A DNA stretch of 64,000 bases from Polytrichum commune (taxonomy: Eukaryota > Streptophyta > Polytrichopsida > Polytrichales > Polytrichaceae), in contig OX485807.1 in NCBI GenBank assembly GCA_950295325.1, forward strand, positions 41,076,440 to 41,140,439, given 5' to 3'. A program made the position numbers and the translations under genes. Below, piece by piece: positions 1 through 64,000 of this stretch; the first letter of the stretch is position 1; every line of letters begins with the position of its first letter. The notes under the pieces were generated by a model. That model did no database searches, was not told the origin of the DNA, and worked only from the letters and a program-made list of their open reading frames with translations.

Positions 1-251
1 ATGGGGACTCCACTTCCCAAAATGGGACGGACTCCCAATTGCAACAGTGAAGATAATTAAGTGATCTGACAAGTGGCATGTGTGTCCAGGTAAACCCTCA
101 GTCGGTATTTGACCATTAACCAAGTAAATTAAGTAATTAAGGCATGTCGAGTGTAGCTGACTCACTACTAGCCAAAATGTGACTCATCACTTACAAGGTA
201 GCAACCGTAGCATATACAACTTGGAACAACTTCGTATAGTCAGCTTCGATT

Positions 252-660
252 AGGGCGAACCAACCCATACACTCCTTCCTGCTGTTGGATGTCGAAACCC
301 TTGTCTCCAAGGAACTACACAAAATATGATATATAGTGTTTGATTATATTTAGTGTTGTTACCACCCTACCATGCTCAACACTAATTTTCAATTCTTTGA
401 CAATTAGTGTTAGACATAAAATGTGTTGCTACTTTCCCTATTGCCACCTCCCTTATTATATCTTCTTTTTTCATATCCTTACTAGCACTAAATTCAAACA
501 TGTACCTTCCACACATTACCATGGTTGATATTTAGTGTTTGAGTTTACATTTAATGGTACTTATTTTCATAGGGTTAGTGATGTTTAGTGTAGGCATTTG
601 TTTTTAGTGTCTCAAACACAAAATATCCTATTTTGTGTAGTGTATGGGTTGGTTCGCCCC
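252..660. mobile_element. Mutator-like MITE, split by a nested MITE
   Basis: The two ends are inverted copies of GGGCGAACCAACCCATACAC. A solo foldback of the same family lies at 42062-42150. Flanking 10-mers GTCAGCTTCG (left) and GTTAGCTTAG (right) match at 8 of 10 positions, which fits the 9-11 bp duplication of Mutator-type elements. The left arm runs on to CCAAGGAACTA, where another element (318-637) has inserted; the element resumes at TAGTGTATGG. No coding capacity. Class is inferred from duplication length only. Confidence 0.6.
318..637. mobile_element. TA-flanked mariner-like MITE (family A, copy 1), nested
   Basis: Inverted ends begin CACAAAATATGATAT on the left and, reverse-complemented, CACAAAATAGGATATT on the right. 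The element is flanked by TA on both sides. The uninterrupted relative at 42113-42135 reads AAGGAACTAGTGTATGG, which shows that exactly TA was duplicated here. Internal sequence such as GTTGTTACCACCCTACC recurs inverted near 3630. Tc1/mariner type is inferred from the TA duplication; no transposase is present. Confidence 0.7.
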
Positions 661-673
661 AGCCGTTAGCTTA

Positions 674-1177
674 GGGCCACTTCACACACGAGACTGAGAG
701 CCCGTGACCCTTACACTTCAAGCACTCTCACTGGTGGAAAAGGCAGAGCCGGCCCAAGTTTGCTTCAAGACGACGCTTGAGGGACCAACGGAGCATGTGA
801 ATGCACGATGGATGTCGAGTCCACATGGATTCCTACATGGCATCGAATGGATCATGTGTTCATGGTCACTTGGATTATTTTCAAAAACCACCTCGTGGAG
901 GTAGGCCTAACGCAAAACCGGGAGACCATGGCACTCCAAACGCTCACAACCGTTGGTTCATTCTATTTCATCATGTGTGAGGACCCGCCTGAATAGGCAT
1001 TCATTGAAATAGCATATGGTTGAGGGTCCGATCACATATGACTTCACACTACACTTAAGGGTGCGTGACCACACTACAACATGATTTTGGAGGTGTGTTG
1101 GGATGGACTTTGGACACTGTTTCTTGGGCTCTCACAATTTCATGGTCACGGCTCTTGGCTCGTGTGGGAAGTGGCCC
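674..1177 (+). mobile_element. Tourist-like MITE (family E, copy 1)
   Basis: Terminal inverted repeats GGGCCACTTC-CACACGAG (left ACACACGAG, right CCCACACGAG), flanked by TTA and TCA. This is a slightly decayed 3-bp duplication of PIF/Harbinger type. A second copy of nearly equal length lies inverted at 61354-61852 with TTA on both sides. Short open frames inside are shared by chance and look non-coding. Confidence 0.75.
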
Positions 1178-1389
1178 TCAGTGAACCGAGTATACTAGTT
1201 AACATTTTATCATGGGTTCCGTAACCTAGTGTGAACACACACTTGGCAGTGACCTCACCCCGGAAAGGTATGAGCTTTCAGCTTGAATATAACTTAGGGG
1301 CGGTTTCCACTATGGACCATGAAGTTGGACCAGGGCTCTGCGAGGCAGCTGATTGGCTCTTGAAGTTGTCCCGGGACAACTTCGGTTTA

Positions 1390-1702
1390 AGGTAGAGGGG
1401 CCCTTTCCCGCTCGAATTTCAGATTGGCATGTTCATTGGGGAGTTATTAAGGGGGAATCAATCTTGGAAGATGTGCAAAGTACATTGGAAATTGAACCAA
1501 TTGGAATAATTACTTTTAGATTAATATTGAATTAGTTATGAATTTTGGAAGGAGAACTCATAGGGGTACCCAAAACCACTCACCCCAAAAATGTACACCA
1601 TGATTACATAGAAATTTGAGGTTGGAAGCTATAATGTACCTCTTGTTTGGATAGGTCTAGTGAGCGGTTTAAGGACCCGAGTGGGAAAGGGCCCCTCTAC
1701 CT
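1390..1702. mobile_element. TA-flanked MITE with AGGTAGAGGGGCCC ends
   Basis: The left end AGGTAGAGGGGCCCTTTCCC and its inverted partner at 1680-1702 match almost perfectly over 24 bases. Both sides carry TA. The right edge directly abuts a PIF/Harbinger element whose TTA duplication overlaps the last base of this element. No coding sequence seen. Confidence 0.65.
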
Positions 1703-1704
1703 TA

Positions 1705-3063
1705 GAGCATCCCCACTAGCCCGGGCATAATGGCCTCGGTGGCAGCCCTGGCACAGTGTGGGATGCCCGGCACATCCCATGAGGCCCACTAGCCCCGGTA
1801 CGTACCGGCTTGCAGACCCGCTCTGAGGCCGACCCCCGCCCGGGATAAGCAGGCCCCGAAGCCCTGCCCGTGATTAGATGCCCTGCCCGAGAATATATTT
1901 TTTGCCCGGTTTCACTGCACGATTTTTATTGCCCCGCCCGGGAATGAAATAAAACACTACACTAATACAAGATAATTAGCAAATCCAATTCATGTGGGGG
2001 CAATAATGATGTTTTGTATGAACAGTCAATTCTACCCTAGATGCTGCGTGCATAAATATTTTATGGAAATAATGCCACTCTAGGGTTTTTGTACACGAAA
2101 TAACATACAAACGATCATACAACTTCTGAGCGTGTCCAGGAGTTTTACAACCTTTTGTATTTGAATCATAAACTAACTCTAAAATCTTTGTAGATTCTAT
2201 GAAGTTAAGAGCAATGACTTGTGCAATTCTAGGCTTTTTTGCCTCATGTATCTCAAGCTCAACCATCTCTGCAATAAAATGAATGGTTATAGACTAATAA
2301 AATGTAAGGTAGTAGAATGTAAGGCACTAAATACTTTGGATATATTTTAATAAATAAAAATCCTCATTATATAGTTACATGTAAAAGATTTTACTTTACT
2401 TTTCAATTTAAAAGTATTAAAAGTAAATGTAAAAGTGTGTATTTAAAAGTGTGACCCTAAATGTAAAAATGTCAATTTAAAAAGTAAAAGTGTGTATTAA
2501 ATTAAGTAGAAAGTAAAAAACAAAGACCCCAGGTAGTGCAGCTGGGGTCCATAGGATTCTTAAACATGTAATGAACATAGGCAATCCTTAAACACAAAAT
2601 AGGGTGAGCTAATTTTTTATAATGAACATAGGGTTGAAAAAAAAATCTTATGTGAGTTATAACTATAGTAAGACATCATAATAATACACCATATTAGGGA
2701 ATTATATAATTAAACGGTGTGTTCAAATCTAACATCTAGACATAATACCCCTACATTAAATACTTCTTCCTCCTCCGGGCAGAAGTTCCTGCCCTTCTTT
2801 GTCCTCCCACCCGTTGCAGCCACATCTTCTCCCCTTGCTGACATATTAGAATAAATCCAAAGAAAGGAAATATGGGCGATGGCGTTGGCGTGGGAAGCTC
2901 GGTAACCGAGGCGAAAATACCCAGCGAACTCCTTTGAAATGCCCGCCTCGGGACCCTTTTACCAGATAGCAGTGACTGATGGACGTTGGGACTTGGCGGC
3001 CCCGGCAGCGATATACCCAGAGTACTGTTCACCTGCCAGGTACCCAGCCTGGTGGGGACGCTC
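1705..3063 (-). mobile_element. PIF/Harbinger deletion derivative
   Basis: Left end GAGCATCCCCACTAGCCCGGG pairs with right end (reverse complement) GAGCGTCCCCACCAGGCTGGG. The flanks are TTA (1702-1704) and TTA (3064-3066), the hallmark 3-bp duplication of PIF/Harbinger. The first 240 bases are GC-rich, with repeated GCCCGGG motifs. The minus strand keeps a MYB/SANT-like ORF relic but no DDE transposase, so the copy is non-autonomous. Confidence 0.7.
1976..2844 (-). pseudogene. MYB/SANT-like (Harbinger ORF1-type) relic
   Basis: On the minus strand an ATG at 2844 opens a short frame containing KKGRNFCPEEEEVF. This resembles the start of the MYB/SANT-like domain (GRNFSPEEDxxL) of plant PIF/Harbinger second proteins. 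The frame ends within about 35 codons, possibly at an intron beginning GTAGGG. A second open stretch of about 96 codons (2266-1976) follows a good acceptor (TTTTATTGCAG). It contains LYDRLYVISCTKTLEWHYFH and has no recognised motif. The two pieces probably belonged to one spliced gene, but the joining is inferred. Its position between Harbinger inverted repeats supports the call. It may also be a captured host exon. Confidence 0.4.
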
Positions 3064-3426
3064 TTACACTAAGGAAAAAATGGCAAAGGGACCATGGAGG
3101 TTGAGATCCCCAAAATATAAATTTTAAGGCCTAATAAATGCACTAACATGGTCCAACGGGTTTTGCGGTGAGAGAGGCAAAAGAGGTGGTCTGGTAGGAA
3201 AAGGCAAGGGCCCATGTTAGAGAAATGCCATTTCAAGAATGTTTTAATGAATCTACCTTTCATGTGCCTTAATTATATTATAGCCCATAAGACATACTAG
3301 CACTACCTTGCCCTACCCCTTAAACTGGCTTACACGTGTTTCATCAAACAACGCGGGACATCTAGAACTCAAGAATTCAAGTGCAGATTTGTTTTTTTGG
3401 TCTACCAACTGCAATGTTTGGAATTT

Positions 3427-3492
3427 GGGGGCTTGTAATATACCGTTGGAAAGGTCTTGAAAATATTTTTCCAACGGTATATTACACGCCCC
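3427..3492. repeat. near-perfect 26-bp-arm hairpin
   Basis: Arms GGGGGCTTGTAATATACCG and its inverse CGGTATATTACACGCCCC extend through GTTGGAAA and TTTCCAAC. They enclose a loop of about 16 bases. It could be a tiny foldback element or a small-RNA-like hairpin. Confidence 0.7.
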
Positions 3493-4177
3493 ATAATGTT
3501 TAAAAACTATAGTTGAAAAAGAAAAAAGAAAAATTTGTAGTCATTTAGTGACTGTAGATCATGGTGGTCAAAAGAAGCGCAATGGGAAATCTTCTAACAT
3601 TAATTATCAAAGAATTGAAATTTAATGTTGAGCAAGGTAGGGTGGTAACAACATTAGATATAATCAAACACTAAATATCCTATTTAGTGTAGTGACAACA
3701 CAAGGTACATGTCACATGTAAATTACATTGAACATGTACAAATTGACTCACTCATTTTTTTTGTAAAAATTGTTGTGAGAAGACCTCTCTTTACTCCATA
3801 CGTTCCTCTCTCTACGTCCAATGCTTTCGTAAAGCACGCTCAAAATTGCAATTTTTTCCCATTCTCCTTGCAAAATCAGTGTTTGAATGCCCACAACATT
3901 CTTCACAAGCATGTACAAAAATATGTACAATCCTAGTAGCACGACTAGCTTCCTCCTCCTCTCCTCCATTTTGACCATACTTGCTGAATTTTAAGGCGAA
4001 AAGAAGAAAAAACCAAGTGACAAGATAAGTGAAGGCATGTGTAGGCAAGTGTAGGCAAATTGAAGTCAACAAAGTGGTCAAACTTCATTTTTTCCCCAAA
4101 CTGCCCTTTTTGGGCTTATATTAAAAAAATCAGCACATCCACTTCTTGCCGCATGGTCATTCCTCTTGGTTCACATT

Positions 4178-4318
4178 CGGTTTACACCTAGTGAGGGGCC
4201 CAACGGCTTTGTAAATCAATTCTTTAAGAACTCGGAACATGAAATGTAGACCATGAACTCGTACTGTGGAATAAGGCATCTTCCGTGGGATGAGTTCATG
4301 GTCTATGGTGTAAACCGC
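4178..4318. repeat. interrupted foldback element
   Basis: Outer arms CGGTTTACACC and GGTGTAAACCG, and inner arms TAGACCATGAACTC and GAGTTCATGGTCTA, are inverted. The left arm has about 55 extra bases between outer and inner parts, suggesting an insertion. No duplication was found. Confidence 0.5.
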
Positions 4319-5029
4319 CTGTTATATGAAGAGCCAAAGCACCACCCGGGCATTGTCCAAGGATTTCTCTTTTACATAATCCCGGCCACACCCAAAACTA
4401 TCTTGAAATTGAAAAATGCTATGAATTCAAATGATTAAATGAGTGAATTAAGCCTTTCATTGAAATGACTCTACACTCATATGTGCACTTAGGGTGCCTT
4501 TGCAAATAGGTTGCCTCTGTACCCATGTAAATCACCTTGGTTCAAAATCAAATTACAAAGAGGTGTAATTTTGTTTATCAATATGTATGGTAACCATATA
4601 ATATTAATATTTATTTATTTATTTTTGGCAACAAATATCCAAAATGGTGTGGATTGTTAATAAATTAGCGTGGGGCTAGATGATTGCACATATTAGTGTA
4701 GTTTTAACCCTTTATTCGTTAGAGGGTGCATTCCAATGAACTTGGAAATGTCATACCATCCTTGATGTCAAGGGAAATTCAGTCCATTATCACCAATATA
4801 AAAGTAAGCGTCCCTTAAAGCGACACTTCCCAAGTTTTTGGAAAATTTCAAGAAAATCAAAAGAGATTCTAAACGAGTTAGAAACATGCCAATTCTTTTA
4901 TGATCAACCAATTGTATGTAGAAACCAACTCCATTGTGAAGATCTAAGAAGAAAATCACTTTGCTTCAGCAAAAATTATAAAGATCCCAGACTTCCAGAG
5001 CCACAGTTTCCAAATTTGAGGTTGTTGAA

Positions 5030-5292
5030 AATCGTTTTCTAAATATGGATGACTTGCATCCATCTATTCTTGACACATTAAAGAATCTTCATGCTGAGTG
5101 GGGATCCTGGATGAAGATATAAAGTGGGTTCATGGTGAGTTTGGATAGGGGTCGCTATGAAAATGGTTTCTTAATTTAGATTACTTGCATCCACATATTC
5201 TTGACACATCAAAGAATCTTCATGTTGAGTGGAGGTCCCGCAATGAAGACATAAAGTGGGGTCCATGGTGACTTTGGGTAGGGGTCGTCATG
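5030..5292 (+). repeat. 131-bp tandem duplication
   Basis: Two diverged copies, both containing TTGCATCCA, ATTCTTGACACAT, AAGAATCTTCATG and GAAGA-ATAAAGTGG. One indel separates them from a 132-bp (44-codon) period. A coding origin is possible but unproven. Confidence 0.65.
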
Positions 5293-6011
5293 CAAAAGAA
5301 AGGATTGAAGTATGCACGGAAGTGAGTCATGCTATCAAAACCGGAACCCACACTCTAAAAGTTTGAACTCTTAATGGACAATATCGTCAACCTTGTGAAG
5401 ATTCTCAACCTATTTCAACCATTACCTTTAAATGATTATTGCATACTCGCAATTATAAAAATACTCTTTCACTTGCTTGACGTGGATTCTAAGAAGGTCC
5501 CAATTCCGTTTTAAGGACCTGATTAGCCCTTTGGATGAGCATCCCTTCTTACAAGGGATCTTTGAAGGCGAAATTGTTAAATTTTAATTGTCAATCCTTA
5601 GACTTTCCGTTGAAGTAAGTATGTCGATTGACTTTGATGCTACTTGGCTACATATATATTGGTTTGCATGTCCTTCATTCCTTTTGTGGTCCATCAATCA
5701 AAGGGTCTGCCTACTAAGGTAGCAGCAATTTTGGTGGTGGTTTGGTAGTTAAAGAAAGAAAATTGAAGATTTCATCCATGTTGTCTCCGCAAAAGACAAT
5801 TCAAAAAAATTGTGTAGTTTGGATGAAATCTTAATTTGGGATGAATAAGATCATGTGTTGGATGATAGTGTGTATTGTGTCTTCCTCAAATCAATAAATG
5901 TTGCTAGTGTGATTATCTTGAAAGTATTAAAAATAAGCAAATAAATCAATCAATAGCCATTTTCATATTGGATGAGGTGCTCCAATTGATGTTGAGGAGG
6001 GTGCACTCAAC

Positions 6012-6799
6012 CTGGGGGGGGGGGTCACTGGTAAAATTTGTAGAAACAACGTGCGATAAAAAATAAGGTCTAATATATTCATAGTAGATGAATTTTGCAA
6101 AAAATGTACATGTAATATATGGGGTTTTCAAATGATGAAATATGTTTACATGTAAAATACCATCACATATAATGGCCTCTTTTACTTAGTCAGTACATGT
6201 AAAATAGCGTGGAAACAATTATTAGGGGTAGCAAGTCTAGGGTGGGGTTTGTGCTAGTGGACAATTTTTTTTTTCATATTGAATAAGCTTGGATGGATGG
6301 CTTTGCAAGTTGGTTGGCTTGAACGTTACTAAACCAATGTATCCAATGTGGAGTTAATGTGATTTCATGTTTTGATGTAGTTCATGTGAGTTTAACATCG
6401 TGGCTGAACTTCACAATTCATGGTTTTAAGAAGAGAAATGTCTTTCATGAAAAAAAAATGTCACTTACAGAACCAAAAAAAAACGGGGTGTAAGAAACAA
6501 AATGCGGTGTATGAAACAAATGGACAACAATTGGGCTCTGAGAGGAAAAAAGAGGGGAATATTATAAAAAATAATTGGTTACTTGGGGTATAAGGAAAAA
6601 AATGATGTATAAGTAAAATAGGGTATTTTAAAATGATTTCCCAAATTTTTTTATAATAGGGTGTATTAGAATACATGCATGTACCTTTATTGTGACAAAT
6701 ACCATACTTTATAAACTTTTATGCAAGGTAAATAGCCCCCTAATAAATAGGTCTTGAGCACACGTGTATGCAAAATATAAGAGGGAGTGAACCCCCGAG
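6012..6799 (+). mobile_element. poly-G-ended DNA transposon, copy 2
   Basis: The left end CT followed by 11 G then TCACTGG, and the right end AGTGAACCCCCGAG, match the ends of the copy at 28812-30129. Subterminal words AACGTGCGATAAAA (left) and GTGTATGCAAAATATA (right) are shared. Flanking 8-mers are CACTCAAC and CATCCAAC (6 of 8 identical), a decayed 8-bp duplication. No coding sequence. The interior (GGGGTAGCAAGTCTAGGGT) is shared inverted with the copy at 43074-43702. Confidence 0.75.
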
Positions 6800-6807
6800 C
6801 ATCCAAC

Positions 6808-9668
6808 AAATAAATGAGCAAATTTGACAACTAGTATAGATGAACCGATTGAATTTGCAAAACAACTAGTTGAAGTTTAGGACTCCATGAAGATTATTGA
6901 TCATTTTAAAGGAGTCTATAGAATATGCATGAAATCAATGAAGAAAAACGGAAAGATCACGACATATAACTGGTTAAACTTGGAAACACTAGGATTTTGA
7001 CTGATTAAGGTAGAAAAGCCAAAAAGTTTGAATGACCAATCCCGGTGCACTAGACTAGGGGTCAAATGATTATTGTATGGACCCAAAACGGCTATTTGTA
7101 AAAGTGGCAGAACGAAAAAGATGTAATGATGGGTGGAATGCAATGACTTGATGGACAGGTGTTGTTTCACACCACTTGCAATCATTCGTGGGTGCCATCA
7201 AATCAACCAGTTTGTATGCATTTGTATGTAGAAGTGGATATTTTGATGCTCCAATTAGGGAGGACTTTATTATACAAACAAGGGGTTTGACTTAATTACC
7301 TGTTAGAAAAAAATCAACTAATTATTGACATGGAATAAAATTGTGAAACAACTTGCATTCCTCATGATTTCCTTTACTCCATCTCGGAAAAAAACATCCC
7401 CCAAATTTCAAGCCACTCTTTCCGGCCGAATCACCTTGTTCTCACCATTTTTCGCCTTTCAACCTTATGCCCAAAATCTCCTCGGACACTACACACAACA
7501 CATGTGTACCATGCCGCATCATTGGTTGACACGAGGTATATACTAAAGTTGTCACAAAGGGGCTTTTGAGTGGGGGAGGGGATGTCTACCACTCCCCACC
7601 CTCTTCATGTCGTTTTAGAAGTTGGTGTATAACGTGCTTGCTCGATTCCCTGATTCTTCTACCGTTGACCCGGAGTCTAGCATTCTAAGGCTCACATTGC
7701 ACTACACTTATTATCCCAATTAGTGAGGGTGGGCTAATAGTTAGTGTGGGAAAATAGTGAATGTGATATTAAATCTCTTTATATAATAAAATTAGTTCCA
7801 CCAAAATATGCAAGAAGTATGTTTATCCCAACACTATTGAATGAAAATACTATTTACAGTAACACTATTCATTGAAAGTACCGTTCATTGACAAGCATGC
7901 GGGATGTGCTAATCACAAGCATGCACTAATTTTCTTGAAATCTATAGTGAATGAGCATGTATTCATGAATTTAGTGTCACTCAGTAGGAAAAATTAGCCC
8001 TAACTAACATTGAGAAATAGTGTGTGATTTGGGAATTAGCACCACCCTCACTAATTGAGGTAACCAGTGTGATAATTTATAAGAATAATTTTTTTTTTTA
8101 AAAACAAAAAAAACTGTGCCCTCATTTTAGGTTGATGTTAAGAGCTCTTCATTCATGTTCACTATGGTAGGAACCGGTGCTTACATGTATCGATATGACA
8201 TTGACAACACTTTGAGGGCCATGTTGCTCTCCCCAATAAATGTCAAGTGGTTGAAGTGCCTTTTATTTCTAGTTAAAATCGATGACAGTAACTAGATTCT
8301 AAGTAAATGTGGACAAAAATATCGGTCCAAAAATGATAATGCATATCAGAGCATTGTTGTTGCATCCTTGAAACATGCAAAACACATTATTTGTGGCAAG
8401 AAATAAAGAAGATTATGATGGATATCTTATTTATACATCATATGAGAAGCAACATGGTTAAACGACCACTTTGGATGTGCATTTGCACAAATAACATGGT
8501 GTGCATGCAACTAATAGATGTTTACAACATAAGATGCAATCCACATCTAAAACTAGTTTCTACCATTTGTCATCAACTTCGTTGATAAAATGCAAGCATG
8601 CAATTTCATTGTGTCGCATATTTCAAATGTATCAAAACCTACTTCAATGATTTCATGTTGGGATTATGTTGGGAATCCCTTGTCAAAAAGAGTTGAGAAG
8701 TTAATAGAATAACATTGTTGATGAGTTGTTCATAACTCGACCATGTGTCACGATTTATGAGATACCCAAGCCTCGGATGCCTACCTATACAATAACATCT
8801 TGCCTACTCATATATTACCCAATCATTGCCTCCTCCTACATTACCCGACACCTAAATTTGCTACACCATCAATGGTAGTTAGTGTCACATGGGTGATTGT
8901 GTCACATACCCTATTTTGAGGCATATGCTACGTTACACTAATGATCAACAACTCCATTATTAGTGTCACTTCATGACACTTCATGACACTTGGCGTTCAA
9001 GTGTGCAAATTAATATCATGGCATGAGTCTGGTCAATAGTGTTATGAGGGTTATGCCTATGTTACACAATGGTCTACAAGTTGACTGAAAGTGTATACAA
9101 ATGACACTTGACATTAGTATGTTGAAGAATTTCTTCCTCTTACATACTAAAATGGAAACACATGACACTTGCCATTAATTTGCTCAATAACATCTTCCCC
9201 CTTGGATATTGAAACGCAAAACACTCATCTCAAGTATCCCAATGTGCTATGCTTAACGTTGTAGTGTAAATAAATGTTCATTTAAAAAGTTACTTCTGTT
9301 GACGAATAGTGCCATATTGGCAATTAGCGGATGTGTTACTTTGAGACCTCTAGGCATCTAGTTTAGGGTTTAGGCCCTTTACAAATAATGTAACTAAGGT
9401 AGGCATCATAGGCTTGGGCATCTAGCCCTCGGCCCTGGTCCTTCTCCAACATCGTAATGAAGTCTAAAAGAATCTGAGCATAGTCACAAAGAATGATTAA
9501 AGTATCAGCCAAAGTAATCTAAGGTCATGAGAAACAAGGAATAGCCAAAAAACAACTTTCTAATACATATTGCATTAATAACACATGAGCGGAAACTACT
9601 TAAGCGTTACAAGAGAATAAGAAAAATGATTAAACATATTGGCGTTACCACATACATGAAAAGTTTGA
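6808..9668. other. gene-free stretch with old repeats
   Basis: Contains one copy of the ACCGGTT-rich family B (about 6840-7050), a foldback MITE (7717-8057) and a region around 8880-9240 with repeated CATGACACTTG words. No supportable coding region; short open frames lack motifs and run through AT-rich sequence. Confidence 0.5.
7717..8057. mobile_element. foldback MITE with CAATTAGTGAGGGTGG ends
   Basis: The left end CAATTAGTGAGGGTGGGCTAAT and the reverse complement of the right end CAATTAGTGAGGGTGGTGCTAAT form a long inverted repeat about 340 bases apart. No clear target duplication, so the superfamily is open. Confidence 0.55.
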
Positions 9669-9676
9669 TTTGTCAC

Positions 9677-9953
9677 TAGGGGCGAAGCCATGACTTTGAC
9701 CGCGGGGGGGGGGGGGGGGTTGACCTCAAAATATGGAAATGTCTAGAGTATATTTTATTTTCAAATTTTAATAGGTCATCGAATTTGATTATTTATTGAG
9801 AGATGTGAACTCGTTGAGTTGACATCCCCATTTTTTTTTGAATATGCTGTTAATATCTAATGCTTTGGCAACAAGGGCGAAGCTAAGAGGGGGACTTTCC
9901 TTCAATGTTAGGAGGGGCTGAGCAACCCCAGTCCCCCCTTGGCTTCGCCCATG
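9677..9953. mobile_element. hAT-type MITE with internal G tract
   Basis: Flanked by identical 8-mers TTTGTCAC (9669-9676 and 9954-9961). Ends are TAGGGGCGAAGCC on the left and, reverse-complemented, CATGGGCGAAGCC on the right, close to common plant hAT MITE ends. A run of about 17 G lies some 25 bases inside the left end. No coding sequence. Confidence 0.8.
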
Positions 9954-9961
9954 TTTGTCAC

Positions 9962-11187
9962 CTTCCAATCCTGAAGGGTGCATGAACTTAATTTGGATAT
10001 GAATCAATATTTTTGGAAACAAAACAAGTCGTAAGAACTATATCATTTGTCCCCCTTGCTTGATGGCATTACTACACTATATATTGCATTTAGTGTCATA
10101 TGATATTTTATGTCATTCTGGTAATTTTTCTAATGAGACTTCTTATGAATGAGTTTACAAATACAAACATATCGTCATGGGTGATTGAATTTGGATGAAA
10201 TCCATGTCGATTATTGAAACAAAGTTTGGTATATTCTGCATCCTAACAATGTTGAAATATTGTTATGGATGATTGAAATTTGGATTTAAAACCACTAGTA
10301 GTTGCAAAATTGTAGATCTATAATGCCCAATTCTTTCTAACAAGGAATGACAGATAGTGTTACGTTTATATGTAGGGTTGGTGACACTACATGGGCAGTT
10401 TACGTTTAGTATTGAGCAAGACAAATAGAATTGGTAACACTAAATACAATATATAGTATACTTAGTATGATAAGTTTGAGGATTTTAGAACTTGGTTATA
10501 TTTTTATCCAAAGGAACCACAAAAATATCATTAGATTATGGTCAAGCGAATGGGACTGAATGTCAATTAGGCCGGAACCAATAGTGCCATGACACGTGTT
10601 CTAGTTTTGAGTGCTAAAGTGAGGAGGATTGAGTGGTTAAAATGAGCGGTTATGGCAGACTCTAGACATTGATAATATCTTTGGGCCAACTTTTGGCTTA
10701 AAAATTTTACAAATTTTTGTAAGGAATAAAATTACCGATAAAATGCAATCCTCCTTATTTCTATCTTCCTACATGGGAGAAATTCGTACCACCTTATACT
10801 TCTTCAGATCTAACGCAAATTTAGAAGCCAATATATCTCACATATAATGTCCAATTTGGGTGGGGTTTTTTCCGCTTAGGACAAGGTGATGATTGTGCAC
10901 AACTTGACTAGATAGATTTGGATTAAAAAAAATGCACATGTTCCTTGCTCCATGAAAAAGGGGGAATCTCCTAGAATGACCTCGTGTGGCCCCTCCAACT
11001 TTGAGGGTTACAGAATTCTTCTAAATTTGCTAAAAAATACCCAATTTTTTGGGAGTAGCTCATTTTCCATCCAGATAACATATTCTCGCAAAGTTGCCAA
11101 CTTTTTATTTGTAGCATGACCAAAATGACCATAAACTGAATCATTTTAGAGTTTTCTCTAGCTACCCCTCGGATGAAGACCCTATTC
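9962..11187. other. gene-free flank of the CACTA element
   Basis: Apart from the family A MITE at 10075-10458 I see only AT-rich sequence without a supportable gene. The three bases directly before the CACTA element (TTC) are the left half of its target duplication. Confidence 0.6.
10075..10458. mobile_element. TA-flanked MITE (family A, copy 2)
   Basis: The left end CACTATATATTGCATTTAGTG and the reverse complement of the right end TACTATATATTGTATTTAGTG match, with TA on both sides. The inner sequence GTATTGAGCAAGAC recurs in the copy at 47645-47937, so the two share an interior as well as ends. Confidence 0.75.
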
Positions 11188-11208
11188 CACTACTAGGAAT
11201 GGGGGTCC
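11188..11208 (+). repeat. left terminal inverted repeat of the CACTA element
   Basis: 21 bases beginning CACTACTAGGAATGGGGG, perfectly inverted at the right terminus. The transposase cleaves at such ends. The next bases diverge (T here, C at the right end). Confidence 0.93.
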
Positions 11209-12122
11209 TTTCCCACACCGGAAGGACAGGGATCTGACTACTGCCATGAACCACGACACGTGTCCTGGGCTGCGCAGGATGTCTCAGTGACTGTCAAAAC
11301 GATGTCTTCTTGGACCAGTCCTTTATTTTAAACGCTTGGTGTAAAAAAAATGTATTGGTTTAAGGCCACTTTGGAGTGTAAAACTTGTGTCCTACTTTGG
11401 AAATTGGGGGGTTGCAACATATATAGGTAGCCTATATTTGTGTGGAGCATTAATGGTGTCAGAGCTGTGTGGTGTGTCATAATGTCAGCCACAGTCAGTA
11501 TTGCTGATGACAGCCACCCCCGTGGCATATGCTGCTTTTGGCGAGAGAGGATTTGTATATGTGTCCACATATACCAAAATACGTCATAATCTAAAATACA
11601 ACCCAATTGAATTGTGGAATACTGATCAAAACTGTACGCACCCGACGTTTGCGGTACGCACCCTGTATTGGCGAGCTCATTGCAAACCGAAAATATATTC
11701 ATAGTATAAACGCTTACAATTTGCACCGATATACGGCAGTTCATGTACATACAACCTCTGTGTGCAACTACGGTGCCTACCGCTGGCCATAATTTTTATA
11801 TATCAGTCTATATTCGCCTATTGTTTGGCTGCCGTGGGGAAGATTGCTACCCTGGCATGTATCCGCACGCTATCCCCCCTCGTTGCAGCGGCTTGGCGTA
11901 TTCGGGGCCGCAGTGTTGTGGCACATGAGACGCCGGTCATCCTCTGTTTGCATGTGCCGTAGAGCTTTGTGTGGGTTACTGAAGCTTCATGCGACATGAA
12001 TCACGCTCCACATAAAAATGGATGACAACAAAATTTGGTTGTTTGGGTATTTTACTAGATCTGCATTGTTAGCCAAAATAATATGCCGTGTTCAGCAGAA
12101 AGGCCAACTGTATTGCCCACTA
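11209..12122. other. left subterminal region of the CACTA element
   Basis: No supportable gene. GTACGCACCC occurs twice near 11634 and 11655. Short words such as GACAGGG also occur near the right end. These may be transposase-binding motifs, but spacing and copy number are too low to be sure. Confidence 0.4.
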
Positions 12123-15100
12123 CTAGCACTGCTTGTGCGGGATGGAGGCTTCTGTGCAAACAACCGATTTTTTCTCTAAATATCGTACTGACCATTTGAT
12201 GGTGGTGTCACTTGGAGCGGGCGGTGTCACCACTTGGTCCAAGTATTGAAGTGTTGGATTGTCGTCGGTGTACATCAACAACACATTTTTCTTGTACACG
12301 CCTGTCACTTTCACATATTGGACCCCACCCTCACACAATGACATCAAGTAGCTACGGTATCCGTTGTTTCCATACGTGAGTCCCACGGGTGCACTCCCCG
12401 CAATTCCTTCCGCAACCGGCCTTGGTCCACACCCTAGATGTAGTATCCAACACTCCGCTCCCTCTGCAATAGGGCCCTGCAACAAAAGGAAAACTGCACG
12501 TGAACCGTGTGCACCAAGCATTGACAAACAATTCCCTACTCCCTGTGCATGTGGTTGCAACTATGTTGGCTATCCCGGCGCTGCATGCTCCCTGCAATGT
12601 CAAATAGTGCCACACATGGATGTAACAAATGTTCTCTACTTTGCCAACATAAGTCTGTCGTCTTTGCACAACGATTTCCTATGAGGCATTATGCGCGGTG
12701 CACACCTCCGAATGGCACCAGCTCCGAGGCAGTGTTGTACCCCAGCAAGCTGGTGCGCCATACCTCCACCCCCTGCAAATTCCACGCCACCCTTTGTGGC
12801 GCACCCATATCTGAGGGCATGCTAGGGACAAGAGTTATGTGCTGTGGGGCCTTTCCATATTGTTGAATTGATGCCCACACATGCACGATGCAAGCACCCG
12901 GAGGATGGGCGCCCCCCCTCCCCCGAGTGAGCGCGAGCGTACTCAGTGTGCAAAAACTGGAAGCATGCAATGAATTGCGTGCCAACATTTGCCAGCACAT
13001 GGAGTGCTTTCAACCTTGCACTACCAAATGTGTGCATGGCATGCTCAACATACATGGAATGGGTTTCATGGCGTCCACCAAGACGTTCTGCTTATGGGGT
13101 GGAATGCATGGGAGTTTAGGGTTTAGAACTCACTGCGGCGTGGTAGCGTGGCTGCACCGGAGGGGGCCGTCTGCCCCGGCCCCTCCCTCTTCCTGCACCA
13201 CGGCCGCCCCCCATGCTCGGTGTTCCAAGGTCATGAGGCATTGCCTCCCCCCCTTGCCCCACCCCCCATCTGTCGTAACGTGCTTTTCGGGGGGCAAGTT
13301 TAGGTTGAATGTGGCGGCCTCATTCGTCGTCTGTGCCATCGGCACAGCTACTGGCTGCTCAGGCGTTACTGCCGATCCCACATGCGCTCTCTTTGCACCC
13401 ACCCACCCTTGCGACATACCCACTCCAACCCCGGTCGGTGCCGGTAAGTCACGCACAACTATTGTGAATTGTGCCCACAATGACCCCGATGCCGCTGGGG
13501 TGGGTGTGTTGCCACTGGGACATGTATATTCGCATTGTTGTGACTCGTCATATTGGTCATTCACGTACATGTTGGTTCGTGTCTGGGCACACGGAGGCAA
13601 GCATGACCAACTGCTCATGTCCGTTTCATGGAACCAGTCTGCTCCCTCCGCTGCAGCTCTGGAACTCTGGACATTCAATGCCAATTCTGCAGTGTTGTCG
13701 TACAGTTGGGTTTCTTGAATGGAGACAACATCATCTGAGTATAGCAGATTTTGGATTTCCTCATTGTCATCGCCGTGTAATTGGCTGACATGGATTGGGC
13801 TCACTGCATTTGCGTCGCCACAGTCCTCTGCGCTCAAAGTCTCCATTCGTGACGTCCTCAAAGTTGTTCTACCCGACATTTGCTCCAGCAGCCGCTCCAC
13901 CTCAATGTGTGCACCTCTCATCTCGGACACATTCTCGGCGAGCTTCTGCATGGCATTCTACACCCCTTGGACATCGTCGCACATCCACGACATGTCGAAC
14001 TGAACCGTGCCTATTGTCCTCCCAATTGTCGCCAATTTTTCAACAATTGTTGCCTGGACTACATCCATCGCCGCAATAGAAGCGTTTAAAGATCTCAATG
14101 CGTCGGGAGAATTCACTGCGATTTCAGTTTCTGCTGGTGCGAGGAACATGTCGTCCCCTGACTCCTCTGTGCCATAGGAAGAACATTCCTTAGCCTCCTC
14201 TGATGGCAGGGCCCTCCGACCGCCTGCGGACTGCAGTGCAAAAATAAAATGCATCGTCCGCTAGTTAATTTATTCAGCCTGTTCTTCTATCGTGTTGCCA
14301 AGTTGGCAAATACTATGGTGGTTGCCAACTTCGTGGAATCTAGTCGTCGCTAATCAGTTGCGACATTGCCCAGACCCTCAGTATTTGCCTATGTGCATTT
14401 CTTCTTTGCATACAATATGCAAGCGAATATGAAGCCTACATTGAGCATGGTTGTGTGTCTTACCTCCTCGTCCATCTGATCAATCACGGAATTTCGGCCC
14501 GCCTTGCTCGCGTTCTGCACCAGCAACTTGCGACCCGCCATCTTCCGTGCTTCCTCCCTGCACGCCTCCGTGCACCACCATTTTATGAGGATCGCCCATG
14601 CCTCTGGGGGACAATTGGGGTGCCTAAGGTTGTCGCCGTACTTGAGCTAGTGGGCTTTCCAGACGCCCCTAGATGTTCACAGGTGACCCGCCAAATACTT
14701 GTCCACCTTCCTTGGGTCGATAGGGGGGTCGAACTGGTATACAAAATTTAGCTCCTTGTGTACCCTGCCTTTCTCGAAGAGTGAGTAGTCCTTCCACCCC
14801 TCCTTTCGCAGGTCCAACATCTTGTATGCAGTTTCTTTGGCTGCAACGTGCCATCTTGCCATGAGGTCATTGTGACCCTCTCCAATCTTGAGCGTCACTG
14901 GCCTTCCAGTGGCCAAAGACTCTTTCATTTCCTTTGCAAATGCAGATTGGGCCTTCTTGTTTACATTATTTGTCGCATTTTTCTTTGATGTCGGGTGGCT
15001 CTTGCCTTCATCTGCCACATCGTCTGTGAGGTGCACCACAACCCTCGCAGGGGGCGAGACGTTAGTGTTGTCCACTGGAGAGGGTACACCACTCGGGTCA

Positions 15101-15342
15101 GGGCGGGTGATGCTCAGACCGTCACGAATTGCATATGAATATCCCTCTGGCAGGGGTTCGTCATGCCTCAATGCTATTAACTGTGGGCTGCCATTTCCGC
15201 CCTCTGTCCTCGTCGGCCCGGGCCGTGGGTTTGATGAGTCCATATACACATTATCCCCGCCTGCATTCTGGGTGTTCGGCCGCGTGGTTTGCGTGTTGCA
15301 TCCATATTCTTCTCTGCTGGAAGTTGCTGCCTGCGAGGTCAA
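12123..15342 (-). pseudogene. TnpA-like CACTA protein (plant transposase Ptta/En/Spm type), three in-frame stops
   Basis: Accessory DNA-binding protein of CACTA elements, expected to bind the element ends with the main transposase. Reading leftwards, exon 1 has PPIDPRKVDKYLAGHL, then WKAH-stop-LKYGDNLRHPNCPPEAW and IKWWCTEACREEARKMA. This matches the plant Ptta/transposase_24 pattern (HLR..R..WK.HW....HP.CP..AW). Stops interrupt it in frame at 14677-14679 (TGA where Arg is expected), 14647-14649 (TAG where Trp is expected) and 13958-13960 (TAG, probably from CAG). Exon 1 ends GAG before GTAAGA at 14463; exon 2 starts after TTTTTGCACTGCAG at 14230 and keeps the frame. A last exon (12476-12123) follows CTTTTGTTGCAG; its link to exon 2 is unresolved. 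No ATG fits the upstream edge, so the N-terminus is unknown. It is transcribed divergently from the Tnp2 gene. Confidence 0.65.
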
Positions 15343-16737
15343 CGTTCAATACTAGCATTGTCCACTGCTAGCATTGTCCACATCACGCGACTTTCAATGT
15401 GTGGCCATCGACATCGACAACATCAACAACATTAACTTGTCCGGGTTGCTGTCCACGATTCCACTTCGGGCCACACAAATTGTACCAGCATGGTGTTGCA
15501 TGCTGCAGCGCACCCCACAATGTCCACAACAGGGCATACATGATATTGCAACATCGTCGCCATAGAATACAAAACTAACAATACATTTAAGCAAGGAGTT
15601 GAGTTCGCTTGCTTGTGAGGGTCTCCCAGTGCGTGTGGGTGCTGTGTTTAGGGATGCAGGAGGCCGCATGCGCCCCTTTCCCTGCACATGAACATGGCAA
15701 TTGTCAGACAATGCTGCACATGATTGTCAATTTAGAATCAGGGGATCATGAATGTTGCATTCTTTGCGTGCCTTCATGGAAGGAGACAATCCAGAAGGGG
15801 ATCTTTGGGTAGGGTCCCGTTCCATCGCCAAATCAGACTCTTATATTCCAGAAGAATGTGCTTGTCCGTTCAAATGTCCTCTGTCCGCGAGTCAATTTTC
15901 TCCCTGTGCAGCCAAGATTCACGCAGGAAATTGGTCAGATACAGATGACGCACCCAAGTTTCCAACAACATCATAAGCCCCTGGCGGAGACCACCTGACA
16001 CGAGTGCCAACCACCATCCATGTACATCCACGCCATTCAGCCTACTGTAGCACACAACAAAGAATCGCAAAACCTCAAACTTCACAACATCCATGATCGC
16101 CCAGTACACAGACCATTGTGGATTGGGTATGCTCACATGTGGAGTGCCTCACCTTCTTGCCAAACCCTGCACCTCCTACCATCTGCAGGTCCTTCGATTC
16201 ATGTTTGCGACGGAAGGTTTGGACCTACTCTCCGGGGGATTGAACAATCTGGTGGAAGATCGAAGGTGGCGGCGTGGCAGTCGTCAGTAATGATCGTGTG
16301 CAAAACATGCCGTTTTAGGTCGACATGTGGACGCGGGTGCATTATGGCTATAATACGGGAAGGCATGCGATCCGAAATATTGGGTTGGGCCTAGGGGGTG
16401 CCCACGGCCCCCCCAAACTGTGACGATTGACATCCATTGGGGCCCGAACGGCGATTGCCCCGCTGTAGCTGCTGCCCGGTTGAACTCTAGCCGTTGATTA
16501 ATAACAGCTGTGGAATTAACGCTTCGATATTTCAAAAAGTCAAAAGACAGTGTTTGGAAAAATAAAAAATGTTAGCTCAAGGGTTAAAAAGGGTCCTAGT
16601 TGGGACATATTGGGGTACCAAATGTAGCACTTGGGGCCCCCAGCCATAGAAAAAATATCAATTTTGCGGCCACAAGATTCACTACTGGACAATGAGCCAG
16701 AGCCCACAGGACAAAGCTAGGGCCATTGTATCGAGGC
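15343..16737. other. inter-genic part of the CACTA element left of the nested hAT
   Basis: Moderately GC-rich sequence between the divergent genes, expected to hold the TnpA-like promoter and perhaps a missing first exon. Several short open frames on both strands show no motif. ATCGAGGC at 16730-16737 is the left target duplication of the nested hAT element. Confidence 0.4.
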
Positions 16738-16827
16738 TATAGGTGTGTATGTATAATTGCGGTATTATGCCCGTGGTATTATACCACTGTATTATACAAC
16801 ACTCCCAAACCATATTTGTATAATACA

Positions 16828-16862
16828 GTTCTTGTTCTTGTTCTTGTTCTTGTTCTTGTCCA
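16828..16862 (+). repeat. TTCTTG hexanucleotide repeat in the hAT leader
   Basis: Five tandem copies of TTCTTG-type units just downstream of the left palindromic repeats and about 85 bases before the transposase ATG. A CT-rich leader is plausible. Useful as a fast-evolving marker between copies. Confidence 0.8.
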
Positions 16863-16946
16863 TAGTGGAGTCCGTAAGAGTCCTTAGGGGTGTTGTTCGC
16901 TTGCTACAAGTGTGAGATTTCATATTTGTCATAGACTCTACTCGAA

Positions 16947-19160
16947 ATGGGGAAGCCAAAAGATGCTATTTGGGAGAAGTTCGGAGCTTGTTACAGGCAG
17001 GGTGATGTCAGGTCAATGTACTGCAAGTGTTCCGCTTGCAATGAACCGGTGATTGCGGCAGTGGGTCGCATGCGCGATCACTATGTTGGTTGTAAGAAGC
17101 GGCCACGGTCAATAGGCTAGTTGGATGCGGGGTTCCAACCATCTCGAAAGAAGATGGTTCCATTAATTGTTAGTTCGTCGGTCCCTGCCAGCAACAGCCG
17201 GAGCAAGTCAGTGTCCCCGAATGATTCCGAGGACGATTTCTTCTCTGGCGGTCGGAAGCATTTTGATTTCTTGAAGAAGGATGAACAACAGAAGCTTGAT
17301 ATATTATTTGCATGTGCTATTCACCGCACGGCTATGCCATTTGCTGCCTTTGAGCATCCGGCATGGAAGCTGTTCTTTAAGTCGGTTCGTGGTTGCTTTC
17401 AACTTCCTTCTACAGAAGCTATTGGTGGTCAATTGATGCGGGATGAATACTTATATGTGATGAACGATGTTCTTCTCGCACTGAGCAAGATGTCGTTGAT
17501 CTGCATTACCTTGGACGGCGCCACGAATGTGCAGGGCAAGCAGGTGATCAACTTGATGGCTTGTTCACCAATTGCAATGTTCTTGGAACATTTTACAATG
17601 GAGTTGCGTAGAGAGAGTGCAGTAAATCTGTTGGAGAAGGTTTTGGACTGCAAGATGCGTCTGTTAGGAAATATTTGTAAGCATGCTCCTAGTTTCGTCT
17701 TATCGAGGAATATCGAAAGGATTGCAGATCTAGACAATGATGTTGAAGTCGTAGAACAGCAGGGTGAAGAAGGACTGCCCTGCACCAAGAATGAACACTT
17801 TGTTAATCCACCGATGTTCTGCTTCTGTAGCGATTCACCAAACGTCATGGTTAAGCTGCGCAAGGAATGTTTTAAGTCGAACGAGTTCATGTTTACGTAC
17901 AGCTGTGCACCCCATGCGATCCACAACCTTTGCATGGATCTGTGCAAACAGTTTCTAGGAGTGAATCGCGTTTTAAAACAAATCTTGTTTATGGTGAAGA
18001 CGTTAAAGTTGTCCCATCTTTTGTTAAAATTGTTTGACAAGCTGTGCATTGAGAAATATCGGAAGACGTACGTGCTCATCTTCTTTACGAAGACCCGATG
18101 GGGTACTGTCTACTACGCCGCTCAGCGTGCCAGCACGGTCAAATTGGCATGTGCATCGTTGCCAAGCGAAATTCTTAACGCTGATTATGACATTGATATA
18201 TGCGACGAACTGAAAGCTTTGGTTACAGATCAGTCTTATTGGAAGGGCGTATCTGCGATGGAGGCACTCTTCAAGACGATATGCTCATGTTTAACATATT
18301 TGGAGGGAGACGAAGCGACATTTTCTGCTGTGTATGCCTGCTTCGTGGCGATCAAGTTCCACATTAAGACGCTCAATTTCGTTGTCAAGGACGCATTGGA
18401 TTTGACTAAAAATGATATCGAACAGATTGTGACGATGATTCACCACCGCTTCTCGACAATTTATACGGAGGCCCATGCTCTAGCATTTGCTATTGATCCA
18501 TTATTCACCCCCATGCGCACTAGGATCGCTGCGAAGTTCAGCCAAGAGTTCTTGCAATTGGGGAAGTCTTCGATCAACCAACAGTCGAAGGCCGCACTTA
18601 GCCGTCTCGCGAATGGCAACGACGACCTCCGGCAAAAATTCTTTAGCGAGTTCGCCACGTTCATTGTGCGCCCGAAGGACAAAGATGACGATTTCAGCGA
18701 CATCACCTTCAAGCCGTTTGAATTGTGGACCTTATCTGACGATCATTACTATGGCGCCATCAAATGTCGTCTATCTGCATTGCACAAGAATCCGACAGGG
18801 GCAAGCGGGGGTGAGCGCAATCACAAGGCGGCCAAACGCGTTCATAATCGCTCACGAGCTCAGTTGGGCAAGCACAAGATCGAGACCAGGACCGCCATTC
18901 TGTTCAATTCGAAACAGCTCGATCGTCAAATTGCTACAACGAGGGATACAAAGTTTTGCAAGTGGCTGCAGCAGCTCTGCCCTGATAGCGGATTTGAAGC
19001 TGAACTTGAAGAGGACCCCGTCAACGAGGATGAGGATGGTGGTGGTGGTAGCATTGATGAATTTGATCGCGTTGACATAGCCGAGGACGTCGGTGGCATG
19101 CATGACAAGGATATCTTCGAGGCCGAGGAGGTGATGGACGAGAGTAACATCTACGAATGA
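16947..19160 (+). pseudogene. hAT transposase with BED finger; one in-frame UAG
   Basis: Cut-and-paste transposase of the hAT superfamily, acting on the ends of this element. The ATG at 16947 opens a BED-type finger: WEKFGACY, then CKCSAC and MRDHYVGC supply the Cys and His ligands. Codon 58 is TAG (17118-17120). The same frame then runs unbroken for 679 codons to TGA. TLDGATN with a following NLMA matches the first catalytic Asp block (DUF659-like). FCSDSPNVM and CAPHAIHNLCMDL fit the second Asp and the CxxH segment. AIDPLFTP and GASGGERNHKAAKRVHNRSR fit the C-terminal dimerisation region. Total 737 sense-plus-stop codons is normal for hAT. Without readthrough, only the 57-residue finger peptide or a protein started internally would be made. 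No intron is needed. The UAG could be a recent C-to-T or G-to-A nonsense change. Confidence 0.85.
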
Positions 19161-19727
19161 GGTGCATCTAATTGTTGTATAATACATTTGGTATTATATG
19201 GTATTATACAATATTATACAGTGCAGTCCGCGAAGATTCGAATTATACAGACCCATAATCGAGGCTACTCTCCCCTCTCGGGAATAGACACTTTAGTGAC
19301 TAGGGATAGGTGCTAGTAACCTTAGTGGTGTTGATTGGTCTTGTGTATATATATAGGTGTTGGCTTTTGATTGAGGACACCAAGTCATGGTTCCAAGGTT
19401 GGTTGGAACGTTGTCGGGTAGAGAGGGTTCCGCCTTGGGAAAGCACTGGGCTTTTGGCTGCAACTGGACTTGTTTACCAGACCGTCGAATCTTCTAGTCT
19501 TCAAGAGTCTTGGTCTTCAGTTTCTTCAAGTCTTCAAACTTTTTCCCGTCGACCTATCCTGTTGCGGCTCTATATGGGTCAAGGGTAAGGGTAGGGTGAT
19601 AAGATACCACAGGCCTCGGACGGGTAAAACGGGACGTCAGAACACGAGCTGGCGTCCGAAAGATTGGCTCCTAAACTTTCAAACCCACGGTAACCAGCAA
19701 TCGCGCCTCACCAATGGGAACGACAGA

Positions 19728-19820
19728 AAACAACCTTGTGGGTCATTAATCCCACTTCGTTGTCACAAACATGAAACAACCTTGTGGGTCATCAATCCCA
19801 CTTCGTTGTCACAAACATGA
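19728..19820 (+). repeat. 46-bp tandem duplication
   Basis: Two almost identical copies of a unit containing CAACCTTGTGGGTCAT and CCCACTTCGTTGTCACAAAC; one substitution separates them. Confidence 0.9.
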
Positions 19821-20339
19821 AACGGGGGTTTGTGGTTTCCCACATAATCGCAACAAATTTACGATGAAAAATACAAATGCAACTAGCCTCCAAAACCGGC
19901 TTGGAATCACAAAAAAAACACAACGAACAACGCTCTTGAGTCTTGTGAAGTTCTCAAATCTTCAAATCTGTCCGTCTTCTATGGTTGGTCGAAGCCTCAG
20001 CTCTTCTTTTTTAAGAACCAACAAACCTCCTTCCACTCAAACTAGCACAGATTTCGATTGCTAACTTCAAAACAAACAAGTGATATCACTCTTAAAGAAA
20101 CAACTTTTTGAATCACAACTCCTCAGTATTTTATTTCAAAATTCCTCTCAACACAACACACACCATGCTTCAAATCAAGTCCCTTCTTCTCTACAACCTC
20201 CTCAATACCATAATAACACCACAACTCTCATCTTCACAATGTCTCTCTCCCCTCAAAGCCCGAGACAAAGTTCCATCTTATTCCCATCACATGGCTTCTA
20301 ATCACCTATTGGTCCAAAGTAACTCAAGATAACTAAAAG

Positions 20340-20590
20340 GCAAGAGTAAACTATGAGTAAACAAAAAGGTAATCTATTTCTATCCTTTAGTAAAGGTAAC
20401 TAAGAGTAAACTATGAGTAGACATAAAGGTAATCTATTTCTATCCTTTAGTAAAGGTAACTAAGAGTAAACTATGAGTAGACATAAAGGTAATCTATTTC
20501 TATCCTTTAGTAAAGGTAACTAAGAGTAACTATGAGTAAACATAAAGGTAATCTATTTCTATTCTTTAGCATAGGTAACTAAGAGTAACC
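20340..20590 (+). repeat. 60-bp tandem array, four units
   Basis: Units contain TAAAGGTAATCTATTTCTAT and TTTAGTAAAGGTAACTAAG. The middle two are identical over 60 bases and the outer two diverge slightly. No coding sense is apparent. Confidence 0.92.
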
Positions 20591-21344
20591 TATGGGTACT
20601 AAAATCACAATGCAATTCTAAATACGTACACATCTATACAGTGTACGTATTTACATTACGACAACGTTTGTGCTATCATTAAACGGTCCGGGTTCGATTC
20701 CCGTCGTGTCCGTTTGAGCGTTGTAATGGTATACATGACTTGGTGTTGCTAGTGATTCTTATCATAGGCAGGAAAGTTGGTAATAAACCAACCGGCCCTA
20801 TCCCTTCTTCTTGAGACAAGTGTTCGCTTTGAGCTAGACATGTATTATAAATAAAGTTTATTTTTTATTTTATTTTTTGCCCGTCCACGTGTCCAAAATT
20901 AGAAGAATATGACATAACCATGTGCATTGGCATGGTTGGGCAAATGGGACTCCCCAAACCCACAAACTGAAAATCTGGATGGAATTTTAATGCTCACAAT
21001 ATGATGCTATATATATATATATATATATATATTAATATTTCTTATGGGTAGGCTCACATTCCGTACTATTATGGTGCAATCATGTTCACATTTGGGTTAT
21101 ATCGTCACCAAGCAATTTCTTGCTTATGTAAACAACCATTTACGCTCCCATTAGTTAGAGTTCATTCATCTAGGTGGACGATATGAACCACTTTAGATAC
21201 TCGCTAACGTCGTCGGGTCCGAGTCTCAAGGGTCTCAAAAATACCAAACTTTAGTAGTCCTAAATAATCCTAGTCTAATTTAATACTTACGGCACTAATA
21301 CAATGAGGGCTTGACATAAAAAACAATGCCTTATATGGAAGCAA

Positions 21345-21600
21345 ATAGGTGCATTCTTGAAGGCCGCTCGTCTACAAATCCCATATTGACCGCACTTCAC
21401 CTTCAAGGTCTAAAACCCAATATATGTGCACTTCCATTTGGTAAATAAGCAATTGATTGGGAACTCATTATGGAAGTGAAACCATTAAAGAGACATGTAA
21501 TTAATTTGGAGTTAAAAAATGTTGCAAATTTCTTGTTAACATTGAGCTTATAATTTTTGGAAATTATCATTTGAAATTGTCTTTGTCATTGTCATGATAG
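21345..21600 (+). repeat. family D repeat, single copy
   Basis: Shares ACAAATCCCATATTGA, TTCAAGGTCTAAAACCCAATATAT and GTGAAACCAT with the two tandem units at 33420-33880 outside the CACTA element. Its presence here marks a probable secondary insertion. Confidence 0.6.
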
Positions 21601-22179
21601 ATTGGTGGAAGTGTTCATAAGATGACCAAAGTGGAATAATGAAGATAAAATAAAACGCATGCTCCGAAAATTTATATAATTTTATGTATGTTATTGGAAT
21701 CATGCCTAACCATATATAGCACTTAAATATAGATGTTTGATTAAATTAAGTGATTGATTTAGTAATGTCCACCACAATTAAACTTGACTAAGTGATTAGT
21801 TTTTAAACATGGACTACCCGGTATGTGGGAAAAAAGGTTTTTATTTTCGTAGTTCTTGTATAATGAAGGCAGTTACTAACACAAAATTTTGATACTTTAT
21901 AAAACATTTCTCAAAACCTTAAAGGCACATATTTGAATAGTTGTATTGCACTGGCCCCTATCACACGGAAACATTAATTTGGTTAACAACCTCATTACAT
22001 GTGAATGTACGGGATATATTCAATTACACTGCATGCATTTGACTGGAAAAAACCCAGGCCACTTGTCATCCATATTGTTCTCTCACAAGATAGAAACAAG
22101 AAAGAGAAAATTAAATTAGGTTGGATAATTGGGCCTCCCAAAGCAATAAATATGGCGCAAGATGCATTGTCCATGCAAA

Positions 22180-22203
22180 ATAAAATAAAATAAAATAAAA
22201 TAA
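22180..22203 (+). repeat. (AAATA)n run
   Basis: About five AAATA units. It could be a simple repeat or the tail of a retroposon, but no matching 5' end or duplication was found. Confidence 0.8.
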
Positions 22204-25009
22204 ACAACACAAAATATCATCACATATCATTATTGCACCATCATAAATCATGTGGTGTTTATTGGCATATTGTGCCTTTGAGGGGAGGGTTGATGGATGA
22301 AAATGTGGCTGTGTGTCTGGCTTGTTGTTGCAACGAATGTCGCAACGTGCGGACAGGTGTACGATAAAAACACAACGTAACGGCCGTGGTCGCGTTTGGC
22401 CCGTTCGCCTTCACCCAAACCGTCAGGCCCGTGCCCAAAGCCCGTAGACCTGCCCAATCGAGGTGCTTGCTGTGAGCTTCGCAAACCCTAAACCCCTTCT
22501 GCACAGGTGATCCACGACGTCTGTGCGCTCGAGTTTTGTCCCCGCCTTGTTATCGGTGTTCGCTTTGCTCAAGCATTCCTATTCTTGTGCCTAGACATAC
22601 AAGGGTTGGACCCACAAGGATTGGATGGCTGGCTTCCTGAGCTATGGGCGGGCTCTGTTGGGTGCAGTTGGACTGATAGCTTACCGCCCTAATAAAAAAG
22701 GGGGTAGGTAGAGGTGGTACTAAGGTGGACAGGAAAGCCACGAAAACCAACATTCCATCAAGCTTGGGAGGCGCATAACGTGCACATGGACCCTGGGATC
22801 GCGGAGGGGAAACTGCCCACAACAAATGCTCTCAGAATACAATTGAGGGACGCCAAAATGTGGCGCAGAGAAACCGAACTCTTGCAGCAGACGGGCCAGT
22901 CCAGAAGCAGATGTCCGTGCACGTTGTGCTTGTTTGGGAGGCCGCTACTCAGGACCACGCACGCGAAGCACCTTCGGGACTATGGAAGGCACCCCTTGCG
23001 ACGGCTGCAACCCCAAGTACAGTCTTACATTATCAGTCATTTCCAGATGAGTTCCAAACATGGACTGCTGAGTTGGAAGTATGCGAATGCCAATTTTTTT
23101 GAAAGTGGTGCAATCATGTTGGCAATTGGGATCGGGTGATAGCTGCATGCACCACATTCACAACTTTGTGCGACCTTTGTGGCAGGATCAGGAGCAGGAC
23201 AGCTCCGACGAGGAGTGGGAGACGGCAAATGCAAGGATGGACCCACTCGCACGGCTGCACTGGGGTGCTCGCATCGGCGATGGCGAAAGGGATGCTGCTC
23301 AGATGATCAGGGACGTCCTGCTCGCAGCAAATGTCGTCCACGAAGACGCGATGTCGGAGATGGGTGGGGCAGCATTGAACGAGGGCGATGGTGACAACCA
23401 CATATCAATGGCAGGCGAGGAATGGACTCCGATATCGTCAGAGGGACGCCATATACAGGACGGCGGCGAGCAGGGCGACATCAAAGGTGAGCCATTTGCC
23501 ATGTGGACTAGTCGGTGGACACTATGCTTGTTATGGGTTTCTTTTTCGAGGGCGTTGGGCAAGTTGAACCAAATTTTGTTTGAGTTTGAAGTGCACCTCC
23601 CTGATGTAGACCGGCACAGACATGTGGGGGGCCTGAACGATGTCCCCGGAGACGATGAAGTCTGCAGCCCAGTAGACCCAGAGACTGACAGCAACCTATC
23701 CAAATTCGAGGGCGACGACGCAGTGTCAATGGAGGAGGATGTAGACAGCACGTGGGACTACGGGAGCACGGGGAGCGGCAGCGAACCATCGCCACTTCAT
23801 GATGAGTCCACGACTCCTCTGTTCTGTGGTTCCCACCTCAGTAGACTAGACACCACTCTCTTGGTGATGTATGTTTGTCGTACGCACAAGGTATCAAATG
23901 CATGCATAAGCGAGTTGCTCCACATGTTCTCAAAGGTCATTTTGCCATCTCCAAACTCGTTGCCCTCGAGCGAGGGCATAGCCACAAACATATTGAGGAG
24001 ACTGGGGCTTAGGTATGATGCTATAGATGCTTGCAGAAATGGTTGTGTATTGTATAGGCATGAATATGAAGGAATGGAAACTTGTCCTTTTTGTCAAGCC
24101 AGTAGATATAAAAGGGTAGGGATGTCGAGAGTGCCGGTGAAGGTCCTCAGACATTTTCCCCTTGCTCCACGTCTTCGAAGAATGTTCTCCACCCCACAAT
24201 TGGCTTTGTTGATGACTTGGCATGGAGAAAATAGGTCGACTGATGGGTGGATGAGGGGTCCCTTCGATTCTCCACAATGGGAGCACATCAGACAACACCA
24301 CGCAGAGTTTGAGGCAGATAGCCGTAACATTCACCTGGGGATGTGCGCGGATGGCCTTAATCCACATTCCCAAAAAAGGTCTACGCACTCCTTGTGTCCT
24401 GTTATGTTGTTGAACTACAACATTCCCCCTTGGCTGACCATTAAGAATTTTTTTATAATACTTAGCCTCTTGATACTAGGCCCCGATGCGGTGACTGCCG
24501 ATCACATAGATGTTTTTTTGGGTCCATTGGTAGATGAGCTTAGAGAGTTGTGGGTGGAGGGCATAACATGCAACGACGCTGCACGTTGGCGGGGGGAGGT
24601 GAGATTCACACTCAAAGCAGTGTTGATGTGGTGTATCCATGATTTCCCTGCGTACGCCATGATGGCAGGCACGTCCAACAAGGGATACTGTGCGTGTCCA
24701 ATCTGCGGGCTTGGCACTCCATCAAGGTGCTCCGAACATCTATCAAAGGTGTTGTATGGGGGCAGTCACAGGCGGTGGTTGCCGCCCGAGCATCCATTCC
24801 GCCACGACGAGAACGACGAGAACGACGTGTTCACAAAACGGGAGCTGGAGGGCGCACCACCCCCAATGGACTCTGATGCACACATTCGGTGGGCCTTTCT
24901 ACGTGCCGAGTATGCACGATACGGGGGGCGCCTGGTAGCCGAGGGTGATCCCATGCTGTGCAGCGGTGTGAAAAGGGTGCCAACACTGTTTAGGCTCCCC
25001 TATTGGTAG

Positions 25010-25102
25010 GTACATTTGTGCCACACATGCAATATGGAACCTATGTTTGTGTGTGATCCCTTGGAAGGTATTGACTCCAGGCTGGTTGTATTATGATCAC
25101 AG
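25010..25102 (+). other. 93-bp intron of the Tnp2 gene
   Basis: Donor AG before GTACAT and acceptor TGATCACAG. Splicing keeps the frame only if the three bases just upstream (TAG) are read as a codon. The alternative donor four bases upstream would shift the frame. Confidence 0.75.
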
Positions 25103-26931
25103 GACATGCCCGTGAGGCACGTGCTGGATGTGATGCATATTGAGAAAAATATTGCAGAGTGCGTATTGAAGTTCCTGTTTGGGGAGAAGGACACTTTGGA
25201 ATCAAGGCGAGACTTGGAGCAAATGGGGGTTAGGCGCGACCTGTGGCTGAGACCACGCCCAAATAGACCAACATTTCATAAACCGCCAGCGCCGTATGTA
25301 TTCTCCGAGGCAGAGAAGAAGATTTTCTTGGATGAGGTGAGTGCAATCCGCACACCTACCGGATATGGAAGCTCTCTGGGGAAACATCTAAAGAAAACAA
25401 AATTTCTTGGTTTGAAATCGCACGATTACCACTGCCTAGTCCAGCAAATCATACCTGTTGTTTGCCGCACATTGTTGCAACCGCTGCAATGCACAACATT
25501 GATTCGATTGGGCAAGTGCTTCAACCGAATTTGTGCGAGGGTGATAGAGAAGGCAGACATTGCTCCACTTTGGCTGTATGTTGTGGAGACAATGTGTTAC
25601 TTGGAGGTGTGCTTCCCACCAGCGTTCTCTGACATAATGGAGCACACACTTGTGCACTTGGTCGACGAGATCGAGTTGTGTGGCCCTGTAGGAGGCAGGT
25701 GGATGTATCCTTGTGAAGGATACCTGGGCACATTGAAATCCTTTGTGAGAAACAAAACGCACCCTGAGGCGTCAATGGCCAATGGGTATGTTGCGGAAGA
25801 GGCAGTAGGCTTCTGCACGGAGTACCTGAATTTGCAGGCACACACGAAGCGACACATATGGGAATCAAACAAGGAAGAATCAATGAGGGCATCCGTGGTG
25901 GAGGGATGTGGTCGGGTGTGCAATCTGTCGGAGGCCGAGATGCTTCGAGCACACACATATGTTATCATGAACCACGGAGAAACAGTTGACATGAGACGGT
26001 AAGAAATTCCACAAAGCATGTGTGCATGGCCCTGGTTTGGTTGCCTTGTATAAGTGCAACATGCAGGAACCCTCACTGGTCGCAGTCACAGATCACGAAG
26101 AGACATGCTGGAACCGGGATGGCGTTTAAGAGGTAGAGGCAGTGGCTCGCTCCAGCACGCTACAATATTGGTAGTGCGTCAACGTGCTGGAGGATGGAAT
26201 GTACGAGCAGGAGGTAGAGGCAGCCTCCAACAACTGGCTCATCGTGATAGTACGATGTGTCTGTTGTATGACAGTAACCACGAATAGCTACTAGAATCGG
26301 TTTTGTGCATCGTGTTGTCATGGCTTTGTGCTGTAGTTGTTGGCGGATATGGATTTAGACGTGGGTGCCGGAGACGACCAGTGCGCAATGAAGTTTTAAC
26401 TTTGTGTGGCACATGCTGGTGGATAGGGAATACGAAGTAGAGGCAGGAGAGAACGCCTGCATAGCGCCCTTCTATATGTGGCTGCGGAGGAGGGTGGAAG
26501 TGCCTCACAACATTGGAGGTCCCGTTGGAGAGGAGTTGCTGGCGCTGTCATCCCCACCATGCAGGAGGGCGTGCTCATTCAAGAGCATGACTTCTTTTGG
26601 CTCGCACTACAGAGTGGACTTGGAAGAGGAAGGGGTATCGCATGTGACTTTCGACTCAGGGGTGGCCGAGCTTGACATTAACGACGTCCGTGGAGGCAAC
26701 CCAATGAACGGTACTGCTGTAGATTTGGTGAGAGTCGGCATACTGAAGGACATCCTGGTGTTGAGGTATGGGCACCTCAACATTGTGCTAATGGTTGTGT
26801 CGTGGGTGGCAAAAGACACACCACAACGTCAAAGGTTGGAACGGGATGCCCACGGGTTTTGGCTTGCAAACATGGTTGCACGGCCGCGCGACACATCATC
26901 ACCATATATCCTCCCTGCTTTGGCATCGCAG

Positions 26932-27031
26932 GTTTGTTAGCCAAACTTGCTCCACAGTGATGTGTGTGTTGACTGGAGAGGCGACTGCACATGCATGAAC
27001 ATTGAAAACCCTTAAAATTTTGTGATGGCAG
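26932..27031 (+). other. 100-bp intron of the Tnp2 gene
   Basis: Donor CAG before GTTTGT, acceptor TGATGGCAG. Removal joins ...PALASQ to VFFVDNK in frame, reconstructing the conserved end of the DUF4216-like region. Confidence 0.85.
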
Positions 27032-27187
27032 GTTTTTTTTGTTGACAACAAGGCAAAGCCGGGATGGCTTGTAGTGCTAAAAAAAGAGGCTCGTGGCCGG
27101 CGAGTCACACCCACAGAGTGGGACTTGGAGCTTGGGCAAGAGGAGTCTGTGGGCAACCGGTGGGCATTGTCGGAGACACAGCAGTAG

Positions 27188-28489
27188 CCCCGGGGAGGAC
27201 GACATTGTAGGAGCAACATTATCCCGAGTGCAACCCCTGCATTACAGTGTTTGTTTGTTTGTAAGTCCTTGGAACCCCACGTGAAATTTGAAATCGGTGG
27301 ACGCAGACCATACATTTCAGAGTATGGCATGCAGATCCATTCAGTCCACACAGCAGGAGCATGAGGATGTCGTTGCAGCACTAGTGTGCTTGCATAATCC
27401 ATGCAGTATGAAGCGCGACATGTATAACGCATGTTGGCTCCCTATACTGCATACAGGACAGCCCCCGTAGTTGCACACATCTTACTAGGATATTGGCTGT
27501 GTACTTGAATATTTAATGCAGTTTGGTGACCTGCTGCTTTGCAGATAGCTTGCAGGATGGCGCCGATGCGGTGGACGCATGCCTGCATGCTGGCACAACC
27601 CACCACTGCTTTGAGCACCAAGAATTTCTTGTACACACCTTGTTTGTTGGTAATTCATTGTGTACCGCAATTTTCAAGTTGGTCGCGCCACGGTTTGCAG
27701 TTGTGTTGAAGGCGCAGAATGCCGGTGCAATTCTTACTAATAGGGCCTACGTACCGGAGGTGCAATCACAACACCGTCGAAGACGACGTGCAATATTAAA
27801 CTGGCCTGCAAGTGTGTGGGGGTGGGGGGTTTTGGTTTTCACAGGGGTTGCATCTGCATACCGATCTGAGATTGCCAACTGTCAGGATGCAGGTACTGGT
27901 CGTCGACGACACATTCAAGCTCGGATGTTTATGGTGTGTCTATGAGCCCAAAATGAGTGCTCATATTGGTTTTATGTTTAGAATTTAATTAGAATTGCAT
28001 TTGGAGTGTTATTGAAACAATCAAAAGTATAAAAAGAGTGAGGTTTGGTGTGGATTTATGTTTAGGCCTTAAGCCTATTTGTGTGGTTAATTAGAAGCTT
28101 AGTGATATTAGGGAGTGTGGTGATTAATTGAGTAGTGGTTGACGAAGCAAGAGGAAGGTCCTTTGGTTTAAATGGTTGAATTAGAACATGCTCTTGTTGG
28201 TTTAAGGGGTGAAGGTTTAGTGGATAGGATAAGGTCCTACTAAGTAGGAGAAGGTTGAAGCCTTGAAGGGCTTGTGGTCTTGGGTGTCCTCCCCTCCTCC
28301 TCCTTTTCTCTCTTCATTCTCTCCTTCTCCTCTCCCTCTCTCCCCCTTCCCTCTAGGATTGGGAGCTCTTAGAAGTAGAAGGATAGTGGAATTAGGTGAT
28401 GAATTCGTAGAGGAGTTAGTGGAATTATTAGGATTAGGTAATGGGATTAGTTACGGAACTTATGGTGTCAAGAGGTTGAGTTTAGGATT
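27188..28489. other. downstream part of the CACTA element
   Basis: No recognisable gene. A 140-codon open stretch (27523-27945) has no motif and an atypical Trp-rich patch, so I leave it uncalled. CT-rich sequence around 28285-28350 precedes the repeat array. Confidence 0.4.
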
Positions 28490-28811
28490 AGGGGAGCTAC
28501 TGGTTGTATACTTAGTGAAGCTGCTGGTCGCAGTTGGAGGCTATTGAATTCTATGCAGTGGGAGCTATTGGTCTTTATACTTAGTGAAGCTGGTTGCAGT
28601 CGAAGCTGCTGGTCTGCAGTGGGAGCTACTCGCCTTTATACTTAGTGAAGCTGGTTGCAGTCGAAGCTGCTGGGCTGCAGTGGGAGCTACTGGTTGTATA
28701 CTTAGTGAAGCTGCTGGGCTGCAGTGGGAGCTACTGGGTGTATACTTAGTGAAGCTGCTGGTTGCAGCTGGGGGCTACTGAATTCTATACGGTGGGAGCT
28801 ACTGGTTTTAT
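28490..28811 (+). repeat. CACTA internal repeat array, left block
   Basis: Five units of about 45-70 bases sharing TATACTTAGTGAAGCTG and GCAGTGGGAGCTACTGG. The block is interrupted at GGTTTTAT by the poly-G element and continues at 30130, so it was once a single array of about 11 units. It lies about 1-3 kb from the right terminus and may be subterminal, possibly a transposase-binding region. Confidence 0.85.
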
Positions 28812-30129
28812 CTCGGGGGGGGGGGGGGGGCACTGGCGAAAAACGTAGGAACTACGTGCGATAAAATATAGGGTCTTGTATAAAAATTTGGCGTAAAATT
28901 TGTAAATTATTAGATGTAGTATAGGGTGCTTTGGGATTGTGAAACATGATTATATGTAATATAGCATTTGACAAAACATGATTAAATTACCTAAGTGGTA
29001 CATATAAAATAGCATGGAGAAAAAACGATAGTTTCAAAAATTAAATACTTTACCACCAAAATATGGCATGTTCTATATAGGAAGGGTTCAAAAGATAAGG
29101 GTGAAGGTTGGTACTAAGTGGGGCAATTGTTGGCAACCCATTGACTTGATGAAACGTGCAGTCCAGAACAGAAATAGAGAAACGCTCTTCCCAACTGCTA
29201 TGGCTTACCTCCATTGGTTCAAAAAACAGCCGGGTCTCAACAAATATAAGTACGTCGAGAGTGACTGTGTGTGGCTTGATGTGGATGCTATTATCTCAAC
29301 TGTGTCTCTACTGTATGAATCAACAGCAAAATCTACATATTAGATGAGGTAGATGCAAACTCATTGAGTGAGTTCATTTCAAATAAAAAATAAAACCTGC
29401 TAAATTTGTATTATCTTACACATGTGGAGATATAATTTGGAAAAAGGGCTCAATGATCATTAGTATACCTTGAAATCTGTAGTAGTCATTTCAGTTCGAG
29501 TACCCTCATATCTCCCACATGTGTAAATGGTAGCCTAGCTAGTTTAGGTGGATTTTGCTTGCATGACATGGGATTTTCCTCCAATGTGTAGGATTGGAAG
29601 ATCAAGGCATCAATTGTAGGGATTTTGCAAACCTTGTAAATGTGACTTTGAGACACATGTGGCTGGCCTGTTCCCTAAGACCTCAAGGTTTCTAACTGTG
29701 TTATCCAACACAACTTTTATTCGTTGGCTCGTGTTGCTTAATGACATGTAATTGCAATCTTTTGTTGTTATTGTTTAGTGTTTTGCTTTGCCCGGACTTC
29801 AGTGTGATCCTGAACCCTAAACCCTAGTAAATGTTTGTTTCTCTTACTATGTACATGTGCTTCTAACGAGAATTCTACTGTATCATACACTTTAAGGAAT
29901 GGGGGCAATCAGAGGAAAAAGAATACATATAAGCAATATAGGGTACCATAAAATCAACCATCCAAGAATTTATAATTACCAATAGGGTGTAAATAATCAC
30001 AACAATTTACCATTATTTCAAAAATTAGCATCCCTTATAATCCTTTCTCATAGGTAAATAACCCCCATTTTAATAGGTCATTATCGCAGGTGTATGCAAA
30101 ATATACAAGGGAGTGCCCCCCCCCCCGAG
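28812..30129 (+). mobile_element. poly-G-ended DNA transposon, copy 1, nested in the CACTA array
   Basis: Ends are CTC followed by 16 G then CACT on the left, and AGTG followed by 11 C then GAG on the right. Both sides carry the identical 8-mer GGTTTTAT (28804-28811, 30130-30137). The flanking array reads through cleanly if the element and one 8-mer are removed. It is the longest of three copies and the only one with a coding-like segment (29068-29343). An 8-bp duplication is compatible with hAT, P or KDZ-type transposons, but the G-tract termini fit none that I recognise. Confidence 0.88.
29068..29343 (+). CDS. 91-residue open frame in the poly-G element, unknown protein
   Basis: The ATG at 29068 opens a stop-free frame to TAG at 29341-29343. 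The composition is protein-like and rich in charged and aromatic residues: GRVQKIRVKVGTKWGNCW, PIDLMKR, AYLHWFKKQPG and VWLDVDAIISTVSLLY. It looks like one exon of a larger protein rather than chance sequence, since the surrounding DNA is AT-rich and stop-dense. I do not recognise the family. It could be a fragment of the element's own transposition protein or a captured host exon. The shorter copies (788 and 629 bases) lack it. Confidence 0.45.
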   Translation: MFYIGRVQKIRVKVGTKWGNCWQPIDLMKRAVQNRNRETLFPTAMAYLHWFKKQPGLNKYKYVESDCVWLDVDAIISTVSLLYESTAKSTY

Positions 30130-30437
30130 GGTTTTATACTTAGTGAAGTTGTTGGGCTGCAGTGGGAGATACTGGCCTTTATACTTAGTGAAGCTGGTTG
30201 CAGTCAAAGCTGCTGGGCTGCAGTGGGAGCTACTGGGTGTATACTTAGTGAAGCTGCTGGTTTTAGCTGGGGGCTACTGAATTCTATACGGTGGGAGCTA
30301 CTGGTTGTATACTTAGTGAAGCTGTTGGGCTGCAGTGGGAGCGACTGGTTTTATACTTAGTGAAGCTGCTGGTCGCAGCTGGGGGCTACTGAATTCTATA
30401 CGGTGGGAGCTATTGGTTTTATACTTAGTGAAGTCGC
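30130..30437 (+). repeat. CACTA internal repeat array, right block
   Basis: Six units with the same core TATACTTAGTGAAGCTG and GCAGTGGGAGCTACTGG as the left block. The first starts with the duplicated GGTTTTAT of the inserted element. Confidence 0.85.
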
Positions 30438-31493
30438 TGGGTTTACATTTAGATATACGGGGTTGGTCACTTAGTAAAGGGGTAGGGAGATGGGACTACT
30501 AGTGAAGAGTATTTTTTAATACTTGTACTCGTATCATGGAATAAATTGATGTGTAAAAGTTGATGGGGAGTGAAATGGATTTTTTATGAATTTGGTAAGA
30601 GGTAGGATGTAAGCATGAATGTGATACCCATACCCTCACCCAGACTAGGACGCTTAAGGGTGGGTGGTTTGGCCTCATAGTGTCGAGGGGATGTGCTTTG
30701 GAAAACCACATCCCATGCAGCGCTTTGCAGCGAGATGGCGCGCTGTAGCAACAACAAGGCGGTGCAACAAGAGCGTAGAGGAGGCTCCCGACAAGAGAAA
30801 CTGCGAACTCATCCATATGTGACCCCCAGTAGCATAGGGTAGGGTAGGAGGGGTGGACGGCATGTAGTTCGGAAGAAACCACCGTGCACACATGCCTGGA
30901 GCTTGTAAACAATATCATTTTATATATAAATCATCCAGAAATTGGACTTTGCATAAGTTGCAGTGCACCCAACATCGCATACATACGTTGTTGTATCAGT
31001 GCATTCAATCAATTCCGTGGAAGTCCGCAATGTTGTTTCCACCCTAATTAAACCACCCAATATGTTGTGCAAGCTGAAATACGCCTATATATACAACGGG
31101 GGCATGATAGATTTCAATACAATAGGAGTAGTGGTTTGGGAATACAGAACATTTCTTATATACGCAAAAAGACCTCCCTCGGCTATGTATTCAAACACAC
31201 ACGTAATCAGCTTTTAATGCACCCACTTATTATTGAATGACCTGGCCTCGAACACCGTGCCATAATTTAATATCGTGCCGCTTCCGCTTTATATATATAT
31301 AGCATATATATATATATATATATATACGCATGTTGCACGTCTATGGGGGGTGGACAACACTTTGACAGCTTGGAACATAGAATGTGGCCATTTTTATACT
31401 GGACCGGTTTCCACCCAATTCATGCTAGGAAAATGCGCCCCTGTCCAAATATCCAACAGGCGCCCTGTTAGTGTCAGGCCCCTCTGTCGCTGG
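30438..31493. other. right subterminal region of the CACTA element
   Basis: No supportable gene. Includes a TA run at about 31290-31326. A minus-strand open stretch (30499-30918) shows no motif. Confidence 0.4.
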
Positions 31494-31514
31494 GGACCCC
31501 CATTCCTAGTAGTG
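31494..31514 (-). repeat. right terminal inverted repeat of the CACTA element
   Basis: Exact inverse of the left terminus, ending CCTAGTAGTG and followed by the TTC duplication (31515-31517). Confidence 0.93.
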
Positions 31515-32930
31515 TTCATATGTTCATATGATCTAGCAAATTTGGTCCAATTGACTTCAAATTTGCAAAACAAGAATAAATGGTGATCTAGTTCACATCT
31601 ATATGGTTGGAGTTTTAAGAAACATATTCCATTTTACTACATAACAAAAAAAAACTCAGCATTGGTGGTGGAAATGCCCAAAAATGGAATGTGAAGGCTT
31701 GAACATGTAAGGTTTAACACTTATCAACATAACGCAAGTAAAATAATATTGTAACATTCAATGAAGTTTCAAAATACAATTGAGGAGTTTCAATCCTTCA
31801 TTTCCATACCTCTAGGATGAAGAAGGCATCTATGGACGTATGTTGGAATTGATTCACATGGAGGACTTTGTCGATACATCGAGATCTCAATCTTATGAGC
31901 CAAACTAATCTCTAGTGCTTCTAGATTCACTCCCAAAATAGTTGTTATACTGACTCTCTACCACAAGGACACAAAGTCTATTACAAAAATTAAAACAACA
32001 CCCTCAAAAGTCCATAGACAAAATTTGCAGTTGCCCCAAGAGACTTTGGAAGGCAAAATTTGGACAAGCTTACCTCACTCGTTAGATGTTGGTTTTCAAC
32101 AAGACTACTACATTTGAAATCGTCTTTTCAATAGCTTTCTAATGGAATGAAATTGACGTAACAAATTTGAAAGTCATAAGCAATATTCTCAAGAATTTGT
32201 GCAGTGGTACACTAGTTCAAGCAACAAGGGCAAACTGAATTGACGGGACTTGAGAGGGACTTGAAATCAATATCTTGGACTTCATCATTCCTAATTGAGA
32301 TTTTTATTTAATGTTGTATTTGATATGTTATATAGTAGGGTATTATATATATTATAATAAAACGTCAACTTATATAGAGGGCAAACATACAAAGAGGGGA
32401 GTAGACAATAAGGTAACACTTAACACTTAACATCTTTGTAGTCTCCCATGTAGGGAGTAGAAAAATGTCAGCACACATGAAATGTTAGCACTTATAGAGG
32501 CAACAAATATAGAGGGCATATTGTATATGGTTATTTAAAGTGTCATGATTGCCCCTAACTCATGAAGCTTGGGATTCATGACATCTATGTCAACTCATCC
32601 ATCATGGATGAAGAACGTCCAGTGAAAAAAATCCTCTACAAGATTGAGGACCGATTTATTCCACTTCGACACCACCAAACTAATTCAGGATCATTGACTT
32701 TATTTTCTATGGCAACTTGTCCATAACAACCATTTACATGTTACAATACAATTCATTGCGTTTTCACCTCCGCAATGGATGAGTCTACACATATAGACGC
32801 CACAAAGTCCCTAGCCAAGTCATGAATTCTCTACACATATATTTGTTTAAGCTTGCACTAACCTACACCATATCACTTCATATTCATCTTCTCTTTCCTC
32901 CTATATATATATATACACACATATGCTATC

Positions 32931-33092
32931 TTAACTTGGAGGTGCATTGACCATGGGTGGAAAAAACTCTATAATATCTCACCTTGCTCGTCTTATTAGG
33001 TCATTCACACACACACATGCATTCTTAATTTGGAGGTGCGTTGACCGTGGGTGGAAAAAAACTCTATAATATCTCACCTTGCTTGTCTTAGG
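32931..33092 (+). repeat. 94-bp tandem duplication
   Basis: Two copies sharing TTGGAGGTGC, TTGACC and ACTCTATAATATCTCACC, separated by a CA-rich segment. Confidence 0.85.
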
Positions 33093-33419
33093 TCAATTTG
33101 TCAACGCGATTTTTTCCTTTGTCCCCCTAAAAGCCGCAAATATTTTCCACATGCGTCCAATCCGTCTGCATGCTATATATATAAGCTAATGCCTGAACTT
33201 TGTTGAGCTGTTGGATTTCGTGCCAAGTGGAAAGGCGGACGTTAAACCTGCCCCTATCCTATGAGCTTTTAGGGGAGGTGGAGAGGGGCGGGGGCAAGGT
33301 CCCTAAAAAAATTGAGATTTTTTGGATCCGACCAAGAATTGTTGCCCGCCCCGCCCGACTTTGAAAAACACATTGTCCTTGCATTTTTGGAGGTTCCTTG
33401 CATATTTAGTGAACTTCAT

Positions 33420-33880
33420 CTTCAATGTTTCAAATCGAATATATATATATATCTATATATCTATATATATATGTGCATTTCCACTTAGTGAATAATAAGC
33501 AGTTGATTGGGACTTCATTTCTGAAGTGAAACCATCAATAAAACATGGAATTAACGTGGAAATTAAAAGAATCTTATAATTTTCTCATTAGCATCGAGGT
33601 TATAGTGTTTGTGACTTACCATTTGAAGGGTCGTTGCATTCTTAAGGCTACCTAGTCCACAAAAACCCATATTGAGTGCACATCAACTTCAAGGCCTAAA
33701 ATCCAATATATATGTTCAGTATTACTTAGTAAAGAAACAACTGATTTGAGTTTCATTCCCAAAGTGAAATTGTCTTTAAAGTATGTAATTAACTTGAAAG
33801 TTAAAGATATGAAAAATTCCTCATTAGCATTGAGGTAATAATTATTGTGACTAAGCATTTAAGAGGGCCTTTGTCATATT
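33420..33880 (+). repeat. family D, two tandem units (about 241 bp)
   Basis: Both units carry ACTTAGTGAA or ACTTAGTAAA, GAAGTGAAACC or AAAGTGAAATT, and CTCATTAGCAT. A third copy is at 21345-21600. Confidence 0.65.
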
Positions 33881-35604
33881 AAACCTAATCTTGAAATTTG
33901 TGTTAATTTTAGTTGGTTTGTCTTATAATGTTTCACTGTTTTCTTCTCCTCTCACAAGTAAATTTCTACAAGTATTCACACACATTCAAGCTAATTAAAC
34001 ATAATCAAACGTTCAATTTGCGAGGCGGGCAACATTTTCCGGTTGGGTTCATATAAGTTTTTAGGGGGTTACCCAAGGGTTGCGGGTTGTAGGCCTCGCC
34101 CTTATCCTATCATGGGACCCCTTCCTTGAAAAGCTTTGTCTAGCATATGGCAATAGTAGGTACACTCTTTAAACAATGTTATGTTGAAAATAAATCCATT
34201 GATTACAAGGAAAAAAATTTCTAATCATCTCATTGAAGTTAAGATTCTTTCAAGATCTCAAAGTGCGGTTGACTTATACGCTTCTGTCCTCTATTGTCTT
34301 CCTCTTGAGACTCCATATATAACATCATTAAGCACCTAAATGATGGTCTCTTTCCCAAGAAAGAGGTGCAATTGAAAACTATGAATTTATAGATGCGTGT
34401 CGAAAACTTCACAATACACAACATGGGTGTTCCCCATTAACCGGAAATCCTAGAATTAAAGAAGAAACATAATTGCCTAAAACCTAGTCACATAGAATAC
34501 AACCAAGAAGCTGAGTAATGTTATGTCTATTTGTATATGACCAAGAAAAAGACGAAATAGATGTGAAACCAATGCAAATTTGTATGACACAATGGGACCA
34601 AAATTCTAACCAAATCGTAGGGGTCGTTACATTTTTAAAGAATGTACGAGGTGGCGCATTACGATTGGTAAGCAACCCCTCCCCCCCAAGAGGGGTGATG
34701 TTAAAATATCTTACGTCACGGAAGACGGTGTTGCTAATCACATCGTGTCATTTGTGATGTGACGTGGTGTGTGATGCATGTCTAGCCTTGAATACATGCT
34801 AGCAGATAATTCCAAAAACTATCACGGTGAATATTATTTAGTGACATTCATTGGCATTCATTAAGATATATGTCCCAACACACATGTCATTAACAATCAA
34901 AATATTTGTGAAAGCATAAAATTTATTTGAGTGGTAGGTTTGAAAAAATCCAAATTAGTCATGCAAGACGCGTGCTCTAGGACTTGTATGCCATTAGTGA
35001 TTTATCTCCTCCATAAGAAATGCACAATATGAAATGTTTAAGAAAACTATCACAGTGAGGCTTTATTTCTACTATTCATGACTAGCTTACAAATGCACCA
35101 CATCTTACATTCTCAAAAAATGCTCTTCATGTGAGCACCGGCAACCGGATATTTTTCAAAAGAATTGCAAATTTACTGTTGTATTAGATTTGAAAAATCT
35201 CAATCGTGCATGACATGTACTCTAAGACTTGCATGCTAATAGTAATTAGACTCTTCCATGTCATTAGAATGTAGAATTCTTACTACCATTCACTACCAAC
35301 ATACAAGTCCCATAACACACGCTTGAACAATTGGAGGTTTTTTTCCGAACTTTTGCAAATCTCTTTCTATGATAGATTTAAACGTTTTATTCAATTCCAC
35401 AATGTGTGTATCCTAACACTCCTAACACTCACATGTTGATAAGTTAGGATCATTTTACACTTGAGTTTGAGTGTTCTTCACATGTGAAATACAAATTATG
35501 TGATTGGTCGAGAAACCAGAGTCGATCCAACTTTGCTTTTACTAACTGAGACACTTCCACAAATGATGAGAAAATGCTTGTTTTCGTTTCAATGAACTAG
35601 GAGA

Positions 35605-35800
35605 ACTGACCGCTAAGTTAGCTACATACGAACCGGATGAAGTTCAAGACCTTGGGCAAATTACTGATCATTTGAGAGGAATCTATGGAATATACCTCAG
35701 ATTAGTAAAGAAAAAAAAGCAAAAGATCACAACTCGTAAGCACTGGGATTTTGACAGAATTATACCCAAAATTCTCCCTAGACACTCTTTCGTTCTGGCC
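35605..35800 (+). repeat. family B repeat (ACCGGTT-rich)
   Basis: Contains GAACCGGATGAAGTTCAAG, TTACTGATCATTTGAGAGG and ATGGAATATACCTCAGATTA, matching the other family B copies. Confidence 0.6.
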
Positions 35801-37844
35801 AATAAATCAAAGAGCACTTCTGATGAATGTTCATTGAGAGCACCTTTGTTAGCAACATGACTCAAGCATATATCTAAGGTCAAGGCATCCATAGTCAACC
35901 ATGTCCACTTAATCACTTACTAGGGTCATGTACCTGTAATGTCAACATGGAGTTCCAAAGTATGTGAAAGTGATAATCACTGGATATTGTGCTAGAATAT
36001 TCTTACCCCAAAATCGTTAGTTACAAAATCCTCAATAAAGCATGGCATGGTGAGAAAGCTCATGATCTTATTCCAAAAACAAATGTTGCCCAACTTAGTT
36101 GTAGCTTCATACACCAATCAGTGGTAGTTAATGGCATTAATACAAACATGATGAAAGCGAAAAAAATCATGGCAATGGGTTGCGCCCACTTTGATTCTAG
36201 ATCTTAAAAGAGGGGGTTGTCTTGGTTTACAGTGCTCCTACCTTAGATGGTGTTAAAACCATAATTAGGAAATCATGGTGATTATATGAACTCATCAATT
36301 GTGGAGGTGAAATGCAGTGCATTATATAATAGTCTATAAATGATTATTTTATGATAAATTGGTTCCAAAAATAGCATTAGAGACCTCAAATAAGTGTAGT
36401 TGAGTCTAGTTGGAGTAAATTAGGTTTCCACCTTGTAGGGGACCTGTTTTTACTAGGGCTCTTTCATCCACGATGGATGAGTTTACATGGACACCACGAT
36501 CCCAAGCCCTAAAACCATAGACTTGGGCATGGAGCATAAATACTAATACTTAGAATTTAAAATTTAAAATGATTCTCGTTGGCAATCGACATAGGATTCC
36601 AAAGCTCCAATGTATGTTGTAGTTGAGTGATGTATACAAAAGTTATAGGGGATCAATGTTTCATTGGTAGATGACCCAAGACCAACATAGGTCAATCCGA
36701 CATTAAGGTGGTGGACATTCTCACAATCTACATGACTTTAGCATGGGATTGGTAGGGGGGGGGGGGAGTGTTGGTTTTAGCATGCTCCATCATTAATGCC
36801 TGCTATGATAATAGTCCACCTATGAAAATAGATACTAAGCCAACTTTTGCCCGCCCATGACCACATAAACATGGACTAGAGGTAGTGAATGAACACCAAT
36901 GTTCCTTCTTCTCTTCTTCTCTTGCCCACTATAATAGTTAAGGGCAAAGGAACATATGCAACATGTGAACGGGAGGATTTGAAGGACAACCCATGCCAAA
37001 TCTCCAAGGTTCCTAATAAGTGTGAGCCACATTAATTATCTCTTCTAGAAAATTGATGTGGGTGAATATTACATTATATACCATTTTTTATAATTAAAGT
37101 GGCTAAAGTTTTATTTTATATAAGGTGAATTTGGTCGCAAGTCTGAGGAGAAAACTGAGGAAAAAGACGCGAGATCTTGGACCCATATTATTTCCACCCA
37201 CACTAATAAAACGATCGCGTGTAGTGATGAGTACCATGTCCCTACATTTGCGGGTCTTACATGATTTGGTTCTAGACTTGAACACCTCTACTTGCAGTGT
37301 ATCACTAACAAGCATTCATGGTTTTCGTCCTTCGGACAAGCGAAACAACCAAGAATCTCGCAAGCTATATAGGTGGATATGTACCTGGCACCTATCGTGG
37401 CTAAACTTGGACTCATCACTCATGGGTACTGAGCCAATTGGGCCATTATGAGACAATCCGTGCTGTCACAATTGATGAGATATTCCATATTACAATTGAT
37501 TATTTGCATGGTTTTATAAACATGTGTGGGTGTATTAGAATGGTTGAGTTGTATTTTAAGAACCCTCAACGGGTATTTTCTTGTACCAACTAGCAATCAT
37601 TACTTTCCCATCACGTTCCCTACATTAAATTGAGTGGACCAATTGGCTCATTTTAGTTGATAAGGCCATACTCTCTCACTACTAGCATACGACTCCTACG
37701 CAACCGTTCCACGTCGATGAAAGAACAATACAAATCTATCACGATGCTAGATATCCAAATTCCTCAGGTAAGTAGGATACGTTTCCAGCGACGTAGGTCA
37801 AATGCCTAGGATGCAACTGCTTGTAGTGACTGGTTACTACAACA

Positions 37845-38100
37845 CAACGTCCCGAGAGATTTTTGGGCGTAATCGGTCAAAATCCAAGCGTTTCCAAGTC
37901 CAACCGGTGTTACATGTTGTTGATCGTTTGGGGTGTTTTCTTTACTAATTTGAGGTGTGTATATATATATATATATATATATTCCACAGATTCCTCTAAA
38001 GTGATCAGACACTTTTTGTGAAGACCTGAACTACTTCAACTGGGTATTTCTCAAAATCAACCGGTTCATCTGCAAGTAGCTGTCCGTTCTCCCCCTTCAT
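37845..38100 (-). repeat. family B repeat, inverted copy
   Basis: Reverse-strand match to the family: CCAAGTCCAACCGGTGTTACATG and GATTCCTCTAAAGTGATCAG, interrupted by a TA run (37960-37981). Confidence 0.6.
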
Positions 38101-38324
38101 TGAATGCTCTGTATACAGCTCATGGGCACTGGTAATTACTGCAGTAGTACTGGCCGAAGAAACTTGGTTTCTTTGACCCCAACTTCAAAGACCTGGAAGT
38201 GAAGCACTTACTGCACCCTGGACCTCTCACACGAACAAAAGACTTTTGGGAGGTGGCAGTACTGCAGGTGCACATTTCACTCTTCACGAAACAACAACAG
38301 CAGCAGCAGCTGAACCGCTCATCG

Positions 38325-38830
38325 CCAATGATCGAGGAGAACCAGTGGTTAGTTGCAGATGAACCGGTTGAGTTTGAGAAATAACCGGTTGAAGTTCAGG
38401 ATTGCAGGAAAATTACCGATCATTTTAGAGGAATCGATGCAATATACCTCAATTTAATAAAGGGAAACCGAAAGATGTCAACAACATGTAACCGGTTGGA
38501 CTTGGAAACATTAGGATCTCAAACGATTATGCCCAAAAATCTCCCCGATGACTGCTCATCGCATCAGCTTAATTTCCATTGCAATGATCGGGGAGAACCG
38601 GCAGTTAGTTATAAATGAACCGGTTGAGTTTGAGAAATAAGCGGTTGAAGTTCATCAAGACTTCAAGCAAATTACCGATCGTTTTGGAGGAATTTGTAGA
38701 ATGTGCCCTAATTCAAGAAAGGAAAACCGGAGGATGTCAACATGTGACTGGTTGGACTTGCAAACACTAGGATCTCAACCGATTAGTATGCCCAAAAATC
38801 TTCCCGATCACTGTTCCATCAACGAATCGA
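38325..38830 (+). repeat. family B, two tandem units (254-bp period)
   Basis: Both units carry ATGAACCGGTTGAGTTTGAG, CGGTTGAAGTTCA, AATTACCGATC and GGTTGGACTTG. They hold the densest ACCGGTT/ACCGATT words in the window. Confidence 0.75.
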
Positions 38831-38984
38831 TTCATGGGAGTGTGTAACTTGTCGTTTACATCAGTTCATTGAGGGCCAAGCTCATTTAACGGTGTGCGGG
38901 TGTTGATCATTTGGTGATAATCGGACGCTTATATTTGATTTGAGTGTGGGTTAGGTGAGGATCAGTGTATGAACATTGTGAAAA

Positions 38985-39275
38985 CGTGTGTTTGCAAGAG
39001 ATTGGACTGTGTTGTCAAATTGGATCAACTACTCTAGGTGAGTTGATAGTGAACACAATTGAGAGGACTTGTGTGTTTAGTTGAGGAATCAAGAAACACG
39101 CATTTTAGATAATGATAACTAAGTAAGGGGAGGTCCGGTGTTCGATATGATTTTTGTTCATGTTTCGTCATAGATTTGGTAACACAACACAAGTTTGGAG
39201 ATGTAGATTTGATCGCTAGGAGATGGAGAGCAAGAAAAACAAACCGAATCACACCCATGTGTCTCAACACCTCTT
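38985..39275 (+). repeat. family C repeat
   Basis: Carries GAGATTGGACTGTGTTGTCAAATT and ends near AACAAACCGAATCACACCCA. Clear relatives at 48090-48430 and 51790-52110, all on the plus strand. Confidence 0.65.
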
Positions 39276-40696
39276 CGCATGCAAAAATGAATCTCGCCCC
39301 TTGATGAACCGATATGGATTGCACTTTGTTCAAAATCCTGCACCAACACTGAGCATGCAACACCAAAAACTTAATGAACATGGAACATGTTGTATGCAAA
39401 TCAAAACAACAACGCACTTCCAACCAAATCTTCCATTGTACCAAAGGATAGCTCTATTGAGCATGGCATGGTTAACAAAATTTTGAGCACATAGTCCAAT
39501 CTTTTTAACACGTGACATCAGTTTTGGTGTCCGTTCTTAGATTCACACCTAACTACATATCACACACCACTCAAATATAGTTGTCTGATTAAAATGAGTA
39601 ACCCAATTAGGTCCATTTACCTTTGCTTCAAGCCATGGACTTGCCAAGATCAACATGTGAACCTCAACACAAATGACATATACAACCTTAAATTCACATA
39701 CTTCCCATGGGATATTCATGAGCTAAGACCTTGGGTTTGAGCCACCCTTAAACGATGCGATTTTAGTTTCTTTGTGATGAATGATGATGTGAGTTTTTGT
39801 GAAGGGGCCAAAGTATGGTTAAGTGCACAAGAAAACTGGTATGCCCTTCCACAATGATACACTTTCAATATATAGTAAGGGAAGTAGGCTCAATTCTATA
39901 CAAAATGTCATTTCAAGACCATGGAGCCCTCCAATGGGTTTAAACCAAACATAGTACAAATGTTTTGCCTCATTAGTATTATGAAGATACGTATGAAGTA
40001 GATCCTAAAGTGGGTGGTGGATTTGAGCTAAAACCTACTTCATTTCAAACTTTGTCATGATTTGTGTGTATAGTTTAACTATTTGGCAAGGTCATATTGT
40101 ATATTAGTGCACCACAATTTTTGAAGAAACATACATTCTCTTAAGGTCTACTTCACCCTTACTTTTTGAAAACCAACAATTAGGGAAGTAATTCTACAAA
40201 CTTAGAGTCCACTTCTATGGATGTAAATCATGTAGTTTGCAAACACATTTATGAAAACATCATGACCTACCTTATTAGTAACTTTAATATGAATCATAAT
40301 ATTTGTTTTGGGTTATATAACTAGAAAATGTGTCTACTTGCATCTCTAAACCGACATGGTACAACTTTTGTTCACTTTACCATGCTTTGGCCCAAAGTTC
40401 AAGAACATGCACAATTCTTCATCTAGTTTCATGGTGCTCATATACCATACCAACATATGAGACTTGGAAACAACATGTCATGTGTTGATGACAAAATATG
40501 CAAATCTACTAGGTTAGATTCACATACTATTTAGTGATGCGAGACAATTTAGATCAGCACATGACATGTCACCCAAGTCTCATATGCTTGTAGTGGTAAT
40601 AACAACAATGTTCAACAGATTAACCCACGATCTCTACAATGGGCACTAATGTGGTGAGATCCCTCAAACCTAGGATCAATAACTTCACAACAAAAC

Positions 40697-40731
<35 letters not shown>
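40697..40731 (+). repeat. (GATA)n microsatellite
   Basis: Uninterrupted TAGA/GATA units, about eight to nine copies. Confidence 0.95.
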
Positions 40732-40732
<1 letters not shown>

Positions 40733-41459
40733 ATCACTATATTCGTTAATTGTAGACTTTTTCATGATTTGGAGACTAATCAAGGACTTCAAGACCGATA
40801 TCATGTTTAGTGCATGTTTTGATTATGATATAGAGATTTATTATATTTAGAAATATATATACTCCTCATGCATAAATATGTAGAAAGTTCATTACCAATG
40901 TTCCACACGTTCACAATATTGCATCCCAAACCATGAGTAAAGTTTATTTTGAGACTTTCCAAAGTCTCCAATTAACAAATATAATGATTAGATAGGAACG
41001 CTAGCCTCTTGTGGAGGCAAGCATGCTACTTCCATACTACAAAGATTTCATTCACGCTCATTAATTTTGTAAGCTTGAGCATGATTCATTTTTTTTCTAT
41101 TAAAAACACAATGGGTTTTGTTATGATGTGGCGATTTCCCACAATTTGAGCAGGAAGTAAAGTAGTTGAAATCACTACAAGCATATGAATCGTGGACAAT
41201 TGACTTGCGTCAGTGAAAACTTGTCCTATGTTACTAGAAAATCTGCAAATCTACCATGTCTACTATCCTAGGAGAAGTGGGTGCAAAGCTAAAAGTAGTT
41301 GTCTTAGGTCAAGTGATCTTAATTTTGATACTATCCGTAACAATCATTGTTATCGTGTCTAGAGATTTTATTTTACAGAACACGTCTGAAGTGGTAATTC
41401 TATGTGGCACTTTAGATGTGGTCAACTTCTTTAGAATGAGTTTAAAACGGGTTTAGAAC

Positions 41460-41885
41460 TTGGTTTGGAGTTGCTACAAGATTATTAATGAACACAATTT
41501 AAGCGTGTTTTGAGACTAATTTTTTGGATGGTGATCCCTACTTTAGAAATTTTCTACTATCAAATCATATCTAAACATAAAACTTAAAGGGGATCATGTT
41601 CTAATTTAGACGCAAACATTATTAATGATTTCTCTCAAAGTCTTCTTTCCAAGCATATTGGTTCTATTTTCAAAGAGAGGGACTAGTATGTGATCATTTA
41701 ATGAGGAATAGATTTTTCACTTTGACCTCTTGCAATATTTTCATTTCTACTTTAATTATGAATACTTGAAATAAATTATTTCAAGCTTTGTAATTGCTAA
41801 CTAGATGAGGCAAATTCTCATTTGATCCAACAATATAAAATTATATATGGAGTTGGAAGTGCCCATAGTGCGCCCACGTGTCTTC
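41460..41885 (+). repeat. family C-related repeat, divergent
   Basis: Shares TTTGACCTCTTGCAATATTTTC-like and GGAGTTGGAAGTGCCCA words with the unit at 51020-51320. Confidence 0.5.
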
Positions 41886-42061
41886 TATAAATCTTGAGCC
41901 CTTGTTTACATAAAAATTAGAGTGTCATGAATACTCTTCGTTCTCTCCATAAGGTTTATGGCCATTGCATATGCAACATGCTACACAATGCACTAATGGC
42001 CATTGCAACTAACTATATCCCATGGTGTAACAAGCAATGATCTCCATGATGGCATAGCATG

Positions 42062-42150
42062 TTGGGGCAAAACAACCCATACAATGGTTCCTTGCAGCAT
42101 GGCTGTAGTCATCTAACAAGGAACTAGTGTATGGGTGTGTTTGCCCTCCC
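42062..42150. mobile_element. solo Mutator-like foldback MITE
   Basis: Arms GGGGCAAAACAACCCATACA and the inverse of TGTATGGGTGTGTTTGCCC surround a short loop. Both sides carry CATAGCATGT, a 10-bp duplication. It is the intact counterpart of the split element at 252-660. Confidence 0.75.
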
Positions 42151-43073
42151 CGACATAGCATGTCATGCTTCAAATATTTTAATATCCTATTTCATTAGTC
42201 CCTGCATTTGTATTTATACTTTTTACTTCGTAGTGACATTGTCAACTTGTAGTTCCTCCAGGTCTCATATGCTTGTAGTGGTTTATTTGGCAACTAAGTT
42301 TCGTAGCCTAGCATGTTATCACTAAGAGGAAGATAGGATGCATTTTGGACTTCGACTTGGTTGTGAGGTGGATATGGAAATTGGCTCTGCAAAATGCTTC
42401 GATGGCTTAGTACTAGGATCCGCTCCATGAAAGCCTTTGTGACTTTTGTGTTCTTATCTACTACACCACTTGTGGTACTTAGTGTCATGCACACTATTGG
42501 CGAACAACCTAAACTAGATCCATGCCAAGATATTAGTAAGCGCATTTGTCAATTGCCAAGTGTCATGAGGTGACACTAATTGTGAAGTGTTGATCAATAG
42601 TGAAACCTAGGATACACCTCAAGAGAGGGTAAGGGACATTATTACATATATCTGGGGGGGGGGGGGTGGTGCGAATTTCATACCACATACAAACTAACAT
42701 GAGTGTAGAAAGGAGTATTATTTGCAACATTGGCGTACATAGTATACATAAAGGAGAGGTACTATAAATTTTAAAAGGCACTTAAGTATTGTGGAGTAAA
42801 GGTAGATGTACAATAGGGGCCCTATGGCTTAGAGAAGGTTTTGACAATAGATGTCCTAGTTTCATTTAATTACCTTAATTCATCCAAATGACGCGTGTTT
42901 CAGTGTTAGATTATGAATTATATCCTATGAATGAAAAATGTTCAATGACTTTCTCATTGGAAAGTGAAGGTGGACTATATTTGTAATAAAGGCATATTTA
43001 TTCCATGATTACTTTTTGTGTGTGTGTCGTGGAGGCATTTATCAGATTAGGTTACGAAGCTTAGTATAGAAAC

Positions 43074-43702
43074 CTTGGGGGAGGTCACTTCCTCTTATAT
43101 TAATGCATACACGTGGGCTCATGACCTATTTATCGGGGGGCTATTTACCTTGTAGAAAATATTACAAGGTATGGTATTTTTCAAAATAAAGGTAAATGCT
43201 TATATTTTAATACACATAATCAATAATTATAATTTCTTGGTGGAATCATTTAAAAAATACCCTATTTTACTTATAGTACCAAAGAAAATTGGAAAGAAGA
43301 TTGCAATTCAAACAACGCGCTGAAATTTTCCCTCCCGGCACGTAGGTAGTGAACATTAACTCCACATTGGATACATTGGTTCAGTATCATTCAAGCCAGC
43401 CATCCTGCGAAGTCATCCATCTGAGGTTTTTCAACAAAATATTACCTCTTTTCATTCACTAGCACAAACCCTACCCTAGACCCGCTACCCCTAGTAATTG
43501 TTTCCACGCTATTTTACCTAAATTGACTAGATAAAAGAGGTTGTTATATGTGATGGTATTTTACATGTAAACATGTTTCATTATTTTGAAACCCCTTATA
43601 TTATATGTATGTTTTTTTGCAAAATTTACCTACAATGAATATATTAGACCCTATTTTTTAATCGCACATTGTTTCTACGATTTTTGCGAGTGACCCCCTT
43701 AG
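43074..43702 (-). mobile_element. poly-G-ended DNA transposon, copy 3
   Basis: Identical 8-mers ATAGAAAC flank it (43066-43073, 43703-43710). Ends are CTTGGGGG and CCCCCTTAG. Its reverse complement aligns along its length with copy 2, sharing CTCTTATATT-ATGCATACACGTG near one end and AGTGACCCCC at the other. No coding frame. Short G tracts (5) suggest an older or contracted copy. Confidence 0.85.
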
Positions 43703-43710
43703 ATAGAAAC

Positions 43711-46483
43711 AAAAGTCCTTTTCCTAGTCAACCATTAGTATGTATACATTTGTTTTTCTCTATAATTTTCTCGTATATAAGGGGTTTTATTTTGTAATCA
43801 CCCACACACATCATTTAGGTTTCCAGTTGAAGAGTCCACCCCTGGGTACGTATGTGACACTAAATACCATAAATGTTGTACTCGATCTAGAGAAGTGTAA
43901 CACTTCAATATTTCAATCTTGTGATTGCGGCATTTAATGCTTAGATAGACATCTTTTTACTTGAATTAGTGTGGACACAAATTGGGGTAGACCTATCTAC
44001 TTATTGTTGGGGCACATGATACAAGGGAATTTGGCAATTTACCACCTAGGGAAAGGACAATAAACATCCGATTTGTTGTGGCATTGAATTTGGTGTGCCA
44101 TTATAACCCTTACGTGCCTACCAAGCCATATAGTGGTTGATGGATGATATCAAACATACTTCTATGTTAGAGGGAAGCTTCATGGAAGATCAATGCATGC
44201 ATTATTGATTTGCAAGAATAATAGCTTTTGAATGGTAGAAACCTCGTGATCAAGTGGCTTACATGCATATTTTTCAACAAAGAAAAAGTGGTTATGTCAA
44301 CCAAGTTCCTTTGATCGAGAACTTACTATATAAGGAAGTTTTGAAAGTCTTAAATATCTTAGGTAAGATTTACGGAAATTTTATTTGTTATTGTGGTAGG
44401 TTTCAAGCACTTTCATCCATTCACACCAAATTTGAAGTGAAGATCTTATATTATGAAAATTTTAGAAATTTCAGAAAATGAATGCTCTGCATTTATATAA
44501 AATTGTTATTGCACATTTGATTCCAACCTCACCTATGTGGCCCAAATTTAAGATCAAACATTTTTCATTTGTAGGCCAAGATCAAAGCATGCCTTTAACA
44601 TTCACTTTATGATTCATCTTTGATTTTGGTCCAGTCCTCTTGACATTTAGGTGTTTATTAAATCGGATTCCGTGATGTTATCATATGACTTTGACATGAA
44701 ATTCCTCCAGTTGTCATCCACTGATTGCAAGGCAATTAATATGGGTCAATGGTGAACAATGTGGGCCGTACCAAACGGACATTTGTTTAAAGTAGTGACG
44801 ACTTCCTCATGTTTGTTCAGTTCATCACTTGTTTTCATAAGTAGGTGGTCAATTGCCCAAAGTTTTGAGTGTTGCCACATCATCAAAAGACAAATGGCAT
44901 GATGTGGCACAAGACCCGGCATGGATTCACATGTTAATGATGGTGTGACCATGACATGTGGCATGGTGTGACTCATCCACATTGATGACAAGTTTGGTGC
45001 ATGACAAGTACACAAGAATATTTAAATTGACCGACTTTACAATACACCATATTTAAAAACACGTCATTTGGTACATGGAGTCTTCGATGTTGAAGTTCTC
45101 ACATACATTTCTAATCAAAATACTTGCACCTCATGAGAGCTTTTCAATTATTTTCTAGAGCCCTTCATGAACATAATTTTAGTTTTATAGGAACTTGCTA
45201 TCGAAGCTTGAAAACAACACTTTCTTCAAACTTGACAAAGTTTGATTCCATAAATACAAGAGGATATTTTTCTACAAAAAGTCCACTTGAAGAGAAAACA
45301 TGCCTGCAAATCTTTTTTGTTTCTAGCTCACGAAAGTACTAGCTCGATTCGGAGATACCACCTCAAATTTTGACAACCAAATTTGCATGTTGATTAGGTC
45401 TCTCTTAGTGTAAGTCCGAGTTGTGAATCCCACTAAAGCTAGAGGAAAACTTGAGAAGTTCAATGACAATTTGTTTGAACCTTAAATCATGCCCTAGAAC
45501 ATGAATGGGATTCACTTTGAACTTAAAGTAGACATTAAATTAACTTGGGTTTCAATCTGTCTTAAGTTATATGTTTTCTAGATAATTTGATGTCAGAATA
45601 AGCTTCAAGGCTTTAAATTAGTTTAGTGGGACACATTTGAAATGATTCAATCACAAGCCTATAGAAGACACATGTTGTTAATACGGATGGATGAAAGGTA
45701 TGTTTACAACCTCTCATAGAGAAATTGTTAAAAGCATTTTCTATGTGGGTCTTCATTGTGACACTCTTGCAAAATATTTTCCAGAATTTTGTGAATGGGT
45801 TAGAAAAGGGGGTGTTCTTTGAAGGAATTTTTTGCATTCCACATGCCTTAAAGACATCGAAATATATCCACCATGAGGCATGGGCACCCTCCCTTTTGTT
45901 TTGTATACATGTGTGTTAACCATGTAATACTAGGGGGAAGGGGGGGGGGGGATATTGTATTAAATTCTAGGAGTTTTTTGAGAACCTTGAATTCTAAATA
46001 TCTTCACTTTACACCAATTTTTGGTACTCTTTTTAATACCTTAAAATCCCCAGGGCCCTTGTTTTCCCAACATGCTACATTTCTTGCAAAATACTAGGAT
46101 AACAAATTCAAACCGAACTACAAACCATAGTTATCATCATGTCAAATCACAAGTTGATATTATGATATTATTTCAAAGTGACCTAAAACATGTTGAATTA
46201 ATAGGTTACTTTAGAAATAATATCATCATGTCAAATCACACTTATAACGTACAACTATTAATTTAGAGTCTTTAAACATGTATCTTTTGAAAAGCGTCTA
46301 ATACTCCAAATACCAGCCTAAAAGTGAATACTTTCAAGACCTCACTTCCGACAGTGTTCATGGACATTCATCAACCCTTATATTACATTAGGATGTCTCT
46401 TTTGAACACTAGTAACTTGTTGACATAACTCTCCACAAAACATTGACTTGGAGTCCGTTTCGATGGACAAATTTATGACACTC
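43711..46483. other. gene-free stretch
   Basis: AT-rich, without motif-bearing frames. The only landmark is an orphan G run near 45933-45950. The frame at 44254-44481 has no recognisable feature. Confidence 0.45.
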
Positions 46484-46846
46484 CACTAAGTAGTGTATTT
46501 AGTACTCACCACTCTATTTGTCTTGCTCAATACATACTGAAACCACCCTTGTAGTGTCACCAACATGAAATGTAAACCTAACATTATCTGGTAATTTTTG
46601 TAAATATTTTCTGGGCATCACAAATTTACAATGTTGCAATTACTGTCACTTACTAAGTGGGATTTTCTTCCAAATTTCAATCATTCCAGACAATATTTCA
46701 CTACAAAGTTGCTTGGATGCAGAATATATCACACTTTGCTTCAATAATCGGTATGGTTTTCATCCATGACAATACTTGTAAACCTAATCATAAGAAGTGT
46801 CATTAGAAAAGTTCCCAGAGTGACATGAAATAGCATATACGTAGAG
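46484..46846 (-). mobile_element. family A MITE, degraded inverted copy
   Basis: Starts CACTAAGTAGTGTATTTAGTA. Carries TGTCTTGCTCAATAC inverted relative to GTATTGAGCAAGAC of the other copies, and ATAAGAAGTGTCATTAGAAAAG near its far end. The terminal TA flanks are decayed. Confidence 0.6.
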
Positions 46847-47069
46847 TAGTTTCAAATATGTGACTGAAGGACTTAATTTGGGAAGCATATAACACGGGCA
46901 CACAGAAGGAGACGTCAATGTGTTGCTTCCTAGTACAGAGATATTCACTGCCCTCGATTTCTCTGATGTGTTTGTAAAATTTTCCTTTGCAATATAACAG
47001 ACCCTTTGTTCAATCACACCGCGTTTTTGATAGTGAACCAGATGTGTATCTCTGGGCCTATGCAAGTGG

Positions 47070-47290
47070 AGATCCAACCCCTAGTTACAGATGGGCCAGT
47101 TGAGATTGAGAACTGATTCAAGTCAAGACTTTAGGCAAATCGGCGATCAATCTAGAGCAATAATCGATAGCATACACCTCCGATTACTTACGCAAACCGA
47201 AGTTCATCAACATTCAACCAGTTGGACTTGGAAAACACTTGGATCTCGACGGATTGTATCCAAAATCTCCCTGGACACTGCTCCAGGCGT
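47070..47290 (+). repeat. family B repeat
   Basis: GTTGGACTTGGAAAACACTTGGATCTC and AAAATCTCCCTGGACACTG match the family; the ACCGGTT words are decayed. Confidence 0.55.
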
Positions 47291-47339
47291 ATATTGGAGT
47301 TGTATAAGGCACGGTTTTTAAGCTAAGAATGGACACCAA

Positions 47340-47420
47340 GAAAACGTGTGTAGTTACAACGAGATTGGACTGTGATGCTCAGAATACAAGACCCATTCTG
47401 ACTTCAATTGTTAACTTCAT
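47340..47420 (+). repeat. family C repeat, short piece
   Basis: Contains GAATGGACACCAAGAAAACG and CGAGATTGGACTGTGATG directly after a family B copy, the same order as at 38.3-39.3 kb. Confidence 0.5.
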
Positions 47421-47644
47421 GCGCGGAATGGGCCTTACGTGATCACTTCAAAGAAGGAGGACCTGCGCTTTCATTTTTGCATTTCAACTTCGACTCTGAA
47501 GATTGAAATGCCCGACTGTGCGTTTGAATTTGCAATGGCCAACTGTTGTAGGCAATTCAATCCGATGTGCTCTGAAGGTCGAACTTATCTTTGGAGTTGA
47601 AACTGTTACTATGTGTTTCTGAAAACAGGTTATGATCTTGACTG

Positions 47645-47937
47645 CACTGAATATGATATATAGTGTCATATAAGATTTAGTGTCACTATGATAACTTTTC
47701 GGATGACACTTCTTATGAATAAGTGAAGAAATATTGTCAGCAACTTATGATGAAATATTGTCATGGTCGATTGAAATTTGGATGAAAAATCAACTTGGTA
47801 AATTGCAACACTGTAAATCTATAATCCCCCAAAATAATGTTGGGTTAAGATTTACTGTTGGTGACACTACACCGCGGTTTACAATTAGTATTGAGCAAGA
47901 CAATTAGAATTGGTGACACTAAATATCATATTTAGTG
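47645..47937. mobile_element. TA-flanked MITE (family A, copy 3)
   Basis: The left end CACTGAATATGATATATAGTG and the reverse complement of the right end CACTAAATATGATATTTAGTG match. The right flank is TA; the left flank has decayed to TG. Each terminal repeat is itself nearly palindromic. Confidence 0.75.
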
Positions 47938-48089
47938 TAGTGCTTCTTAGCTGTTGGAGTTTCATCTGCAAGAAATAAACGAGACAATGTTGGAGTTGAC
48001 TCGTTGACTATAGTTTACTGGAAGTATCTAGTAACGTATGCAGGTGTTAATCAGTCACCTTTCTTAGTTGAAGACATGAATTTGAATGG

Positions 48090-48430
48090 TGTGTGTGGTT
48101 AATTAGGTGACGATCAGAGAACAAACACCATAAAGGCACATGTTTAGAAGAGATTGGACTGCGTCTTCAAATTGATATTTACTACTCCACACTTAGATAG
48201 TGAAAACAATTGGGAGGACCTATTTATTCAGTTCAGAAGTCAACAAATATGCATTGCTGATAATCATAACTAAATCAAGTGAAGTTTGATTTTAATCCGA
48301 TCCTTGCTGGTGCTTCGTCGCAGATTTGCTAATACGACACAGATTTTGTTTTCACTGTGTAAATCTAATCGATAGAAGTTGGAGAACATGAAAAACAAAC
48401 CAAATAACACCCACATGCCTGATATGACTC
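48090..48430 (+). repeat. family C repeat
   Basis: AGAGATTGGACTGCGTCTTC through GAGAACATGAAAAACAAACC, aligned with the copies at 38985 and 51790. Confidence 0.7.
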
Positions 48431-51019
48431 CATACATAAGGATCACAAACTCGGCCTAAAGGCACTCAGAGGATAGATTTTGACGAATAGAAACCCTAAA
48501 ACGACATGCAGCAATACAAATATTCAGGAGGATGTTTTGGAGCTGTTTCAGAGTTGCCGATAACAAGGCCCTCCATACCCTTTAAGTCTCTAAGGGTATT
48601 GTTGCATGTAGTAACCAGACCTAAAATCGGTTACTCATCTTGAACAGACACCTATATTTGAGTTTGTATGATTACCTGTGGATGTAAGTACGGACACCAA
48701 AAAGGCATGTTTTTAAAAGAAATCGGACTCTGTATACTAAATGCGTTAACTATTTAAGCTAAATATTCAACATAATTGGGAGGGATCCACATGATCATTT
48801 AATGAGAAAGAGAATTTTCCCCTTGTTAGTAAGTAAGATGTTCAGATGAGCTCCAAAATTTATGGCGCTGGACACGATTTGGATTTGCTAATATTTTGCT
48901 CTGATTTCGTGTTTCATGTCCTGCGAGAAGTGGGTGCATAGCTAAAAGTGTCCGTTTAAGACCAGCTTACCTGACATTGCTTAGTGGAAGTCAACTATAC
49001 AAAATGTGATAGTTACAGGCATCGCGTGAATCTCATTCAAACTCTTTCACAGCAATTATATCACAATATTAGAATCATAGTTGAGAGTGTAACAACCTTA
49101 GTCGAATCCATACTATTTATACAACTACCCTTAGTATGATACTTCCACAGCACAACAGTGACGATTTGATGGAAGCCAGTTAATATTGATCAATCCAGAA
49201 GAAGAAAAAATCAATCCTGGGCTTTGGACAAAATTCTAGTCATGACTGATAGCGTTTCACCTCACTTGGTTTAATCGGGTCAAACTAACTTGTGATTCTC
49301 CACGATCAGGTGGAGGAACTACCTCGGGGCACAAACATGACAACTGAAAGTTAAGCTTCAGGGCAACATTAATTGAATAATGAGACAATCTGCAATGAGG
49401 CCAAGTGAATGGCTCAGATTAGACATCAGATACGAGCTTAACATCGCAATTTGAGGATGGATTGAAACTGAGAGTGAGATTAAAGGTGCTTACATATGGA
49501 AATTGAGAAATTCCTTGAAAACAACGTTGATAGGAAGGGCAAGATACCCCATCATCTCACATTGGAGCATTAATTCTGTAGGATGCAGTGTGGTTCGACA
49601 CAATTAATTATATCTGGGAAGAATTTTGCCATGTGTCCTATTGACATTCATGAAGACAAATGTTGATTCCTGCGTGGAAATTTATCTCTTTGGCACTCTG
49701 CAATATTAACAATGAGTGCCCTGTAGAAAATATGATGCTGCTCCTGGACTTATATAGATGTTGTTGCAACATACCCAGATGTAGGACGCAAAATCTGAAC
49801 ACAAGACTCAACAAATAGTTTTTGCAAACTCAACAAATAGGATTACCTCCAAAACATTTTGTAACTACGGTAGTCAAGAGCATATGATGAGGAGAAAGGT
49901 GCATGTCCCATGCATGTGCTTTAACAAAACTCTAATTGAAATACATAGCAGTGCATCAAGTAGTTGAGCTGATTATTTTTCAAAACATTCAGTACTTGTT
50001 TTCCAAGACATTTTTCATGATAGACTCAGTATTTTTGTTAACTGTATCAACCTGGCACTTGCACTAAATGTCAATATGCTTGATTTTTTGTCACAAAATT
50101 TCTTTTTGGATGCATCATGGGAATTTATGTCCATGACATTCTCCAATCTTATTAGCATATCCCACAATATCAAAATCACTTATTAAAGAATCAAGACAAG
50201 TTCCTGAAACTTTCAAATATGAGTCCAATTTTCATATGGTCACTCTGCCTGCAAAACCACTGGAAAACCAGAATCTCATAAAGCTCAAGACCATAACCAG
50301 ATTGTACAGATCATCCTAAACTTGAAGAGTGCAATCTCATGTCGAGATTTTCTAGTAAGAAATCGAGACTTTCTCCAATTTAATTTATATATTGAAGGGG
50401 CTCCTTGGGCAGCCTGTAAATTATGCTTGCTTTCAATAACCTACACATAGTCATGAGTGCAAAGCCATGTTCTTCACAGTTTGACTGATGACACAATACT
50501 ATGGAATATTTCAGCAATGATCAAAATGCTTGCAGATGCGGAGAACATTCAATTCCCTCATATTTTGAGAAATTGCGCAATACCACAATTCCTTCAGCAT
50601 GCACCTTTGGACATCGTCCTTGAAGAGGCTTGCAGGGAATCTGAAAGAAAAACTTTGGATAGATGATTTGGCGGCATCCCTCATGAAACTTTTTTGCCTC
50701 TTGGATAGCAAACTGTTTTGCATCCAAGATGAAAGTTAAAGACATATTTTGCAGGTGTCTTTTTGACTGGATTCTCAACAAATACAGTATACTGTGGGCC
50801 TTATGTGGACACTCTTCTTCATGGAACACTTACGTGTGATACCGTTGATTGACATCTGGTTCAACACTTGAGTGTCGAAATCTAATTTCCACGTTGGAGT
50901 GATCATGGCCTTGATCAATGTGGATACAACACTTGGAAAATTTATTCCAAAAAATAATCATGTTGTGTCAAACCAAACATCACTCTGCTGTAAATGATAT
51001 AACAAGGCTTGTAGTTAAG
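48431..51019. other. mostly unassigned stretch
   Basis: A family C-related unit lies at about 48690-48980 (GGACACCAAAAAGGCATG, GAAATCGGACTCTG). The rest, about 49-51 kb, shows no gene and no repeat I can relate to other parts of the window. Confidence 0.4.
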
Positions 51020-51320
51020 AACAGACACCATAACCACACATATTATGACGAGATTGGACTGTTTGCTTAAATTACACACTTTGTTATGAGTTCAATAGTT
51101 AACATGACAATTGGGTGGGAGAATCTATGTAACTACTAAACGAGAAAGAGAATCTTGACATTGACCTCTTCTAACTTCTGCATCTCTACTCTGATTTTAA
51201 TTCCTGAAATGACAATCTTCACGAGTCATTGCAATTGCTAATCTGATGAGACAATTGCGAGTCTAATCCAAAAGCCAAGTTTGTCTTTGGAGTTGGAAGT
51301 GCCCACAATAGGACCACATA
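51020..51320 (+). repeat. family C-related repeat
   Basis: Has AACAGACACCATAACCAC, CGAGATTGGACTGTTTG, TTGACCTCTTC and GGAGTTGGAAGTGCCCACAA, bridging the two variants of the family. Confidence 0.6.
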
Positions 51321-51469
51321 CCTTACACATTGTACAAAATTGAAGTATCGCACTGGCACATGATTTAAAGTTCTAAAACATACTTAAATTATGACCCTGC
51401 GATATGCACTGCAACCATCAACTGTCCACAAGTCTATGACCTCGGTTAGGTTTTCTAGAAATAATACAG

Positions 51470-51680
51470 GTCAAAACATCATCCAGGGAGATTTTGGAGC
51501 ATAATCAGTCAAAGATCCTAGTGTTATCAAGTTCAACCAGTTACATGTCGAAATCTTTTGGTTTTTCTTCATTAATTTGAAGTATATTCTATAGATCCCT
51601 CTATAATGATTGGTAATTTTCTTGAACTTCAACGGGTTCATCTGTAACTTGCGCCAGTTCTCCCCATTCATTGGGTTCAG
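51470..51680 (-). repeat. family B repeat, inverted copy
   Basis: Reverse-strand match with CAGGGAGATTTTGG, GTTCAACCAGTTACATG and CTATAGATCCCTCTATAATG. It directly precedes a plus-strand family C unit. Confidence 0.65.
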
Positions 51681-51789
51681 AGTAATCCAATTTCAACAGA
51701 TCGATTAGAAGTTGCAATCCCACATAAGGTGTGCGGCTGTTATTAGACTACTTGTCTTATTTGACAACCTAAATTTGATTGGTACGTTG

Positions 51790-52110
51790 TTTGGTGAGAA
51801 TCAAAGAACAATCACCATAAAGACATATGTTTAAAAGAGATTGGACTACGTCTTCAATTTTTATTAATTAGTCCACACTCAATAGTGAACTCAATTAGGA
51901 GGACCTATATATTCAAATAAGGAATCACCAAACATGCACTTCTAATATATATATATATATAACTAAGTTAGGGGACGTCCGATGATTGTTGATGTTTCAT
52001 CGTCGATTAGAGATTTGCTAATGCACCACAAGTTTCATTGTGCAAATCTAATTGGTAGAAGTTGGAGAACATGAAAAACAAACCGAATAATACCCACATA
52101 CCTTAGGGTA
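51790..52110 (+). repeat. family C repeat
   Basis: AAAAGAGATTGGACTACGTC through GAAAAACAAACCGAATAATACCC; includes a TA run near 51946-51961. Confidence 0.7.
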
Positions 52111-54343
52111 TACATCATATACCTTTCAAAAATCATAATACTCGTTTCAACATGAGTTTATTAAGGGTCAGTACCATTCTGATCTCATCAATGGCATAAG
52201 GTGGCAAATGGCATACATTAGCTCGATTGGCACCACCTAGACAAGGTTTTGTAAGACTTTGAAGTCTAAAAGCATGCCCACGCTTACTGGTGTAGGTGAC
52301 TAGCAACGGCTTCTACCAGCAAAGGCCACTTTTACCTCCAGTTTGGGTAGTGATAGATGTAAGCAATACTGGTAGGAAACGCTCATTGGTGGCATGCACC
52401 CGTAAGTGTGGGTGGCCAGTAGAAACATAAACAATCATAAACAAAAACAAGGAAAAATAAGCAAATAAATCCAAACACGAATGCATGAATTCCAAAAGTA
52501 TAATTATTGGAATTTGCACTTTTGTGCATACTAGTGGTGTGTGGACACTCTCCCATTAACCCCTAATGTCCTATGCGACCATAATCTTGTTGTGAGCAAT
52601 TCGCTCTGACCCCTTTGACACTAGTTCGGATGGTTTCTTGATTATTTCAACTACTTCTCTTATTCATGTTCAAGTGTGCTATGTTATGCCATGTGGATAA
52701 ATTTGATTCAACAAAGTTAGATATTTTTTAATTAATTTAAATATGGGAGTGTGCTCTCAATTGGTTTACACTGAAATCGGTCCACAAACCAATACTTGAC
52801 ATTTGTCACCTCTGCAGTTTAGGGGCAGCATATCCTAAACATGTATTATGATGATCCCTATGTGCAAATGATTCCCAATTGATTTGAAAATTTGTATGGC
52901 ACTCAAACTCATCATATCCTAAATATCTACCGTTGAAATTACTAGTTGGACACATGTTAGTGGGTGTAAATCCATGTGGAGGGTGCGCAGCTATAGCATC
53001 ATTGCCTCAAATTGCAAAGCTTCCAGACCTTGGACAACTAACCAACTAATTCAACTATTAGTTAACTAGTTGCCTTTCGTAACTATAGTTGTTCGTGATT
53101 TGACCTGCCACAAAATGTAGTTAATTATAGTTGTTTCAATTTCGGTCCACCAAAAAATCTAGTTAACTATAGTTATATCTACTTAACTAAAGTTGAGCGC
53201 AACATGCCGTGTATTACCAGGACAGTTTAGAGCATCTATATCTTTTCCTCTTCTTTTATTCATAATTTAAAATTTGGGACTTGATTCCATTTGTGACTCG
53301 GACTCAATCAACACTCAATGAGCACGACCTCATTATCTAAAAGTAACTTAGAGTATAATGGATTCAAATGCCGCAAGGAACAGTGAGTTCTATTCCTTCT
53401 TGGGATGGGTCGGCATGGGTGACAAGCATTGATTCTTACATATTAAGGTCTCTTAAAAAAATTTATCATAATATATTTCATTTCATTTTTTGAGATAAAT
53501 GAAAGAACTTGCCGGCTAGCTCCTTACAAATTTTGGGACTCTCAAGTTATAGTTGTTTGAAAATTTTCTAGTTAACTGTAGTTGTTTTTGAATTTGGTCT
53601 TAAAAATTTTTAATTAACTATTTTTTTTTTTGAAATCGGTTTGAAATTTTTCCAATTGACTATAGTTATTCCCTAAAATGTATTGAAAAAAATCTAGTTA
53701 ACTATAGTTATTTTGGCAGTTGTTCAACCTCTAAAAACTTCCTCAAAAATCGCAAAATAATGGTTTCAAGATTTTTGAGCTGATTGAGGTAGGAATATTT
53801 CCCCTCTTTTGAATGAGATAACATGTTGTCATAGGAGATGATTAGAGTGAAGGCTCAATCAAAATAACCAACCCTAATTTACTTCCTAAATTGTTGCCCC
53901 TCAAAACCACTATTGACATTTCTATACTAATCTCCTACCTAATAGAACTTCAACGTTTAAAATTTGTATTGTGAGTAATCACATCTAACTTGCAAACATC
54001 TATAAGTTGGATGTATCAAAACAACTTTAAATCTTCACCCCTAGTCGATGAATTTGAAATCACCTTTTCTGGGCAGGTCTGAGGGAAATTGGGCATGGGA
54101 AGTTAGGGATCAATGTTTTTTCATCTTTTTACGCTATTGTTGCATCCCCATTGCGTTTAATCCCCCAACCCAAACATTTTAGCTGCAATTAATCAGGATT
54201 CCACCTTCCTTTTCCAGCTTTCGGTTTCCAAAAGTTTCACTTGAAAAAAATGAGTAATACGTTAGTGCATAGGTTGATCAAAACATTGCGGCTTGGCCCC
54301 TAAGCAATAGAAGAGATATTTAAAAGTCCCATTCCACTTCTCT
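52111..54343. other. gene-free stretch with iterated AGTTAACTATAGTT words
   Basis: A small foldback (CCCACGCTTACTGGTG against CACCCGTAAGTGTGGG) spans about 52276-52406. Two clusters of AGTTAACTATAGTT-like words lie at 53050-53205 and 53545-53715. No coding region. Confidence 0.45.
53050..53715. repeat. two clusters of AGTTAACTATAGTT words
   Basis: About ten copies of variants of CTAGTTAACTATAGTTGTT, five in each block, separated by about 340 bases. The word combines two palindromes, AGTTAACT and AACTATAGTT. The layout recalls paired subterminal repeats of a DNA transposon, but no terminal repeats were found. Confidence 0.6.
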
Positions 54344-54362
54344 TCAATTTGAGATGCTTTGA

Positions 54363-54785
54363 TTGCACTCAACCACAAGTTTGGAGGTATGCATAATGCG
54401 GTTAACATCATTTGGCAACTCTTTGCCAAACAAGCTGACCTTGGTCCTCACAAATCTTTCTCCATACTTCAAAATCTTTTTGACAAGAGACTTGACAAGT
54501 CGCTTAAGAAATTTCATAGGTTTTTGGTTCTTTCTTAGTAGTAGCACGTCTTGGCTTATTTGGAGGCAACGTAATGATCTTGTATGCAATACCATGTCAT
54601 GGCATGTGGAGAAAGTCCACCAAGTTGTTTGGGACTCAATAAAGCAATATGGTAGGATTGAGTGGCAAAAGATCTTAAAAGACTTAAAGAAAGGTCTTCA
54701 TGTGAGTTACAATGATATCTTGGAGATCTTTGAGAAAGTAGGGGGAGTGTTTAAAGGTCTCATAGTGACTAGAATTCTTTGGTAG
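54363..54785 (+). pseudogene. LINE ORF2 C-terminal fragment
   Basis: A 140-codon open stretch contains SSSTSWLIWRQRNDLVCN, WHVEKVHQVVWDSIKQYGR and IEWQKILKDL. This resembles the region after the reverse transcriptase (zf-RVT-like, pattern LW.IW..RN) of plant non-LTR retrotransposons. Only this C-terminal part remains, followed by a probable 3' untranslated segment running to about 54940 (AAATTAAATAAAAATG). 5' truncation is typical of LINE insertions. The first codons are not a real start. The family match is by pattern memory, not a search. Confidence 0.55.
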
Positions 54786-54949
54786 TTAAGTGGAAGATTA
54801 GGCCCTAGTTGGGTTTTATTACTTGATTGGCTCCGGGTCCTATGATGGAGTTTCCCTCTCAATAGTTGCACTTTTGATTGCATTTGCAATTGAATTGCAC
54901 TCAATTTGCACCAACTTTTAAATTAAATAAAAATGAAGAGAAATTTGGT

Positions 54950-57900
54950 GTTGTGGAAAATCTTGTTTTGGGTTCACAAGGGCTTGGTTGTCATTGACAT
55001 CTATACATGGCATTTACAAGTAAGATAGAAGGTTGCTTAACGTACCCAAACCCAACACACAATGTGTAAGCAAGGCTTTGGCTTCATGGCAACTAAGTAA
55101 CTTCAACCGTTGTGGAGGAAAGGGTTGTAGTAAAAGCAAGTCCCTTAAGGGTTGAGGGTTATGTCATTCCAATTGGACCCCGTTAGCTTAATTTGGTATA
55201 TTTGATGTCATCTGTAGGGACAGTGAGTACCTTTGAATCCAGATTTTCTAAGCTACGGAATTATTGATAACGTTTTCACCTTCCCAATGGATGAATTTAC
55301 TTAGACTCCACACAAAGTTCTAACCACCAACCACCATTATGCAATGTAGACAATCCTCACTAGGTTACTTTTCTTATTTGGACATCTACATTTGAGAGGA
55401 ATGTGGTCCAATGTGGCTCCAAGAATAGACACCAGAGAGACATGTGTAAAGATTGAACCACATGCTCAAAATTATGATAACTCTTCTTGGTTCAATGGTC
55501 AAAACATACGACCATTCAATGAGCACAAGAATCATCATTTTGATAAAGTGCAAGATATTCACATGAGCTCCAAAAATCATGAAGGATAGTGGCTACAAAA
55601 ACCTTGATTTGCATTTGCTAACCATCTTGTACTAATCGCGTGTTTCAAATCTTAGGAGAAGTGGGCTAGTCATGAATAGTAACCATTAAAGACCCATCTA
55701 CCTCACACAATTGAAGTATCCAAATGCGTGATTGTGGAACATAGAGTTGGTTTTAGGTTTTGGGTGTGCATGGACCTTATTCAATGTCTTGACCTCTTCA
55801 CACGCGTCATGGACTAAATGTGGTTGTTTTTATGTAAAGTATGCACACGTGAAGGAGTGTGAGGGATATTTACAATTTGATAACCTATAATTAAGTTACA
55901 GCCGTGACTGATGTTTGAAAGGTTCAAATGTCCTTGCTTGACTTGGTGTTGATATTGCGGAGATTCGGGAAGAGTAATTGCATGCTTGAAGTCTACTTTT
56001 GAGGATTTTTTTTTCGGAAAGAATTTGGTCAGTAAGACTAACTAAGTTCATGAAGGTTGAGTTTCATCTTAGGAGAACGGTTCTATGATACCAAAACATA
56101 TGTTATAATAGGCCAATTAACTACCAACATACACCATTAAAAACCACATAGTATAAAGGCCTCAAATACATGGATACATTTACAGGTGAGCAGAAGCTTC
56201 CAACTTATAAATAGGCACTTTACCATCATGAAGATCATCCATGTGATGTGTGGGTATTCCTTGGTGATGAATGGGCTCTAATTCATTAAGTGCAAAAAAA
56301 CACACGTGATTTTTTTTATTAAATTTATTTGACCACAAGCCACGAATAAACATTCTATTCTACAAAATGAATGTTTCGGTCTTATGGTGAGGTCTCATGA
56401 AACATGAGGTTCCATGAAACATGGTATATGCTTTAATTAGATTGGGTGGGTGAGCATGAGACTTCGTAATGTTATGTGATGCACCTATGGCCATGGGGTT
56501 GTTTTATAATCAATCCCATCAAGTTCAGATTGTTGAGGTGTGTGCACTCATGCATATTTTTAGTTTAGCATATTTAATAGGGCTCAAATAGGATGTCCCA
56601 ATGCGAGATGAAGAGTTTTCAAATGATGGCATTTGAAGCCAGGAAAGAATTGTTGGGAACCCAGATTAATTGCACCAAACCAAAACTAAATAATTTGTGT
56701 CATTTAAATAATGTGTTCAAAATAAAAGTGGGACACAAGTGGAGCTAACCCAACATCCACATGGTGTCACCCTGCACTCACACGTTTGTTACATGTTGTT
56801 GAAGGTTTGGAGAGAGAGAGTTACACATGAGCGTACCTCGCATCCATCCGACATAGAAATTTGACCATGTAAGGTATGTGTGCCTAAAAGTAACACCAAC
56901 CTTAAAATGACACGTATATTTCATCCCTAAAGTGTCAACAAGTGAGTGTGACAATGCTAAGTGAGCCAAAGATAAAAGCCACTAATCATATGCAGCTTGA
57001 ATTACAAAATAGCATCACTTTGGCCAATCGTATTGGCGGTGTAAGAAGGATGTAAGAACAGTTTAAGAAGAGCATCAACTTTTCCCAATAACAATGGCTA
57101 ATCTACCCATTTAACGTGGTAGTGAAAGGAGTGTATCACACAAGGTTAGAGATTCTTATACATTATAAGGTTGCTTTTGAGGTAGTTTTCACCTCGCAAT
57201 CCAACATTGGCGGACCTCCCTATGTGACACCAAAAGAGCCAATATTGGAGTGCACTTTGATTATTTATAGGAGTCACTAAGAAAATATGTATTTTGAAAT
57301 GTTTTTGGATGGGAATTTTTCTATCCCATTTGCTAACCTAAACCCAAATATTCTCAAAAAAAATCCAACAATAGTGAGAAACCCAAGATAAACAAAAACC
57401 CTAGGGTGTTGTTTTAAGGACCGCTTACCTTGTAGGTTTGTGGCCAATTCATCTTAATGATGTGGACCAGATTAATTTGGGATCTTAAAAAGGAACTATG
57501 GTGTAAAACTAACTAAAATAGTAACCTATGGATTGTACATTATTTCAAGGATTTTGTATTGGATGAATGAGAGGTACGCTCATATGCAATAATTGCCACC
57601 CTCCCAAAGTTTTACCACCAATCATACATGCATAGTACAACTTCACCTAATCCCAAAATCCCAACCTCAGTTTTGCCAAACCTCTACCATGAATGGTGGG
57701 GCAGCTATATCTAATAGTTAGTGGTTGCCATATGATGTCATCAAATTGTAGCCCCACTTGCTTGTACGAAATTCCCCTACAACATACACTAACTCTCAAT
57801 ATTAAGTCAATCAGCAAAACATAAAATTTTGGGAAGCCATATCTAGAAGAGTATCAATCTTCTGCCCAAACCATAAAGTGGATCAGATGTGCAACCAAGT

Positions 57901-58128
57901 TGGCTATCACTTTTCCAAACTTTAGCTCGGGTATTATAACAACGAGAGAGAAGTTGCATTACAAATGAACTTAGGTTTATTGACTGAGTTTTGGAGTTGT
58001 TTTCATCACTCACCTTCAATTGCAATAATAAGTTCATAACGCCACCCGAAGTTTTTCTTCTCAGTCATAGTTAGTAGTGTGTCCTCTTAAGAAATTTTCT
58101 CTTATAGTTGTGAAGGTTTTCTTTGCCC
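54950..58128. other. gene-free stretch
   Basis: Contains a divergent family C-related unit (about 55420-55700) and a CAATGGATGAAT repeat word near 55287. A short GA run lies near 56810. Nothing with coding support. The 5' end of the Tc1-like relic should lie within its last few hundred bases, but I could not fix the inverted repeat. Confidence 0.4.
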
Positions 58129-59124
58129 ATGAGAGCAATACCAAAGGAGAAGAGGTTGAATGCTATAGCCTTGTTGAAGCATGAACGTAGTACACCTGAA
58201 GCATCAAAAAATTTGGGTATCTCAATCTATATGCTTTATGATTTGTAGAGAGTGTGTTCCTCACGTGGAGGATTCAAATGGAGGGCACCCAAGAAGCATC
58301 ACCCATTCTCAACGTCAAGGATGTGTAAGAGCCATCATAGTTGGTGGACTAGACAATGCGTGAGGATTATTTTGAGTGAGCACTTGAATGTGGTAGTGAC
58401 CACCAACATAGTGAGGCGTGCACTTCATGAAGTAGGTCTTGGGTCACTAGAGAAGCAAAAGGAGTCATTGCTCATGGCCAAGAATGTGCATTGCAGGTTG
58501 GGATTTGCTCAATATCATCATGTTGGACTATCTATGAATGGTATACGGTGATTTTTAGTGACGAGACTATGATCAATTGATTTCATTCTAATGGTCGCGT
58601 TTGGTACTGTGTAAGGGATGAGAATCTCAATTACAAGCTCATCATGTGAGTCAAACAATCAAACATGGAGGTGGTTGTATGACTTCATGTGGCATGGGTT
58701 ACATGTGCAAGTTACAAGGAAAGATGGCACAAGCTTTATATCTTAGCATTCTTCAAGATGGGGTCATGAAGACAATTATATGGTATCGTTTCAACCCTTC
58801 TCGTTTCCTATTTTAGCATGATAGTGATCCTAAACATACTGCAAAATTAGTTGAGCGATAGTTGTCAATGCAGAACTTTGGATGTACGTACTTGGCCTCC
58901 GCAATCACTTAATCTAAATCTTAATGAGCATGTGTGAGCACTTGTGACATGAAAATTAAATGAGTATCCAACACCAACCAAAGGAATGCTTCAATTATGG
59001 GAGCATGGGCAAGTTTCTTTCCATTCCATCATTCATGAGGATCGAGTGGCAAAAGTTCTATCATAGCACATCCGATTGTATCCAAGTTGTTTTAGCTTCT
59101 AAAGGAGGGTGGACAAATTATTGA
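58129..59124 (+). pseudogene. Tc1-like (DD34E-type) transposase relic
   Basis: Full-length but broken transposase, about 332 codons. Motifs appear in the correct order across shifting frames. The start is MRAIPKEKRLNAIALLKHER. A GGHPRSITH linker follows, then NIVRRALHEVGLGS (end of the DNA-binding domain), then YMCKLQGKMAQALYLSILQD, HDSDPKHTAKLVER (second catalytic Asp block), WPPQSLNLNLNEHVWAL (equivalent of the WPPQSPDLNPIE block) and KGGWTNY-stop at the C-terminus. Stops include TAG where Gln or Trp is expected (for example before HDSDPKHT) and TGA for Trp; at least one frameshift lies near 58880. Almost every stop is a C-to-T or G-to-A change. Tc1-type transposases are typical of animals and fungi, unlike the mariner-like type usual in plants. 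Confidence 0.8.
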
Positions 59125-59165
59125 TTTACAGGTAGATGTAGGTTACAAAAATGAGGCTATGTGTA

Positions 59166-60005
59166 TTGTTCTCTTCAAATCACCAATTCTCCAAGTGTTG
59201 TTTTGCAATAGACATGAGACTTTGGAAGAAGAAAAAAATGTACTAGAATACGATTATTAACGTACATAGGTGAAAGTTTGTATGTTATTGTTTCTAATTG
59301 CATGGCATTGTGTGTGAAAATTGATGTAGTGAGGCACTGACTTAGTTTTGAGAGTCAATGCATATTCACTCCTCGATGCTTAGAAGTAGAATCAAAGTGA
59401 TTTAGATCAATGTCTCTTTCTATATCATCCACAAATAACCACAATCAATTCCTGCTTTCCTTTTAATATCATTGTGAACCCACATGTGTTGAGAACACCT
59501 AAAGGATTTTAACACAAAAATAAGAAATAAATATTTATATATTATTTATTTCCCTTTAAATCAATAAATGCTTACATGTACTTCGCCAAGTTATTTAAGG
59601 ACACCAATTGCATGGATGTGATCTTCAAATCAACAACATCAAGTGTGCATCATAAATTTACTACTTTTTGACCTTGTGACTTTCATTTCATAGCACACGT
59701 ACTATGAGTATTCCAATTTATTGGGCATATCAAGTGTTTAACTCAAGGGGGGTAGCTAGGAAGAAATAGCAGAACGAAGGGGCCACACAAAATTGAATTA
59801 AAGCATAGAATTCTCTTCAAATCATTGTTTCTCCATGTGTAATTCTGCAATAGACGTGAAATTTTGGGAAATGATGTACTAGACTATCACTATTACCTTA
59901 CATGAGTGAAAGTTTGCATATCATTGTTTCTAATTTCCCTGACATCATGTGTGAAAATTGATGTAATGAATCACTAACTCAGTTTTGGAAGCCTTTAAGT
60001 CGATA
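59166..60005 (+). repeat. direct repeat pair downstream of the Tc1-like relic
   Basis: Two roughly 190-bp copies (59166-59350, 59815-60005) share TTCTCTTCAAATCA, GTGAAAGTTTG, TTGTTTCTAATT and GTGTGAAAATTGATGTA. The first is probably the 3' end of the Tc1-like element, the second another truncated copy. About 460 unassigned bases lie between them. Confidence 0.65.
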
Positions 60006-60684
60006 CTTACAACATTGTAAGTATCGAGTCCCCAGTAACTACTACGTGAGCTTCGTTTCCAAATGGGTCGTCACTTCATTTTCCAAATTGGTCGTCAGTT
60101 CATTTAACCATGTGAACCATGGACACGAACACATGAATGCGGTTATCTTAATCAACCTCGAAACAAGGACAAACACATGAATGCGGTTAAATAACTAGCT
60201 CCGCCTCGTCATTGATAGGTACTAGCATGGAGTAGGTTGCACCATAAAAGAGTAATATCTGGGCTTCCTTTATTGGGCCCAAAACCCACATGTGTCTTTG
60301 TGCACTTTCCTCTCACATGGGAGGGCCCATGGCATAAAAGAGGTGTGTGTATATAAAACTATATATATAGTGTATTGCCGCTATCTATCTATCTTTTATC
60401 CCAAAGACAATGAGTACAATGATCGCATACCACACTACACATGAACTTGTGGACGTGCCATGTGTGCCCTTCGTCAACTACGGGGGGTTGTAGACCATTT
60501 GCTCTTTTGGAGAAAAAAAATTTTCGGGTAGCTTTTGGCTGCCCCATGCCCGGCCACAAGTGAGGCTCATTCTTGTTTTGAAATTTTATAAAAGTGTATT
60601 CAATTATATGAAAATTACAAGAATAGGTAGAGTATAGGAGATATGGGAATGCCCACCTGGCACATGCACATACATACACATTAA

Positions 60685-61215
60685 GGACCGCTTTACACCT
60701 AGAGGCTGGGCCAATTCGTTGTGTAAGAGGTTTGAAATTCTCACTTGTGATTGGCCAAAGGCTGAAATTGGTCCCAACCCCTTTATATCTAGAGGCCGGG
60801 CCGATTTGGTGGTATGAAATTTTTGAATCATAAAAGGCATGGTACGACACGGCCCGAGCTCGTTGAATTGGGTGCACCCAAAATGGAGGGCCAATTCTTG
60901 GCTTCGGGGTCAATGTCACATTTCAATAGAATTTTTTTTAATACAATATGATTTTTTCAGCGAACTATGTCCATTGGATTATGTGGAAATATGAACGGCT
61001 CTATGCTAGATTATGCTAGATCCGTTGGATTATGCTAGATTTATTGAATCAGCCTAGCTTCTTGACCCTAAGGCCTTTACATATGGAAAAATTGGCCCTC
61101 ATTATAATCTTATTATAATGTGTAATTGAGGCCGGCCTCCAACCCATAAGGGGCTGAAATTTCATGCAATCAGCCTCAAGGGAAATTGGCCCGGCCTCTA
61201 GGTGTAAAGTGGCCC
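60685..61215. mobile_element. Tourist-like MITE (family F)
   Basis: The left end GGACCGCTTTACACCTAGAGG and the reverse complement of the right end GGGCCACTTTACACCTAGAGG continue inverted through GGCCGGGCCAATT. TAA flanks both sides (60682-60684, 61216-61218). Ends resemble family E in their first ten bases. Confidence 0.75.
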
Positions 61216-61353
61216 TAAGCCTCTCCCCACAAAGTCTATTGGCCAATAACCCTACCCGTGTGGGCCCCTTGTGGAGGTCGGTTTAACTTCCGCATCTTCA
61301 AGGAAGCACGAGGCAATGTGAAGGGTCGTTTCTTTGAAGGTGTATGTGCCTTA

Positions 61354-61852
61354 GGCCCACTTCTCACACGAGCCAAGAGCCGTGACCATGAAATTGTGAG
61401 AGCCCAAAAGAAAGTGTCCAAAGGTCATCCCAACACACCTCCAAAATCATGTAGTGTGGTCACGGATCCTCAAGTGTAGTGTGAAGTCATATGTGACCGG
61501 GTCCTCAACCAAATGCTAATTCAATGAATTTTTATTTATGCATGTCCTCACACATGATAAAATAGAATATATCATTGGTTGTGAGCATTCGTAGTGCCAT
61601 GGTCTCCTAGTACTGTGTTAGGCCTACCACCACGAGGTGGTTTTGAGAAATAGTCCAAGTGACCATGAAACATGATCCATCTGATGCCATGTAGGAATCC
61701 ATGTAGACTTTACATCCATCTTGCATCCACATACTTTGTTGGTCCCTCACGCGTAGTGTGAAGTGAACTTGGACACGCTCCGCCTTTTCCACCAATGAGA
61801 GTGCTTGAAGTGTAATAGTCATGGGCTCTCAGTCTCGTGTGTGAAGTGGCCC
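61354..61852 (-). mobile_element. Tourist-like MITE (family E, copy 2)
   Basis: Inverted copy of the element at 674-1177. Starts GGCCCACTTCTCACACGAG and ends CTCGTGTGTGAAGTGGCCC, with TTA on both sides. 499 bases against 504 in the other copy. Confidence 0.8.
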
Positions 61853-61855
61853 TTA

Positions 61856-64000
61856 GGTGGTCACTTGTCTTGTGTGGCTAGCTAGGTTGGGTTTTTAGGT
61901 GGAGTGTAAGCAGATAGAATTTGGTCAAATTCTAACCATGTGTATATTAGAAGTGACCATGTCATACTATGCAATGTTGCACAGCCTAGAAGCAAACTAT
62001 TTTCTGCCATCCTCATAAAGAAAATAAAGGTTTCATTTAGCCAAGGTTAATACTTCTTCCCTACTAAATTACTTTGTGACCAAAATGGATTCACTTTTGG
62101 TCATGGAACTTGATGTCAAGAATTGTAAGAGTGGTATAACTATATTGAGACCACTTCAAATTGAAGGGTCAGAGTCTCATTTTGTAACCATTTTGAGACC
62201 ACTTCCATATGTCCAACAAGTGTTTACTCAGCAACTAACACATGAGGAGGCACACAAGTATACCTTTCTAAGCATATGTAAGCCTACATATATACTCCTA
62301 ACAAAGCTATTCTAAGAACCATAAAATTTTCACTTTAACTAGAGGTCCCAAGAGCTTACGAATTCCGATTGCAAACCTCATCCTCATTTGGAAACATTAG
62401 CAAAGTAGATTCCTCAACTCATTGATCCAACACCATATTGGCTTATGGAGTTGGAAGTGCTCACAACAAACACGCGTGCCCCCCCCCCCCCCCCCTCCAC
62501 ACACACACACACCTTATGAGGTATTTTCATTCACACATGTAGTTTGCAAATCAGTGCAGCAATAGTTGGCGGTGGGGTTTTCAAATTGTAATCTATCATG
62601 AGTTCATGCCTTGGTCTCTACCAAATTTGAATAGGTTGTTACCCTTGTTGACCTTGGACAATAATGTTAAAGCAGTTGTTGCCTTCTCAACTTTGTCCTT
62701 TGAACATCCATCTTGGAATTCTCGAATCATGCCACACTAGCATGAACAACCAATTAAGCTCATGATGGTTACTACACGGATCAAGCTTAATGAGGTACAT
62801 GAAGTACATGGTGGTTATGGTTGTGGTTGTGGTTGTACTTAGCATTTATTCTGCCCTTTCCACAAAAATCAAACCAAAGAAAGCAAAGCATGGGCACAAT
62901 CACTTGTATTGTTAATAACCCTTGGCCCATGTCCAAAGGATACCATTTTTTTAATGGTAAATTAATTAAGTAATTTGACTCTAAAGGTTTGAGATATAAA
63001 TCTAATCACTACAGTTTTGTTTTCAAATGGACACAAGAACTTAGTTAGTGATAAGCTCTAGACTCCTATGGATTGTGGTTAATTGGGTCCCACCAAGTTA
63101 ACTTGACTTCAAAATTATAAATTGTATAGTGATGTTTGTTCAACACTTTCAATGATGAAAGGTAATTACCACATGGGATCCAACAAGGAGTTCACCAATG
63201 TGAATTTGAAGAATGAAATCTTTTCTTAAATAATAATTATTTCATGGTGAACCAGATAGCACCCTACTATATTGGAGCCAACATTATCATAGGTTGAATG
63301 ATATACATTTGTCACCCTCAGTTAGGTGAAGGGTGCTTAAAGCAATCCTTTGGCTAATTTAGTATGGTTTTGGAGTCCATTAGGATCAGTGGTATGCATG
63401 ATTGGCTTAGCAAATTGGCCTAGACATGGTAAAAACAAAGTAAAACTAGATTTCACATCATATGAATATACTACAAAAAAAAAATTAAAGTCACTTATGC
63501 CTAGCTACTTTAATCCCTCCCTAAACCCGTGATTATTTCACTGCAAACGATTACTAAAACCCTCGTAACATTCATCCAAAATTACCCTCCCTTCATGTCC
63601 AAAACCAACCCGCTTTCTCCCAAATTGGTCCCACTATTTGTCCAAACCGCCCCTGCACTAAAACTGACACTCCACTCAATAAAACATTTGAAGCCAACAA
63701 TACAACAATTGACTCAATCTTATTCATCTAAGAGCAAAGCGAGAAGGAGTCTAAATCATTATACATAAATGATTTTCATTTATGGACTTTACATGATTGA
63801 CACAAGAAACTTTCCTAACTTTTGCATACGAGATCTCAATACAAACATATAAGTAACGCATCCTTAGCTACATCCAGCGCATACCCAAATCCAATCCTAC
63901 TTTTGTCCAATCCAACCCTGCATCCTCTTGAAACTATCATGCTTGGCACATGCATCCATCCCTGCGTTGCAATAGAAACATTCACACAGTTTAAGGTGTG
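61856..64000. other. gene-free right end of the window
   Basis: Includes a family C-related word (GGAGTTGGAAGTGCTCACAA near 62450), a C run followed by a CA run (62479-62511) and a GTGGTT-type repeat near 62810-62838. No coding support. Confidence 0.45.
62479..62511 (+). repeat. poly-C then (CA)n
   Basis: About 18 C with one interruption, followed by CACACACACACAC. One of several G/C homopolymer runs in the window not tied to a defined element. Confidence 0.9.

Follow-up and report, generated by a model that had tools for sequence, protein, structure and literature searches.

Short elements with G-rich ends are probably internal-deletion derivatives of a P-element-like DNA transposon encoding an approximately 1,500-residue transposase

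Three insertions with G-rich ends in a 64-kb stretch of DNA, referred to here as the window (G000:C5:41076440-41140439), are in all likelihood non-autonomous internal-deletion derivatives of a P-element-like cut-and-paste DNA transposon. The host assembly, G000, comprises 408 Mb in 64 contigs, nearly all of it in seven large ones (42–78 Mb). The 1.3-kb element at 28812..30129 (+) is flanked by the target-site duplication GGTTTTAT at 28804..28811 and 30130..30137, with the left and right copies identical at 8/8 positions. Its left end (28812..28834, +) consists of CTC, G16, and CACT, followed by a subterminal box, ACGTGCGA (28854..28861, +), 23 bp inward of the CACT start. Its right end, read inward (30112..30129, −), consists of CTC, G11, and CACT, and the corresponding box, ACCTGCGA (30084..30091, −), lies 24 bp inward of the CACT start. 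The other two insertions belong to more diverged subfamilies. One is a 788-bp non-autonomous element at 6012..6799 (+), whose flanking 8-mers, CACTCAAC at 6004..6011 and CATCCAAC at 6800..6807, agree at 6/8 positions. The other is a 629-bp non-autonomous element of a 0.6-kb subfamily at 43074..43702 (−), with its left end at 43702 and the duplication ATAGAAAC at 43066..43073 and 43703..43710 (8/8). An earlier reading of the DNA, made from its letters, had set the boundaries of the three insertions at 6012–6799, 28812–30129, and 43074–43702, which are exact to the base, and its account of the flanking 8-mers, identical for two copies and 6/8 for the third, was borne out. The termini described there, CTC or CTT plus a run of G, hold in general, except that the 6012 left end is CTGGGG and the end at 43702 is CTAAGGGGG. 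The words GGGGG(0-6)CACT produce 17 overlapping matches in the window, all at the six element ends, against 2.1 expected from shuffles.

The pre-insertion sequence is visible within a tandem array, as had been proposed, and the insertion in the array is the copy at 28812. The joined flanks of 28812–30129 form a 28-mer that recurs with one mismatch at five places in the surrounding array, whereas elsewhere on the + strand of the window the closest ungapped match differs from it at 11 positions. Since the joined flanks restore the array unit, the 28812 copy is the one inside the array. The array, at window 28554–30441, has periods near 44, 61, and 112 bp. Traces of other transposons also occur in the window. 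Pieces of a CACTA transposase gene occupy 23072–26002, with matches to Transposase_21 (7.3e-61) and DUF4218 (1.5e-31); this gene and the contig layout of G000 suggest a land plant as the probable host. A 679-residue frame at 17121–19160 gives a weak match to DUF659 (E 0.0021, below the cut-off), and possible hAT termini, TATAGGTGTGTATG, with the duplication ATCGAGGC, are found around 16738–19257; these differ from the G-rich element termini.

A search of G000 with the element ends, which the sequence-only reading had recommended, confirmed that the insertions belong to a genuine family of DNA transposons marked by G-rich ends and 8-bp duplications. Exact matches number 142 for the left end of the 1.3-kb type, CTC-G(n)-CACTGGCGAAAAACGTAGG, with none for its reversed control, and 163 for the right end; the more diverged T-type ends, with at most one mismatch, number 142 on the right and 96 on the left. 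As a DNA query, the 1.3-kb element gave 41 listed matches, with 40 of 1,216 candidates scored; among those listed, 40 are near full length at 95–100% identity, and the remaining one is 75% identical over 227 bp. Pairing of the ends listed, in lists of 100, yields element lengths of about 0.61–0.62, 0.67, 0.80–0.87, 1.25–1.32, and 1.57 kb. The 8-bp duplications are present in all 21 full 1.3-kb copies read (20 from elsewhere in the genome and the window copy), 18 exactly and three with one mismatch; L008, L009, L010, and L015, which have interrupted or variant ends, were read by eye, and a second left end in L019, which has no right end in the stretch, was left out of the count. Adding eleven more elements, several read by eye, brings the number read at both ends to 32, with 24 exact duplications, seven with one mismatch, and one with two; this set excludes the long copy e described below, whose left candidate is unmatched. 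The two left ends in L019 (G000:C1:57320980-57324500) are 1.8 kb apart and share 15 identical flanking bases, so they probably reflect a tandem duplication of the insertion together with its flank. At G000:C6:30.0-30.7 Mb, the minus strand carries four T-type left ends, about 0.2 Mb apart and identical over the matched letters, which may represent a segmental repeat.

Longer copies with a transposase, for which the earlier reading had also advised a search, occur elsewhere in G000, and the parent type of the 1.3-kb element is among them. The search for the parent used the sequence just inside the 1.3-kb coding piece and excluded the usual upstream base. This inner junction has 129 matches in G000, and a single deviant, the parent, was found among the 100 listed; the inner junction of the 0.8-kb type has 43 matches, none continuing differently. 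The parent type spans 8,880 bp (C4:55634833-55643712), carries a G17 tract, and is flanked on both sides by exact copies of TCCTTGCA. Its left end is 97.2% identical to window 28815–29061 over 248 columns, and its right end is 95.6% identical to window 29063–30122 over 1,061 columns. Because the parent aligns to both parts of the 1.3-kb element, the latter corresponds to the parent minus one internal deletion, with the junction at 29061..29063 (+), where the left part aligns to 29061 and the right part from 29063. The 1.3-kb type retains the 3' interior of the parent including the transposase C-terminus, and the 3' remnant of the transposase gene, with a stop at its end, occupies 29063..29343 (+). 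The 0.8-kb type retains part of the 5' interior, at 78.4% identity over 167 columns. The transposase gene of the parent is broken: three stops interrupt the 2,067 nt read, and approximately 960 nt of the gene (L070:2610-3571) show no similarity to the intact protein. The best other transposase matches are only 58–75% identical, and thus no intact copy of the parent subfamily, the one behind the 97–98% identical 1.3-kb copies, was seen in G000.

Pairing of ends had produced no copy with a transposase, and several other candidates for long copies were rejected. The 19.2-kb interval C3:8817818-8837007, bounded by the duplication AAACCGAG, is a 1.1-kb copy hosting an unrelated nested element of 18.2 kb. 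C1:74048305-74059259 consists of two separate 0.6-kb copies, L063 of a 260-bp copy and a lone right end, and C1:12603504-12606397 (2.9 kb, duplication 7/8) is without transposase similarity. The copy in L063 (about L063:4200-4550) is a miniature of approximately 260 bp with the ends CTCAGGGGGTTCACT and CTCGGGGGGTTCACT and the duplication CATTTAGT (8/8). The nested 18.2-kb element (L024, L064, L065, L023) has the inverted repeat AACACTATATTCGTTATTTGGAGACTTT and, by eye, the 4-bp duplication TAGG; its frames show an NLI-type phosphatase domain (1.9e-13) and DUF7869 (E 8.8e-40), the latter perhaps the transposase of a large DNA transposon.

As a protein query against G000, the transposase gave 69 matches, with 65 of 334 candidates scored. 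Among the listed matches, nine frames of 1,493–1,549 residues are free of stops within the match at about 60% identity, and three of the nine, read from stop to stop, measure 1,497, 1,502, and 1,518 residues. The coding piece of the window element is continuous with the parent transposase gene and matches the C-terminal region of the intact proteins. Ten long copies were compared on the right side: the parent, E1 (C6:6798300-6806614), E2, E3, a, b (C3:22477311-22483661), c, d (C4:41298156-41306578), e, and h. Their right ends show A[C/G]TG, a C tract, and GAG or GGG in nine of the ten, and that of E2 is degenerate. This pattern, which was written after the ends had been seen, is present in 8/9 non-parent right flanks, compared with 0 to 7 of 200 shuffles per flank. 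Both ends together with duplications are present in four of the ten copies, namely the parent (8/8), b (8/8), d (8/8, by eye), and E1 (7/8). No left end could be located for E2, E3, a, c, or h within the flanking DNA examined, and copy e has a left candidate without a matching duplication. The nine right ends and the four copies with both ends indicate that G-rich ends accompany the transposase across about 60% protein identity. Copy a is flanked by an inverted pair at L091:2050-2580 and L092:1400-1950, 85.6% identical over 521 columns. Its 8-mer, CATTAATG, was considered as a duplication or a rival element end and rejected as part of a pair of another repeat, because it is a palindrome and the 521-bp pairing continues through it.

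The transposase is not assigned by sequence searches. No Pfam family matches at E ≤ 1 (five transposases and seven pieces), no NCBIfam family matches three transposases, and a PDB sequence search returned no P chain at E ≤ 10. The remark in the sequence-only reading that no known family has such ends is upheld insofar as the libraries searched contain no family with this transposase. A profile search of the genome with the P model PF21787 was silent in G000 and in the controls alike and is uninformative. No relatives were found in viral contigs, no viral structure matched at E ≤ 0.001, and a PHROGs search gave nothing relevant. The structure of the core, 761 residues, was predicted from a 26-row alignment with middling confidence (pLDDT 60, pTM 0.60). 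In a Foldseek search of the PDB, Drosophila P element transposase entries matched the predicted core best (E 8.5e-8 and 1.1e-7), followed by RAG1 (0.011). VIA-align superimposed the predicted core on the P element transposase 6p5a with a Z score of 20.0 over 368 residues (rmsd 4.0, 14% identity), and this alignment of the predicted fold covers the chain range 155–562, including the insertion domain. The runners-up, ISCth4 (8.6), Transib (8.0), RAG1 (7.8), and Hermes (6.5), are possibly distant kin of the modelled core, all far below P in Z score. The N-terminal model is poor (pLDDT 53), and its best chains reach Z ≤ 6.7.

The motifs AEDET, GHASDGD, DxxHNGKK, and GSDSCE occur in fixed spacing and correspond to the P signature D-D-D(2)H-E, from which we infer the putative triad residues. 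The P superfamily signature combines a DDE triad with a [C/D](2)H motif that follows the second D (PMC8230255). In rows holding both motifs, the distances are 119 from D1 to D2 (10/10), 47 from D2 to D(2)H (9/9), and 195 from D(2)H to E (8/8); in Drosophila P, the residue numbers give 73, 36, and 192 (PMC8230255). Over the 26 rows, which include pieces of one locus and are counted where a letter stands at the position, conservation is 20/21 for D1, 20/20 for D2, 19/20 for the D and 20/20 for the H of D(2)H, and 17/18 for E. By one account, the P element transposase stands alone in its class in using GTP as a cofactor (PMC7776569). Taking the GTP-contacting residues from that source and setting their counterparts by eye-fitted spacing (shifts +7, −3, and +3), the putative counterparts of K400, V401, D444, and D528 are kept in 16/19, 15/19, 18/19, and 17/18, that of K385 in only 10/19, and that of N447 is not conserved. 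The conserved positions may serve as a lead.

Other features are likewise shared with the P elements. Drosophila P also has 8-bp duplications, inverted subterminal repeats, and numerous copies with internal deletions, which are typical of P elements (PMC7776569). Besides their terminal repeats, P elements have subterminal repeats and distinct internal binding sites (PMC7776569, PMC10983969). Zebrafish Pdre2 and THAP9 similarly have a short terminal repeat with a separate subterminal inverted repeat and 8-bp duplications (PMC10983969), as well as deleted copies (PMC7776569). The differences are also clear. Drosophila P has a 31-bp terminal repeat and is 2.9 kb long, whereas the present elements have CTC-G8-CACT ends, measure 6–9 kb, and encode a transposase of about 1,500 residues. 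In Pdre2 and THAP9, the terminal repeat is CATACCTGTCAAC, beginning with CA, and spacers of about 400 bp separate the terminal and subterminal repeats, compared with 23–25 bp from CACT to the box here. A THAP domain, N-terminal in the animal members of the P superfamily, is present in those proteins, and no Pfam THAP match was found in the present transposases; the host here is probably a plant, and PMC7776569 states that THAP domains are not found in plants.

Descent from the P superfamily is accordingly unproven: the predicted fold, the signature, and the duplications favor it, and the undetected sequence similarity and the THAP domain not found count against it. The strongest competing explanation is that the elements form a separate, undescribed superfamily that has only a general DDE core in common with P, so that "P-like" would be a loose fold label. 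The missing sequence match to P families, the different D1–D2 spacing, the THAP domain not found, and the different terminal bases would all fit such a superfamily. Against these stand a Z score far above those of ISCth4, Transib, RAG1, and Hermes, a D(2)H motif whose distance to E nearly equals that in P (PMC8230255), and the combination of 8-bp duplications and subterminal inverted repeats known from P (PMC7776569, PMC10983969). A separate superfamily appears the less probable reading, and the data suggest filing the elements as a new P-like lineage. Among the limits of the P-like reading are the middling fold model, the lack of a sequence match, the presence of both ends in only four of ten long copies, and the broken parent. 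More speculatively, and with somewhat less than an even chance, the elements might constitute a superfamily-level sister lineage of P that has been very successful in a plant genome, characterized by G-rich ends, a THAP-less transposase of about 1,500 residues, perhaps GTP chemistry, and tolerance of a 7–22-base G tract between the cut site and the binding box.

The ends of the copies with uninterrupted frames define a compact terminal block. Read inward, they begin with CTC or CCC and eight G-rich bases (GGGGGGGG, GGGGGGAG, GGGGGGTT, or GGGGGGGT), with CACT or CAGT at offset 11 in 8/10 ends; the exceptions have offsets of 12 (d, right) and 18 (e, right). The ten ends are not all independent, because the right ends of a, d, and E3 are nearly identical. 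A box of the form A[CGT][CGA]TGCG, resembling ACGTGCG, lies 23–25 bp inward of the CACT start in 48/56 ends, and in the remaining eight the box is altered by a base or two, by eye. The ACGTGCG box stands in opposite orientation at the two ends; in the 1.3-kb copies its distance is 23 bp at the left end and 24 bp at the right.

The G tract itself varies. Among the 100 listed of the 142 left ends, it is 7–22 long including interrupting bases, with 8 the commonest length (30/100). The variable homopolymer had been regarded as an intrinsic property of the recognized end, and its length could be functional, either through a G-quadruplex or as a variable spacer used by the transposase. In keeping with this idea, 67 of the 89 pure tracts in this set are not 8 long, the parent has its G17 tract, and one six-copy clade is entirely long, which leaves some inheritance of tract length possible. 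The length distributions point the other way. With tracts classed by eye as interrupted or pure, a length of exactly 8 is found in 8/11 interrupted and 22/89 pure tracts (Fisher p 0.0025). A tree of 34 copies, of which 14 were less than half filled, requires 8 changes between short and long tracts, compared with a shuffled mean of 10.1 and 45 to 56 of 500 shuffles as low. Such a lack of significant clustering is what slippage in a pure homopolymer predicts, and homopolymer lengths in the assembly may carry sequencing error. Together with the 11-nt block at 8/10 uninterrupted-frame ends, these observations do not support a variable-length homopolymer as intrinsic to the recognized end and make a function of tract length improbable; the longer pure-G tracts look like products of slippage.

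Membership of a hAT family, with a hAT transposase moving the elements, is very unlikely. hAT transposons also generate 8-bp duplications and have an RNase H-like core with an insertion, and 150 matches to the hAT dimerization domain were scored among 1,060 candidates in G000. However, four of these 150 lie within 12 kb of any of 329 known ends, against 2.9 expected (the end list is incomplete), and the parent element carries the gene, now broken, of the approximately 1,500-residue type of transposase instead. None of the five transposases and seven pieces compared with the hAT C-terminal dimerization domain (PF05699) matched it at E ≤ 1, and Hermes falls far below P in the structural comparison. 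We take the ends here not to be of hAT type. KDZ elements (Zisupton, Dileera) share the 8-bp duplications (PMC12730594), and the KDZ transposase (PF18758) had no match at E ≤ 1 in the same five transposases and seven pieces; a KDZ profile search of G000 was empty, as were its controls, and is uninformative. The sequence-only reading had named a hAT or KDZ family as the assignment that would overturn it, and neither domain is present in the transposase. CACTA elements, which have 3-bp duplications and termini starting with CACTA or CACTG (PMC10741241), were rejected on account of the 8-bp duplications, the position of CACT at least 11 nt inside the end, and the lack of a Transposase_21 match. 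Mutator (MULE) was also rejected, since none of the same five transposases and seven pieces matched a MULE Pfam model at E ≤ 1. That the 1.3-kb coding piece is a captured host gene fragment, an idea to which its lack of any Pfam match might lend itself, is refuted by the parent element, in which it runs on within the transposase gene.

These findings are consistent with a mechanism in which the P-like transposase, encoded by the longer genomic copies, would recognize both ends of an element. Recognition, as we infer it, would involve the terminal block (CTC, about eight G-rich bases, and CACT) and the ACGTGCG box 23–25 bp inward. The RNase H-like DDE core with its insertion domain, as seen in the predicted fold, would excise the element and insert it at target cuts with an 8-bp stagger, as the duplications imply. 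The short copies would be mobilized in trans, in line with their shared ends and near-identity, and pure G tracts would later change in length through replication slippage, as the length distributions suggest. By analogy with Drosophila P, a GTP cofactor is possible.

Few DNA transposons of animals have been studied as thoroughly as P elements, and P-type jumping genes would be unexpected in a plant host. A review of plant transposons recognizes seven inverted-repeat superfamilies in plants, with P not among them (PMC10741241), and none of the titles listed in our literature search, which did not extend to Repbase or most subscription papers, concerns a plant transposon of P type. A P-like lineage that is abundant and has uninterrupted genes in a probable plant would widen the range of P-type elements. 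Its very distant transposases would help to test which residues are needed for the GTP step, and its clear end signature would provide annotators with a means of recognizing elements that Pfam misses.
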